From contig CALHZT010000252.1 in the NCBI GenBank assembly GCA_938040995.1, forward strand, positions 1 through 42,998: a stretch of DNA of 42,998 nt, written 5' to 3'. The stretch comes from an uncultured Pirellulaceae bacterium. GTDB lineage: Bacteria > Planctomycetota > Planctomycetia > Pirellulales > Pirellulaceae. This document shows, piece after piece, positions 1-42,998 of the stretch. Position numbers and translations under genes: made by a program. Each line of letters starts with the position of its first letter. The first letter of the stretch is position 1. A model generated the notes under the pieces. That model saw only the letters and a list, made by a program, of their open reading frames with translations, ran no database searches and had not been told where the DNA came from.

Positions 1-76
1 GGGTATGAACACCAAAGCAAAAGTCGCGCTCAGAAAATCGTATGGCTTTAAGACCTTTGAGGTCTACGAAACCGTG

Positions 77-448
77 CTATATCACGAACTGGCCAAGCTC
101 CCAGTACACGAAATCGCCCACCGATTCTGTTAACGAGGCAAACTTTTCGGCAACCAGTTTTGAGGTTGAGAGCGTATTGTTCCCTCCGCGCAAATTGATG
201 CGCACCTGTCGAAGGTTCTGAGGAGCTTCCAGCAGCACGCTATTTGCACCATTGATAGTCGTACCGAACGCGCCTTCGGCTCGCACAAACCTGCCGTTAT
301 TGATGATGTTGGAGACTTGTACATGGTTGCTCGATCCGTCTCCGGTTACGATCAAATCGCCCTTTGCAGACAGTCTCATCGAAACATCACCAGCCATCAT
401 TACGCGAGATTCCAGCGAATCGACGTCGAACTCAAGTTCATCTGCCAT
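77..448 (-). CDS. Short LEPR-motif surface protein, possibly truncated
   Basis: This 123-aa protein has no signal peptide that I recognise. Its N-terminus carries the planctomycete-type motif LESRVMMAG (residues 12-20), found at the start of many large secreted or surface proteins of this phylum. The rest (GDLIVTGDGSSNHVQV, then a TTINGA segment and VRINLRGGNN) resembles one beta-rich repeat unit of such proteins. Those proteins are usually far longer, and this one stops at TAG soon after the GGNN turn with an unrelated-looking tail (FVYWELGQFVI). It may therefore be a remnant of a longer gene or a genuine short form. GGGAG lies about 9 nt upstream of the ATG, which supports the start. The specific role is unknown. 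Confidence 0.6.
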   Translation of the reverse strand: MADELEFDVDSLESRVMMAGDVSMRLSAKGDLIVTGDGSSNHVQVSNIINNGRFVRAEGAFGTTINGANSVLLEAPQNLRQVRINLRGGNNTLSTSKLVAEKFASLTESVGDFVYWELGQFVI

Positions 449-763
449 GTTGTTTGGCTCCCTGTTTTTCGTACACGCATTGCCACAAAGAGAAAGAAGC
501 CATCAAAATGCGAAGTGGCCAGGCAAATCGCACTTTTTGTGAAAAATGCCAAAAAGAACAGCCGAAAGGGAAGAAACCGCGGCTGAACCAGCCGCTACTG
601 CGAAGTTGTATGGAAAATAATTCGGCCAACGAATGCATCATATCCCCGTGGTCCGATGCCGTCCCCATAGACGTAGCACGATGATCCGCACGCCCAACAA
701 CAATGCCTACGGCAATGATTAACCGGACAACGTTACCAACTCCATCACAGTGAAGAAGAGTAG
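449..763. other. Intergenic spacer with no gene seen
   Basis: This is the divergent spacer between the short LEPR-motif gene and selenoprotein A, so both promoters should lie here. I see no convincing small ORF, RNA gene or clear promoter pair. Open frames crossing it have no recognisable protein features. Confidence 0.5.
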
Positions 764-1852
764 ATGATGCAACGGAATTTCCTTTCGATTGTGGCGAGTC
801 TGGCGATAACGACTTTGGCCATCGCTCAAGGACCACGCCCCGGAGATCTTGGCGCCAGCCCGCAGGCAATCGGCGCACCCGGTGTTGCCTGGTATACGAC
901 TTGGGACACGGCAACTGCCGAGGCGGCTCGCTCCAATCGTCCGATCTTTTTTATGGCGGCAGCGGCAACTTGCAACGGAGTATCCGGCGTTTTCTGACCT
1001 GGCTACACCGCCACGCAGAACAGTTTGTTCTCGCAAGACGATTTTATTGAAGCTTCCCGAAAGTTTGTTTGTGTTCGGCTCGAGTCGTATGAGAGCCTGG
1101 AACACCAGAAGATGATTCGATCGTTTCTACACGGAACTTTCCAGAATACAGCGTTTTGCGTGCTTGCGCCCAACGGCAAGGAACGTCTGACTCGCAGCGG
1201 ACGCGGGCCTTCTCAAGCTTTCGGAAAACGGGGCCGGGGCGGCGGCAAGAAGGCTTCCGCTGAAGTCACCGTGCAGGAAATGGAGAAGATCGCCGCAAAA
1301 TTCAAACCAAAAGGCGACTTATCCAAGCCAGTCGTGCAGGACTTTCACAGCTTTCGGCAGGCATTGAATGTCGCATCAGGTGATCAGCGGCTGCTTCTGT
1401 TTGTTTCGGCAACAAAAAACGAACAGGAGCCGATTCGCGAAACGTTAAGCACCGTGGTAGGAGATCCGGACATTGTTGGACGATTCCATGTCGACTTTGC
1501 GGAAGAGCAGGGCGATGAGAAGTGGCAAGAAGCCATCAACGAGATCGAAGCGGAATCAACGTCGAAAATTTTCGTGATCCACGCTGACAAGTTCGGGCAA
1601 AAGGGGGCTGCTCTGGAACAATTGCCTGCCGATGCGGGCGTCGATGAAATCAAGGAAGCGTTGCTGCAAGCCAACGAGGTTTTGGCCACTCGCGAAAAAC
1701 GTAAGGTCTACAGCGATCACGTCGCTGACGGTCGACAGGAAAAGATCTACTTTGAAGGTGGTGTCGAGTACGGCGAAGATCGTGACGGCGATGGTGAGAT
1801 AGACCGTCGCCGAGGCCGAGGTGGTGGTGGACGCAGGCGCCGCGGTCGGTAA
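764..1852 (+). CDS. Candidate selenoprotein A: secreted thioredoxin-like protein with in-frame TGA (Sec78)
   Basis: Read through a single in-frame TGA (995-997), this is one 362-aa protein. Residues 1-21 form a signal peptide (hydrophobic LSIVASLAITTLAIA). Residues 45-120 look like a thioredoxin-like domain: WDTATAEAARSNRPIFFMAA, then Cys70, then Sec78 in GVF-U-PGY, then FSQDDFIEASRKFVCVRLES, the usual helix and strand after a thioredoxin active site. Residues of about 190-320 look like a second, degenerate thioredoxin-like domain. The C-terminus has an EF-hand-like DRDGDGEID followed by a Gly/Arg-rich tail. No stop or frame change separates the halves apart from the TGA, and the downstream part has no good start of its own. 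A SECIS-like hairpin follows. The alternative is a nonsense mutation (for example CGA to TGA); the Cys-to-Sec spacing is unusual, so this is the least certain of the three. The adjacent ATG at 767 is an equally possible start. Confidence 0.68.
1015..1034 (+). promoter_or_regulatory. Candidate bacterial SECIS hairpin of selenoprotein A
   Basis: The 5' arm GCAGAAC (1015-1021) pairs with 1027-1034, with C1032 bulged, giving 7 bp. The apical loop is AGTTT (1022-1026) with G in the second position. The loop begins 24 nt after the TGA at 995-997. Known bacterial SECIS elements have a short apical loop with an early G about 16-37 nt after the UGA. Folding was done by eye without an energy calculation. 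Confidence 0.55.
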
Positions 1853-1949
1853 TTCGGCGTAGGTAAGCCGGGTGGCATCGCCGCGCTGCCAATCCAGACA
1901 CCTTCATTTCGCAGGCACCAATGTCCTGGCGACTATCCGCATGTCAAAG

Positions 1950-2013
1950 CGGGCCGAGAAGGCGTACAATGCCATTACGCAACTTAAGCGAGTTGCCTGG
2001 CGTCCTCGGCCCG
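1950..2013 (+). repeat. 9-bp inverted repeat upstream of a hypothetical gene
   Basis: CGGGCCGAG (1950-1958) and CTCGGCCCG (2005-2013) are perfect inverted copies separated by 46 nt. The 3' copy ends 17 nt before the ATG at 2031. It could form a leader RNA stem or an operator. If translation starts at 1941 instead, it lies within the coding sequence. Confidence 0.4.
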
Positions 2014-2030
2014 ACAAAATTGCGAAAGAC

Positions 2031-2444
2031 ATGCATCAGTTCACGATTATGCGGAACTCGAAACCGTACTCGTTCGACGGCAAGTTGCTTGCCAGTGTCC
2101 AAGGCAATCCTGTACATTCCGAAGACGGCGAGTACCAACTGCTCGTTTACCGGGCTTCGACCGGTACTTTCGTGTCCGTCATTGAATTCGTCTCGCCGAC
2201 CGCCGCAGAACGCGTGCTGTCATTGGCCGACGAGATGGACACGCTGAACGATGTCGAGGACTTCTTTTTTTCCTTCGAGCCAGCCGAGCTACTTCCCGAA
2301 ACGTTGGCTTCGCTGCCCGGAGAAGAACGCGCCGCACTCCTTGGCCGACTCTATCTGGAGTTCGAACAGCAAGTTGGCATCCTGTTGAGAAACTTAAATA
2401 GCGGCGTCACGAATGAAAGCGCTTCGAGTCGGGTTCACCGATAG
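2031..2444 (+). CDS. Hypothetical protein
   Basis: The product is 137 aa from ATG 2031 and I do not recognise a family. The N-terminal half is beta-rich (HQFTIMRNSKPYSFDGKLLA, YQLLVYRASTGTFVSVIEF), and the C-terminal half is helical and acidic (EDFFFSFEPAELLPETLASL). There is no signal peptide or membrane segment, so it is probably cytoplasmic. The same frame stays open upstream, with an ATG at 1941 that would add 30 residues (SKRAEKAYNAITQLKRVAWR...). Neither start has a good ribosome-binding site, and I prefer 2031 because an inverted repeat and a TACAAT box (about 1975) lie in the extension. The stop is 40 nt before the mechanosensitive channel gene on the same strand, so the two may be cotranscribed. 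Confidence 0.6.
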   Translation: MHQFTIMRNSKPYSFDGKLLASVQGNPVHSEDGEYQLLVYRASTGTFVSVIEFVSPTAAERVLSLADEMDTLNDVEDFFFSFEPAELLPETLASLPGEERAALLGRLYLEFEQQVGILLRNLNSGVTNESASSRVHR

Positions 2445-2484
2445 CCGTTCATCGCATCACGAACACAACAGGGTACGATAGCAC

Positions 2485-5400
2485 TTGAATCTCCATCAGC
2501 TACGTCGACCGCGACTTCATTTCTCTTTCTGGTTGCTTGGTATCGCTCTCTTTGCTTCGTCAGCGACAGCACAGCAACGCCCACAGACTCCTGCTTTAAC
2601 GCCGCAGCGAGATGTTCCGCGACTAACGCCTCCACAGCGGCCTCCCGAAAATCCGCAGCCGCGAACCAGCCCAAAACGCGTGGCCGACGAAAGCGCACTG
2701 GAGGCGCCTGCTACCGCAGAACCGCCATCGACCACGGAGGCACCGGAACCGACTTCCAATACCAGCAACTTGTTGACTGCCGCATTCATTGAATCGCAAC
2801 AGCAGGAATTGCTGGATGCTGCCGCAGATGACGAAAGCACCAGGACCAAACTCGCCGACATCCTCAGCGCGGCACTGTCTCACATCAACCGCCGCGACGA
2901 TTTTCTGGCTCGTAGCACAGACAACCAGACCATCACAAACGCCGTCGCCAACGAGGTAGAATCACTCAAGGCTCAATTGGCAGCCCTTGCGAAAAGCGAG
3001 CCCCAGGCACCTGCCACTGCCGACCTCTCTGAACTCGAACTCCTCGAGACGCAGCTGAATGCGCAAGTCGCGAAGACCAAAGCTGACATTGACGAGCTTC
3101 AAAATAAAATCGGAGCTCGTACCGCACGTGGCAGTACCATCCGCGAACGGATCGCCGCCGTCGAGAATGAGCTCGCTGCGATGAAGACCGCCGCCGCGAC
3201 GATTGCGACTGGCGAAAAGCCCATGATCGCCAAAGCGCGGCAACTGGAAACACTTGCAAAGCGGCAGATGCTGGAAGCCGAGCGTCCGGCGCTGTTATCT
3301 GACCTGGCTCGAATGGACGCAAGAGAAGCCGCCGGGGCGACGACCCTCGAGCTTGATGTGATGACGAAAAAGTTGCTCGTCGCAACCGAAGAAACCAAGC
3401 TGGCGACCAAAGCTGCCCAACGAGCCCGAACTACCGTGGCTCAGGATGTTGCTGACAAAGCCAGGCAGAATGCGTTGAGTGTCAATCCACTGCTTCTCGA
3501 GTTTGCCGAGAATAACAGCCAGATTGCGGAGTCAAATCGGGGGTTGGCAGCGAAAGTCGCCGATGCGGAAAGCAAACGGAAGAGTGCTACCCTCCAGCTT
3601 GATAAATTGACCGCTGAGTATCGTAGCATTCGCAACAAAGTGGACACGATCGGACTGCCGGCAAGCGTCGGTGCGATTCTTCGTAAGCAACGCATTTCAC
3701 TGCCGCAAGTAACGCAGCTCAAGTCGGAAATCACTGAGCGCCAATCAAAGATTGACGGGCTGCAGCTGGATCTTATTGACGTCACCGAAGAACGACTCGC
3801 GCTAAGCGACGCGGAAGGGTTCGCAGAACGAATCGTCGATGAAATTGCCGCCACTTCCCCGTTGCCCCAAGGGACATCTCGCGACGCTCTCATTGAAGAA
3901 GCCGTCAGTCTTGCGAATCAGCGACGTGATGTGCTGGATCCCTATAAGCGTTCGCTCAACGCACTTTTTGACGCGCTCGCGGACACGTCGGTGACGCAGC
4001 AGAGCATCTGCGATCAGACCGACAGTTTTGCTGACTATATCGACGAGCTCGTCCTGTGGATTCGCAGTGCCGAACCAGTCAGCCTGAACGCAACGATAGA
4101 TTTTGAAGGCGGACTGCGATGGACGAAACCCGCACCATGGAAGAAAGCAATTCGCGGCTTGCTTGAGGATGCAAAACGCAGCCGGGTGACTTATACGGCT
4201 GGCGCTCTGATGTGTTTTCTGTCGTTGATTGTCGGCTGGCCTGCTGCAACTCGTTTGAACGTCCTTGGAAAGGTCGCGAGCAAATCAACCTGCCAGTCCT
4301 TCTTGCCAACGGCGCGAGCGACGTTCCTCTCATTTGTCATGGCCCTACGAGTCGCCGCCCCGCTCGTGTTCGTGGCATGGCGACTGCAAAAGATCGCTAC
4401 CGGCACGGACTTTTCGTCCTTAAGCAAAGCTCTGTACTATTCTGGCATTGTCGCCTTGTGTCTGGAATTCTCCCGCCAGGTCGTTCGTCCCGGCGGTTTG
4501 AGCGAGTCGCATCTTGAGTGGACCGACCGTACAGTTCGATCGTTGCGGAAGCAGCTGCAGTGGCTTTCTCCGTTGGCGACTTTGTTGGTTTTTCTGTCCG
4601 TGCTGCTCATTGGCGACGACAATCTTCAGGGACCGGGGAACATTGAGCGGTTGTGCTTTCTCTTTGTCTGCGGACTTTCCAGTCTGTTTTTCTATCGCGT
4701 GATGCATCCACGCACCGGCATTCCTGCCAGCTACCTGGCGAATCACCCTGGTGGCTGGATCGACCGGCTGCAGTTCTTCTGGTTTTGGTCACTGGTGGCG
4801 ATGCCGCTGTTTATCGGTCTCCTGTCGGCTGGCGGTTATGTGTACACGGCGAACCAGATTGCCTGGCGGTTGTTTGTCACGATCATGCTAATTTCGTTCT
4901 CAGTGTTTTTGGTCGCCTTGATTTCCCGAGCAATTCTTGTGGTGCGGCGGGCGACATATATCAAGGAAGCCCGGCACAGACACGCCGAAGCCGCGAAGCG
5001 AGCCGAAGCGGAAGAAGGCCAGCCGACCGCACCGGCGGCTGCTGCCAAATCGTTGGTAGCCGAGGTAGCCCAAAACAACGATCCCCTCGCGGACCTGCGA
5101 GCCCAAACGGTGCAGGCGCGGCGCTTGACAGCTGCATTGGTGATGATTGCGACTGTCGGAGCCACCTGGATTGTGTGGCATGATATCGTCCCTGCGCTCG
5201 GGTTTCTGGAAAATTGGCCAATGTGGACGTCTACCCAGACGGTGACGGAAATCGTTAAATCGGGCGACGGCATCGAAGAATTGCAAACGCGTGAGATCCC
5301 AGATCCAGTCACCATTGCCGAGTTATTGCTGTCGCTTTTGGTGCTGGGGCTTTCCTTTGTTGCGGCTCGCGATATTCCGGGCGTCGCAGAGATTACGATT

Positions 5401-6201
5401 CTAAATCGACTGCCACTGGAAAAGTCGGTTCGCTACGCTATCACTACGCTCATCAGCTACGGACTTGTTCTCGCGGGTGTCATTGTGGCTTGCAAGATCA
5501 TCGGCCTGCGATGGAGTCAAATCCAGTGGATGGCTACCGCGTTAACATTCGGACTGGCGTTTGGTCTGCAGGAAATGTTCGCGAACTTTGTCGCCGGCAT
5601 TATCATTCTCTTTGAACGTCCGGTTCGAGTTGGCGATATTGTGACTCTGGATGGCGTTTCTGGCGTGGTCTCTCGCGTTCGAATTCGCGCCACGACGATT
5701 ACAAATTGGGATCGGCAGGACTTTATTGTCCCGAACAAGGATTTCATCACGGGCCGAGTCCTCAACTGGACGCTATCTGATGACGTGAACCGCATCATGA
5801 TTAACGTCGGCGTCGCCTATGGCAGCGATACCAAAAAAACGGAACAGTTACTACGGGAGGCTGCGGACGCACACCCGGTGATCGTCAAGGAGCCGTCACC
5901 AGTCGTAACGTTCGAAGAGTTTGGCGACAGCAGCCTGAAGTTTGTCCTGCGCTGCTATATTGCGATCGTGGACATGCCTTCGCGACTGCAAGTCATCCAC
6001 GATCTACATATTTCCATCGACGAGTCCTTTCGAAAAGCCGGGATCGTTATCGCCTTTCCACAGCAAGATATTCACGTCCATTCGGCAGACGGCGGCTTTC
6101 CGGCGATGCATGGCTACTTGTCACCAAGTCGTTCTGGTCAGCCAAACGTCGGGACGAGTCAAGGCATCACCGCTGACGCCAAGTTCAGCAGTGGCAAGTA
6201 A
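2485..6201 (+). CDS. MscS-family mechanosensitive channel, large MscK-like type
   Basis: This 1238-aa inner-membrane channel is predicted to open under membrane tension and release solutes during hypo-osmotic shock. TTG at 2485 fits because it yields a clean signal peptide (LHFSFWLLGIALFASSATAQ), with GGG upstream as a weak ribosome-binding site. A Pro-rich linker follows, then a long periplasmic coiled-coil region (about residues 90-440, rich in Glu, Lys and Ala). Several membrane segments run from about 570 to 950. The conserved MscS core starts near residue 1010: the pore-lining helix ATALTFGLAFGLQEMFANFVAGI, then FERPVRVGDIVTLDGVSGVV and the beta domain with NWDRQDFIVPNKDFITGRVLNW. The length and periplasmic coiled coil match MscK/YjeP-type channels rather than the short MscS. 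A charged cytoplasmic loop (about residues 825-880) is rich in Ala and Glu. Confidence 0.92.
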   Translation: MNLHQLRRPRLHFSFWLLGIALFASSATAQQRPQTPALTPQRDVPRLTPPQRPPENPQPRTSPKRVADESALEAPATAEPPSTTEAPEPTSNTSNLLTAAFIESQQQELLDAAADDESTRTKLADILSAALSHINRRDDFLARSTDNQTITNAVANEVESLKAQLAALAKSEPQAPATADLSELELLETQLNAQVAKTKADIDELQNKIGARTARGSTIRERIAAVENELAAMKTAAATIATGEKPMIAKARQLETLAKRQMLEAERPALLSDLARMDAREAAGATTLELDVMTKKLLVATEETKLATKAAQRARTTVAQDVADKARQNALSVNPLLLEFAENNSQIAESNRGLAAKVADAESKRKSATLQLDKLTAEYRSIRNKVDTIGLPASVGAILRKQRISLPQVTQLKSEITERQSKIDGLQLDLIDVTEERLALSDAEGFAERIVDEIAATSPLPQGTSRDALIEEAVSLANQRRDVLDPYKRSLNALFDALADTSVTQQSICDQTDSFADYIDELVLWIRSAEPVSLNATIDFEGGLRWTKPAPWKKAIRGLLEDAKRSRVTYTAGALMCFLSLIVGWPAATRLNVLGKVASKSTCQSFLPTARATFLSFVMALRVAAPLVFVAWRLQKIATGTDFSSLSKALYYSGIVALCLEFSRQVVRPGGLSESHLEWTDRTVRSLRKQLQWLSPLATLLVFLSVLLIGDDNLQGPGNIERLCFLFVCGLSSLFFYRVMHPRTGIPASYLANHPGGWIDRLQFFWFWSLVAMPLFIGLLSAGGYVYTANQIAWRLFVTIMLISFSVFLVALISRAILVVRRATYIKEARHRHAEAAKRAEAEEGQPTAPAAAAKSLVAEVAQNNDPLADLRAQTVQARRLTAALVMIATVGATWIVWHDIVPALGFLENWPMWTSTQTVTEIVKSGDGIEELQTREIPDPVTIAELLLSLLVLGLSFVAARDIPGVAEITILNRLPLEKSVRYAITTLISYGLVLAGVIVACKIIGLRWSQIQWMATALTFGLAFGLQEMFANFVAGIIILFERPVRVGDIVTLDGVSGVVSRVRIRATTITNWDRQDFIVPNKDFITGRVLNWTLSDDVNRIMINVGVAYGSDTKKTEQLLREAADAHPVIVKEPSPVVTFEEFGDSSLKFVLRCYIAIVDMPSRLQVIHDLHISIDESFRKAGIVIAFPQQDIHVHSADGGFPAMHGYLSPSRSGQPNVGTSQGITADAKFSSGK

Positions 6202-6523
6202 GTCGCGACCAACACAACGCGGAATCGCTCTGCAAGTTTCGAGCAGCGACCTGCCCGAACGGACGAAGAACTCAACAAGGGAACAGAATTGGGTTATGAT
6301 TCATCCCGAACGCAACGGGTAAGCAATTCGCTCTCGCGACAGACTCGCAAAACTATGGTCGTGAGCGGCCCTCGCGCCGACGGCAATTAGAACACGATTG
6401 TCACGGCGTAAATTGGTGATTACACCATCAAGATTCAACCTGACGTCGAGAACTTGCAGCCTGTCAACATTCTCCACGTAACAACTACACCTGAACCTTC
6501 CAAGCCCTGGAACTCCGCGCTCC
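6202..6523. other. Intergenic spacer with no gene seen
   Basis: This spacer separates the channel gene from the aldehyde dehydrogenase gene. I see no credible ORF, no hairpin with a T-tract and no repeat. The promoter for the downstream catabolic genes is presumably here but I cannot locate it. Confidence 0.5.
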
Positions 6524-7936
6524 ATGAAATTCTTTGTTGCTGGTACCTGGCAAGATCGCGACGAGCGAATTCCAGTCGTGAATCCTGCCAACGGTGAAAC
6601 GATCGATACGGTTCCCATTGCCTCGATCGCAGATGTACAGTCGGCGGTCGAATCATCGGTGCAGGGCGCTACCATCATGGCCTCGCTCCCTGGTTACGAA
6701 CGATTTCAGATTCTCCGCCGGGCTGCTGACTTGTTGGCCGCACGAAGGGACTCGCTGGCAAAGACGCTTAGCAGCGAAGAAGGGAAACCGATTCGCGAGG
6801 CCGAATCAGAGGTCGATCGAGCGATGGAGACGCTCGAGCTCAGCGGTGAAGAAGCCAAGAGAATTTCCGGCGAGGTCCTGCCAATCGACAGCGGCAAAGG
6901 AGTCGCGAACAAGCTTGGATTTACGCTACGTGTTCCCTGTGGTGTTGTGGCGGCGATCACACCGTTCAATTTTCCACTCAACCTGGTCTGTCACAAAGTC
7001 GGGCCTGCCCTTGCGGCAGGTAACTCCGTCATCCTGAAACCAGCCAGTGATACACCACTGGTCGCATTGCAACTGGTAGAGATCTTGTTGGAGGCGGGGG
7101 TACCGCCGCTTGCGATCACGTGCATCACGGGGAACGGCCAGGTTCTCGGCGAAGCGATTTGCAGTGACCGTCGCATACGAAAGATCAGTTTTACGGGCAG
7201 TCAGCAAGTTGGCGAACAGATCTGCAAGATTGCCGGCATCAAGAAAGTCACGATGGAGTTGGGTTCCAACAGTCCTCTGGTGGTACTTCCCGACGCGGAC
7301 ATCGAAAAAGTCGTTGCCGCGACCATCGCGGGCGCATTCGCCAATGCGGGACAGGTATGCATTTCTGCCCAGCGACTGATCGTCACGAGCAAAGTCCACG
7401 ATGAGTTAATCGGCGCGCTGATCCCCAAGATCGAAGCAATTGTCTCTGGTGACCAGCTACAACCGGCGACTGAACTGGGCCCGATGGTTCGTGAAGCTGA
7501 GGCGGCACGCGTGCAAAGCTGGATCGAGGAAGCCGTCGGCGAAGGAGCGACCATCGCTTGCGGTGGGGAGCGTAATGGGGCTTTTTTGCAGCCGACTCTG
7601 GTCCTTAACGCGAAGCGCAACATGAAAATTGTCAAAGATGAACTGTTTGGGCCCGGCATCGCCGTCTGTCGAGCCGACGACGTGGACGAAGCGATCAAGA
7701 TGGCCAATGACACAAACTACGGCCTGAGCGCTGGCGTCTTTACGCAGGACATCGATGCTGCAGTACGATTCGCAAAAGAAGTCCACAGCGGAAACATCCA
7801 TATCAACTGGGGCCCTCAATGGCGCACCGATTCGATGCCTTACGGCGGGCTAAAAGACAGCGGACTCGGGAAAGAAGGTCCAAAGTACGCCGTTGAAGAA
7901 ATGACAGAACTGAAAGCCGTCGTCATTCATTCTTAA
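6524..7936 (+). CDS. NAD(P)-dependent aldehyde dehydrogenase
   Basis: This 470-aa cytoplasmic enzyme oxidises an aldehyde to the acid with NAD(P)+. Hallmarks of the ALDH superfamily are present: [25 protein letters not shown], the Rossmann segment [12 protein letters not shown], general base Glu245 in MELGSNSP, catalytic Cys279 in GQVCISAQR, and ELFGPGIAV toward the C-terminus. Length is normal for the family. The substrate cannot be read from the sequence; the overall pattern is closest to lactaldehyde, glycolaldehyde or succinate-semialdehyde type enzymes. The next two genes, a DapA-family lyase and an old-yellow-enzyme homologue, lie on the same strand after a 190-bp gap and may act in the same carbon-compound catabolism. 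The ribosome-binding site is weak. Confidence 0.93.
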
Positions 7937-7964
7937 ATCAGGCTTCAATCAACGGGGCTCTTTT

Positions 7965-8027
7965 TCAGTCGCCAGTCGCCAGTCGCCAGTCGGGAATGCA
8001 ACGGCAAGACATTCCGACTTTGCTGGC
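7965..8027 (+). repeat. Short tandem repeat and hairpin after the aldehyde dehydrogenase gene
   Basis: Three to four copies of the 7-mer CAGTCGC run from about 7967, followed by a stem made by GTCGGGAATG and CATTCCGAC (one bulge, 11-nt loop). No T-run follows, so this is a weak terminator candidate at best. Confidence 0.4.
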
Positions 8028-8126
8028 ATAGAACTCCAATTACCGGCTGTCCCCCAATTCGGGCATCACCGGGACGACAGCTTTGACGATATACTACTGA
8101 GCTGTAAAAAAACTGCTTCCTGCCCC

Positions 8127-9089
8127 GTGAACCTCCTCATGCAACCGCTCGACCCGACAACGCTCATCACTCCCGGGCGAAAAATTACCGGCATCTCCGC
8201 GATCCTTCTCCCGATACTCGATGACGACTCGGTCGACTGGCCGAGTTTTGACGCCCACGTCCAGCGGACTGTCGACGCCGGACTAACACCTGCCGTCAAT
8301 ATGGACACCGGATACGGGCAACTGATTAGCGAAGCAACACGGATTGAGGTTCTCACGCGAACGAATGCCATCGCGGATGAATATGTAGCCGGTGCCTTTG
8401 TCAGCGACAATGCCGGAGCCAAATTCGATGCCGACGGTTACCACCGGCAAACCAGTCAGATTCAGGAGCACGGAGGAGTTCCTGTCGTCGTACAATCACA
8501 CGGCTTGATTGAACTGGAAGACGCGGAAATTGTCGCGGCCTATCGAACGCTGGCTTCGGCATGCGACTCCTTCTACGCATTCGAATTGGGCAAAATGTTC
8601 GCCCCATTTGGGAGAATCTATTCCCTGGATGTCTATTCGGAACTGATGAAGATCAGCCAGTGTGTTGGCGCGAAGCACTCATCATTGAACCGCATGCTGG
8701 AATGGCAGCGACTGGATCTTCGCAACCGGCAACGTCCGGACTTCAAGATCTGCACCGGCAATGACCTCGCCATCGATATGGTCATATACGGAAGCGATTA
8801 CCTGCTTGGCTTGAGCACGTTTGCGCCGGACGTGTTCGCTCGAAGAGACGCAATGTGGCAGTCGGGTGATCCTGCGTTCTATGAACTGAACGATGTCTTG
8901 CAGTATCTCGGGATGTTCGCATTTCGAAATCCAGTTCCAGCCTACAAACATTCGGCGGCGATGTTCCTCCATTTGCGCAACCAGATTACCACCAACCGAA
9001 CCTATCCGGGCTCCCCGGAACGGCAGGCGAGTGACATCACAGTCCTGGAAAATATCCTTCACGACCTAGAGAAGCGGCTCGCGGAGTAA
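8127..9089 (+). CDS. DapA-family (dihydrodipicolinate synthase-like) aldolase or lyase
   Basis: The product is a TIM-barrel class I aldolase or dehydratase of about 316-320 aa. The N-terminus [45 protein letters not shown] has the shape of the DHDPS/N-acetylneuraminate lyase family. The likely Schiff-base lysine is in VGAKHSSL (about residue 182). These enzymes cleave or dehydrate 2-keto acids through a lysine imine. The first barrel strand has MDTG rather than the GTTGE of true DHDPS, and the active-site surroundings differ, so lysine biosynthesis is unlikely; a sugar-acid or other catabolic role is more plausible. The start may be GTG 8127 or ATG 8139, and neither has a strong ribosome-binding site. 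Only 2 nt separate its stop from the next gene, so the two form an operon. Confidence 0.82.
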
Positions 9090-9091
9090 TC

Positions 9092-10528
9092 ATGTCATAC
9101 CCCCGAATGGCCAGCCTCAAGACCTACGAGGATTTTACGGCGCGGCTGAAAGAACTAGGCCTCGACTTACCTTGCGATTCGTCGATTGAATCGCACCTCA
9201 CCACCCCGTTGGCTGAATCCGCCCACGTTGACGAACTGAATATTGGCAACCGCTTCTGCATACTGCCCATGGAAGGCTGGGATGGGACAACCGACGGATT
9301 CCCAACGGAACTGGTAACCAGACGATGGCACAACTTCGGCATCAGCGGCGCAAAGCTGATCTGGGGCGGCGAAGCCGTTGCAGTACATCCCGATGGTCGG
9401 GCCAATCCCAACCAATTGATGATCAACGAAAACACGCTTTCGGCGATCGCATCCTTGCGCACCGAGCTTGTTCAAAAGCACGAAGAGAGATTCGACAATT
9501 CTGACGATCTGGTCGTCGGCCTCCAGTTGACTCATTCGGGCCGATTCGCCCGCCCTAACGAAAAGAAAGTGGCAAAACCGCGGACTGTTCAGCGTAACGT
9601 CGCGCTCGACCGGCGGTTGGGTATCGAAGATGACGGTGCCATACTGTCCGACGATGAGTTGCGTACCTTGATCGACCAGTTTATCTCCGCGGCGATTCTC
9701 GCTGACAAGGCGGGGTTTCAGTTTGTCGACATCAAACACTGCCACGGTTACCTTGGCCACGAACTATTGAGCGGTTACGACAGGGCAGGGGAGTTTGGGG
9801 GTAGCTTCAAGAATCGCACCCGCTTCTTACGAGAGATCGTTTCCGGCGTGAGAGCCGCCGTGCCACGAATGAAGCTCGCCGTTCGGGTGAGCATCTTTGA
9901 TTTCCTGCCCTTCCAGCCTGGCCCAGACAGAATTGGCATACCGGCACCTGACGCTGACCCACGACTGGCCTTTGGCGGAGACGAAACCGGTAGCGGCATG
10001 GATCTGTCCGAACCGTCACGCTTCATGAAACTGCTCAAGGAGCTGGGCATCCGGCTCGTCTGCAGCACTGCCGGCAGCCCATACTACAATCCGCACATTC
10101 AACGACCGGCCATCTTCCCACCAAGCGATGGCTACATGCCGCCGGAAGATCCACTCGTTGGAGTGACCCGGCAGATCCAGGCAACGGCAGCACTCAAGAA
10201 AGAGCATGCCGATTTATTCTTCGTCGGTTCCGGCTACACCTATTTGCAGGACTGGTTGCCGCATGTTGGGCAGGCCATCGTGCGAAACGGCATGGCCGAC
10301 TCGATTGGTCTTGGCCGCATGGTTCTCTCCTATCCCGACTTGCCAGCCGACGTGCTTTCGGGAGCGGTGCTAACCAGGAAAAAAGTCTGCCGTACATTTA
10401 GCGACTGCACGACCGCACCTCGCAACGGAATCATCAGCGGATGCTACCCGCTGGATCCCTATTACAAGTCGATGCCAGAACGCGTGCTGTTGAACGAAGC
10501 GAAACGCAAGCTCGACGAGAAGAGTTGA
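9092..10528 (+). CDS. NADH:flavin oxidoreductase, old yellow enzyme family
   Basis: This 478-aa FMN-dependent TIM-barrel oxidoreductase has the family's marks: [13 protein letters not shown] near the N-terminus, LTHSGR, the substrate-binding segment [34 protein letters not shown], and the flavin phosphate-binding segment [15 protein letters not shown] Cys pair in [15 protein letters not shown] recalls the iron-sulfur region of the 2,4-dienoyl-CoA reductase branch, although the large C-terminal FAD/NAD domains of that branch are absent. It probably reduces or oxidises a carbon-carbon double bond or ketone conjugated to a carbonyl. The gene begins 2 nt after the DapA-family gene, with GCGGAG inside that gene as ribosome-binding site, which indicates translational coupling and a shared pathway. 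Confidence 0.87.
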
Positions 10529-10556
10529 CTAGCTCCCTCATGGTTCCGGAACAAAG

Positions 10557-10581
10557 CAAGCCGCCAAATCATGGCGGCTTG
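10557..10581. terminator. Bidirectional terminator-like hairpin between convergent genes
   Basis: CAAGCCGCC (10557-10565) and GGCGGCTTG (10573-10581) form a 9-bp stem with a 7-nt loop. It lies between the oxidoreductase (plus) and subtilase (minus) stop codons. The flanks are only mildly T-rich, so it may be a weak or Rho-assisted terminator serving both sides. Confidence 0.55.
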
Positions 10582-10609
10582 ATGAAGTCGAATACGTCTC
10601 TGGCTGTGC

Positions 10610-13600
10610 CTAAATGGCATCCCAACGATCGTCTTCGAGATCGACAACCGTTGTCGCAAAAACGCGATCAATCAGGCTCGAGCGATTGATGGTATTCGCA
10701 GATGACAGTTCGCGAGGCGAGTACGCGATCAGTTCGGGAAGCGCTACCTGCGTTCGCTCTGAACCGGCAACAGGTCGTCCCACACTCACAGCTGATCGTG
10801 GCGTTGCAAAGTCAGTATCGTTTCGCAAAACGACAAGTGGATCATTGAACTTGTTCGCATTCCAGTCGTTGAAATCGCTAACGTCCACGGCCCCATCGGC
10901 ATTAAAGTCACCCGAGCACCACTCCGCTGTATTTGTGAACTTGCTCGAATTCCAGATATTAAAGTCACTTACGTCGACAAATCCATCCAGTGTCGCATCA
11001 CCCAGCAGGTAAGGCGAAGCCAATCCATTGAAGGATCCTGCTTCTGCCAACCAGGCATCGCGATCATTCAAATCGACCATGCCATCGCCGGTCAAATCGA
11101 AGCTCATATTGTTCGAGTTGCCTGCGATTTCCCCAACGAGTGCGTCAATGTCGTTGCAGTCATAGTCGCCATCGTTGTCGAAATCACCGTTCACTTGAAC
11201 CGAACCGTCATCAATCGAAAGAACATACTCTCCTTCGCCACTCTCCAGTTCCACGCTCACGAATGCCGTTCCAGTGAATCCAGCAGTAAAGTCGACGGTC
11301 GCATTTCGACCATCCGCGGCCGAATTCAGATCACTGGCAAGCAAATTCCCGTTTACGTCGAGCACTTGAATCGCCACATCAAGCCTGTTGTTTAGTGGCT
11401 CATTACGGGGATCATCGAATGGCGTGCCAGTCGAAATCCCGATCGTTTCGCCTTGCACAACATCAATCTGGAACATGTCCCTTTCACCAACGGTGATATC
11501 AATCACGTCGCCGCCAAATACTGAAGGACTGTTCTGAATGAAGGCTTCGCCAGTCGTCGAACTCGACTGGTAACCGATCGTCGCAGATGCTCCAAAATCG
11601 AACGTTGCGTCACCAAATGTCACATCCGAGTAGGCGTATCGGACGGGAACCGGTCCAGATTCGAATACCTGCACCTGGAAAGTCACCTCGCCGACTCCAC
11701 CGGTACTTGCGAAGTGCGGACGATCATTCCATTGAACAATTAGTGCGCTAACGCCATCGATAACCGTCTCTTCCCAGTACACATCACCCGTTTCGTCGTC
11801 GATGTCATCCCAGAACGGTATTAGAGCAGTTCCAAAATCAGTTGACGGCAAGGCAGCGTTTCCGGCAGAAACTTGAACACCCGCTCCCGCTGCGACGACT
11901 CCATTGTTGCCGATCGTAATCGTCCCAGCCGGGAAAACGTCGTTGCCAACGGTTGTCGAAACACTGGCTTCTTCATCATCATCCAGACCTAAAGCAGTTC
12001 CTGTCCCAGAGATATCAACAAACAGATTCGCGTCCGAATATTGGCTGAACGATACAACTTCGCCAGACAGCGATCCCAACGCACCCGAGTAGTTTGTCAA
12101 ATCGCGTGCGGTGCCAACCGTATTATCGGGTTCGGTGCTATACGCAAGCGACTCGTTGACAAGCAGGTAGTACTGGCCACTGAATTCTGACGTCACCCGA
12201 ACGGTGTACTGCCCCGCTTGCGTGATCGTATGCCCCAGGATTCCCAGCTCGTACGACGAGCTGGTCGGAGAAGCCGTCGCGACGACACTTCCGGATGGAT
12301 CCAGCAACTCCACCATTGCATCGCTGAATCGGCTGGTTGCGCCATCGAGGACAATGTCAACGTTCTCACCGACTGCACTCAGTTCGACCGTGAATTCATC
12401 CACGTCATTGGTAGCAGTCGTGAAGAGTACGTCAATGACGTCTCCCGCGGCAACGACCGCTTCGTTGTTGGAATACTCAAAACCATCCAGACTATTTGAC
12501 TGGGCTCCAATTGTGGCAGAGCCGCCTCCGTCAAATTCAGGATCGCCAAAATCAACATCGGCGTAAGCGTAGCGGGCCAAAACTGGTCCACTATCAAACA
12601 ACTGAATCTGGAACGTCGCATCACCAAGGTCGCTAAAGTGAGGACGGGTATCCCACTGAACAATTAACGTGTCGATGCCACCAACGACTCGCTCTTCCCA
12701 GTAGACATCACCAGCAGTCGAGTCGATATCATCCCAGAAGGGCATTAATGCAGCATTGAAGTTGGCGGTTGGAATCGAGGCGTTGGCAAAAGGAACGCCG
12801 ACTCCGGCTCCCTGTGCGAGCACGCCGTTGTTTCCGATCGTCATCGGACCGGCTGGCATCAGGAGATTGCCAACCGATGAAGTGATATCTGCTTCACCGT
12901 CATCACCAAGTCCAAGCGAGGTTCCACTCAAAGATATGTCGATAAACGCTCCCGGAGAATTGTACTGATCAAAAGATACACCCGGCGGAACTCCATTGGC
13001 ACTCGCAAGCGCGGCGTAGCGGGACCCACCAAGATCAATTTCAGACCCACTCAGGTCAACGACGCCACCCTCAACCAATCCTTCGACATCCACATTACGG
13101 TAAATTTCAAGCGAGTAGGTGGTGGCCGCATCGCCATTGACGATGAACTCATATTCCCCATCCGATGGAATCGTGGCGATGGGAAGAATGACCGTACCGC
13201 CCGGCGAAGCCGCCGTTGCATCGGTGACAAAGGGCACCGTCAGCGTCAGACTCGCCGACGCGTTCGTGGGTGTTGCGATTGCAGTTACCGTTTCGCCAGC
13301 CTCGGCGAAGAACGTAATGACATCCGAGTCTGCAGCCCCGGACAGACTCGCCGATACGTCGGTACGTTTTGAGATCAGGCCTGGATCTGGACCTTCGCCT
13401 TTGAAGGGATTCGCGACTGAGAAAAACGCTACGTAGTCGTCACCTGCGATGCCGTCTGCATTTCCATCGAGTGCGGTACCGAATGGATCAACAATGCCGC
13501 CTGACGTAACGCTCAGTCGATAGTCACCAATCTCAAGACTGCCACCACTGGCAAGCTCCAGATCGACTTCATTCGAGCCAACCATGTAGAGACTGGTTAT

Positions 13601-15217
13601 ATTCAACGCCAGTGATTCATCATCACCCGTATCGAAAACACCATCTGGTCCGGCATTTGTCAGTTCGTAGCTCGCCGGGTTAATCGCCGCGACAGGATCA
13701 AGCACGCTATCAAACTGCACCGAGAACTCACTAATCGTCACATCTTCTGTGACCCCTCCGTTATTGGGCACGCCCAGGGTCCCTCTCACCTGCGGCGGCG
13801 CGAGCGTCTCCGTCAACGCCTGAAACGAATTGGCACGTCCGCCGCCTACCAGTCCAACAAAGGACGGGTTTTGTGCGTCGATATTGTCCGCCGTGCCGAT
13901 CAACTGCGCTGCTACCTGGTACGAATTCCATGTTGGGTTTTGCGACCAGATTAGCGCTGCCACGCCGGCAGCATTTGGCGTGGCCATACTGGTTCCGGAG
14001 GACAAATCGTAGGTATTGCCGGGAATCGTGGACAGAATGTCGCTTCCGGGAGCCGCAATGTCGATCCCCGTTCCGCGGTTACTGAAATCGCTCAGTTCGT
14101 CGGTACTGGTGGTGCTTGCTACCAGCAAAGGCTGTTCAAAAGCCTGACGAGCGGGATTCGTGTCGCTACCATTACCGGCAGAGTTGAAATAGAGCAGTCC
14201 GGAATCGTGAGCGTATTGAACGCCAGCAGTAAAGACCGGATCTCCGACCCAAATGTCGATGTTGTAACTCGTGCTAACAATGTGCGCGTCATTGTCCGTG
14301 GCGTAAACAAATGAGTCACGAATAACAGTGGCAGGCCACTCTGCATAGTCGAAAAACTGTATCGGCATCACGGTCGCATTGCCAGCCGTTCCGGCAATGC
14401 CGATATTGTTGTCGGTTCGCCCGGCAGCAATACCTGCAACGTGCGTCCCGTGGCCGCCCAGTGAACTTGGATTCGGGTCGTTATTTCCGTCGATAAAGCT
14501 CCATCCGGATACGTCATCCACAAACCCGTTGCCGTCGTTATCAATATTGTCTCCAGCGATTTCGCCTGGATTTTGCCAGATGTTATCGGCGAGATCACTA
14601 TGATCCAGACTGACGCCATCGTCGGTGACAGCGATCACAATCTCCGAGCTGCCAAAATCCACGATGTCCCACGCAAGATCGTTTTGCATTAAAGGGTGGT
14701 GATACTGCTCATCGTATCGCGGATCATTCGGAACAAGCTCACGTGGGTCTTCACCATCGTAGAGAAAGTTCGGCGAACTCCAGGCGATGTCAGGATTCGA
14801 ATCCAGATCCTTCATCACGTTGACGGGATCCACACCAGGCTCGAGCAACAAGTCGACCATCATGATGACGGAACCATTATCGCGTTGGTATTCCAACGTA
14901 GTCGACCAGGAACTCACAATCGTTTCCGACAGTTCGGCAGCCCAAAAATCTGCGTCGATCGCAGCGGCACTCGCGCCGAGCGAGGATCCAAAGTTGAAGG
15001 CGACCACCAACTCGTTTTCCATGTAGCGAGTCGTTTCAGCTCGCAACGCAATTTCGTCAACGGGGAATGCGTCGTGCGCGAACGGATCGTTGTTGAAAGA
15101 GACGCCGCCGATACCAAGATCAGCTGCCAGCAATTCGCGCGACTCGAGCGGTTCTACTTTGAGAGTCTTCCGTGCCTTGCCGCGTCCTCGCCGGGAAGAG
15201 GTGTTACCTCGAGCCAT
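10610..15217 (-). CDS. Secreted subtilisin-family (S8) protease with dockerin-like C-terminus
   Basis: This 1535-aa extracellular protease carries the N-terminal motif VEPLESRELLAA after a basic stretch rich in Arg and Lys. A propeptide-like region precedes the S8 catalytic domain (about 160-450). The triad is visible: Asp199 in AVTDDGV, His256 in GGHGTHVAG and Ser410 in SSGTSMATP. Beta-rich domains follow, including two homologous segments of about 190 aa (DNA 12430-12985 and 11497-12060), with prepeptidase-C-like stretches between. Near the C-terminus are Ca-binding dockerin-like repeats (DFDNDGDYDCNDID, DLTGDGMVDLNDRD) and two SDFNxWNxxKF repeats. The tail ends with IDRVFATTVVDLEDD. It probably digests protein in the environment or matures cell-surface proteins. 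It is transcribed convergently with the preceding operon and in the same direction as the upstream glucanase. Confidence 0.92.
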   Translation of the reverse strand: MARGNTSSRRGRGKARKTLKVEPLESRELLAADLGIGGVSFNNDPFAHDAFPVDEIALRAETTRYMENELVVAFNFGSSLGASAAAIDADFWAAELSETIVSSWSTTLEYQRDNGSVIMMVDLLLEPGVDPVNVMKDLDSNPDIAWSSPNFLYDGEDPRELVPNDPRYDEQYHHPLMQNDLAWDIVDFGSSEIVIAVTDDGVSLDHSDLADNIWQNPGEIAGDNIDNDGNGFVDDVSGWSFIDGNNDPNPSSLGGHGTHVAGIAAGRTDNNIGIAGTAGNATVMPIQFFDYAEWPATVIRDSFVYATDNDAHIVSTSYNIDIWVGDPVFTAGVQYAHDSGLLYFNSAGNGSDTNPARQAFEQPLLVASTTSTDELSDFSNRGTGIDIAAPGSDILSTIPGNTYDLSSGTSMATPNAAGVAALIWSQNPTWNSYQVAAQLIGTADNIDAQNPSFVGLVGGGRANSFQALTETLAPPQVRGTLGVPNNGGVTEDVTISEFSVQFDSVLDPVAAINPASYELTNAGPDGVFDTGDDESLALNITSLYMVGSNEVDLELASGGSLEIGDYRLSVTSGGIVDPFGTALDGNADGIAGDDYVAFFSVANPFKGEGPDPGLISKRTDVSASLSGAADSDVITFFAEAGETVTAIATPTNASASLTLTVPFVTDATAASPGGTVILPIATIPSDGEYEFIVNGDAATTYSLEIYRNVDVEGLVEGGVVDLSGSEIDLGGSRYAALASANGVPPGVSFDQYNSPGAFIDISLSGTSLGLGDDGEADITSSVGNLLMPAGPMTIGNNGVLAQGAGVGVPFANASIPTANFNAALMPFWDDIDSTAGDVYWEERVVGGIDTLIVQWDTRPHFSDLGDATFQIQLFDSGPVLARYAYADVDFGDPEFDGGGSATIGAQSNSLDGFEYSNNEAVVAAGDVIDVLFTTATNDVDEFTVELSAVGENVDIVLDGATSRFSDAMVELLDPSGSVVATASPTSSSYELGILGHTITQAGQYTVRVTSEFSGQYYLLVNESLAYSTEPDNTVGTARDLTNYSGALGSLSGEVVSFSQYSDANLFVDISGTGTALGLDDDEEASVSTTVGNDVFPAGTITIGNNGVVAAGAGVQVSAGNAALPSTDFGTALIPFWDDIDDETGDVYWEETVIDGVSALIVQWNDRPHFASTGGVGEVTFQVQVFESGPVPVRYAYSDVTFGDATFDFGASATIGYQSSSTTGEAFIQNSPSVFGGDVIDITVGERDMFQIDVVQGETIGISTGTPFDDPRNEPLNNRLDVAIQVLDVNGNLLASDLNSAADGRNATVDFTAGFTGTAFVSVELESGEGEYVLSIDDGSVQVNGDFDNDGDYDCNDIDALVGEIAGNSNNMSFDLTGDGMVDLNDRDAWLAEAGSFNGLASPYLLGDATLDGFVDVSDFNIWNSSKFTNTAEWCSGDFNADGAVDVSDFNDWNANKFNDPLVVLRNDTDFATPRSAVSVGRPVAGSERTQVALPELIAYSPRELSSANTINRSSLIDRVFATTVVDLEDDRWDAI
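11497..12060 (-). repeat. Internal domain duplication in the subtilase, C-proximal copy
   Basis: About 188 codons, homologous to the copy at 12430-12985. Shared landmarks are PAGxxTIGNNGV, ALxPFWDDID, GDVYWEE, LIVQWxxRPHF, FQxQxFxSGPV and RYAYxDVxFGD. The two copies have diverged clearly in nucleotide sequence, so the duplication is old. Confidence 0.8.
12430..12985 (-). repeat. Internal domain duplication in the subtilase, N-proximal copy
   Basis: Partner of the segment at 11497-12060, with the same order of landmarks (VSFDQYNSPGAFIDIS, MTIGNNGV, PFWDDID, YWEERV, VQWDTRPHF, ATIGAQSNS). The domain is beta-rich and its exact family is not recognised. Confidence 0.8.
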
Positions 15218-15755
15218 AATGTCTCCAATCAGAAAAGTCGTAAAAGGAACATATCATTGCTGACAGCAGACACATTGTAGTCGGATTGAAGACTGGACTG
15301 CAGCCCGTAGCTCGAAAGAGATCGTTGAAATCCACGGGCCAAACTGCAAAACAAAGGGCCGTGCTGCCAGGCAAAAGAACTTGGTAACCGTTCGCGCGGG
15401 CAAGGGTCTGGCTCAATTTTTTCGGCGGCAAACTGACTTATTTCGCTTAGCAGGCAAACGCCGAAAATTTGTGCCTGACTCTCTCGAACCTGGCGAAACG
15501 TAAATATCCTTGAACGGTTACAGCATTTGCTTCAACCAGAAACGAAGCACGTGAGCATTTGGCACCCAAAGTCACCAAGCCCTGGGAAATTCACTCGCCC
15601 AGGTTTGGGGCTCACTTCAAAAATCGACTGCGATAAAAGACTGCGATAAAAGACTGCGGCTTCGACCATCATACGGGCCATTTGGTGCTTTGCGGCCCTT
15701 GGCTTAGCTAAGCAGAGAATGATCGCAGCGGCTTGCAGATGCCGGGACTTTTGGG
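15218..15755. other. Intergenic region holding a palindromic repeat and a short tandem repeat
   Basis: No convincing gene is seen. The region holds the imperfect palindromic element at 15383-15521 and a short tandem repeat (ACTGCGATAAAAG, about 2.3 copies, near 15626-15657). The reading frame open across it at 15532-15978 has no protein-like features. Confidence 0.6.
15383..15521. repeat. Imperfect palindromic intergenic element (MITE- or REP-like)
   Basis: GTAACCGTTC at 15384-15393 and its inverse GAACGGTTAC at 15511-15520 bound a segment of about 139 bp. Inside, both arms share a core when read inward: GGGTCTGGCTCAATTTTTT on the left and GAGTCAGGCACAAATTTT on the right, each followed by TCGGCG. 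The right arm recurs in the other orientation at 36021-36077. This fits a small non-autonomous mobile element or a REP sequence mobilised by a Y1 (RAYT-type) transposase. No transposase lies in the window. Confidence 0.65.
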
Positions 15756-15929
15756 TCAGCCGGCTTTGCGATATTCCTCGTCCGCGCAATGGCCAAACAG
15801 GATCGCAATTAGCTCGGTTCGCCGCTCGACTCCGTAGAGTAACCGAGCCTGTCGTTCTTCGACGCTCCATTCTCCCTGAATCTCGCGAACGGCGTCCTGG
15901 ATGGATCCTTTTAAATTTCTCGTTCTCAT
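15756..15929 (-). CDS. Small 57-aa hypothetical protein
   Basis: Starts ATG at 15929 and stops TGA at 15756. GAGGG sits 7 nt upstream of the ATG, one of the best ribosome-binding sites in the window. The product begins MRTRNLKGSIQDAVREIQG and continues with WSVEERQARLLYGVERRTEL, ending HCADEEYRKAG. It is highly charged, largely alpha-helical and amphipathic, with one Cys and one Trp, and has no signal or membrane segment. I do not recognise a family. It stands alone in the 1.3-kb spacer between the subtilase and the GH44 gene, on the same strand as both. A DNA-, RNA- or protein-binding helix bundle is possible but unproven. Confidence 0.62.
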   Translation of the reverse strand: MRTRNLKGSIQDAVREIQGEWSVEERQARLLYGVERRTELIAILFGHCADEEYRKAG

Positions 15930-16450
15930 CGTGAGACCCTCGTATTTGCAAACTTTTTTCTTTACTACAAACCTGCACTGCTAGTGCTCAAATGGTGGAT
16001 TTTGCACGACTGATTTTGAAGCGCCATAACTCTGAGTCGGTCGATCCCATTTCGCGACTTGCTCACTTCGCCAATCACAATCGTCAACCAGTCGCGCAAG
16101 ATCACGACTGATCCACTTGTCGAAGTGACGGAATCCCAACGATTCGTGTTGCAAATTGAATGTTTTGCAATTGGAAGTATGTAAGCCCACAGTCGACCCA
16201 CGCTTCGAATTTCGATGGGCACTCTCTTCATGATGTTGCATTGCAATCCCCTGGATGAGGCTAGTCGAATTACAGTTTCCCAAACAACGTTTCTGATTTA
16301 TGCAATTGCAACCGCCGTGCCAAAACGAATGAAGCGTAGTCAGCACCTTGCTGTCTTACTGAGTGATAGCACAGGCCAGCAAGCCGAACGGTGATCGCGA
16401 TTACGTGACAAGCGATCGTGCTGGCAGGCTATTCCACAACTGAAAAACAA
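15930..16450. other. Intergenic region without a convincing gene
   Basis: Two overlapping minus-strand frames are open here (15965-16246 and 15981-16346), but both have odd composition (rich in Cys, His, Asn and Ser), no good ribosome-binding site and no domain-like pattern. I treat the region as non-coding. It may contain decayed sequence and the promoter of the 57-aa gene. Confidence 0.5.
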
Positions 16451-16454
16451 AACA

Positions 16455-16474
16455 GGCCGACAAAAATGCCGGCC
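16455..16474 (-). terminator. Rho-independent terminator of the GH44 gene
   Basis: On the minus strand GGCCGGCA and TGTCGGCC form an 8-bp stem (one G-U) with a TTTT loop, followed by TGTTTTGTTTTT. It lies 36 nt downstream of the stop of the GH44 gene. Strong form. Confidence 0.75.
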
Positions 16475-16509
16475 CATTCTTTCCTGCGACGCGGTTGTAG
16501 TGCGACGAA

Positions 16510-19236
16510 TTACAATTCGTCGAGTTCAGCGAATATGGTCTCAAACATCTCCTGAACTCGATCGTTCATAATCAGCTCTTCATCACGATCACTGCCACGC
16601 ACGCGTTGTGAATCAGTACGCTCAAATGAGAACGACTCGGCAGGATGGAAGAACGGATACTGCGTAACCGCGTACTGCGTAACCGCGTACTGCGACTGCG
16701 ACTGCGAAGCCTCGGCCGTCTGCCAGAGCGACGGTGACGACTGAGGCCGGGCACTTTCCGTTAGATCGGGCGTGTCTACCATCAACACAGCCGTATCTGC
16801 CGCCTGAAACTTGTTGGCGTTCCACAAGTTAAAATCAGAAGCATCAATCGAGCTGTCACAGTTAAAATCGCCAAGTTCCCAACCGGAGCTGTTCGTAAAC
16901 TTGTTCGAGTTCCACGCGTTAAAATCTGACGCGTCCACAAAACGATCCAGGTTCGCGTCGCCGTAAAACGTACCCACAACATTCAGAATCATCTCGTCCA
17001 TATCGGCGCTGTTGACGACTCCGTCCGAGGTCAAGTCGTAGGTTGCCAAGTCGTTACCGGACTGAATCTGCGAGCAAAGCGCATTGATATCGACGGCATT
17101 GGTGGCTCCGTCCCCATTAAAGTCCCCGTCGACGTCACCGATAGACGGCAACTCCACCAGCGTGACCGACCAGGCTGGCAGCGTAACTTCGGCTTGCCCA
17201 TCATCCAGCACCAGATCGGCGCCTTGCTCAATCGCGCTCAAATTCTCCGAACTGTAGGTGTAGACTTCCGCGGCGACATCGCCATAGTCGGCGGACAGCG
17301 TCAACGGCGAAACGAGATCCTCCGTCGTCTTGTTTATCAACATCACTGTCACGGCGCCGTCGGAGTCACGTTGTGACGCAAACACAGAAACCCGGTCGAC
17401 GTCTGCCGTTTCGGCCCCGAGACTTGTTTCTCCAAACTTCCCGCCATCGAGACCGGTTCCGTCATAGTTTCGAAACATTCGGAAAGCGTATCCGGCTGGA
17501 TCGTCAGCGTCGGGTGGTGCCCACATGGTTGCCAGATCAACGCCTTCGCGACCGAAAATTCCAAGCACATCCGCCTGAGTCACAGCCCCCGAGATGTGCT
17601 CTGTTCCTCCAAAGTTGTATTCGGTGATCGCAAGTTTGGTCCCCGGATAATTTTGGTCAATCCAGCCCTGCATTCGGGGAACGAGCATTACGTTGTCATT
17701 GATCCAGCTATCGTCAACATAATTGGGATCCCATAGCGAACGCGTGCTCTGGATGCGCGCCGCTTGCGTGGCTTCATCACCACCGCCGGTTGTCAGCGCG
17801 ATGCCTTCTCCCTGCGGGTAGTAATGGATATCGAGATAATCGAGCAGTCGGGTGCCGGTTTGGGCTTCGGCCAATGCCATTTCCGAAAGGTACCACGGAA
17901 GGAAGGCCTCACCACCATGTGCATTTCTATCCTGCGGATTGTTCCACCACGCCCCGCCAGCCGCGGCATCCAGCGCGCTATAGAAGTATCCGGTCCAGCC
18001 CCATGAGACCGGGCCAAGCACCTGGGCATCCGGGTCCGCCTGTTTGATGGCGGTCGCATAACTCACGCCTTTGTCACGGACTTCATCGTAGCTCGCAGGT
18101 TCCGGGTGGACATCGCGGTGAGTCGAATTCCACAACATCGGTTCGTTGTCCAGCGCGTAGTATTGAACACCGCCGTCACTTGCCGAGCCATGCTGCGTTA
18201 CCAGATGCTCAACCCAGTCACTCGCAAATGATTCGTCAATCTCGTTGCTGGTGATGAACGGGTCGTTCTGCACGAACGAGCCATCAAGCAATACGCCGTT
18301 TCCGTGATTGGGGCGATACATGTTAACTTGCTGTTGCGGACCATAGACATCTACCGGGAAGCTTCCCTTGATTTCGCGACTGTTTGGAGTCCAGCCGATG
18401 GTGCCGATCGTCATAATCGTATCCGCGCCAACTTGCTCATTTTCGGTGACGAACCGGTCAGAGGCATTCCCTACCGGCAGTTGTCCAACGTTCGCGTTGT
18501 CATTGGGGAAGTTTTCAAAGAAAAAATCGCTGGCCAGATTCGTCGCGTCGAGCTCGTAGTTAAACCGGGTCACCGAATTGCCACCCCAGCGATTAACGGA
18601 CAAGTCGATATCGTCAGCAAGTTCATCATCCGCGAAGTTCAATCCATAGATCCCTTCGCTAATTTGACCGTTGACGATATTGGGGCTGACAACAATCGCG
18701 GGACCATCCGTCGGATCCGTTCCATCCTCAGGGATAAAGTCGCCGATCTCGATGGCATCGATATGGTACGTACCCATGGGCGAGCCGGTAAACTCCTGCA
18801 CAACCAGCCCCGAGATATTCGAAGGCGTATTGAAGCGGTCAAGATCGAGTGTAACCTCTGTCCATTGACCGACGGCTGGCGTCACCGTGCCGAGAACGAT
18901 GAATTCATCATCCTGATCGACGAGAGAAACCTGTAATAGCTGATTGCCGGCGCCACCATGAATCTGAAAACGCACCTCGTGTTCGGAATCCAGCGGCGAC
19001 TGCGATGTATCGCGAAGGTAGAGTCCAGCCCACGGCATATCATGAGTCACCGAGATGGATGCATCGCCCGAATGGACAACGGAGCTACTGTTCAGATCGA
19101 CGGATGATTCCCACGACCAGTTTTGCCAACCGGCGGCAAGACCATCGTCGTAGACAACCGCCAGCAGACGCTTGTCTTCCAGCGGCTCGAGATGCAGTTG
19201 TCGTGACCGGTAGGACGATAAATTCCGATGCTTCAC
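16510..19236 (-). CDS. Secreted GH44-type endoglucanase/xyloglucanase with dockerin-like C-terminus
   Basis: This 908-aa secreted glycoside hydrolase starts with the LEPR-type motif LEPLEDKRLLAV (residues 16-27). A carbohydrate-binding-like beta domain (about 28-168) precedes the catalytic domain (about 180-600), whose start INGQISEGIYGLNFADD and SVNRWGGNSVTRFNYELD are typical of family GH44. The acid/base is probably Glu365 in YALDNEPMLW and the nucleophile Glu539 in LAITEYNFGG. GH44 enzymes cleave beta-1,4-glucan backbones such as cellulose and xyloglucan with retention. A beta-sandwich segment follows, then dockerin-like Ca-binding repeats and two DASDFNxWNxNKF repeats. Near the C-terminus is a QYAVT tandem repeat, and the extreme end VQEMFETIFAELDEL resembles the tails of the two dockerin-type proteases. 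The terminator at 16455-16474 lies downstream. Confidence 0.88.
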   Translation of the reverse strand: MKHRNLSSYRSRQLHLEPLEDKRLLAVVYDDGLAAGWQNWSWESSVDLNSSSVVHSGDASISVTHDMPWAGLYLRDTSQSPLDSEHEVRFQIHGGAGNQLLQVSLVDQDDEFIVLGTVTPAVGQWTEVTLDLDRFNTPSNISGLVVQEFTGSPMGTYHIDAIEIGDFIPEDGTDPTDGPAIVVSPNIVNGQISEGIYGLNFADDELADDIDLSVNRWGGNSVTRFNYELDATNLASDFFFENFPNDNANVGQLPVGNASDRFVTENEQVGADTIMTIGTIGWTPNSREIKGSFPVDVYGPQQQVNMYRPNHGNGVLLDGSFVQNDPFITSNEIDESFASDWVEHLVTQHGSASDGGVQYYALDNEPMLWNSTHRDVHPEPASYDEVRDKGVSYATAIKQADPDAQVLGPVSWGWTGYFYSALDAAAGGAWWNNPQDRNAHGGEAFLPWYLSEMALAEAQTGTRLLDYLDIHYYPQGEGIALTTGGGDEATQAARIQSTRSLWDPNYVDDSWINDNVMLVPRMQGWIDQNYPGTKLAITEYNFGGTEHISGAVTQADVLGIFGREGVDLATMWAPPDADDPAGYAFRMFRNYDGTGLDGGKFGETSLGAETADVDRVSVFASQRDSDGAVTVMLINKTTEDLVSPLTLSADYGDVAAEVYTYSSENLSAIEQGADLVLDDGQAEVTLPAWSVTLVELPSIGDVDGDFNGDGATNAVDINALCSQIQSGNDLATYDLTSDGVVNSADMDEMILNVVGTFYGDANLDRFVDASDFNAWNSNKFTNSSGWELGDFNCDSSIDASDFNLWNANKFQAADTAVLMVDTPDLTESARPQSSPSLWQTAEASQSQSQYAVTQYAVTQYPFFHPAESFSFERTDSQRVRGSDRDEELIMNDRVQEMFETIFAELDEL
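16657..16705 (-). repeat. 15-bp tandem repeat inside the GH44 gene
   Basis: The plus-strand unit TACTGCGTAACCGCG occurs twice and is followed by a partial copy and CTGCGA triplet-like repeats. It encodes SQSQSQYAVTQYAVTQY in the linker before the C-terminal tail. The copies are nearly identical in DNA, suggesting recent slippage and likely length variation between strains. Confidence 0.75.
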
Positions 19237-19463
19237 GGTTCAATCTCCAGCGTTCAAAGGTCGTGCCCCATGATACATGGCGTGGCCGACGGCTGTAGAC
19301 TGTCACCGATTCTCAAAAATTGCTGGGAAGAACGGAAAACGGCAGACTTCACGTCGTATCGCGCGGTCAACATCTTCAACACCTCACCCGCAGGCTAACG
19401 ATCGCTTTGATAGCGAGTTTTCGCCAAAGCAGTCACAAGGTGGGCCAGTACTCCTCCCCGGCG

Positions 19464-19469
19464 TATAAT
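19464..19469 (+). promoter_or_regulatory. Possible -10 box upstream of an ECF sigma gene
   Basis: Perfect TATAAT within GGCGTATAATCGG, 53 nt upstream of the sigma factor ATG. No good -35 box is seen at 16-18 bp spacing. Confidence 0.35.
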
Positions 19470-19522
19470 CGGCTTGTTGCAAAACAGTCGCAAACGACGC
19501 CCAAGAACGTAAAAGTGCAGGC

Positions 19523-20089
19523 ATGTCAGACAAGCAATTCGACGCTCTGATTCAGGCCGCCGGAAGGGGCGATCGTGAAGCCCTCAACAAAGCGTGGCCC
19601 GACCTCTACGATCATCTCCATCGAATCGCAGCGAACCAGATGTCTGCGGAACGATCGGGGCGACATCTGCTTCAGACGACGGCTATTGTCCACGAAGCCT
19701 ACTTTCGACTTTCGGATCAGAAACGCAGCCATTGGCAAGACAAAAGCTCTTTTTTCGCGGCTGCAGCGATCGTGATGCGGCGGATCCTGATCGACAGCGC
19801 ACGCAGCGCGATGACTACGAAGCGGGGCGGCAGTATGCAACGGCAAAACCTGTCCGACACTCTACTGTCATTTGAAGAAAAGGGACACGCAGCGCTGGAC
19901 ATTCACGAAGCACTCCAACGACTCGCCGATTTCGCTCCGGACCAGTCGCGAGTGCTTGAGCTGATGATTTTTGGCGGGATGACCAGCAAAGAAGTTGCCA
20001 CAGCAATTGGCGTATCGCAATCCACGATTGCCAGACGCATAAGAGCCGCGCGTGCGTGGCTTCGCCGGGAGCTGACCACTGTGGATTGA
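19523..20089 (+). CDS. ECF-type RNA polymerase sigma factor
   Basis: This 188-aa sigma-70 family factor has region 2 in about residues 10-95 (LYDHLHRIAANQM, LLQTTAIVHEAYFRL, FFAAAAIVMRRILIDSAR) and region 4 in 125-185 (LADFAPDQSRVLELMIFGGMTSKEVATAIGVSQSTIARRIRAARAWL, a helix-turn-helix). The IVHEAYFRL and MRRILIDSAR signatures match the ECF subfamily common in acidobacteria and planctomycetes, usually found next to Ser/Thr kinases. Here a kinase gene starts 115 bp downstream on the same strand, so the kinase may control the sigma factor or be in its regulon. No anti-sigma gene is adjacent. Confidence 0.93.
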   Translation: MSDKQFDALIQAAGRGDREALNKAWPDLYDHLHRIAANQMSAERSGRHLLQTTAIVHEAYFRLSDQKRSHWQDKSSFFAAAAIVMRRILIDSARSAMTTKRGGSMQRQNLSDTLLSFEEKGHAALDIHEALQRLADFAPDQSRVLELMIFGGMTSKEVATAIGVSQSTIARRIRAARAWLRRELTTVD

Positions 20090-20153
20090 GAATGATCGAA
20101 TTCAGGCAAACTTGATCTCGAATCAGTCGCGATCATGCGACGTCAGCGGCCAT

Positions 20154-20183
20154 TTGAACCGTTCTTGCATCGCCGACTATGAT
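20154..20183 (+). promoter_or_regulatory. Candidate sigma-70-type promoter of the kinase gene
   Basis: TTGAAC (20154-20159), an 18-bp spacer and TATGAT (20178-20183) lie 21 bp before the kinase ATG at 20205. This implies that the kinase can be transcribed separately from the sigma factor, with a very short leader. Confidence 0.4.
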
Positions 20184-20204
20184 AGGCGAGAGGTCCGATG
20201 ATCC

Positions 20205-23200
20205 ATGAGCAATCAGTTCACCACCGACAAATGGAAGAAGATCCAGTCGATTTTCGATGAAGTCGTTGATCTCAAGGGTAGCGATCGTTCGCGGCGGCTT
20301 GACGAGCTGGCTGGCTCCGGTTCCGACATGCGAGCGCACGTGGAATCCCTTCTTGTCTTCGACACCGGAGATTCTTTGCCGTCGCTTGCCTCACCGGCGA
20401 CTCAGGTCAACACCGATCTGCTCCATGCTCCCGGAACGACAGTCGGAAAGTATCACCTGTTGTATCCGCTAGCGATCAACAGCGCTTCCGAAGTCTGGTG
20501 TGCCGAGCGACAACAGAGTGAAGTTTCGGACGTCGATCGAGTCGCCATCAAATTCCTGCGACTTGCGAATGATGAACGACGCGTGGACCGGTTCCGCAAC
20601 GAAGCCATGCTGCTCTCGCAGTTTCGTCACCCGAGCATCGCCGAGTTTCTCGACTGCGGCCGATCCCCGGAGGGCACTCCGTACATTGTCACCCGATTCG
20701 TCGTGGGCAAAACGATAACTGACTTTGCCGATCATCACCAACTGACGTTGAAGCAACGATCAGAGTTGATGATGCGGGTATGCGACGCTGTCAGTTATGC
20801 GCATCGCTTTCTCGTCGTTCATCGCGACCTTAAACCTTCGAACATCCTTTTTACGAACGATGGGCAACCCGTCATCCTTGATTTTGGCATCTCCAAAGTC
20901 GTAGATGATGACTCCGGGCAAAACAGCGATTCTCTGCCGGCAATGCAGTTGACGACGACGGCGGAGCGACCGATGACTCCGGCATATGCGAGTCCCGAGC
21001 AGATACGCGGGGAAACAGTTACGACGGCAACGGACACGCATGCATTGGGACTGATTCTCTACGAGTTGGCTTGCGGACACCACGCATTGTCTCAAGCCGC
21101 CCACCCGGATATTGCCAACCTCTTTGACCGAATTAGCAGTTCCCAGCCGTTGGCTCCCAGTCACATGGTCGCGCTGCCGTCTTTACCGCTCGGGCAATCG
21201 ACCGATGAGGCAGTGCAAAGCGCGCCAGTCCTGCTTGCCGCTCTTCGAGGCACCACACCGCGCCAACTGAAGAAACAGTTGCGGCGTGGCCTGGATAGTG
21301 TTGCACTGAAGGCAGCTGCGAAGAACCCGGATGACCGGTACAGAAGCATTGCCGAATTCCGAAACGACCTCGATAATTTTGCGAATGATCTTCCCGTCAC
21401 CGCCACAGTATCGCGAAGCGTCGTTCAATCGCGCATTCGCAAAAAGCCAATTCGATGGCTGGCGATGACCGCATGCGCCGCCACGATCGTGAGCGTGACA
21501 GCTGCGAGCCTTTGGTGGTCTGGCAAACTTGATGACTCGGAACAACGTGTTGTTACCGAAGCAGCCCGCGCGGAATCAGAACGCGTTCGAGCTGAATCTG
21601 CTATTGAGGAGAAGCAAACGACACAGGAATTGCTTGCGCGCACACTCGAATGGGAATCCGGCACTAAAATTCAGAATGGGAAAATCGCTCTAACCGGCGA
21701 CTTGAGTGCTTCGCAACTGGCAAAGCTGGCGAGGAACGCCGCGGAGTCCGGTGACTGGCAGCTTGCCATTCAGTCTCTGGAAGCGTTCGAACAACGGGAT
21801 TTGGCGACTTGTCCATGCGAGTCTACCGTGGATGCCGCTGCGGCTTGGCAGACTCTGGGACGACCGGCAGCAGGGCTTCGGCGGCTGGGAAAACTCATTC
21901 AGCCAGATGCTGCCGCGGCATTCGTTCAAAACGCTACGACGATGCAAGAGTTAAAACGCGTCGTGCTGAACCTGCTACTGGACGCCGGGAGAACGGTCGA
22001 AGCATCTGCCTGGGCTGAAGAGCGTTTTCATCTCGCCGAATGGCCCGAGCTCGATGGCAGATTTGCAATCGCGATGGCGCAGGCACGATTGCGTATTGGC
22101 TGGGGCGAAGGGTGTGCAGAGATTACCGACGTACTAAAAGCCAATCCCGTTCGATTTCAATTGACGAGTGATCAACTCGCGAGGCTCTCGCTGCTGGAAT
22201 TGGAAAACGCCGACCCGGAAAACAACGAAGATCTGAGTTCCCAATCGAGAATGGCGGCATTGGGAAGCCCCGAAACCGTCACGAGGCATGGCCTGCTGCT
22301 GTCCCAAAGAGAGCTCGAGGCCGGTAACACTGCGGCGGCATCGGCGGCATTGCTTGCCGTTTCTCAAGCCACTGAATCATTGCCGCCGATGCATCACCTG
22401 CAAATGAAAGTGCGTGCACAATTCGCTTCCATCGAAGCAGAGCGGGGTAATTCACAGCAAGCGAGCGATGCACTGCGAGAAGTTTGGAATCAAGCCGTGG
22501 CGGCGAACGAACTGCACACCATGACGGCGGCGACGACGGGACTGAAACTGATCAACGCAGGCGATGCTGCTACGGCAGACATTCTTTCCAGGTTGCAGCC
22601 ATTTCGTGGCACGATCGCCCAATTCCCATACCTTGAGCGTGAGTTCCTAGCCAAGGAATTTTCAATTGCCTTTGGCTTACCAGACAATAATCTGGCATTA
22701 CAAACGGCGAGACAGCTCTACGAACTCGAGTCGCAACTATGGCCAATAGATTCGGTGTATGTCGCTTTTTCGGCTGCTGCCCTAGCCGATGCACTTACGC
22801 AAGTCGAAGAAGACAAACTTGCCGCCGACATGCTCGATAAGGTTCGCAAGTCATTGGTAGGAATAAAGCAGGCAACGAATGCCGGAAAGCGTGGCGAGAA
22901 TTTTTCTACCGCATTTTTCGCCCCGATCCTCAAGGACGGGTTCGGCGAATTGAAGATACCCGCTCATACCCTCGTCGAATTCTATATTCAGCATAGAAAG
23001 AACCAGCCGGCGATTCAGCTGGGCATGCTCGCGCATCACGTCGACGAATTCGAAAAGAAGGGGAAGGGTACCATCGCAAAGTCGATTGCCCGTTCCGCGA
23101 TCGATCAGCTACTGGCGATGGATGAGATCCCGACAACAGAAGTCGACAACGCTCTGCACCTTTGTCGAATGGCATCGCTCCTTGGCGAATACAATATTGT

Positions 23201-23438
23201 CGCGCCGTTGCTCGAACAGTATCTCGAACCTGATCACCAGCATCATGATGCCGCTATCAGCTGCAAAATTCTGGGGCTGTATCACACCGGAAAAAAAGAC
23301 AAGGCGTTTCGACTGTCAAAAGATTCATTGCCGAAGGACTCCGTGGAAACTCCACACGTCCGCGCTGCGATCTGGCGAATCTCCCAATCTCAATCGAATG
23401 CGGCAGACTCCCAGCGATGGAACGACCTCCTAAAGTAG
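20205..23438 (+). CDS. Transmembrane Ser/Thr protein kinase with large C-terminal repeat region
   Basis: This 1077-aa Hanks-type kinase has a catalytic domain in about residues 80-390. The ATP-binding Lys116 is in VAIKF, the catalytic loop is HRDLKPSNIL (Asp207), and the metal-binding DFG is Asp225 in DFGISK. The glycine-rich loop is poorly conserved (PLAINSASEVW). An APE-like AYASPEQIRGE is present. One membrane span (about 415-436, IRWLAMTACAATIVSVTAASLWW) divides the cytoplasmic kinase from a region of about 640 aa rich in Ala and Leu helices, probably TPR-like, for protein-protein sensing. The N-terminal WKKIQSIFDEVVDL segment is typical of kinases encoded beside this type of ECF sigma factor. 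Confidence 0.92.
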   Translation: MSNQFTTDKWKKIQSIFDEVVDLKGSDRSRRLDELAGSGSDMRAHVESLLVFDTGDSLPSLASPATQVNTDLLHAPGTTVGKYHLLYPLAINSASEVWCAERQQSEVSDVDRVAIKFLRLANDERRVDRFRNEAMLLSQFRHPSIAEFLDCGRSPEGTPYIVTRFVVGKTITDFADHHQLTLKQRSELMMRVCDAVSYAHRFLVVHRDLKPSNILFTNDGQPVILDFGISKVVDDDSGQNSDSLPAMQLTTTAERPMTPAYASPEQIRGETVTTATDTHALGLILYELACGHHALSQAAHPDIANLFDRISSSQPLAPSHMVALPSLPLGQSTDEAVQSAPVLLAALRGTTPRQLKKQLRRGLDSVALKAAAKNPDDRYRSIAEFRNDLDNFANDLPVTATVSRSVVQSRIRKKPIRWLAMTACAATIVSVTAASLWWSGKLDDSEQRVVTEAARAESERVRAESAIEEKQTTQELLARTLEWESGTKIQNGKIALTGDLSASQLAKLARNAAESGDWQLAIQSLEAFEQRDLATCPCESTVDAAAAWQTLGRPAAGLRRLGKLIQPDAAAAFVQNATTMQELKRVVLNLLLDAGRTVEASAWAEERFHLAEWPELDGRFAIAMAQARLRIGWGEGCAEITDVLKANPVRFQLTSDQLARLSLLELENADPENNEDLSSQSRMAALGSPETVTRHGLLLSQRELEAGNTAAASAALLAVSQATESLPPMHHLQMKVRAQFASIEAERGNSQQASDALREVWNQAVAANELHTMTAATTGLKLINAGDAATADILSRLQPFRGTIAQFPYLEREFLAKEFSIAFGLPDNNLALQTARQLYELESQLWPIDSVYVAFSAAALADALTQVEEDKLAADMLDKVRKSLVGIKQATNAGKRGENFSTAFFAPILKDGFGELKIPAHTLVEFYIQHRKNQPAIQLGMLAHHVDEFEKKGKGTIAKSIARSAIDQLLAMDEIPTTEVDNALHLCRMASLLGEYNIVAPLLEQYLEPDHQHHDAAISCKILGLYHTGKKDKAFRLSKDSLPKDSVETPHVRAAIWRISQSQSNAADSQRWNDLLK

Positions 23439-23519
23439 CATCTAGGAGGCGACGTTTGCTTTCTGCTATTGAATCACACTTCTTCGAAAAAACCTTCGAT
23501 CCCACCACGGATGGCTCTC

Positions 23520-23966
23520 ATGCCCATTTTTGATTTTGATTTTTGCGTTCAGGCACCGCTTGAGGCCGTGCAGAACTTTCATCATGACACGACGGCCCTG
23601 AAAAAGTTGACTCCCCCGCCGACAATTGTCCAGATTCATAGCGTCGAGCCGTTAGCAGAAGGCTCCATTTCGAAATTCACACTTTGGCTGGGCCCCCTTC
23701 CGATTCACTGGACAGCAAAACATCGTGACGTCGGACCGCATGGATTCACGGACGTGCAAATCAGTGGCCCAGCCGCAAAGTGGGAGCACACCCATACGTT
23801 CACCTCACTTTCCGAAACCGAAACGAAAATTACGGAACATATCGAATTCGAACATCAGCGCGGCATGCGGGGCCTGTTAACACGAGCTCTCTTTGCCAAG
23901 CCCAACCTGTTGGTCATGTTCAACTATCGCAAGTTCATCACCCGGCGACATTGCCGGACCGCGTGA
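23520..23966 (+). CDS. SRPBCC (START/polyketide-cyclase-like) family protein
   Basis: The product is a single-domain protein of about 148 aa with the helix-grip fold pattern: MPIFDFDFCVQAPLEAVQNFHHD at the start, alternating strands (SISKFTLWLGPLPIHWTAKH, FTDVQISGPAAKWEHTHTF, ETKITEHIEFEH) and a C-terminal helix (LLVMFNYRKFI). The family binds hydrophobic ligands and ranges from cyclases to lipid carriers, so the ligand is unknown. The same frame is open back to TTG 23469 and ATG 23511; I chose ATG 23520 because MPIFDFDF aligns with the usual first strand. AGGAGG at 23443-23448 lies too far upstream to serve this start. It is probably cytoplasmic. Confidence 0.72.
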   Translation: MPIFDFDFCVQAPLEAVQNFHHDTTALKKLTPPPTIVQIHSVEPLAEGSISKFTLWLGPLPIHWTAKHRDVGPHGFTDVQISGPAAKWEHTHTFTSLSETETKITEHIEFEHQRGMRGLLTRALFAKPNLLVMFNYRKFITRRHCRTA

Positions 23967-24183
23967 CAACAGTTTTTTGCAGATTGTTGGAGCGGAAAAA
24001 TCGTAACGTGGGCCTCCGAGCCTGTGGACTTTTTATGACAGATCGAAATCACCGGAATCCCATGCTGCGGGATTGTGAAAAAAACCCTAACGGGTCGAGA
24101 GTACTCGCTCAATCAGCCATTCGTCCGTTCGAGTAGAATGGGACTTCCCTGGGACAACATTGTTAGCGAGAAATGCGGCACAA

Positions 24184-25089
24184 ATGGGTAACGGTAGAAT
24201 CACGAAGAAGTGGCTGAAGTGCGACCCCCAGCAACCAGCCAACGAAGTCGCTCAAGCCGCGTTTGCAAACCGGCTGAACAAAATCGCCAAACTTTCTGAA
24301 GATTCGTCGTTTCATTTCGAAGAAGATATCGAGCACATTCACGATCTTCGAGTCGCCACGCGTCGGGGCCAGGCCATGCTGCGGTTCTTCCGGGAGTTTG
24401 CCGATCCGAAAGCACTCGAGCAAGTCGTAAAATCGCTCAGCAAAATCAGAAAAGCTGCCGGCCGTGCTCGCGACCTCGACGTTCTGATCGACCGCACCCA
24501 ACCCCTCGAGTTCCTTTTGAGGAAACGAAAAAAGGCGCAAAAACCAATCGTCGCAGCCCATGCCGAGTACGTGGAAAGCGGCTTGCTTCGTTCGCAGATT
24601 GAAAAGCTCTGCGACGCCAGCCAAACCACCGTCGCCGCCGACTCGCGACTTGGCACCGTCGCATTCGCCGACTGGGCCATCCCAATAATCGTAACGATCA
24701 TTGAAAAATCGCTGGCGACCTGGCCAAATAGCACAAGTGATATCCAGCGACTTCACGACCTCCGTATCGAACTCAAGCACCTTCGATACACGATCGAACT
24801 GGTTGGCAGTGCTCTTGATCCAAACGTAAAGTCAGACACCTACCCGCTGCTAAGATCTGTGCAAAGCGTGCTTGGGAACATCAATGACCATGGTGTCGCT
24901 ATCGAGAAAATCACAAAGTGGTTGCGCAAACTGAATGACGAAGAGCAGATAGCGGCACTTGGAAAGATCCTCGAATCTGAAGAAGCTCGACTGGCAGAGG
25001 CCATCGAATCTTTTCAAAACGATTGGGCATCGCAAGATTCGCCCGCACGGCGCGCACTCGTGAACGGCTTGCCCAAGCGTGGCCAATAG
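24184..25089 (+). CDS. CHAD-domain protein (polyphosphate-associated)
   Basis: This all-alpha protein of 301 aa shows both CHAD signatures: HIHDLRVATRRGQAMLRFF (about residues 50-70) with the RARDLDVLIDRT segment, and the second half RLHDLRIELKHLRYTIELVG. CHAD proteins bind inorganic polyphosphate through conserved His and basic residues and localise to polyphosphate granules, often beside CYTH phosphatases. No CYTH gene is next to it here. An alternative TTG start at 24160 adds eight residues and has GGGA six nt upstream, so the start is uncertain. A TAGAAT box (24134-24139) lies just upstream as a possible -10 element. Confidence 0.88.
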   Translation: MGNGRITKKWLKCDPQQPANEVAQAAFANRLNKIAKLSEDSSFHFEEDIEHIHDLRVATRRGQAMLRFFREFADPKALEQVVKSLSKIRKAAGRARDLDVLIDRTQPLEFLLRKRKKAQKPIVAAHAEYVESGLLRSQIEKLCDASQTTVAADSRLGTVAFADWAIPIIVTIIEKSLATWPNSTSDIQRLHDLRIELKHLRYTIELVGSALDPNVKSDTYPLLRSVQSVLGNINDHGVAIEKITKWLRKLNDEEQIAALGKILESEEARLAEAIESFQNDWASQDSPARRALVNGLPKRGQ

Positions 25090-25282
25090 GGTGCAGTGCC
25101 AAACAAAAACGCTCAGAAACGGGAAAAACAGGCCAACTGCTGGTTCTTCGACTTGAAGAATCTGAGCGATCGACAATCATGTATCTATGTACAGAGATTC
25201 AGGCTGGCAATCCATAGCGAGGATTCCTGCTCGCCATCTCTATCCTCTACGACTGATTCTTCTAATCAAAGAGCAATCAACA

Positions 25283-28246
25283 ATGCTGAGCACCCGTTTA
25301 TCCTGGCGACTCGCCATCGTGCCTCTTCTGACACTTTCCTGCACCATTCCGGTACAGGCGGACGATGCCCCAAAAAAGCCTGATTACCCGCCATACACCG
25401 AAGTCACCAAAGGCTACGAAGAAGTCAAAACGTCGGACGGTTCATCTCCGTTCATTCGCATCTGGAAGCGGGACAAGGATAGCCAGCTGCTCGGCCAGCT
25501 CCCCAAAGACTACGCAAGCTCGACTCATCGTCAGTTTATTGCAACGACCGTGTCCAGCGGCGAACAGTTTGCCGGCCTCCAGGCCAACGATCATTACGTT
25601 TTTTGGCGAAAGTACGGCAAGCGACTTGCGCTCATTCGCGAGAACCTGTCCGTTCGCGGCTCTGACAAGCAATCGAAAGACTCCGTCAACCGGATCTTTA
25701 CCGATCGGGTGATGCTCGATGTTCCAATCGTGGCCATCGGCCCAAAGGGCGGACCGATCATTGACCTTGATGCGTTGCTTGTTGGAAACGCAAGTACGTT
25801 TTTTGGACCAAATTATCGCGTCTCGAATCGAAGCCTGCTCAAGATCAAGAAAGCAAAGTGCTTCAAGAAGAATATCGAAGTCGCGATTGAAGTCCCCATG
25901 GCCGGTGGTGCACTGAAAACGCTCCACTATTCGATTAGCAAGATCACGGGATCTCCGGGGTTCAAGCCACGACCTGCGGATGAACGCATTGGCTATTTCA
26001 CCACTGGGTATGACGACTATGGGCAATACGACAAAGACGATGCCCGAGTCCGCATGATCAACCGTTGGCACCTTGAGAAGAGAGACCCCAAGCTGAAGTT
26101 GAGCCCGCCGAAGCAACCTATCGTTTTCTATATCGAACATACGACTCCGGTTCGCTACCGCCGATGGGTTCGTGAGGGCGTTCTCTACTGGAACAAGGCA
26201 TTCGAGCAAGTCGGCATTCTTAATGCGATCGAAGTTCGCATGCAGGACAAGGAAAGCAACCTTTATATGGATGCTGACCCGGAAGATGTCCAATTCAATT
26301 TCATTCGCTGGTTGAATAACAATATCAGCACCGCGATCGGCCCCAGCCGCGTGAACCCGTTGACTGGTGAAATTCTCGACGCTGATATCGTTCTGACCGA
26401 TGGATGGATCCGCGTGTTTGAATCTCAGTTTGACAAGCAGATGCCAAAGATCGCTATGCAGGGTGCGACACCGGAAACCCTCGCGTGGTATGCCGAGCAT
26501 CCAAACTGGGACCCTCGTATTCGCATGGCTGCCCCAGGCAAGCGTGAATCGATTCGCCAGGCACTGGCCGCAAAAGCCGCCTTGCCAAACGCCGGGCATT
26601 CCAGCGTTGTGCAAAGCACTGAAATGATGGGTGATGAAGCGATCGACGGCCTGATCGGCCGCACCAGTCAGGTGAATGGTGGCTGTCTGGCCGCGGAAGG
26701 ACGCCGTTATGACGTCGCACTGATGCGAATGATGATGGCTTACCCCATGCTTCAGGACGATGACGCTGACGAAGACACACCCAGGAAAAAGAAGAAAAAG
26801 AAGCGACGAAAGAAAAAGGTCGTCGCGGACGATGATGACGCGTCGGATGACGATGACGACGACTCCGAGGATGACGAGTCGGATGAAGATGAAGACGAAG
26901 ACGCCGACGAGGACGAAGATGAATCCGAAGATGAATCCGACGATGACGACGAGTCGGATGAAAAGGATGAGAAGAAAGAGGAAAAAGAGAAGGAGCAGAT
27001 GCTCGATGGCATGCCTGAGTCTTTCATCGGACCGCTGCTTGCCGATCTCGTTTGCCACGAAGTCGGCCACACGCTCGGCTTGCGGCACAACTTCAAGGCT
27101 TCAAGCGTCTACACGCTTGAGGAGATCAACAGTGAAGATCACAAAGGCAAGAAAACCCTGGCTGGCTCGGTGATGGATTACATCCCGACCAACTTCAATT
27201 TCAAGTCGGGTAAAGTGCAGGGCGACTACGGCATGATCGGTGTCGGCCCGTACGATTTGTGGGCAATCGAATATGGCTATACGCTCGATTCGAAAAAGTT
27301 GCCAAAAATTCTGGCACGCGTCGCCGAGCCAGAACTGGCGTACTGCACGGATCAGGATACGTATGGTCCCGACCCATTTGCCCGTCGCTATGACTTCTCG
27401 AAAGATCCGCTCGATTTTGCCAAGAACCAGGTTCGGCTGGCAGAGCATCACCGCGGAAAGATCCTGGAAGACTTTGTCGAAGACGGCGACAGCTGGAGCA
27501 AGGCGCAACAGGGCTACCTGCTGACGCTAACCATGCAAAATTCGGCGACGGCAATGATGTCGAACTGGATCGGCGGCACGATTGTCCGTTTCGATCACAA
27601 GGGCGATCCTGGCGATCGCAAACCAATCGAAGCGATCTCTGCCGAGAACCAGCGTGGTGCTCTCGAATTCGTACTCGAGCACACCATGAATGACGAAGCC
27701 TACGGGCTAACCCCGGAATTGCTGGAGCATATGGTTGCCAGCGGCTGGCGCGATGGCGGATTCGCATTCGACGGCCCAGCATGGCCTGTCCATGACCGGG
27801 TCGGCAGCGTGCAGGCGGCAACGCTTTCGAGCTTGATGAATCCAACGGTCTTACGTCGGGTTCATGACAATGAGTTCCGGGTAAAAGCCGACGAAGATGT
27901 TCTTACGCTGAATGAGCTTCTGAATACCGTTTCGGATTCCATCTGGAATGAGCTCGAAGAACTGGAGGGTGGCGAATTTGATGAGCGCGAGCCGGCTATT
28001 TCCAGCTTGCGTCGCAATCTGCAGGCGGAGCATCTTGAGAGATTGTTCGACCTCGCAAACAATCGCAGCTCGATCGCTGCGATGAAGCCGATTTCGAACC
28101 TGTCCAAGATGAAGCTGACCGAACTGCAGGAAAAAATCGAAGATGCTGCAGAGCTGGAACTTGATGCCTATACCAAGGCGCATCTTGTCGATTCCAGCCA
28201 GCGGATCAAGAAATGGATCGAGTCGCTTTACGTGACAAGCTCGTAA
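25283..28246 (+). CDS. Secreted zinc metalloprotease of the met-zincin (DUF5117/DUF4953-like) type
   Basis: This 987-aa protein starts at ATG 25283 with a signal peptide (LSWRLAIVPLLTLSCTIPVQA). The N-terminal part (GSSPFIRIWKRDKDSQLLGQLPKDY, KKPIVFYIEHTTP-like QPIVFYIEHTTPVRYRRWVREGV) matches a family of large outer-membrane-associated or secreted metalloproteases. The zinc site is HEVGHTLGLRHN starting at His592, followed by the met-turn SVMDYIP. Just before it, residues of about 492-572 form an extreme low-complexity insert: a Lys/Arg cluster, then almost pure Asp, Glu and Ser, then EKDEKKEEKEKEQ. The Asp/Glu tract may bind calcium or act as an inhibitory or spacer segment. The frame is open upstream to 25187, but that extension lacks a signal and I reject it. 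A strong terminator follows at 28301. Confidence 0.88.
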   Translation: MLSTRLSWRLAIVPLLTLSCTIPVQADDAPKKPDYPPYTEVTKGYEEVKTSDGSSPFIRIWKRDKDSQLLGQLPKDYASSTHRQFIATTVSSGEQFAGLQANDHYVFWRKYGKRLALIRENLSVRGSDKQSKDSVNRIFTDRVMLDVPIVAIGPKGGPIIDLDALLVGNASTFFGPNYRVSNRSLLKIKKAKCFKKNIEVAIEVPMAGGALKTLHYSISKITGSPGFKPRPADERIGYFTTGYDDYGQYDKDDARVRMINRWHLEKRDPKLKLSPPKQPIVFYIEHTTPVRYRRWVREGVLYWNKAFEQVGILNAIEVRMQDKESNLYMDADPEDVQFNFIRWLNNNISTAIGPSRVNPLTGEILDADIVLTDGWIRVFESQFDKQMPKIAMQGATPETLAWYAEHPNWDPRIRMAAPGKRESIRQALAAKAALPNAGHSSVVQSTEMMGDEAIDGLIGRTSQVNGGCLAAEGRRYDVALMRMMMAYPMLQDDDADEDTPRKKKKKKRRKKKVVADDDDASDDDDDDSEDDESDEDEDEDADEDEDESEDESDDDDESDEKDEKKEEKEKEQMLDGMPESFIGPLLADLVCHEVGHTLGLRHNFKASSVYTLEEINSEDHKGKKTLAGSVMDYIPTNFNFKSGKVQGDYGMIGVGPYDLWAIEYGYTLDSKKLPKILARVAEPELAYCTDQDTYGPDPFARRYDFSKDPLDFAKNQVRLAEHHRGKILEDFVEDGDSWSKAQQGYLLTLTMQNSATAMMSNWIGGTIVRFDHKGDPGDRKPIEAISAENQRGALEFVLEHTMNDEAYGLTPELLEHMVASGWRDGGFAFDGPAWPVHDRVGSVQAATLSSLMNPTVLRRVHDNEFRVKADEDVLTLNELLNTVSDSIWNELEELEGGEFDEREPAISSLRRNLQAEHLERLFDLANNRSSIAAMKPISNLSKMKLTELQEKIEDAAELELDAYTKAHLVDSSQRIKKWIESLYVTSS
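26757..27000 (+). repeat. Acidic/basic low-complexity tract in the metalloprotease gene
   Basis: About 81 codons of GAC, GAT, GAA, GAG, AAG and TCG/TCC in irregular repeats, encoding a KKKKKKRRKKK cluster followed by Asp/Glu/Ser runs. It lies directly upstream of the zinc-binding motif. The repeat nature suggests slippage growth. Confidence 0.85.
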
Positions 28247-28300
28247 TTTTGCGATCTTTACCGGTCTCGATTCCGGTACCGTAGCGACAACAAAAGCAAA

Positions 28301-28329
28301 GCCACCGCGTCCTCCGCGGTGGCTTTTTT
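28301..28329 (+). terminator. Strong Rho-independent terminator
   Basis: GCCACCGCG (28301-28309) and CGCGGTGGC (28315-28323) form a perfect 9-bp stem with a 5-nt loop followed by six T. It lies 55 nt after the metalloprotease stop. Confidence 0.9.
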
Positions 28330-28370
28330 GATGTTCCATTTGGCATCCTCCCGAAAGAGCGTCAACTAGC

Positions 28371-28798
28371 AGCCGGCTGTTCACGCCCAAAATGGCAGTC
28401 CCACCCACGGCGAGCCGGCTGCGTCAGCTGCCGGGTGGGAACGCCGTTCAAATCTTATCGCCATTTCTTTGGCTTTGGTTTCCACGCAGTCGTGCTCTGC
28501 CTCCATCCCGACGGGATATCAGCCGGCAGCCCGTGGTAAACGCAGTGCCACCGCGGGTTCAAAACAGAGCATGCATCGGTCGAGATAACTGGCTGAATTC
28601 CAGCTCGCCGATAATCGAGACCGAAACGACTCGCGGATCAAATTCAGTCGCGGCGATTCCGGTCTCGGTTGACTTGAATGAATTTCAAAGCGAAATCGCT
28701 CGACCAGCATGGCGAGGAACGGATACCGCCGGTGGCACTGCGTTTACCGCCGGCTACAGGCTGTAAAGCCTTCGGCTTGGGATGGCAATTCCCGCGTA
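28371..28798 (+). repeat. Large intergenic tandem repeat, unit 1
   Basis: A unit of about 428 bp that recurs immediately downstream (28799-29217). Landmarks in order are AGCCGGCTGTT, TGGCAGTCCCACC, GAGCCGGCTGCGTCAGCTGC, TTTCCACGCAGTCGTGCTC, GGTTCAAAACAGAGCATGC, CTGGCTGAATTCCAGCTCGC, GGAACGGATACCG and GCCTTCGGCTTGGGATGGC. The two units differ by scattered substitutions and small indels. Frames open across them are not conserved as proteins. Confidence 0.85.
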
Positions 28799-29217
28799 AG
28801 CCGGCTGTTCCTGCCAGAAATGGCAGTCCCACCCCGGCGAGCCGGCTGCGTCAGCTGCCGGGTGGGAACGCGGCTGGAATCTTATCGCCCTTTCTTTGGC
28901 TATGGTTTCCACGCAGTCGTGCTCTGCCTCGATCCCGACGGGATATCAGCCGGCAGCCCGTGTTAAGCGCAGCGCTACCACGGGTTCAAAACAGAGCATG
29001 CATCGGTCGAGATAACTGGCTGAATTCCAGCTCGCCGATAGTCGAGACCGAGACGATTCGCGGATGAAATTCAATCGCCGCGATTCCGGTCCCGGTTGAC
29101 TTGAATGAACTCACCGGCATGGCAAGGAACGGATACCGGCGGTGGCACTGCGTTTACCGCCGGCTGCAGGCTACAGGCTGTAAAGCCTTCGGCTTGGGAT
29201 GGCAATTCGCGAAAGTC
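28799..29217 (+). repeat. Large intergenic tandem repeat, unit 2
   Basis: Second copy of the unit at 28371-28798. It is followed by a further partial echo near 29226-29280 containing GCCTTCGGCTTAGGATGGC, so the array has about 2.1 copies. It includes the 29-bp GAGCCGGCTGC-type module (28836-28864) that also occurs at 28410-28438 and, inverted, around 32.2 kb. Confidence 0.85.
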
Positions 29218-29382
29218 GGCAATTCCCGCGAAGCCTGATTGTTCCCGCGAAAGCCGGGCCTTCGGCTTAGGATGGCGGGATCTTTGACAAGATCCACTAC
29301 CGGAGAATTCGCACCGATTGACCATCAGTTGCAATCTCGAATCATCTCCAAAATCCTGAACACATAGATCGCTCGACACGCT

Positions 29383-32031
29383 CTATTCTGCCAACTGCTT
29401 TGCCTTGCCGATCAGATCAACCAACTCCGCACGATAGCCTTGCGGATCTTTTCCAATGGAACCCATTGCCATCTCACGAACGGACTCGAACGTCGAGTCA
29501 CCCTTGTGCTGCGAATTTCGCAACAACATGCCAAACCCGGCGACTGAACTGGCAAACCGGAAATCTTCCGAAGCATCAGCGAACGCTTTGGGAGCATCCT
29601 TTACGGCGACTTCGATCTTCGTGCTAACATCTTCATCGGGCAGCTTGTAGCGCAGTCGCAATGTTAGTAACTCGCCGCCGTACTGCGCTTCCTCGCCCGC
29701 GACCACGTCATCATTCGACTTGGCGTTCTCCTCAGCTTCTTCCTGCTCGCTCTTGGGCTGATACTTGAGCGGCTGTTCCGGTTGGTACTTGAGCGGCTGG
29801 TCTGCGGATCGTTTCGCCGCCACGCCGGCGGGCACAATCTCGTAAAGCGCCGTTACCGTATGGCCGGCACCGATCTCACCCGCGTCCTTCGTATCATCAT
29901 CAAAGTCCTGACGCTCGAGCATGCGATTTTCATAGCCCAGCAAACGGTGGCTGGCGACATTGGCCGGATTGAATTCAACCTGGATCTTCACATCCTTTGC
30001 AATCGTCGTGAGTGTGCCGCTAAGCTGCTCCACCATGACTCGCCGAGCCTCACGCAAATTGTCGATGTAGAAGTAGTTTCCGTTGCCGCAGTTCGAAATC
30101 GACTCCATCATCTCGTCGTTCAGATTGCCACGACCGTATCCAAGCACCGTCAGGAACACGCCGGTTTCTTTGGCTTGCTGCGTCGCCAGTTCCTTCAGCG
30201 AGTCGGTATCGGTCGTGCCGACATTAAAATCGCCGTCGGTACAGAGGATAACGCGGTTAACGCCGCCCTTGATAAAGTTCTCCGTGGCGGTCTTATATGC
30301 CAGGTTAATGCCGGCTCCACCAGCCGTCGAGCCGCCCGCTGACAGGCGGTTGAGCGCGTCGAGGATGGCACCTTTTTTGTCGCCCCGAGTCGATTCCAGC
30401 ACCATCCCTGATGCACCGGCGTATACCACGATCGCCACGTTGTCATTTTCGCCCAACTGGTAAGTCATGTGACTTAGCCCATCGACGACAAGCGGTAACT
30501 TGTTCGCGTCACTCATCGACCCGGAAACGTCCAGCAGAAAAACAATGTTTGATCGCGGTCGCTTATCCGCTTCGACCGTGCGTCCCTTAATGCCGACTCG
30601 GACAAGTCGATGGTCAGCGTTCCACGGGCAACTGGCGACTTCGACGTGCGATGCGAATGGATGTTTTGCGTTTTCAGCGGGTCCCGCATAGTCATAAGAA
30701 AAGTAGTTGATGAGCTCTTCCAGCCGGATTGCGTTGGGGGGCGGCATCTGACCGCTGTTGAGGAATTGACGCATGTTGGAATAAGCCGCCGTATCCACGT
30801 CGATCGAGAACGTTGACACCGCGTCGTAGCCTTTGGAGGCGATGAAGGAGTTTTCGTAGATGGGTTCGTAGCGATCAGTGCCCGGATTCTCGCCCAGCAG
30901 GCGCAGCTTGATTCGCGGCGTAAGTTCCCGCACACGCTCTGCCATCTCTTGATTCAATTTTTCGGCCTGAACCTGTAGCTGTTCGATCTCCCTATTATTG
31001 TGTCCCACGCGACCCACATTTGACAGTTTTGAGATGTAGCGATTGATCTCTTCGACCTGCTTCGCTATCGAAAAGTACTCTGGATCTTTCTCGAACTGTT
31101 CTTTCAACTGCTTTGCATCGAATCTCCGCTGTCCGTCAGCATTCTGTTCTGCCAATCTCATCTTTGCGACAGCTTCAGAGTAGCGAATCTCAATGTCGCT
31201 CCGCGTCTGATCCCGTGCATTCTCGTAACGATTTGAAGTGATGGACGATGAGCCGAACTTCTTTGCTCTCAACGCATCGGGCCTCGCTTCAGGGTGAACG
31301 AACATCGAGCGTCGCAACTCACGGATCTCACTACCCTTGTCCAAACTCGAAAGACGAGTCGTTGCACGTTTCGACCGTTCGACAACGGTCGGCTTTGCTC
31401 TGGGAACTTCATTATATCCGCGAAAATAGAAATCCACGTCACTTGGCGATGCAGCTCGCTGACCTGCTTCACCGGAAGAACCATTCGTCAAAGGCCTCGA
31501 CGGGGCCACAAATGGAGCATCCTCGGGAGCAGGCGGGTTTAGGTTGGGAACGAGAGGCTTCCGCTCCACACCATCTACGGATGAATAGAAATTTTGAAGC
31601 TGGCGTTTCTTTGCCGGCCCCGCGTCGAGACCGATGATACCTAAATCGTCGCTCGTGGAACCGCCTGCGCCTGATACAACACCAGACTCTTCGCGATCTA
31701 CTACCGAATCTACCTTCGATGCAGCATCGACCCACGACGTCGACGGCTGTTCGCGAGCCGGACTCAACCCACTCGTGCGGACATTACGACTGCGCTCTGC
31801 AATCGTCGGCCACAAGATGGCGGAGAGCACGAGCAATGCGGCGAGCCCGACTAGCCAGCTTAGCCACAATTGATTGGCCGGCTGCTTTTTCAACTCGACA
31901 CTGCCTTGACGTGTTGCAGCCAAAATACGATCCGTCAGATCTGTCGGCGACTCGCCACCGACCACTTCGCGGAGGGCCTGATCGACGAGGCGTTCTTCAA
32001 GTTCGTGTGTTGTTTCGTATTCGCGATTCAT
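29383..32031 (-). CDS. Membrane VWA-domain protein (YfbK-like), possible anti-sigma partner
   Basis: This 882-aa protein has a cytoplasmic N-terminus (LEERLVDQALREVVGGESPTDLTDRILAATRQ), one membrane span (about 55-76, LWLSWLVGLAALLVLSAILWP), a long low-complexity linker and coiled coil (about 270-370), then a VWA region. The VWA part includes YEPIYENSFIASKGYDAVSTFSIDVDTAAYSNMRQFL (the segment preceding VWA in YfbK relatives), the MIDAS motif DVSGSMS (near residue 500), GGSTAGGAGI and LCTDGDFNVG. A DUF3520-like C-terminus follows. VWA domains bind a ligand protein through a divalent metal. It is encoded downstream of an ECF sigma gene on the same strand, and the N-terminal cytosolic segment before a single span is the layout of an anti-sigma factor; that role is inference. 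LKYQPEQPLKYQP is a small repeat near residue 755. Confidence 0.85.
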   Translation of the reverse strand: MNREYETTHELEERLVDQALREVVGGESPTDLTDRILAATRQGSVELKKQPANQLWLSWLVGLAALLVLSAILWPTIAERSRNVRTSGLSPAREQPSTSWVDAASKVDSVVDREESGVVSGAGGSTSDDLGIIGLDAGPAKKRQLQNFYSSVDGVERKPLVPNLNPPAPEDAPFVAPSRPLTNGSSGEAGQRAASPSDVDFYFRGYNEVPRAKPTVVERSKRATTRLSSLDKGSEIRELRRSMFVHPEARPDALRAKKFGSSSITSNRYENARDQTRSDIEIRYSEAVAKMRLAEQNADGQRRFDAKQLKEQFEKDPEYFSIAKQVEEINRYISKLSNVGRVGHNNREIEQLQVQAEKLNQEMAERVRELTPRIKLRLLGENPGTDRYEPIYENSFIASKGYDAVSTFSIDVDTAAYSNMRQFLNSGQMPPPNAIRLEELINYFSYDYAGPAENAKHPFASHVEVASCPWNADHRLVRVGIKGRTVEADKRPRSNIVFLLDVSGSMSDANKLPLVVDGLSHMTYQLGENDNVAIVVYAGASGMVLESTRGDKKGAILDALNRLSAGGSTAGGAGINLAYKTATENFIKGGVNRVILCTDGDFNVGTTDTDSLKELATQQAKETGVFLTVLGYGRGNLNDEMMESISNCGNGNYFYIDNLREARRVMVEQLSGTLTTIAKDVKIQVEFNPANVASHRLLGYENRMLERQDFDDDTKDAGEIGAGHTVTALYEIVPAGVAAKRSADQPLKYQPEQPLKYQPKSEQEEAEENAKSNDDVVAGEEAQYGGELLTLRLRYKLPDEDVSTKIEVAVKDAPKAFADASEDFRFASSVAGFGMLLRNSQHKGDSTFESVREMAMGSIGKDPQGYRAELVDLIGKAKQLAE

Positions 32032-32146
32032 CTTGATTCCGATCTTCTCTTCAGTTCGCTTGGTGATTTGGCGTTGAAATCACGATGTCTGCCGTTCCCG
32101 GCGTTGGTTAAATGCTGCTTGGGCGAACATGGCCAGGTTGGTTTCA

Positions 32147-32284
32147 GGCGAGCCGGCTGCGTAAGCTGCCGGGTGGGAACTGCTCTCGGGTTTGCCCCAC
32201 TGCAAGCCGTTGCACCTGTTTAATGTCCGAACGCTACAAACCTCGTCATCACGCACACCCGGCAGCTTACGCAGCCGGCTCGCC
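32147..32284. repeat. Perfect 29-bp inverted repeat (dispersed module)
   Basis: The module beginning GGCGAGCCGGCTGCGTAAGC occupies 32147-32175 and its exact inverse occupies 32256-32284, with an 80-nt spacer. Near-identical single copies lie at 28410-28438 and 28836-28864 (one A-to-C difference). It sits between the ECF sigma gene and the VWA gene, so a transcript of both would carry a very stable stem. Confidence 0.85.
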
Positions 32285-32301
32285 GTTCAATTTCCTCGTG
32301 T

Positions 32302-32814
32302 TCACAGGGACCTCTTCACACACTCTCGAAGAAGCTGCCGAGTGCGGCGAAGCAGTGACTTGACGCCTTGCGGTTTCAAATCCATCCGTTTTCCGACGGC
32401 CTCCCGCCCCAAGCCCTGGCGATAAAACAGCTCGACCGCGTCTTTGGATTTGCCGTCCAGTTTCTCCAGACAGCATTCCAGCGCCGCGAGATAATTCTCC
32501 AGACCATCGTCCCGATCCGCTTCCGCCCATACCGACTCGGCGACTTCCATTTGGACCGTATTCAGCTCCTTGCCCTGACGCCGGCGAAACTGCAGCAGCT
32601 GATTCCTCGCCACAGCACGCAGATAGCCGGACGTTTGGCCCGGTGTCCGATGCTCAAAATGGCTGCGGAACAGAGCCAGAAAGGTATCCTGGGTTAGATC
32701 GTCGGCTTCCGATCGCTCCGCCCCCAGAAAGCGCAGGTATCGCCACACGCCTGCCTGGTGCTGCCGAACGATCGTTTCAAAGTCCAACGCCATTCTCTCT
32801 TTTACGGCTGTCAT
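32302..32814 (-). CDS. ECF-type RNA polymerase sigma factor
   Basis: A sigma-70 family factor of about 170 aa. Region 2 is FETIVRQHQAGVWRYLRFLGAERSEADDLTQDTFLALFR, followed by TSGYLRAVARNQLLQFRRR; region 4 is LEKLDGKSKDAVELFYRQGLGREAVGKRMDLKPQGVKSLLRRTRQLLRECV. It directs RNA polymerase to a small regulon, probably including the downstream VWA membrane protein (270 bp away, separated by a 29-bp inverted repeat). The frame is open to a TTG at 32841; ATG 32814 and ATG 32793 are more credible starts and neither has a textbook ribosome-binding site. Confidence 0.9.
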   Translation of the reverse strand: MTAVKERMALDFETIVRQHQAGVWRYLRFLGAERSEADDLTQDTFLALFRSHFEHRTPGQTSGYLRAVARNQLLQFRRRQGKELNTVQMEVAESVWAEADRDDGLENYLAALECCLEKLDGKSKDAVELFYRQGLGREAVGKRMDLKPQGVKSLLRRTRQLLRECVKRSL

Positions 32815-33014
32815 GAAGGCTAGAGTGCGAAATCCAGCCAACGGGGTTCAACGAAATCGAAAAACGGTGAAAACGGCGTCATTGCAAGCACTGTCTTGAC
32901 CTTATGCCGGCTCAGACACACCGTTACGATAAGGGAAGTGCCGATCGGCAGCCGAAGCGGATCACGTTTGATGACGACATTTTGCGACTTTTGACAAGTT
33001 AGCCAACGCCGACG

Positions 33015-33965
33015 ATGCGATTTCGACCTTTTCGCAATTCCGACCCGCCTTTGCTGGCGAAAATCTGGTCGCGCCAGCCGCCTCATCGCGGTTATGCCCG
33101 TGATGTGACAGCCGAACTTCTCGATATCTACGTTTTCTCAAAACCGTACTTCGACCGAAACGGGCTGATCGTCGCCGAAGACAATGGTGAAGTCGTCGGT
33201 TTTGCCCACGCCGGGTTTGGGCCTGACGAAGAGATGGGAAATTTTTCGACGGAACTCGGCGTGACCTGCATGGTGATGGCGGATCCTAACGTCGATTTTG
33301 AAACGCTGGGGCCGCAATTGCTGGCAGAGTCCGAGTCGTACCTGAAACGCAGCGGCTCCAAGGTCATGTATGGCGGCGGCATGTATCCGATCAACCCGTT
33401 CTATCTGGGTCTTTATGGTGGGAGTGAGTCGCCGGGAGTGTTGGAATCCGACAAGCCGCGGTTGGCCCTTTACCAGAATAGCGGCTATGTCGAGGCCGAT
33501 CGATGCGTGGTTTTGCAACGATCGCTTGAAGGGTTTCGCATGCCTATTGACCGGCGACTGCTCAAGCTAAAAAAGAAGTACGTTGTTGAACACGACAAGC
33601 TGCCCCCGCCGGATCTCTGGTGGGACGCCTGTGTCGAGCCGATTGGTGATCCAACAACGTTCGAAATTCGCAAAAAGGCGGGTGGCCCTGCCTGCGGTCG
33701 GGTACGGTTCTGGGTCATTGATGCGATGTCCAAAAACTTTGGAACGCTTTCGGTTGGTTTGACTCATCTTTCCGTCGACGAAGCGAATCGGCGGGAAGGC
33801 CTCGCCACATTCCTGAATGCCGAGGCGCTGAAGCAGTTGCAACTCGGCGGCGTCGGACTGGTCGAAGCACAGACGATGGTCAACAACAGCTCCGCTATCG
33901 GCTTATACAAAAAGCTTGGATTTCAGGAAGTTGACAACGGCATCGTCTTTCGAAAACAGCCGTGA
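33015..33965 (+). CDS. GNAT-family N-acetyltransferase, tandem domains
   Basis: This 316-aa cytoplasmic protein has two GNAT-like halves. The N-terminal half (MRFRPFRNSDPPLLAKIW, LIVAEDNGEVVGFAHAGFG) is less conserved around the acetyl-CoA loop. The C-terminal half has the clear pattern LTHLSVDEANRREGLATFLNAEALKQLQ (the RREGLA loop binds the CoA pyrophosphate) and NNSSAIGLYKKLGFQEVD. It transfers an acetyl group from acetyl-CoA to an amine; the substrate is unknown. It is monocistronic, with a hairpin in the spacer downstream. Confidence 0.88.
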   Translation: MRFRPFRNSDPPLLAKIWSRQPPHRGYARDVTAELLDIYVFSKPYFDRNGLIVAEDNGEVVGFAHAGFGPDEEMGNFSTELGVTCMVMADPNVDFETLGPQLLAESESYLKRSGSKVMYGGGMYPINPFYLGLYGGSESPGVLESDKPRLALYQNSGYVEADRCVVLQRSLEGFRMPIDRRLLKLKKKYVVEHDKLPPPDLWWDACVEPIGDPTTFEIRKKAGGPACGRVRFWVIDAMSKNFGTLSVGLTHLSVDEANRREGLATFLNAEALKQLQLGGVGLVEAQTMVNNSSAIGLYKKLGFQEVDNGIVFRKQP

Positions 33966-34048
33966 AGCATTCTGGCATTTCTGGCCTCGGTGGCCTCGGT
34001 GGCGGTAGGCACTCGCGACTCGCTGGGCGTAGGTAATTTACGCATCGC

Positions 34049-34068
34049 AGTTAGTAGCTTTACTAACT
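34049..34068. repeat. 8-bp perfect hairpin in intergenic DNA
   Basis: AGTTAGTA and TACTAACT flank a GCTT loop. There is no T-run, so it is not a typical terminator. It lies between the GNAT gene and the beta-helix gene. Confidence 0.4.
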
Positions 34069-34206
34069 TAACGCGGGCATACCCGATGCCACGTTGCAAA
34101 AACTGTCGTTTTTATCCGTTAACGACTATGCTGACATAAGCTCTTCAGGTGATCGACACTCGTCAAGCAATAACGCAAATTATCGAAAACGAAATTTGAG
34201 GGAAGC

Positions 34207-34968
34207 ATGCCGAACAACGTCGCTCACTATCAGAAGTTGATCGAAATGACGCGGTACTACCCATACGATGGCGCTACGGACAAAATTGGCGGCTATCTGG
34301 AATTGGGACCGGGACGCCACTGGATTACTGGCCTGCGCGTTTATACGCGAACTGCAATCAAGTGCCATCCTCACGCGATCATTTCCAATGACGGGTCGGG
34401 TCCAACGATTAATAGCGTAGGCACGACAAGCGAAGTCCAGGTTAGCGGTGGGCTATGGACCGGAAATGAACGACTTTGGAATCATGATCACCAGGGAGAA
34501 GGGCGATCTCTTTCCGAATGCATCTTCGACCGGATGAATGTTCAAACCACCGTCGGCTGGCGGCTCAACAGCACCCATCGTTGTAAGTTTCGTGATATCA
34601 ACGCGGCATGCCGGGGCCCCGTTTACTTCTTCGATACGACTCATCAATCAAATGCGAACATCATTGAGGACGGAAATCTTCAGGCGTCCGCGAGCGCCGC
34701 GATTGTTCTCCATCATGGTGTCGCCAACGTTATCAGCTGTCGAATCGAAGCGTTTCTCCCTTCCGCTGAACCGGCGATTCTTCTTGGCCAGCGATCTCGA
34801 TTCACCAAAATCAGAGACGTATACATGGAAAACCTCAATCGCCCGCACGCCGTCGCTGGTAGCGGTTCAGCCTTGATCGAAGGATGCTACGCCGCCCACG
34901 GAACGACTTCTGGTCCGACAGTCGACCTGGGAGACTGGACCGGGGCGAATAATCTGGGATTCGTTTAG
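34207..34968 (+). CDS. Beta-helix-like (pectate-lyase-fold) hypothetical protein
   Basis: This 253-aa protein has no signal peptide. Its short alternating strands with Asn, Ser and Gly turns (CHPHAIISNDGSGPTINSVGTTSEVQVSGG, RCKFRDINAACRGPVYFFDTTHQSNANIIEDGNLQ, AAIVLHHGVANVISCRIEAF) suggest a right-handed parallel beta-helix such as those of polysaccharide lyases, epimerases and phage tailspikes. No catalytic motif is recognised. A strong ribosome-binding site (GAGGGAAGC before ATG) supports the start. The neighbours are unrelated (GNAT upstream, aldo/keto reductase convergent downstream). It could be a truncated or cytoplasmic member, or an exported protein using another route. Confidence 0.7.
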   Translation: MPNNVAHYQKLIEMTRYYPYDGATDKIGGYLELGPGRHWITGLRVYTRTAIKCHPHAIISNDGSGPTINSVGTTSEVQVSGGLWTGNERLWNHDHQGEGRSLSECIFDRMNVQTTVGWRLNSTHRCKFRDINAACRGPVYFFDTTHQSNANIIEDGNLQASASAAIVLHHGVANVISCRIEAFLPSAEPAILLGQRSRFTKIRDVYMENLNRPHAVAGSGSALIEGCYAAHGTTSGPTVDLGDWTGANNLGFV

Positions 34969-35023
34969 AAGGCGTCTAGCTGCGAACCATTCGTTTGCAT
35001 TGAGATCAGTGACGAGAAATTAC

Positions 35024-35983
35024 TCACCCAAGCAACGCCGTGATCTCTGCAAGATCTTCCTGCGAAAGCTTCCAGTCGCCAGCGGCAGCTGTTGCTTTTA
35101 TCTGATCGGGCCGCCGGGCACCGACGATAGCCGACGTTACCGCCGAATGACTTAGTACCCAGGCAATCGCCAGCTGAGCCAGAGAACGTTCGTTTCGTTC
35201 AGCAATTGGCTTGAGCCGTTCGACAAGTGCAAGGTGTCCTTCGAGCTTTGGTGACTGGAAATTCCGATCGTTGCAACGATGATCGGACGCGTCGAGCGAA
35301 TTCAGACGGGACTCATCGAATGCTCCCGTAAGCAGCCCCTTGTACATGGGGCTGTAACAAATGACGCCCACATTGTTCGATTCGCAGTAAGGCAGAATGT
35401 CCGATTCGATATTTCTGGTGATCATGCTGTACGGCGGTTGCAAAGAAGTCACCGGACCGATCGCTGCGACTCGCTCCAGCTGCTGTGCGTCAAAATTGGA
35501 AACACCGGCGTAGCGAATCTTGCCCTGCTCGCGAAGTTCGCACAATGCTGACCACGCCGCTTCAATATCCGTATCCGGCTTTGGCCAGTGGATTTGATAC
35601 AAGTCGATAACGTCGACGCCAAGCCGCTGAAGACTGTCTTCGACTTCGCGAAAGATTCCCTCTTTTGAAAGGTCGCCGGTGACGCTGCCGTCAGGCTGGT
35701 TGATTCGCCCGCATTTTGTCGCCACATACGGAGCTGGCAAACCAGCCGCTTTGGCCGCCGCGATCCCTTTCCCGACGGTCGTCTCCGAAGTCCCCGCTCC
35801 GTAGACAGGAGCCGTATCGATCCAGTTAATGCCACAATCCAGCGCGGCAACAACCGTATCAATCCCGTCTTTCTCTTCCTGTGGGCCCCATCCGTAGTCC
35901 CAATCACCACCGCCAATGGCCCACGTACCAAGTCCGATGGTCGTAAACTCCAGGTCGGATTCGCCAAGTCTTCGAGTTTCCAC
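35024..35983 (-). CDS. Aldo/keto reductase
   Basis: This 319-aa cytosolic NADPH-dependent oxidoreductase has the TIM-barrel AKR pattern: TTIGLGTWAIGG, GINWIDTAPVYGAGTSE, LGVDVIDLYQIHWPKPD and KIRYAGVSNF. The catalytic tetrad is Asp56, Tyr61, Lys90 (VATKCG) and His132. It interconverts aldehydes or ketones and alcohols; the substrate is not evident, and the sequence resembles general stress-protein or sugar aldo/keto reductases. The start is GTG, with AGGA five nt upstream. The gene is convergent with the beta-helix gene. Confidence 0.93.
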   Translation of the reverse strand: METRRLGESDLEFTTIGLGTWAIGGGDWDYGWGPQEEKDGIDTVVAALDCGINWIDTAPVYGAGTSETTVGKGIAAAKAAGLPAPYVATKCGRINQPDGSVTGDLSKEGIFREVEDSLQRLGVDVIDLYQIHWPKPDTDIEAAWSALCELREQGKIRYAGVSNFDAQQLERVAAIGPVTSLQPPYSMITRNIESDILPYCESNNVGVICYSPMYKGLLTGAFDESRLNSLDASDHRCNDRNFQSPKLEGHLALVERLKPIAERNERSLAQLAIAWVLSHSAVTSAIVGARRPDQIKATAAAGDWKLSQEDLAEITALLG

Positions 35984-36348
35984 AGTTTTCCTTTCGATGA
36001 GATCGGCACTACAAAAAAGTGGTAACCGTTCACGGATATTGACGTTTCAGCAGGTCCGGGAGGGTCAGGCACAAATAAAGAGTGCCACATTAGAGGAGCA
36101 AACGGCCACGGATTGCGCCACTGAATCTATCCAATATCTACAAATTTGTAATAGGGCGAAATAAATTGCCGGCGACCACGCATTTCGTCGTCGCGGAAAC
36201 GATGCACACCGTCGGACACCCCTCGAATTCAGGCCACTTTCGACTTCTTGGGTCTCTTTTCATACCGACTTGATTTAAAATAAGCTCCTTCGAACCTTGG
36301 ACTTAGAGATGTGACGACACCCTAGTCGCGAATCCAGATGAGGCACAA
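35984..36348. other. Divergent intergenic spacer with a dispersed repeat
   Basis: This spacer separates the aldo/keto reductase (minus) from the trypsin-like protease (plus). No gene is seen. It holds the solo repeat arm at 36021-36077 and must contain promoters for both flanking genes. Confidence 0.55.
36021..36077 (+). repeat. Dispersed intergenic repeat, single arm
   Basis: It begins GGTAACCGTTCACGGATATT and ends GGGTCAGGCACAAAT. It matches the inverted right arm of the palindromic element at 15383-15521 over about 56 bp with roughly seven or eight differences. The second arm is missing here, so this looks like a degenerate or half copy. Confidence 0.75.
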
Positions 36349-39147
36349 ATGAATCTTCAAGGAAGTTCCAACAAGCGGACGAATAAGCGGTCCAATGGAT
36401 CAAATTCAAGGACGCCATTCGTGCACGAACAGCTGGAAGCACGCTGCATGCTATCCGTTTCACCGGCGGGATTCGACGTCGCACCTGTCGATCCATCTTT
36501 GGCCGATTCGATTGAGCCAGTGATTCAACACCTCGCGAGCAGTCCAGATTCGGCGTTTCTCTTCGAAGGCAACTCTGACTTGCGATTTTTGGAAGTCGCA
36601 TCGGATGCCGGCGATACGTTGACCCGATTCCAACAGACAATCGATGGCATTCCAGTTTACAACGCATTCGTGACCGTTGTTCAAAATGACGACACGTCAG
36701 TCGAAGACGTCTTTAACCATGGTCGCCAATTCGCCACGACTTTGCCGACGACGGGAAATGGTCTCACGTCGTCTGCAGCCGAAACGATCGCCAATACCAG
36801 CGAATCGGACATCGCTTTCACCCACAGCAGCCTTGTCTGGTTTCCCACCGGAAATACGTTGACGCAGGCATGGCAAGTCAACGGTGCGTCGTATCCACTC
36901 GCTCCCTATTCGTTTGGCGACACCTTGACCATCGTTGGTCTGGACGCTGGCGAAATCCTCACCCATGAAAAACTGGATAGCGACTACCTTGGCCAGTTCG
37001 AATCGCATACGGGAATATTTCCGCGGATCGTCATTAACAATACGGTCGGCGCTGCGGGCTCGCGAGCTTACGCCGAACCGTTTGAAGCGGTCGTGTCACT
37101 CCCACAGGGTTGCTCGGGGACACTCATTACGCCGACGCTCGTCATCAGCGCGCGACACTGTGGTTCAACAAGTTCGGTGCGGTTCGGACCCAATGAGAAT
37201 GCGCCCATTCTGACATCGGCCGTATCTGCAACGACGTTCCCAGACGGTAACGGTTCACTGCTTGACGGTGGTGACGTCTCACTCCTTCGGCTTTCGCAAC
37301 CTGTTCCTGCAAGTGTGGCGACCCCGATGCGGCTGATTGAAGAAGGTGATCGCCTGGAAGGCCAGGTCGCGGCAACGATCGGATATGGCTTCAACGGTCT
37401 CGGTAGCAATGGCCATGGATTTTCATCCGACGGATTTCGTTGGGGCGGCGAGAACATTATTGATGTTTATGGCGCCCCTGTAGACGCTGGCGGTTCGAAT
37501 ATATTCTCTACCGACTTTGACAATGCATCCAATGCCGCCAACACGATTCCCGGCAGCGACGCGACGCCATTGGAGTTCGAAGCGACTACGGCTCCCGGCG
37601 ACAGTGGCGGGCCCTTATTGGTCCAGACCGAAGAAGGCGAGTGGGTGATCGCCGGCGTGCTCTCGGGTGGCACCACTAACGACAGCACCTACGGTGACAT
37701 TTCATGGTGGACTGGCGTGGCACCGTTTCGGGATGAAATCGAAGCCGCCGGAGGAGAATTTGTTGGCGGCGGACTTGGATCCGTCAGCCTGAATCAGGGA
37801 TTCTATTCCGACGGCGATGTAGCAATGATCACAGTCTTCGACAGCAATGCAGGAGCCACCGTCGAAGTCGAATTGACAACCGATTCAGGCGATGTGGAAA
37901 CGCTGACTCTCTCAAATACCCAGGGAGCAAGTTATTCCGGTTCTGTATCTATTTCGACGGATTCTGTGACTGCTGGCGACGGGACGTTGCAAGGATCAAT
38001 CAGCGACGAGATAGAGATTACGTACATTGACGTAGACGACGGGATTGGCGTTACCGGAACGAGGACGGCAACAGCCACGATTGCCAACTTCACCGAATAC
38101 GCGTCGAGTGATGTTCCATTCGACATTCTTGATAACCAGCGAATCTTCTCCGATATCGAGATTACTGACTCGGGCACTATCTCCGATGTCAATGTCCAGC
38201 TTGACATCACCCATACGTTTGTCGGCGACCTCCAGATCTTCCTCAATGGTCCAGATGGCAGCCGGATTACGCTCGTGGATCAAGCCGGCGGCGGCGGCAG
38301 CAACTTTGACAATACATTGCTTGATGACGAAGCACCGACGTCCGTCCAGTCGGGTGATGCTCCTTTCGCTGGCCAATTCTCACCGGTTGGCAGCCTTTCA
38401 ACGTTTGACGACATGTCTGTTACCGGCACGTGGACGCTGGAGATTGTAGACAATGCATTCCTGGATCAGGGATCCCTCGAAGGATGGAGCCTCTTTGTTG
38501 ATCTGGGCCATGATGCGGTAAGTAGCGACTTTAACGGCGACGGATTTCACGACTGCAACGACATCGACAGCCTCACCACGGTGATCGCCGCAGGCTCCAA
38601 TGATTTGAGCTTCGACGTCACGGGGGACGGTGTGGTTGATTCCGCAGATTTGGACGCATGGCTTTCCGACGCTGCGAACGCCAACGGGCTTCCGGGTCCG
38701 TACCTCGACGGTGATTTCAACCTCGATGGTTCCGTGGATGGATCGGACTTTAACATCTGGAATGAGAACAAGTTCACGGCTTCCTCAGCCTGGTGCGAAG
38801 GCGACTCGAACGCTGATGGCGCCGTTGATGGATCGGACTTTAATATCTGGAATGAAAACAAGTTCACGTCATCGTCGCGAGCACTTCCGGGCTCCCCAAC
38901 GTCGTTGATCAGCACAGGCAAGAGTCACGCCAGAAGTGCTCCAGCCGCTATTGAAACCGTTGCGCTCGAGGAAGCTCCAGTTGTACTGGTTGCTGCAAAT
39001 GTCGAATTCCAGCTTCCCACATTGGGCGAAGACCGGATTCGTCAACGCATCTCGCCGATTGACGCGGTATTCGCCGATTTGGCAGAGCTTGGCGACGAAC
39101 TCAATAGCGACGGAGTGCCTGGGCGGCTTTCGAGCCAGGAAGTGTGA
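36349..39147 (+). CDS. Secreted trypsin-like protease with P domain and dockerin-like C-terminus
   Basis: This 932-aa secreted protease carries the LEPR-type motif EQLEARCMLS (residues 27-36). A propeptide-like segment resembling the FTP/PepSY type (LRFLEVASDAGDTLTRFQQTIDGIPVYNAFVTV, 78-110) precedes a chymotrypsin-fold domain (about 240-470). The triad is His270 (VISARHCG, where most relatives have AAHC), Asp309 (GGDVSLLRL) and Ser419 (APGDSGGPLL). A beta domain and a proprotein-convertase P domain follow (DVNVQLDITHTFVGDLQIFL, GTWTLEIVDNAFLDQGSLEGWSLFV, about 590-725). Then come dockerin-like repeats with two copies of VDGSDFNIWNENKFT, encoded by near-identical DNA, and the tail ISPIDAVFADLAELGDEL. 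It probably degrades extracellular protein. Confidence 0.9.
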   Translation: MNLQGSSNKRTNKRSNGSNSRTPFVHEQLEARCMLSVSPAGFDVAPVDPSLADSIEPVIQHLASSPDSAFLFEGNSDLRFLEVASDAGDTLTRFQQTIDGIPVYNAFVTVVQNDDTSVEDVFNHGRQFATTLPTTGNGLTSSAAETIANTSESDIAFTHSSLVWFPTGNTLTQAWQVNGASYPLAPYSFGDTLTIVGLDAGEILTHEKLDSDYLGQFESHTGIFPRIVINNTVGAAGSRAYAEPFEAVVSLPQGCSGTLITPTLVISARHCGSTSSVRFGPNENAPILTSAVSATTFPDGNGSLLDGGDVSLLRLSQPVPASVATPMRLIEEGDRLEGQVAATIGYGFNGLGSNGHGFSSDGFRWGGENIIDVYGAPVDAGGSNIFSTDFDNASNAANTIPGSDATPLEFEATTAPGDSGGPLLVQTEEGEWVIAGVLSGGTTNDSTYGDISWWTGVAPFRDEIEAAGGEFVGGGLGSVSLNQGFYSDGDVAMITVFDSNAGATVEVELTTDSGDVETLTLSNTQGASYSGSVSISTDSVTAGDGTLQGSISDEIEITYIDVDDGIGVTGTRTATATIANFTEYASSDVPFDILDNQRIFSDIEITDSGTISDVNVQLDITHTFVGDLQIFLNGPDGSRITLVDQAGGGGSNFDNTLLDDEAPTSVQSGDAPFAGQFSPVGSLSTFDDMSVTGTWTLEIVDNAFLDQGSLEGWSLFVDLGHDAVSSDFNGDGFHDCNDIDSLTTVIAAGSNDLSFDVTGDGVVDSADLDAWLSDAANANGLPGPYLDGDFNLDGSVDGSDFNIWNENKFTASSAWCEGDSNADGAVDGSDFNIWNENKFTSSSRALPGSPTSLISTGKSHARSAPAAIETVALEEAPVVLVAANVEFQLPTLGEDRIRQRISPIDAVFADLAELGDELNSDGVPGRLSSQEV

Positions 39148-39172
39148 TTCAACCCAGCCGCTAATTCAGCCC

Positions 39173-39201
39173 AGCCGCTTTCTCATCGCGAGAACGCGGC
39201 T
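39173..39201 (+). terminator. Terminator-like hairpin after the trypsin-like protease
   Basis: AGCCGC (39173-39178) pairs with GCGGCT (39196-39201), extended inside by TCTC and GAGA, and is followed by GTATTTGTTTG. It is a moderate candidate. Confidence 0.5.
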
Positions 39202-39343
39202 GTATTTGTTTGATGCAACCCGGATTGGTCGGAGGCCTTTGGCTGCGAATCCTGGTCGGTGTCCGACAGACGTGTAGCGTCTCGGACGGCGTGAATCCCG
39301 GGCGAAAGAGACGAATTGACGCTACACCAAAGTTAAATGCGCT

Positions 39344-39862
39344 CTAGTGGCCAAGCTCATTCCGAATTCGCTCAGCCGTTCGAACTTCAACGAGCAGCGA
39401 TTCGGCGGCTTGATCGAGTGCGGTCTTTTCGCCATCGACGCTGGATTCTTCAATGGACGTCGCACCGTTCCCCGTGATGGCGCGATGAAGAGCCGCGTAA
39501 CCACGCATCAACGACTGGTTACCTCGCTGCCATTTGTCCATATAAGTCGTCAGCCGGTCAGCATTCCGCGACGTGAGAATACCGGGGAGAGAGTTCTCCA
39601 TCTTTGCCATTCCATCGGCCTGTGAGATTGCCGCATCACAAATCGCCTCTGCGAGATCCGCGAAGTCGTCAATCTGCAGTAGCGACGAATCGTTCTGTTC
39701 CATTCGCGAATCAAGATCCTCTTTCAATTTCGCAAACTCACGGAGCGTTTGCGCAATCTGTGGAGAACCGCTCACTTCCAACCTGGCTGATTCGCTCTCC
39801 ATTCGTTCGAGCAATCGAGCTTCATCCGACTGAGTCAGCGATTTGAAAAGTTTCTTGAACAT
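39344..39862 (-). CDS. Hypothetical coiled-coil protein
   Basis: This 172-aa protein has no recognised family. It is almost wholly helical and charged, with heptad-like stretches (ARLLERMESESARLEVSG, TLREFAKLKEDLDSRMEQ, AESLLVEVRTAERIRNELGH). There is no signal peptide or membrane span, so it is probably cytoplasmic. The N-terminal MFKKLFKSLTQSDEARLLE could be a short amphipathic helix for membrane attachment. It diverges from selenoprotein B (178 bp between starts), so the promoters share that spacer. A structural or regulatory role is possible but not supported further. Confidence 0.72.
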   Translation of the reverse strand: MFKKLFKSLTQSDEARLLERMESESARLEVSGSPQIAQTLREFAKLKEDLDSRMEQNDSSLLQIDDFADLAEAICDAAISQADGMAKMENSLPGILTSRNADRLTTYMDKWQRGNQSLMRGYAALHRAITGNGATSIEESSVDGEKTALDQAAESLLVEVRTAERIRNELGH

Positions 39863-40039
39863 TCTCGTTTGGTAGCATGATGAAGAGAAACTGGGACGTT
39901 CATTAGGACATGTATGGTACTCACTACTCCATCACCTAACCAGTCGCGGATTCGTGCGAAGCCGCCTCGAGAAGATTTTGCATTATCTAACGCATTCAGT
40001 AACATCAGGGCAGCAGCAGATCCTCAACAGGAACTCAAC

Positions 40040-41269
40040 ATGCGCCGTTCAGCACACCCCTTCGGTTTCGACTTTCGAGGCTTCTTTCAATCGATTCGGG
40101 CACACGCACCAGTGATTGTCATTGTTGCGACGCTTACCTGTTCATCGGCGATCGCGGGGGAATTCGATCTCGACGAGTTTGAGCAATTGCACCGATCGCT
40201 TGCCCCTGCGGCTGAAGCGTGGCAGTCGATACCTTGGCATTCCAATCTGACTTCGGCGCAGCTGGCAGCCATTGAACAGAACAAGCCCCTGTTTATCTGG
40301 GCAATGGACGGCCATCCACTGGGATGCACGTGAAACAACGGCGTGGTCGACCGTGCGTTGACCTTCTCAGATTCCGATATCGTTCGCATGCTGAAAAACG
40401 ACTTCATTCCGGTTGCCATCGACCAGTTTAACCAACGACAGCAGCGGGACGCTGAAGGAGATTTCTACCGGAAGATCGCAAAGCAGGGGCCCCGGGCAGA
40501 CTTCACCAAAACGACGCAGGGGCGATACGTCTGTACCGCGACGGGAAAATTGTTGGCCTACAACAACAATCGGGGGCCAGATAAGATCAAACGATTGATG
40601 CAAGAATCTCTGGAATCGTACAAGTCAGAATCGCTGACGGGCGCCGTTCCGATTGCTTCCAGTGAACGCGACGAGAGGTTCACGATTCAACCACCGAAAG
40701 ACGGGTTGATTCTTCGGGTCCACACGAAAGTCCTTGGCGGGTACGAACCGCGAACTGACTGGACGTCGACTTTTGTGACTGCGACCGGCCGCGACAATGT
40801 CTGGCTGACCAAAGATGAAGTATCAGCGATCGCTGCCGTGGCAGGTCACGGCGGAACATTCTCCGCAAAGCTCGCCCGGCGATTCGCCCGATGGCATTTC
40901 ATCGATAACACGCGAGGCGAACCGCATCGCTGGAGCAACGAAGAAGTCAGGCAAATTGACATACGAGTCGACAAGCAGGGGCTTCTAAGCGGTTCAGTTC
41001 ATCTTGAGACCGACGATGGCAAGCAGGGTTTCAAGGCAGAATTGCTTGGACGTGTCAAATCGTCGCAGAATGAAAATGGTGCGGCGATGATTACGCAGTT
41101 CGATGTCGTTGTGAAAGGCGAGTTTTGGGGGCAGGGCCGTTTCACGCATCACGGCCCAAAAGGAAAATTCCCCTTGGCGATTGGATTTCGAATCGCCGAT
41201 GGATCCGATCCGTCGGACAAGATCCCGCCGTATGGAACCAAAGGCTGGGCAGGTGCCTACTTCGAATGA
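40040..41269 (+). CDS. Candidate selenoprotein B: secreted thioredoxin-like protein with GCTU motif (Sec98)
   Basis: Read through one in-frame TGA (40331-40333), this is a 409-aa protein. ATG 40040 has AGGA nine nt upstream and gives a signal peptide (VIVIVATLTCSSAIAGE), so the longer frame from 39914 is rejected. Residues 60-170 look like a thioredoxin-like domain: LAAIEQNKPLFIWAMDGHPLGCT-U-NNGVVDR, then FSDSDIVRMLKNDFIPVAID, the same NKPLF...U...F layout as selenoprotein A. Cys96-Thr-Sec98 places Sec two residues after Cys, as CxU rather than CxxU, echoing the SCTU motif of deiodinases. The remaining 200 residues are beta-rich (TIQPPKDGLILRVHTKV, IDIRVDKQGLLSGSVHLETDDG) and not recognised. 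A SECIS-like hairpin follows the TGA. Sec probably performs peroxide, disulfide or other reductive chemistry outside the cytoplasm. It is convergent with selenoprotein C. Confidence 0.83.
40345..40363 (+). promoter_or_regulatory. Candidate bacterial SECIS hairpin of selenoprotein B
   Basis: GGTCGAC (40345-40351) pairs with GTTGACC (40357-40363): 7 bp with one G-U. The apical loop CGTGC (40352-40356) has G in the second position and starts 18 nt after the TGA. Alternative pairings involving CAACG and CGTTG (40336-40360) exist, so the exact fold is uncertain. Confidence 0.55.
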
Positions 41270-41311
41270 ACAACGACCGGCAAACTGTCGGCGGTTTCAC
41301 GATTGTCAATC

Positions 41312-41338
41312 TTGCGATCTTATATAAACAGATCGCAA
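41312..41338. terminator. Hairpin between convergent selenoprotein genes
   Basis: TTGCGATCT (41312-41320) and AGATCGCAA (41330-41338) form a perfect 9-bp stem with a 9-nt A/T-rich loop, placed between the two stop codons. It lacks a clear T-run on either strand; its position suggests bidirectional termination. Confidence 0.5.
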
Positions 41339-41364
41339 AACACCCAGGTCCTCCGGAGTCCTCC

Positions 41365-42693
41365 CTAGTTGCCCGGGCGAACTGGTCGCTGCCCGCCGCC
41401 TCGTGGTCCACGTCCACCACCACCTTGGCCTCGACCGCCTGGCCCCCGGCGACCGCCACGACCTCGGCGGCCAGCACCTCCGCGCCCGCCACGTCCGGCT
41501 CCACCACCGCGGCCTCCTCGCCCTCCGCCATTTCGGCTGCGGACGCTTCCGGCATCACGGTCACGTTCGAGCTGAAGTTCGTAGGACTGCGTGACGGCTT
41601 TGCACCAGCCTTTTTCTTTGTGACACGCAAAATAGCTCAGGCTCAACTTTAGCGGCTCGCCCGCCTTCCAGTCCTTGATATCAATCAGGAACTCACGAGG
41701 ATCGCTATCGGATTCGACCTCAACTTTCGGCCCTGTTCCAATTCGAGGCTCGATCGTCATTCCATCAGTGCCCGTCAATTCATATTTGACGGGTTCTGCC
41801 AGATTGTTCCAACAAACACCAAGCAACGGATCAAGCCGAATTCCCAGGTACAGTTTGCCAGAACCGTTCCGCAAAAGCTCCGAGTCGGCTTCGGGTCTGA
41901 CCTTCGCATAAAACGGCGACTCACTATCATCGCTTGCCGTTGATTTGATCGGCGACATCTGGCCAGGAATTTTTAGAGCCGGCACCACACCGGTTGCCGC
42001 AATTTCTTTTGACTTGTTATTTACCTTGAGATTAAGATCTTTGACGCTGGTAGGCCCCGGAGTTTTGCCAGTCAGCGTTTCAAGGTCTTTCCGAAGTGTC
42101 GCCGGCGAGCACCAGTCTCGCATGCGAACGATCTTTCCTTCCGGATCGAAAACGAATTCCGGGTTGTTCATACCGCCGAGCTGCTTCTTGAGCTCGTTGC
42201 TGATATTGTCACACAGCCATGGCATGGTGACGCCTTCGTAAACGCGTTTCGCTTCGGCAATATGAAGCAGTCGTTCTTCAACGGTGACCGGATTTACATA
42301 ACCGTTCATCTCTGGATGTGCCAACGCCTTGTAAACGAAATGGAACTGAACATCGAGAGGGGCAAAGTCACGATAGATAGCCTCCAGACTGGAGACGTTG
42401 CGGAGGAAAGGCGGTCAGGTAAGGCACCCAAATACGACCACCGAATACGTGCCTTTGAGGGAAGCCGTGTCGAAGGGATTGCCTTCTGAGTCCAGGACTT
42501 TAACTTCAGGCATCGGACTGCCGATTTTCAGTCCCGAGCTCTCAAGTCGATCCGAACCAGCACTTCCTGGTCCGCCGCCTCGTCCTCCCCGACCAGGACC
42601 GAATCCTTGCCCAAATGACATTTCGACAAACGAGGTCGCCAATGCGACGGACATCACCCAGACGATCCAGGCTTTGGCAAAGCGATACTGCAC
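41365..42693 (-). CDS. Candidate selenoprotein C: secreted deiodinase-like protein (Sec93) with DsbD-alpha-like domain
   Basis: Read through one in-frame TGA (42417-42415), this is a 442-aa protein. GTG at 42693, with AGGGA eight nt upstream, yields a good signal peptide (AKAWIVWVMSVALATSF). A Gly/Arg linker follows (GFGPGRGGRGGGPG), then a thioredoxin-fold domain: LKIGSPMPEVKVLDSEGNPF, SVVVFGCLT-U-PPFLRNVSSLEAI, FHFVYKALAHPEMNGY and PEFVFDPEGKIVRMRDW. Iodothyronine deiodinases have FGSCTUPPF followed by an EAHxxDGW segment, so the match covers the Sec site and the downstream His region. Here Gly-Cys-Leu-Thr-Sec replaces Ser-Cys-Thr-Sec, giving CxxU. Residues of about 260-385 are a beta domain with Cys357 and Cys364 (YFACHKEKGWC), like the redox pair of DsbD alpha. 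The tail (388-442) is RGG-rich. The role is probably reductive, and dehalogenation is possible. Confidence 0.88.
42380..42396 (-). promoter_or_regulatory. Candidate bacterial SECIS hairpin of selenoprotein C
   Basis: On the minus strand GTCTCCA (42396-42390) pairs with TGGAGGC (42386-42380): 7 bp with one G-U. The apical loop GTC (42389-42387) starts with G, 25 nt after the TGA. It is the most clear-cut of the three hairpins. Confidence 0.65.
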
Positions 42694-42773
42694 AATAGTT
42701 GTCCCTGTGTTGTTTTTTGTGGTCTTCGGTACAAAGGCAACGATGCGCATCGTCGGCAATCTATTTGCAATTC

Positions 42774-42800
42774 ATTCTACGTTCATCAAAAGTCTGACAA
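42774..42800 (-). promoter_or_regulatory. Weak promoter candidate for selenoprotein C
   Basis: On the minus strand TTGTCA (42800-42795), a 15-bp spacer and TAGAAT (42779-42774). The spacer is short. Transcription from here would leave a leader of about 75 nt before GTG 42693, consistent with the chosen start. Confidence 0.25.
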
Positions 42801-42998
42801 ACCCGCCTTACCGACCTGGCTCTCTGGATCAAATGGAGAACTGCACAGCATCCGTGAGCGGCACGAGACTAATAGCACTCACCTGTCGGTTATGGCCGTC
42901 TTGCCCGCGAACGCGGGGACCCACTCGAAGCCTATTAACGCTCAATGTCTTTCCCTGCATCAAAAAGCCAATCCGATTCAGTGGATTCCCGCCTGCGC
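42801..42998. other. Window end with no gene seen
   Basis: I find no credible ORF, RNA gene or repeat in this terminal stretch. A gene beginning beyond the window edge cannot be excluded. Confidence 0.4.

What the first reader, a model, noticed from the sequence alone, without database searches (positions are those of the whole stretch)
41365..42693. Deiodinase-like selenoprotein with FGCLTUPPF active site
Seen: two minus-strand open frames in the same phase are separated by a single TGA, and the joined protein reads VVVFGCLT-U-PPFLRNV, then FVYKALAHPEMNGY. Known: animal iodothyronine deiodinases have FGSCTUPPF with a downstream EAHxxDGW-like segment, and TGA encodes Sec there. Inferred: this is a secreted bacterial relative, perhaps reducing halogenated or peroxide substrates rather than thyroid hormone. 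A standard annotation would split it into two fragments and lose the active site.
Basis: partly seen in the sequence, partly recalled or inferred. Interest (0 to 1): 0.92.

Follow-up and report, generated by a model that had tools for sequence, protein, structure and literature searches.

The report
Exported two-domain bacterial selenium redox enzyme
This gene, which normal annotation would cut in two at a stop codon, encodes a probably exported bacterial enzyme with selenium at its active site and what looks like its own built-in electron-delivery domain; it belongs to a widespread family related to, but distinct from, the thyroid-hormone deiodinases.

Summary
In detail: window 41365-42693 (minus) is one gene interrupted by TGA at 42415-42417, inside FGCLT-U-PPF. 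It is very probably a selenoprotein. Of 95 family genes read, 92 have TGA in that column and 3 have Cys. A hairpin 25 nt after the UGA is fixed at synonymous sites and shows compensatory changes, as a bacterial SECIS should. The genome has tRNA-Sec, SelB and SelD; SelA was not found in this 86.5%-complete assembly. The 'deiodinase' label is only partly right. The thioredoxin-like domain is sister to, but separate from, bacterial deiodinase-like proteins, scores below Pfam's deiodinase cut-off, has CxxU, and has Leu or Ile in place of the EAH Glu. I infer an exported peroxide or disulfide reductase in which Cys90 resolves oxidised Sec93 and the C-terminal Cys357/Cys364 pair re-reduces it; the substrate is unknown. 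No Pfam or NCBIfam model names the family, and a 2026 inventory table has no fitting row.

The parts
41365..42693 (-). Whole selenoprotein gene, GTG start to TAG stop, 442 aa with U93 (ATG 42750 and TTG 42759 are alternative starts)
42607..42693 (-). Probable export signal, residues 1-29 (hydrophobic stretch ending SFGQ)
   Evidence: read by eye; homologues have similar hydrophobic N-termini; no signal-peptide program was run
42067..42525 (-). Thioredoxin/peroxiredoxin-like catalytic domain, about residues 57-209
   Evidence: AhpC-TSA over its Pfam cut-off; model and Foldseek
42424..42426 (-). Codon of Cys90, proposed resolving thiol (C-x-x-U)
   Evidence: Cys in 81 of 81 rows
42415..42417 (-). 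TGA, selenocysteine codon (U93)
   Evidence: TGA in 92 and TGT in 3 of 95 genes
42380..42396 (-). Proposed bacterial SECIS hairpin (GUCUCCA-GUC-UGGAGGC), loop starts 25 nt after the UGA
   Evidence: synonymous fixation and covariation; folding energy alone is not significant
41554..41961 (-). C-terminal DsbD-alpha-like beta-sandwich domain, about residues 245-380
   Evidence: PF11412 matches 41 of 70 members though not the window's own; hhalign to E. coli DsbD; fold
41623..41625 (-). Codon of Cys357, first Cys of the C-terminal pair
   Evidence: Cys in 81 of 81 rows
41602..41604 (-). Codon of Cys364, second Cys of the C-terminal pair
   Evidence: Cys in 81 of 81 rows
41368..41538 (-). Gly/Arg-rich C-terminal tail; homologues have other tails, often EF-hands
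   Evidence: EF-hand models match 8 of 15 members

Best explanation
A probably exported selenoprotein of a distinct thioredoxin-fold family. Supported by sequence: (1) UGA 42415-42417 is a selenocysteine codon served by a SECIS hairpin 25 nt downstream (about 0.97). (2) The catalytic domain is thioredoxin/peroxiredoxin-like, sister to bacterial deiodinase-like proteins, with a C90-x-x-U93 active site (about 0.95). (3) A C-terminal DsbD-alpha-like domain carries an invariant Cys pair, C357/C364 (about 0.85). Inferred: (4) Sec93 attacks an oxidised substrate outside the cytoplasm, most likely a peroxide or a disulfide, and Cys90 resolves the oxidised selenium as a selenenylsulfide, as Cys124 does for Sec126 in human DIO1. 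(5) That bond is reduced within the molecule by the C357/C364 dithiol, which is recharged by a membrane DsbD/CcdA-type transporter, so the enzyme carries its own electron-relay domain (about 0.6). The confidence given is for the whole chain (1)-(5).
For: Codon: TGA 92, TGT 3 of 95 genes. SECIS: codons +7 to +11 after the TGA nearly frozen at synonymous sites in 82 distinct genes; wobble bases of Val+7 and Glu+11 pair as C-G 65, U-A 11, U-G 2, C-A 0; 90.2% of pair cells standard on 73 distinct rows. Machinery: tRNA-Sec 71.4 bits, SelB, SelD; the one Cys carrier among the 60 relatives, G013, has neither a tRNA-Sec match nor a strong SelA. SelA-like gene directly upstream in 3 of 80 loci. Domains: Trx/Prx-like; DsbD-alpha-like. 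The four residues C90, U/C93, C357 and C364 are invariant in 81 of 81 rows, and 18 of 80 proteins have no other Cys. The same C-terminal domain ends another TGA-interrupted redoxin protein, L028. DsbD_TM proteins: 2 in the genome. DIO1 mechanism: PMC9141512, abstract and passages.
Against: SelA not found in the genome with two models, nor in G002, another TGA carrier that is 99% complete. Folding energy of the SECIS region is no better than in control windows, Rfam has no match, one internal stem pair is C-A in 47 of 73 rows, and two slid control versions have more doubly changed cells (20 and 14 against 11), one of them also a higher covariation score. PF11412 does not match the window's own domain, its Foldseek matches are weak and mixed, and hhalign to DsbD has probability 21% only. 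No operon links the gene to a reductase or a substrate.
Confidence: 0.55

Rival explanations
1. A bacterial deiodinase in function: a reductive dehalogenase of iodinated or other halogenated aromatics.
For: Best PDB sequence match is DIO3; sister of deiodinase-like proteins; DIO-like fold; DIO1 also pairs Sec with a nearby Cys (PMC9141512).
Against: Below the PF00837 cut-off, CxxU instead of FGS[YF]TU, and no EAH Glu. True deiodinase-like genes occur beside it in some of the same genomes, e.g. G045 and G027. No neighbouring dehalogenation genes were recognised.
Confidence: 0.1
2. A thiol-disulfide reductase of the ResA/TlpA/DsbC kind for exported proteins, with selenium for speed; the same two-domain relay but no peroxide chemistry. 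This is the variant of the best explanation with a protein disulfide as substrate.
For: ResA structures are among the best fold matches; 12 of 15 members match the NCBIfam ResA model; DsbD alpha normally feeds such proteins (recalled).
Against: The second CxxC Cys of ResA/Trx is missing: U93 is followed by PPF. AhpC-TSA is the best Pfam match.
Confidence: 0.35
3. The TGA is a true stop: two separate proteins, a broken gene or a sequencing error.
For: SelA not found in the assembly; a degenerate copy exists in G004.
Against: Protein similarity runs across the TGA in every homologue aligned; TGA in 92 of 95 genes with Cys in the other 3; conserved hairpin; tRNA-Sec present.
Confidence: 0.02
4. 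The organism reads TGA as another amino acid generally (a changed genetic code).
For: None beyond the open frame.
Against: The only other residue in the column is Cys (3 of 3); 6 of 15 family genes read end at TGA; a tRNA-Sec gene is present.
Confidence: 0.01

Closest known systems
Bacterial deiodinase-like selenoproteins (PF00837; PMC1088965 of 2005; NCBIfam NF038285)
   Same: Thioredoxin-like fold, Sec at the aligned column, TPPF-type context, a conserved AHP segment; sister clade.
   Different: They have FGS[YF]TU and an invariant EAH Glu; none of the 11 aligned shows the C-terminal domain in the description of A4 or PF11412. The present family is CxxU and scores 19.4 bits on PF00837 (cut-off 27) and 34.8 on NF038285 (cut-off 250).
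Animal iodothyronine deiodinases (DIO1-3)
   Same: Fold (DIO2 TMt 0.78, DIO3 0.71); Sec with a nearby Cys that can form a selenenylsulfide (PMC9141512).
   Different: The nearby Cys is at -2 in DIO1 and at -3 here; no EAH Glu; this protein has a second redox domain and is probably exported and soluble.
Peroxiredoxins / AhpC-TSA, including Sec peroxiredoxins
   Same: Best Pfam match, over the cut-off.
   Different: The PxxxTxxU motif given for Sec peroxiredoxins (PMC13188914) is absent: the -3 position is Cys.
ResA/TlpA thiol-disulfide reductases
   Same: Fold of the catalytic domain (TMt up to 0.87).
   Different: No Cys three residues after the catalytic residue; the partner Cys lies three residues before it.
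DsbD alpha domain (PF11412)
   Same: C-terminal domain: weak to moderate sequence match in 41 of 70 members, Ig-like fold, Cys pair aligned with the E. coli pair.
   Different: Here it is the C-terminal part of a soluble Sec protein instead of the N-terminal part of a membrane transporter.
DipZ C-terminal region (M. tuberculosis, 2hyx)
   Same: Best Foldseek E-value; match spans both domains of the model.
   Different: Whole-chain superposition is poor (rmsd 14, TM 0.37); no Sec (recalled).
TsoB, rhodanese/DsbD fusion-like selenoprotein (NF045694, listed in PMC13188914)
   Same: A Sec protein described as DsbD-fusion-like (table row only).
   Different: Rhodanese rather than thioredoxin-like, UxxxxU motif; NF045694 was not among the NCBIfam matches of the window's family.

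Membership tests
Bacterial selenoprotein (UGA decoded by SECIS) | In-frame TGA whose column holds only Sec codon or Cys in homologues | tested here: met
   TGA 92, TGT 3 of 95 genes
Bacterial selenoprotein (UGA decoded by SECIS) | Conserved hairpin just after the UGA with a small loop containing G | tested here: met
   energy alone not significant and two slid controls rival it on double changes; loop criterion as in PMC1088965 (passages)
Bacterial selenoprotein (UGA decoded by SECIS) | tRNA-Sec, SelA, SelB and SelD in the genome | tested here: inconclusive
   tRNA-Sec, SelB, SelD found; SelA not found in an 86.5%-complete assembly
Bacterial selenoprotein (UGA decoded by SECIS) | Selenium in the protein | not testable with these tools
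   needs 75Se labelling or mass spectrometry
Deiodinase family (PF00837) | Score above Pfam's gathering cut-off | tested here: not met
   19.4 bits against 27; deiodinase-like proteins of relatives 100-118 bits
Deiodinase family (PF00837) | FGS[YF]TU-type active site (FGSCTU in animals) | tested here: not met
   Cys at -3 in 81 of 81 rows against Ser, Ala, Asn or Gly in the 12 deiodinase-like rows shown
Deiodinase family (PF00837) | Glu of the EAHxxDG-like segment | tested here: not met
   Leu 80, Ile 1 of 81 rows; Glu invariant in 11 of 11 deiodinase-like rows; the His is kept in both
Deiodinase family (PF00837) | Reductive deiodination | not testable with these tools
   needs an enzyme assay
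Peroxiredoxin (AhpC/TSA) | Score above Pfam's cut-off | tested here: met
   30.3 bits against 26
Peroxiredoxin (AhpC/TSA) | PxxxTxx(C/U) peroxidatic motif | tested here: not met
   sequence is VVVFGCLTU; motif from PMC13188914
DsbD alpha domain (PF11412) | Sequence match to the family | tested here: inconclusive
   41 of 70 members, best E 3.2e-6, but 0 for the window's own domain; hhalign to E. coli DsbD E 0.001, probability 21%
DsbD alpha domain (PF11412) | Ig-like beta-sandwich fold | tested here: inconclusive
   beta model, pLDDT 87.4; DsbD alpha chains among the best 50 but all E above 0.001 and mixed with other Ig-like folds
DsbD alpha domain (PF11412) | Catalytic Cys pair at the aligned place | tested here: met
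   pair in 81 of 81 rows, aligned with the E. coli pair

The most novel reading that the evidence does not exclude
A self-contained selenoenzyme outside the cytoplasm: a Sec active site recharged inside the same polypeptide by a DsbD-alpha-like dithiol domain that draws electrons across the membrane. The design may have arisen more than once, here with CxxU and in the L028-type redoxin with UxxC. It would be a largely undescribed selenoprotein family spread over Planctomycetota, Acidobacteriota and Verrucomicrobiota and seldom found in a Cys form.
Probability: 0.5. Interest if true: 0.75.

Novelty: new variant of a known kind. Interest (0 to 1): 0.64.

Why it matters
Standard ORF calling splits the TGA members at their active site. 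The family is sizeable (206 confirmed relatives in one scan), keeps Sec in 92 of the 95 genes read, and carries what looks like its own electron relay. That makes two questions testable: how selenium enzymes outside the cytoplasm are recharged, and what the deiodinase-type active site did before thyroid hormones, since this clade is sister to the bacterial deiodinase-like proteins.

Tried and rejected
Folding energy as proof of a SECIS: rejected. The window's segment has z 0.04; 92 TGA genes average z -0.39 against synonymous shuffles, no more than control windows elsewhere in the genes (-0.07 to -0.54), and a lenient SECIS-shape filter passed 68 of 92 TGA genes but also one of the three Cys genes, L094. 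Synonymous fixation and covariation carry the argument instead. Rfam: no match at E 1. SepSecS as a stand-in for SelA: none in G000; 24.2 bits in G002 (over the cut-off, but controls such as B. subtilis and S. elongatus also ring). Conserved operon: none; the commonest neighbours within 4.5 kb look like sulfatases (my reading of the sequence) in 15 of 80 loci, partly one Acidobacteriota group, and I draw nothing from it. SelA-like neighbours were recognised by a motif that I recalled, not by a model. PDB sequence search with the C-terminal profile: nothing at E 10. NCBIfam matches of some members to XopAW, lanmodulin and transaldolase models I take to be their EF-hand tails and chance, and set aside. 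tRNA-Sec matches of 50-59 bits were set aside because the model also rings in control genomes; the 60-bit and 366-bit cut-offs were chosen after seeing the lists. Rows dropped: the degenerate G004 copy (L024/L037) from the 95 genes; 10 of 92 TGA genes with identical 63-nt segments merged; only the best 80 of 206 loci were kept by the tool, and one of its two search patterns covers the Sec column, so that set is not free of choice; A3 used 70 of 81 rows; the SECIS alignment A5 used 79 of 92 TGA genes; the tree used 22 of 95 family genes.

Full report
OBSERVATION. Translating 41365-42693 minus with TGA as U gives one 442-residue frame with a single internal TGA at 42415-42417 (U93), in VVVFGCLT-U-PPFLRNV. 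Standard ORF calling gives two fragments. The protein has a hydrophobic N-terminus ending near SFGQ (a probable export signal, read by eye), a Trx-like domain (about residues 57-209), a second domain (about 245-380) and a Gly/Arg-rich tail.

CONSERVATION OF THE CODON. A six-frame search of 60 genomes (the window's own and 59 relatives) gave the gene and close homologues (E 5.5e-77 or better) in 16. In 15 of these, the window included, the column is TGA; in one (G013, L022) it is TGT, Cys. One of the 15 TGA copies (G004) is degenerate. A scan of a collection with one genome for each of 84,980 species gave 206 confirmed relatives, of which the best 80 were kept: 78 have TGA and 2 TGT. By record title, counted by me, the 80 are 45 Planctomycetota, 17 Acidobacteriota, 13 Verrucomicrobiota, 1 Poribacteria, 2 'Bacteroidetes' and 2 unassigned; one is titled a complete genome (L108). 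Six of the 15 genes read end at TGA, so UGA still means stop elsewhere.

SECIS. For 82 distinct TGA genes, codons +7 to +11 after the TGA are nearly frozen at synonymous sites: Val is GTC or GTT (78 of 78), Pro CCC (51 of 51), Ser AGT (49 of 49), Leu TTG or CTG (80 of 80), Glu GAG 71 and GAA 11, with z 18-47 against each gene's own codon usage; 80 scorable columns at +32 to +139 average z 2.0 (sd 4.0), though one of them reaches 29. They form GUYYCCR-GUY-UGGARRC, with G first in the loop in 82 of 82, 25 nt after the UGA. The wobble bases of Val+7 and Glu+11 covary: GTC/GAG 65, GTT/GAA 11, GTT/GAG 2, GTC/GAA 0 (Fisher p 1e-11, relatedness not corrected). On 79 aligned sequences (73 distinct), 90.2% of pair cells are standard against 28-58% for slid versions, with 3 doubly changed pairs and 11 such cells (shuffled mean 1.6, 0 of 500 as high). 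Against: the number of further pair types is not unusual (101 of 500 shuffles as high), the slid versions -1 and +1 have 20 and 14 doubly changed cells and -1 a higher covariation score (0.206 against 0.182), one internal pair is C-A in 47 of 73, RNAalifold's consensus energy is only -1.61 kcal/mol with 5 of the 7 pairs, and folding energy is unremarkable. The three Cys homologues lack the conserved sequence. [quoted passage not shown]

MACHINERY. In the window's genome (86.5% complete, 425 contigs): tRNA-Sec 71.4 bits (cut-off 47; ARAGORN calls it SeC), SelB 366.5 bits with its neighbours in the frame (cut-off 242), SelD 270.6 bits (cut-off 125). SelA was not found with TIGR00474 or PF03841. 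Over the 60 genomes (counted by me, with cut-offs of 60 bits for tRNA-Sec and 366 bits for SelA chosen after seeing the lists), 13 of 15 TGA carriers have tRNA-Sec and 13 of 15 have SelA; each of the 15 has at least one. The two without SelA (G000, G002) have tRNA-Sec, and the two without tRNA-Sec (G005, G014) have SelA. Of the 45 other genomes, 19 have tRNA-Sec. G013, with the Cys form, has no tRNA-Sec match and only a 49-bit SelA match. A SelA-like gene lies directly upstream on the same strand in 3 of 80 loci (L085, L095, L107). Assembly gaps are the simplest reading of the missing SelA, but G002 is 99% complete, so I leave it open.

THE FIRST DOMAIN. Pfam: AhpC-TSA over its cut-off (30.3 against 26), Redoxin and T4_deiodinase below theirs (24.7 against 26.6; 19.4 against 27); at E up to 1, of 15 members AhpC-TSA matches 15, Redoxin 15 and T4_deiodinase 14. 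NCBIfam: for the window only NF038285 'deiodinase_rel', 34.8 bits against 250; it matches 15 of 15 members. Some of the same genomes also hold deiodinase-like genes with FGS[YF]T-TGA; three PF00837-positive proteins scanned (L038 and L031 with TGA, L027 with Cys) score 100-118 bits. In a 38-row tree the present family (22 rows) is one clade (100/98) and the 12 deiodinase-like rows another (97/77), sisters with 4 TlpA/AhpC-like rows outside. Animal deiodinases were not in the tree, and the program warned of long outgroup branches. The AlphaFold model (81-row alignment) has pLDDT 93.9 and pTM 0.89. Foldseek: DipZ C-terminal region first (E 7.6e-11, poor whole-chain fit), ResA TMt up to 0.87, DIO2 TMt 0.78 at rmsd 2.1, DIO3 TMt 0.71.

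THE SECOND DOMAIN. All 80 loci carry a C-terminal Cys pair (spacing 6 in 66, 4 in 11, 5 in 3), and in the alignment both Cys, C90 and U/C93 are invariant in 81 of 81 rows. PF11412 (DsbD N-terminal, alpha) matches 3 of 15 full-length members (best E 0.0076) and 41 of 70 isolated domains (best E 3.2e-6), though not the window's own. The domain folded alone gives a beta-sandwich, pLDDT 87.4; Foldseek finds nothing at E 0.001 or better, a FixG-related protein first (0.007), and several DsbD alpha chains (3pfu probability 0.99, E 0.02) among other Ig-like folds. hhalign to E. coli DsbD aligns the two Cys pairs (E 0.001, probability 21%). The same domain (hhalign probability 97%, E 1e-10) ends another planctomycete protein, L028, whose redoxin domain has an in-frame TGA in ASW-U-RGC (one locus, and Pfam does not list DsbD_N for it). 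DsbD_TM membrane proteins exist in the genome (2 matches).

MECHANISM. Supported by sequence: Sec column, SECIS, four invariant redox residues, two domains. Inferred: export; Sec93 as the attacking group; Cys90 as resolving thiol, by analogy with DIO1, where Cys124 forms a selenenylsulfide with Sec126 that glutathione then reduces (PMC9141512, abstract and passages; PMC11592359, passages, describes a similar Prx-like cascade for deiodinases in general); reduction by C357/C364; recharging by a DsbD-type membrane protein. I put peroxide reduction and disulfide reduction at similar odds and dehalogenation at about 0.1.

NOVELTY. Bacterial deiodinase-like selenoproteins have been known since 2005 (PMC1088965, passages) and appear again in the 2008 ocean survey (PMC2398784, passages). 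Selenoproteins of planctomycetes were described in 2016 (PMC4807772, passages; its candidate table was not seen). A 2026 inventory of 119 families and subfamilies (PMC13188914, Table 1 read) has no row combining a deiodinase or redoxin domain with CxxU or with a DsbD-alpha domain; its deiodinase-like and redoxin rows are given as UxxC, and TsoB is a rhodanese/DsbD fusion-like protein. Searches on planctomycete selenoproteins, deiodinase-like proteins, DsbD with redoxin, and the motif GCLTU listed no paper that I recognised as describing it; only an open-licence part of the literature was searched, mostly at the level of listings, and older 'deiodinase-like' counts may include members. I therefore call it a new variant of a known kind.

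Noticed in passing
window 39914-41269 (+), TGA at 40331-40333: A second TGA-interrupted gene, convergent with this one, with GHPLGCT-U-NNG. Seven other of the 60 genomes hold strong homologues (E 2.6e-39 or better), each with one TGA inside, and all 8 share the motif. No Pfam or NCBIfam model reaches its cut-off. A second selenoprotein candidate.
   Followed up: partly
L028 424-1806 (+), TGA at 592-594: Another planctomycete gene joins a TGA-interrupted redoxin domain (ASW-U-RGC), TPR repeats and the same DsbD-alpha-like domain. One locus only.
   Followed up: partly
genomes G000 and G002: Both have tRNA-Sec and a TGA member of this family but no SelA by PF03841 above 43 bits; G002 is 99% complete. 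Assembly gap or an unusual Sec synthase.
   Followed up: partly
L136 (G027:C104): A divergent deiodinase-like gene with KGGYT-TGA-PPF in a long frame that continues past the Trx domain; long branch in the tree.
   Followed up: no
L024/L037 (G004:C33): A degenerate copy of the family: the two halves lie in different frames and extra stops occur, while the Sec-column TGA is kept.
   Followed up: no
homologue tails, e.g. L015, L016, L043: EF-hand repeats are attached to the core in many members (8 of 15), also to the deiodinase-like L027; their role is unexplained.
   Followed up: no
L085, L095, L107: A SelA-like gene lies 209-267 nt upstream of the family gene on the same strand.
   Followed up: partly
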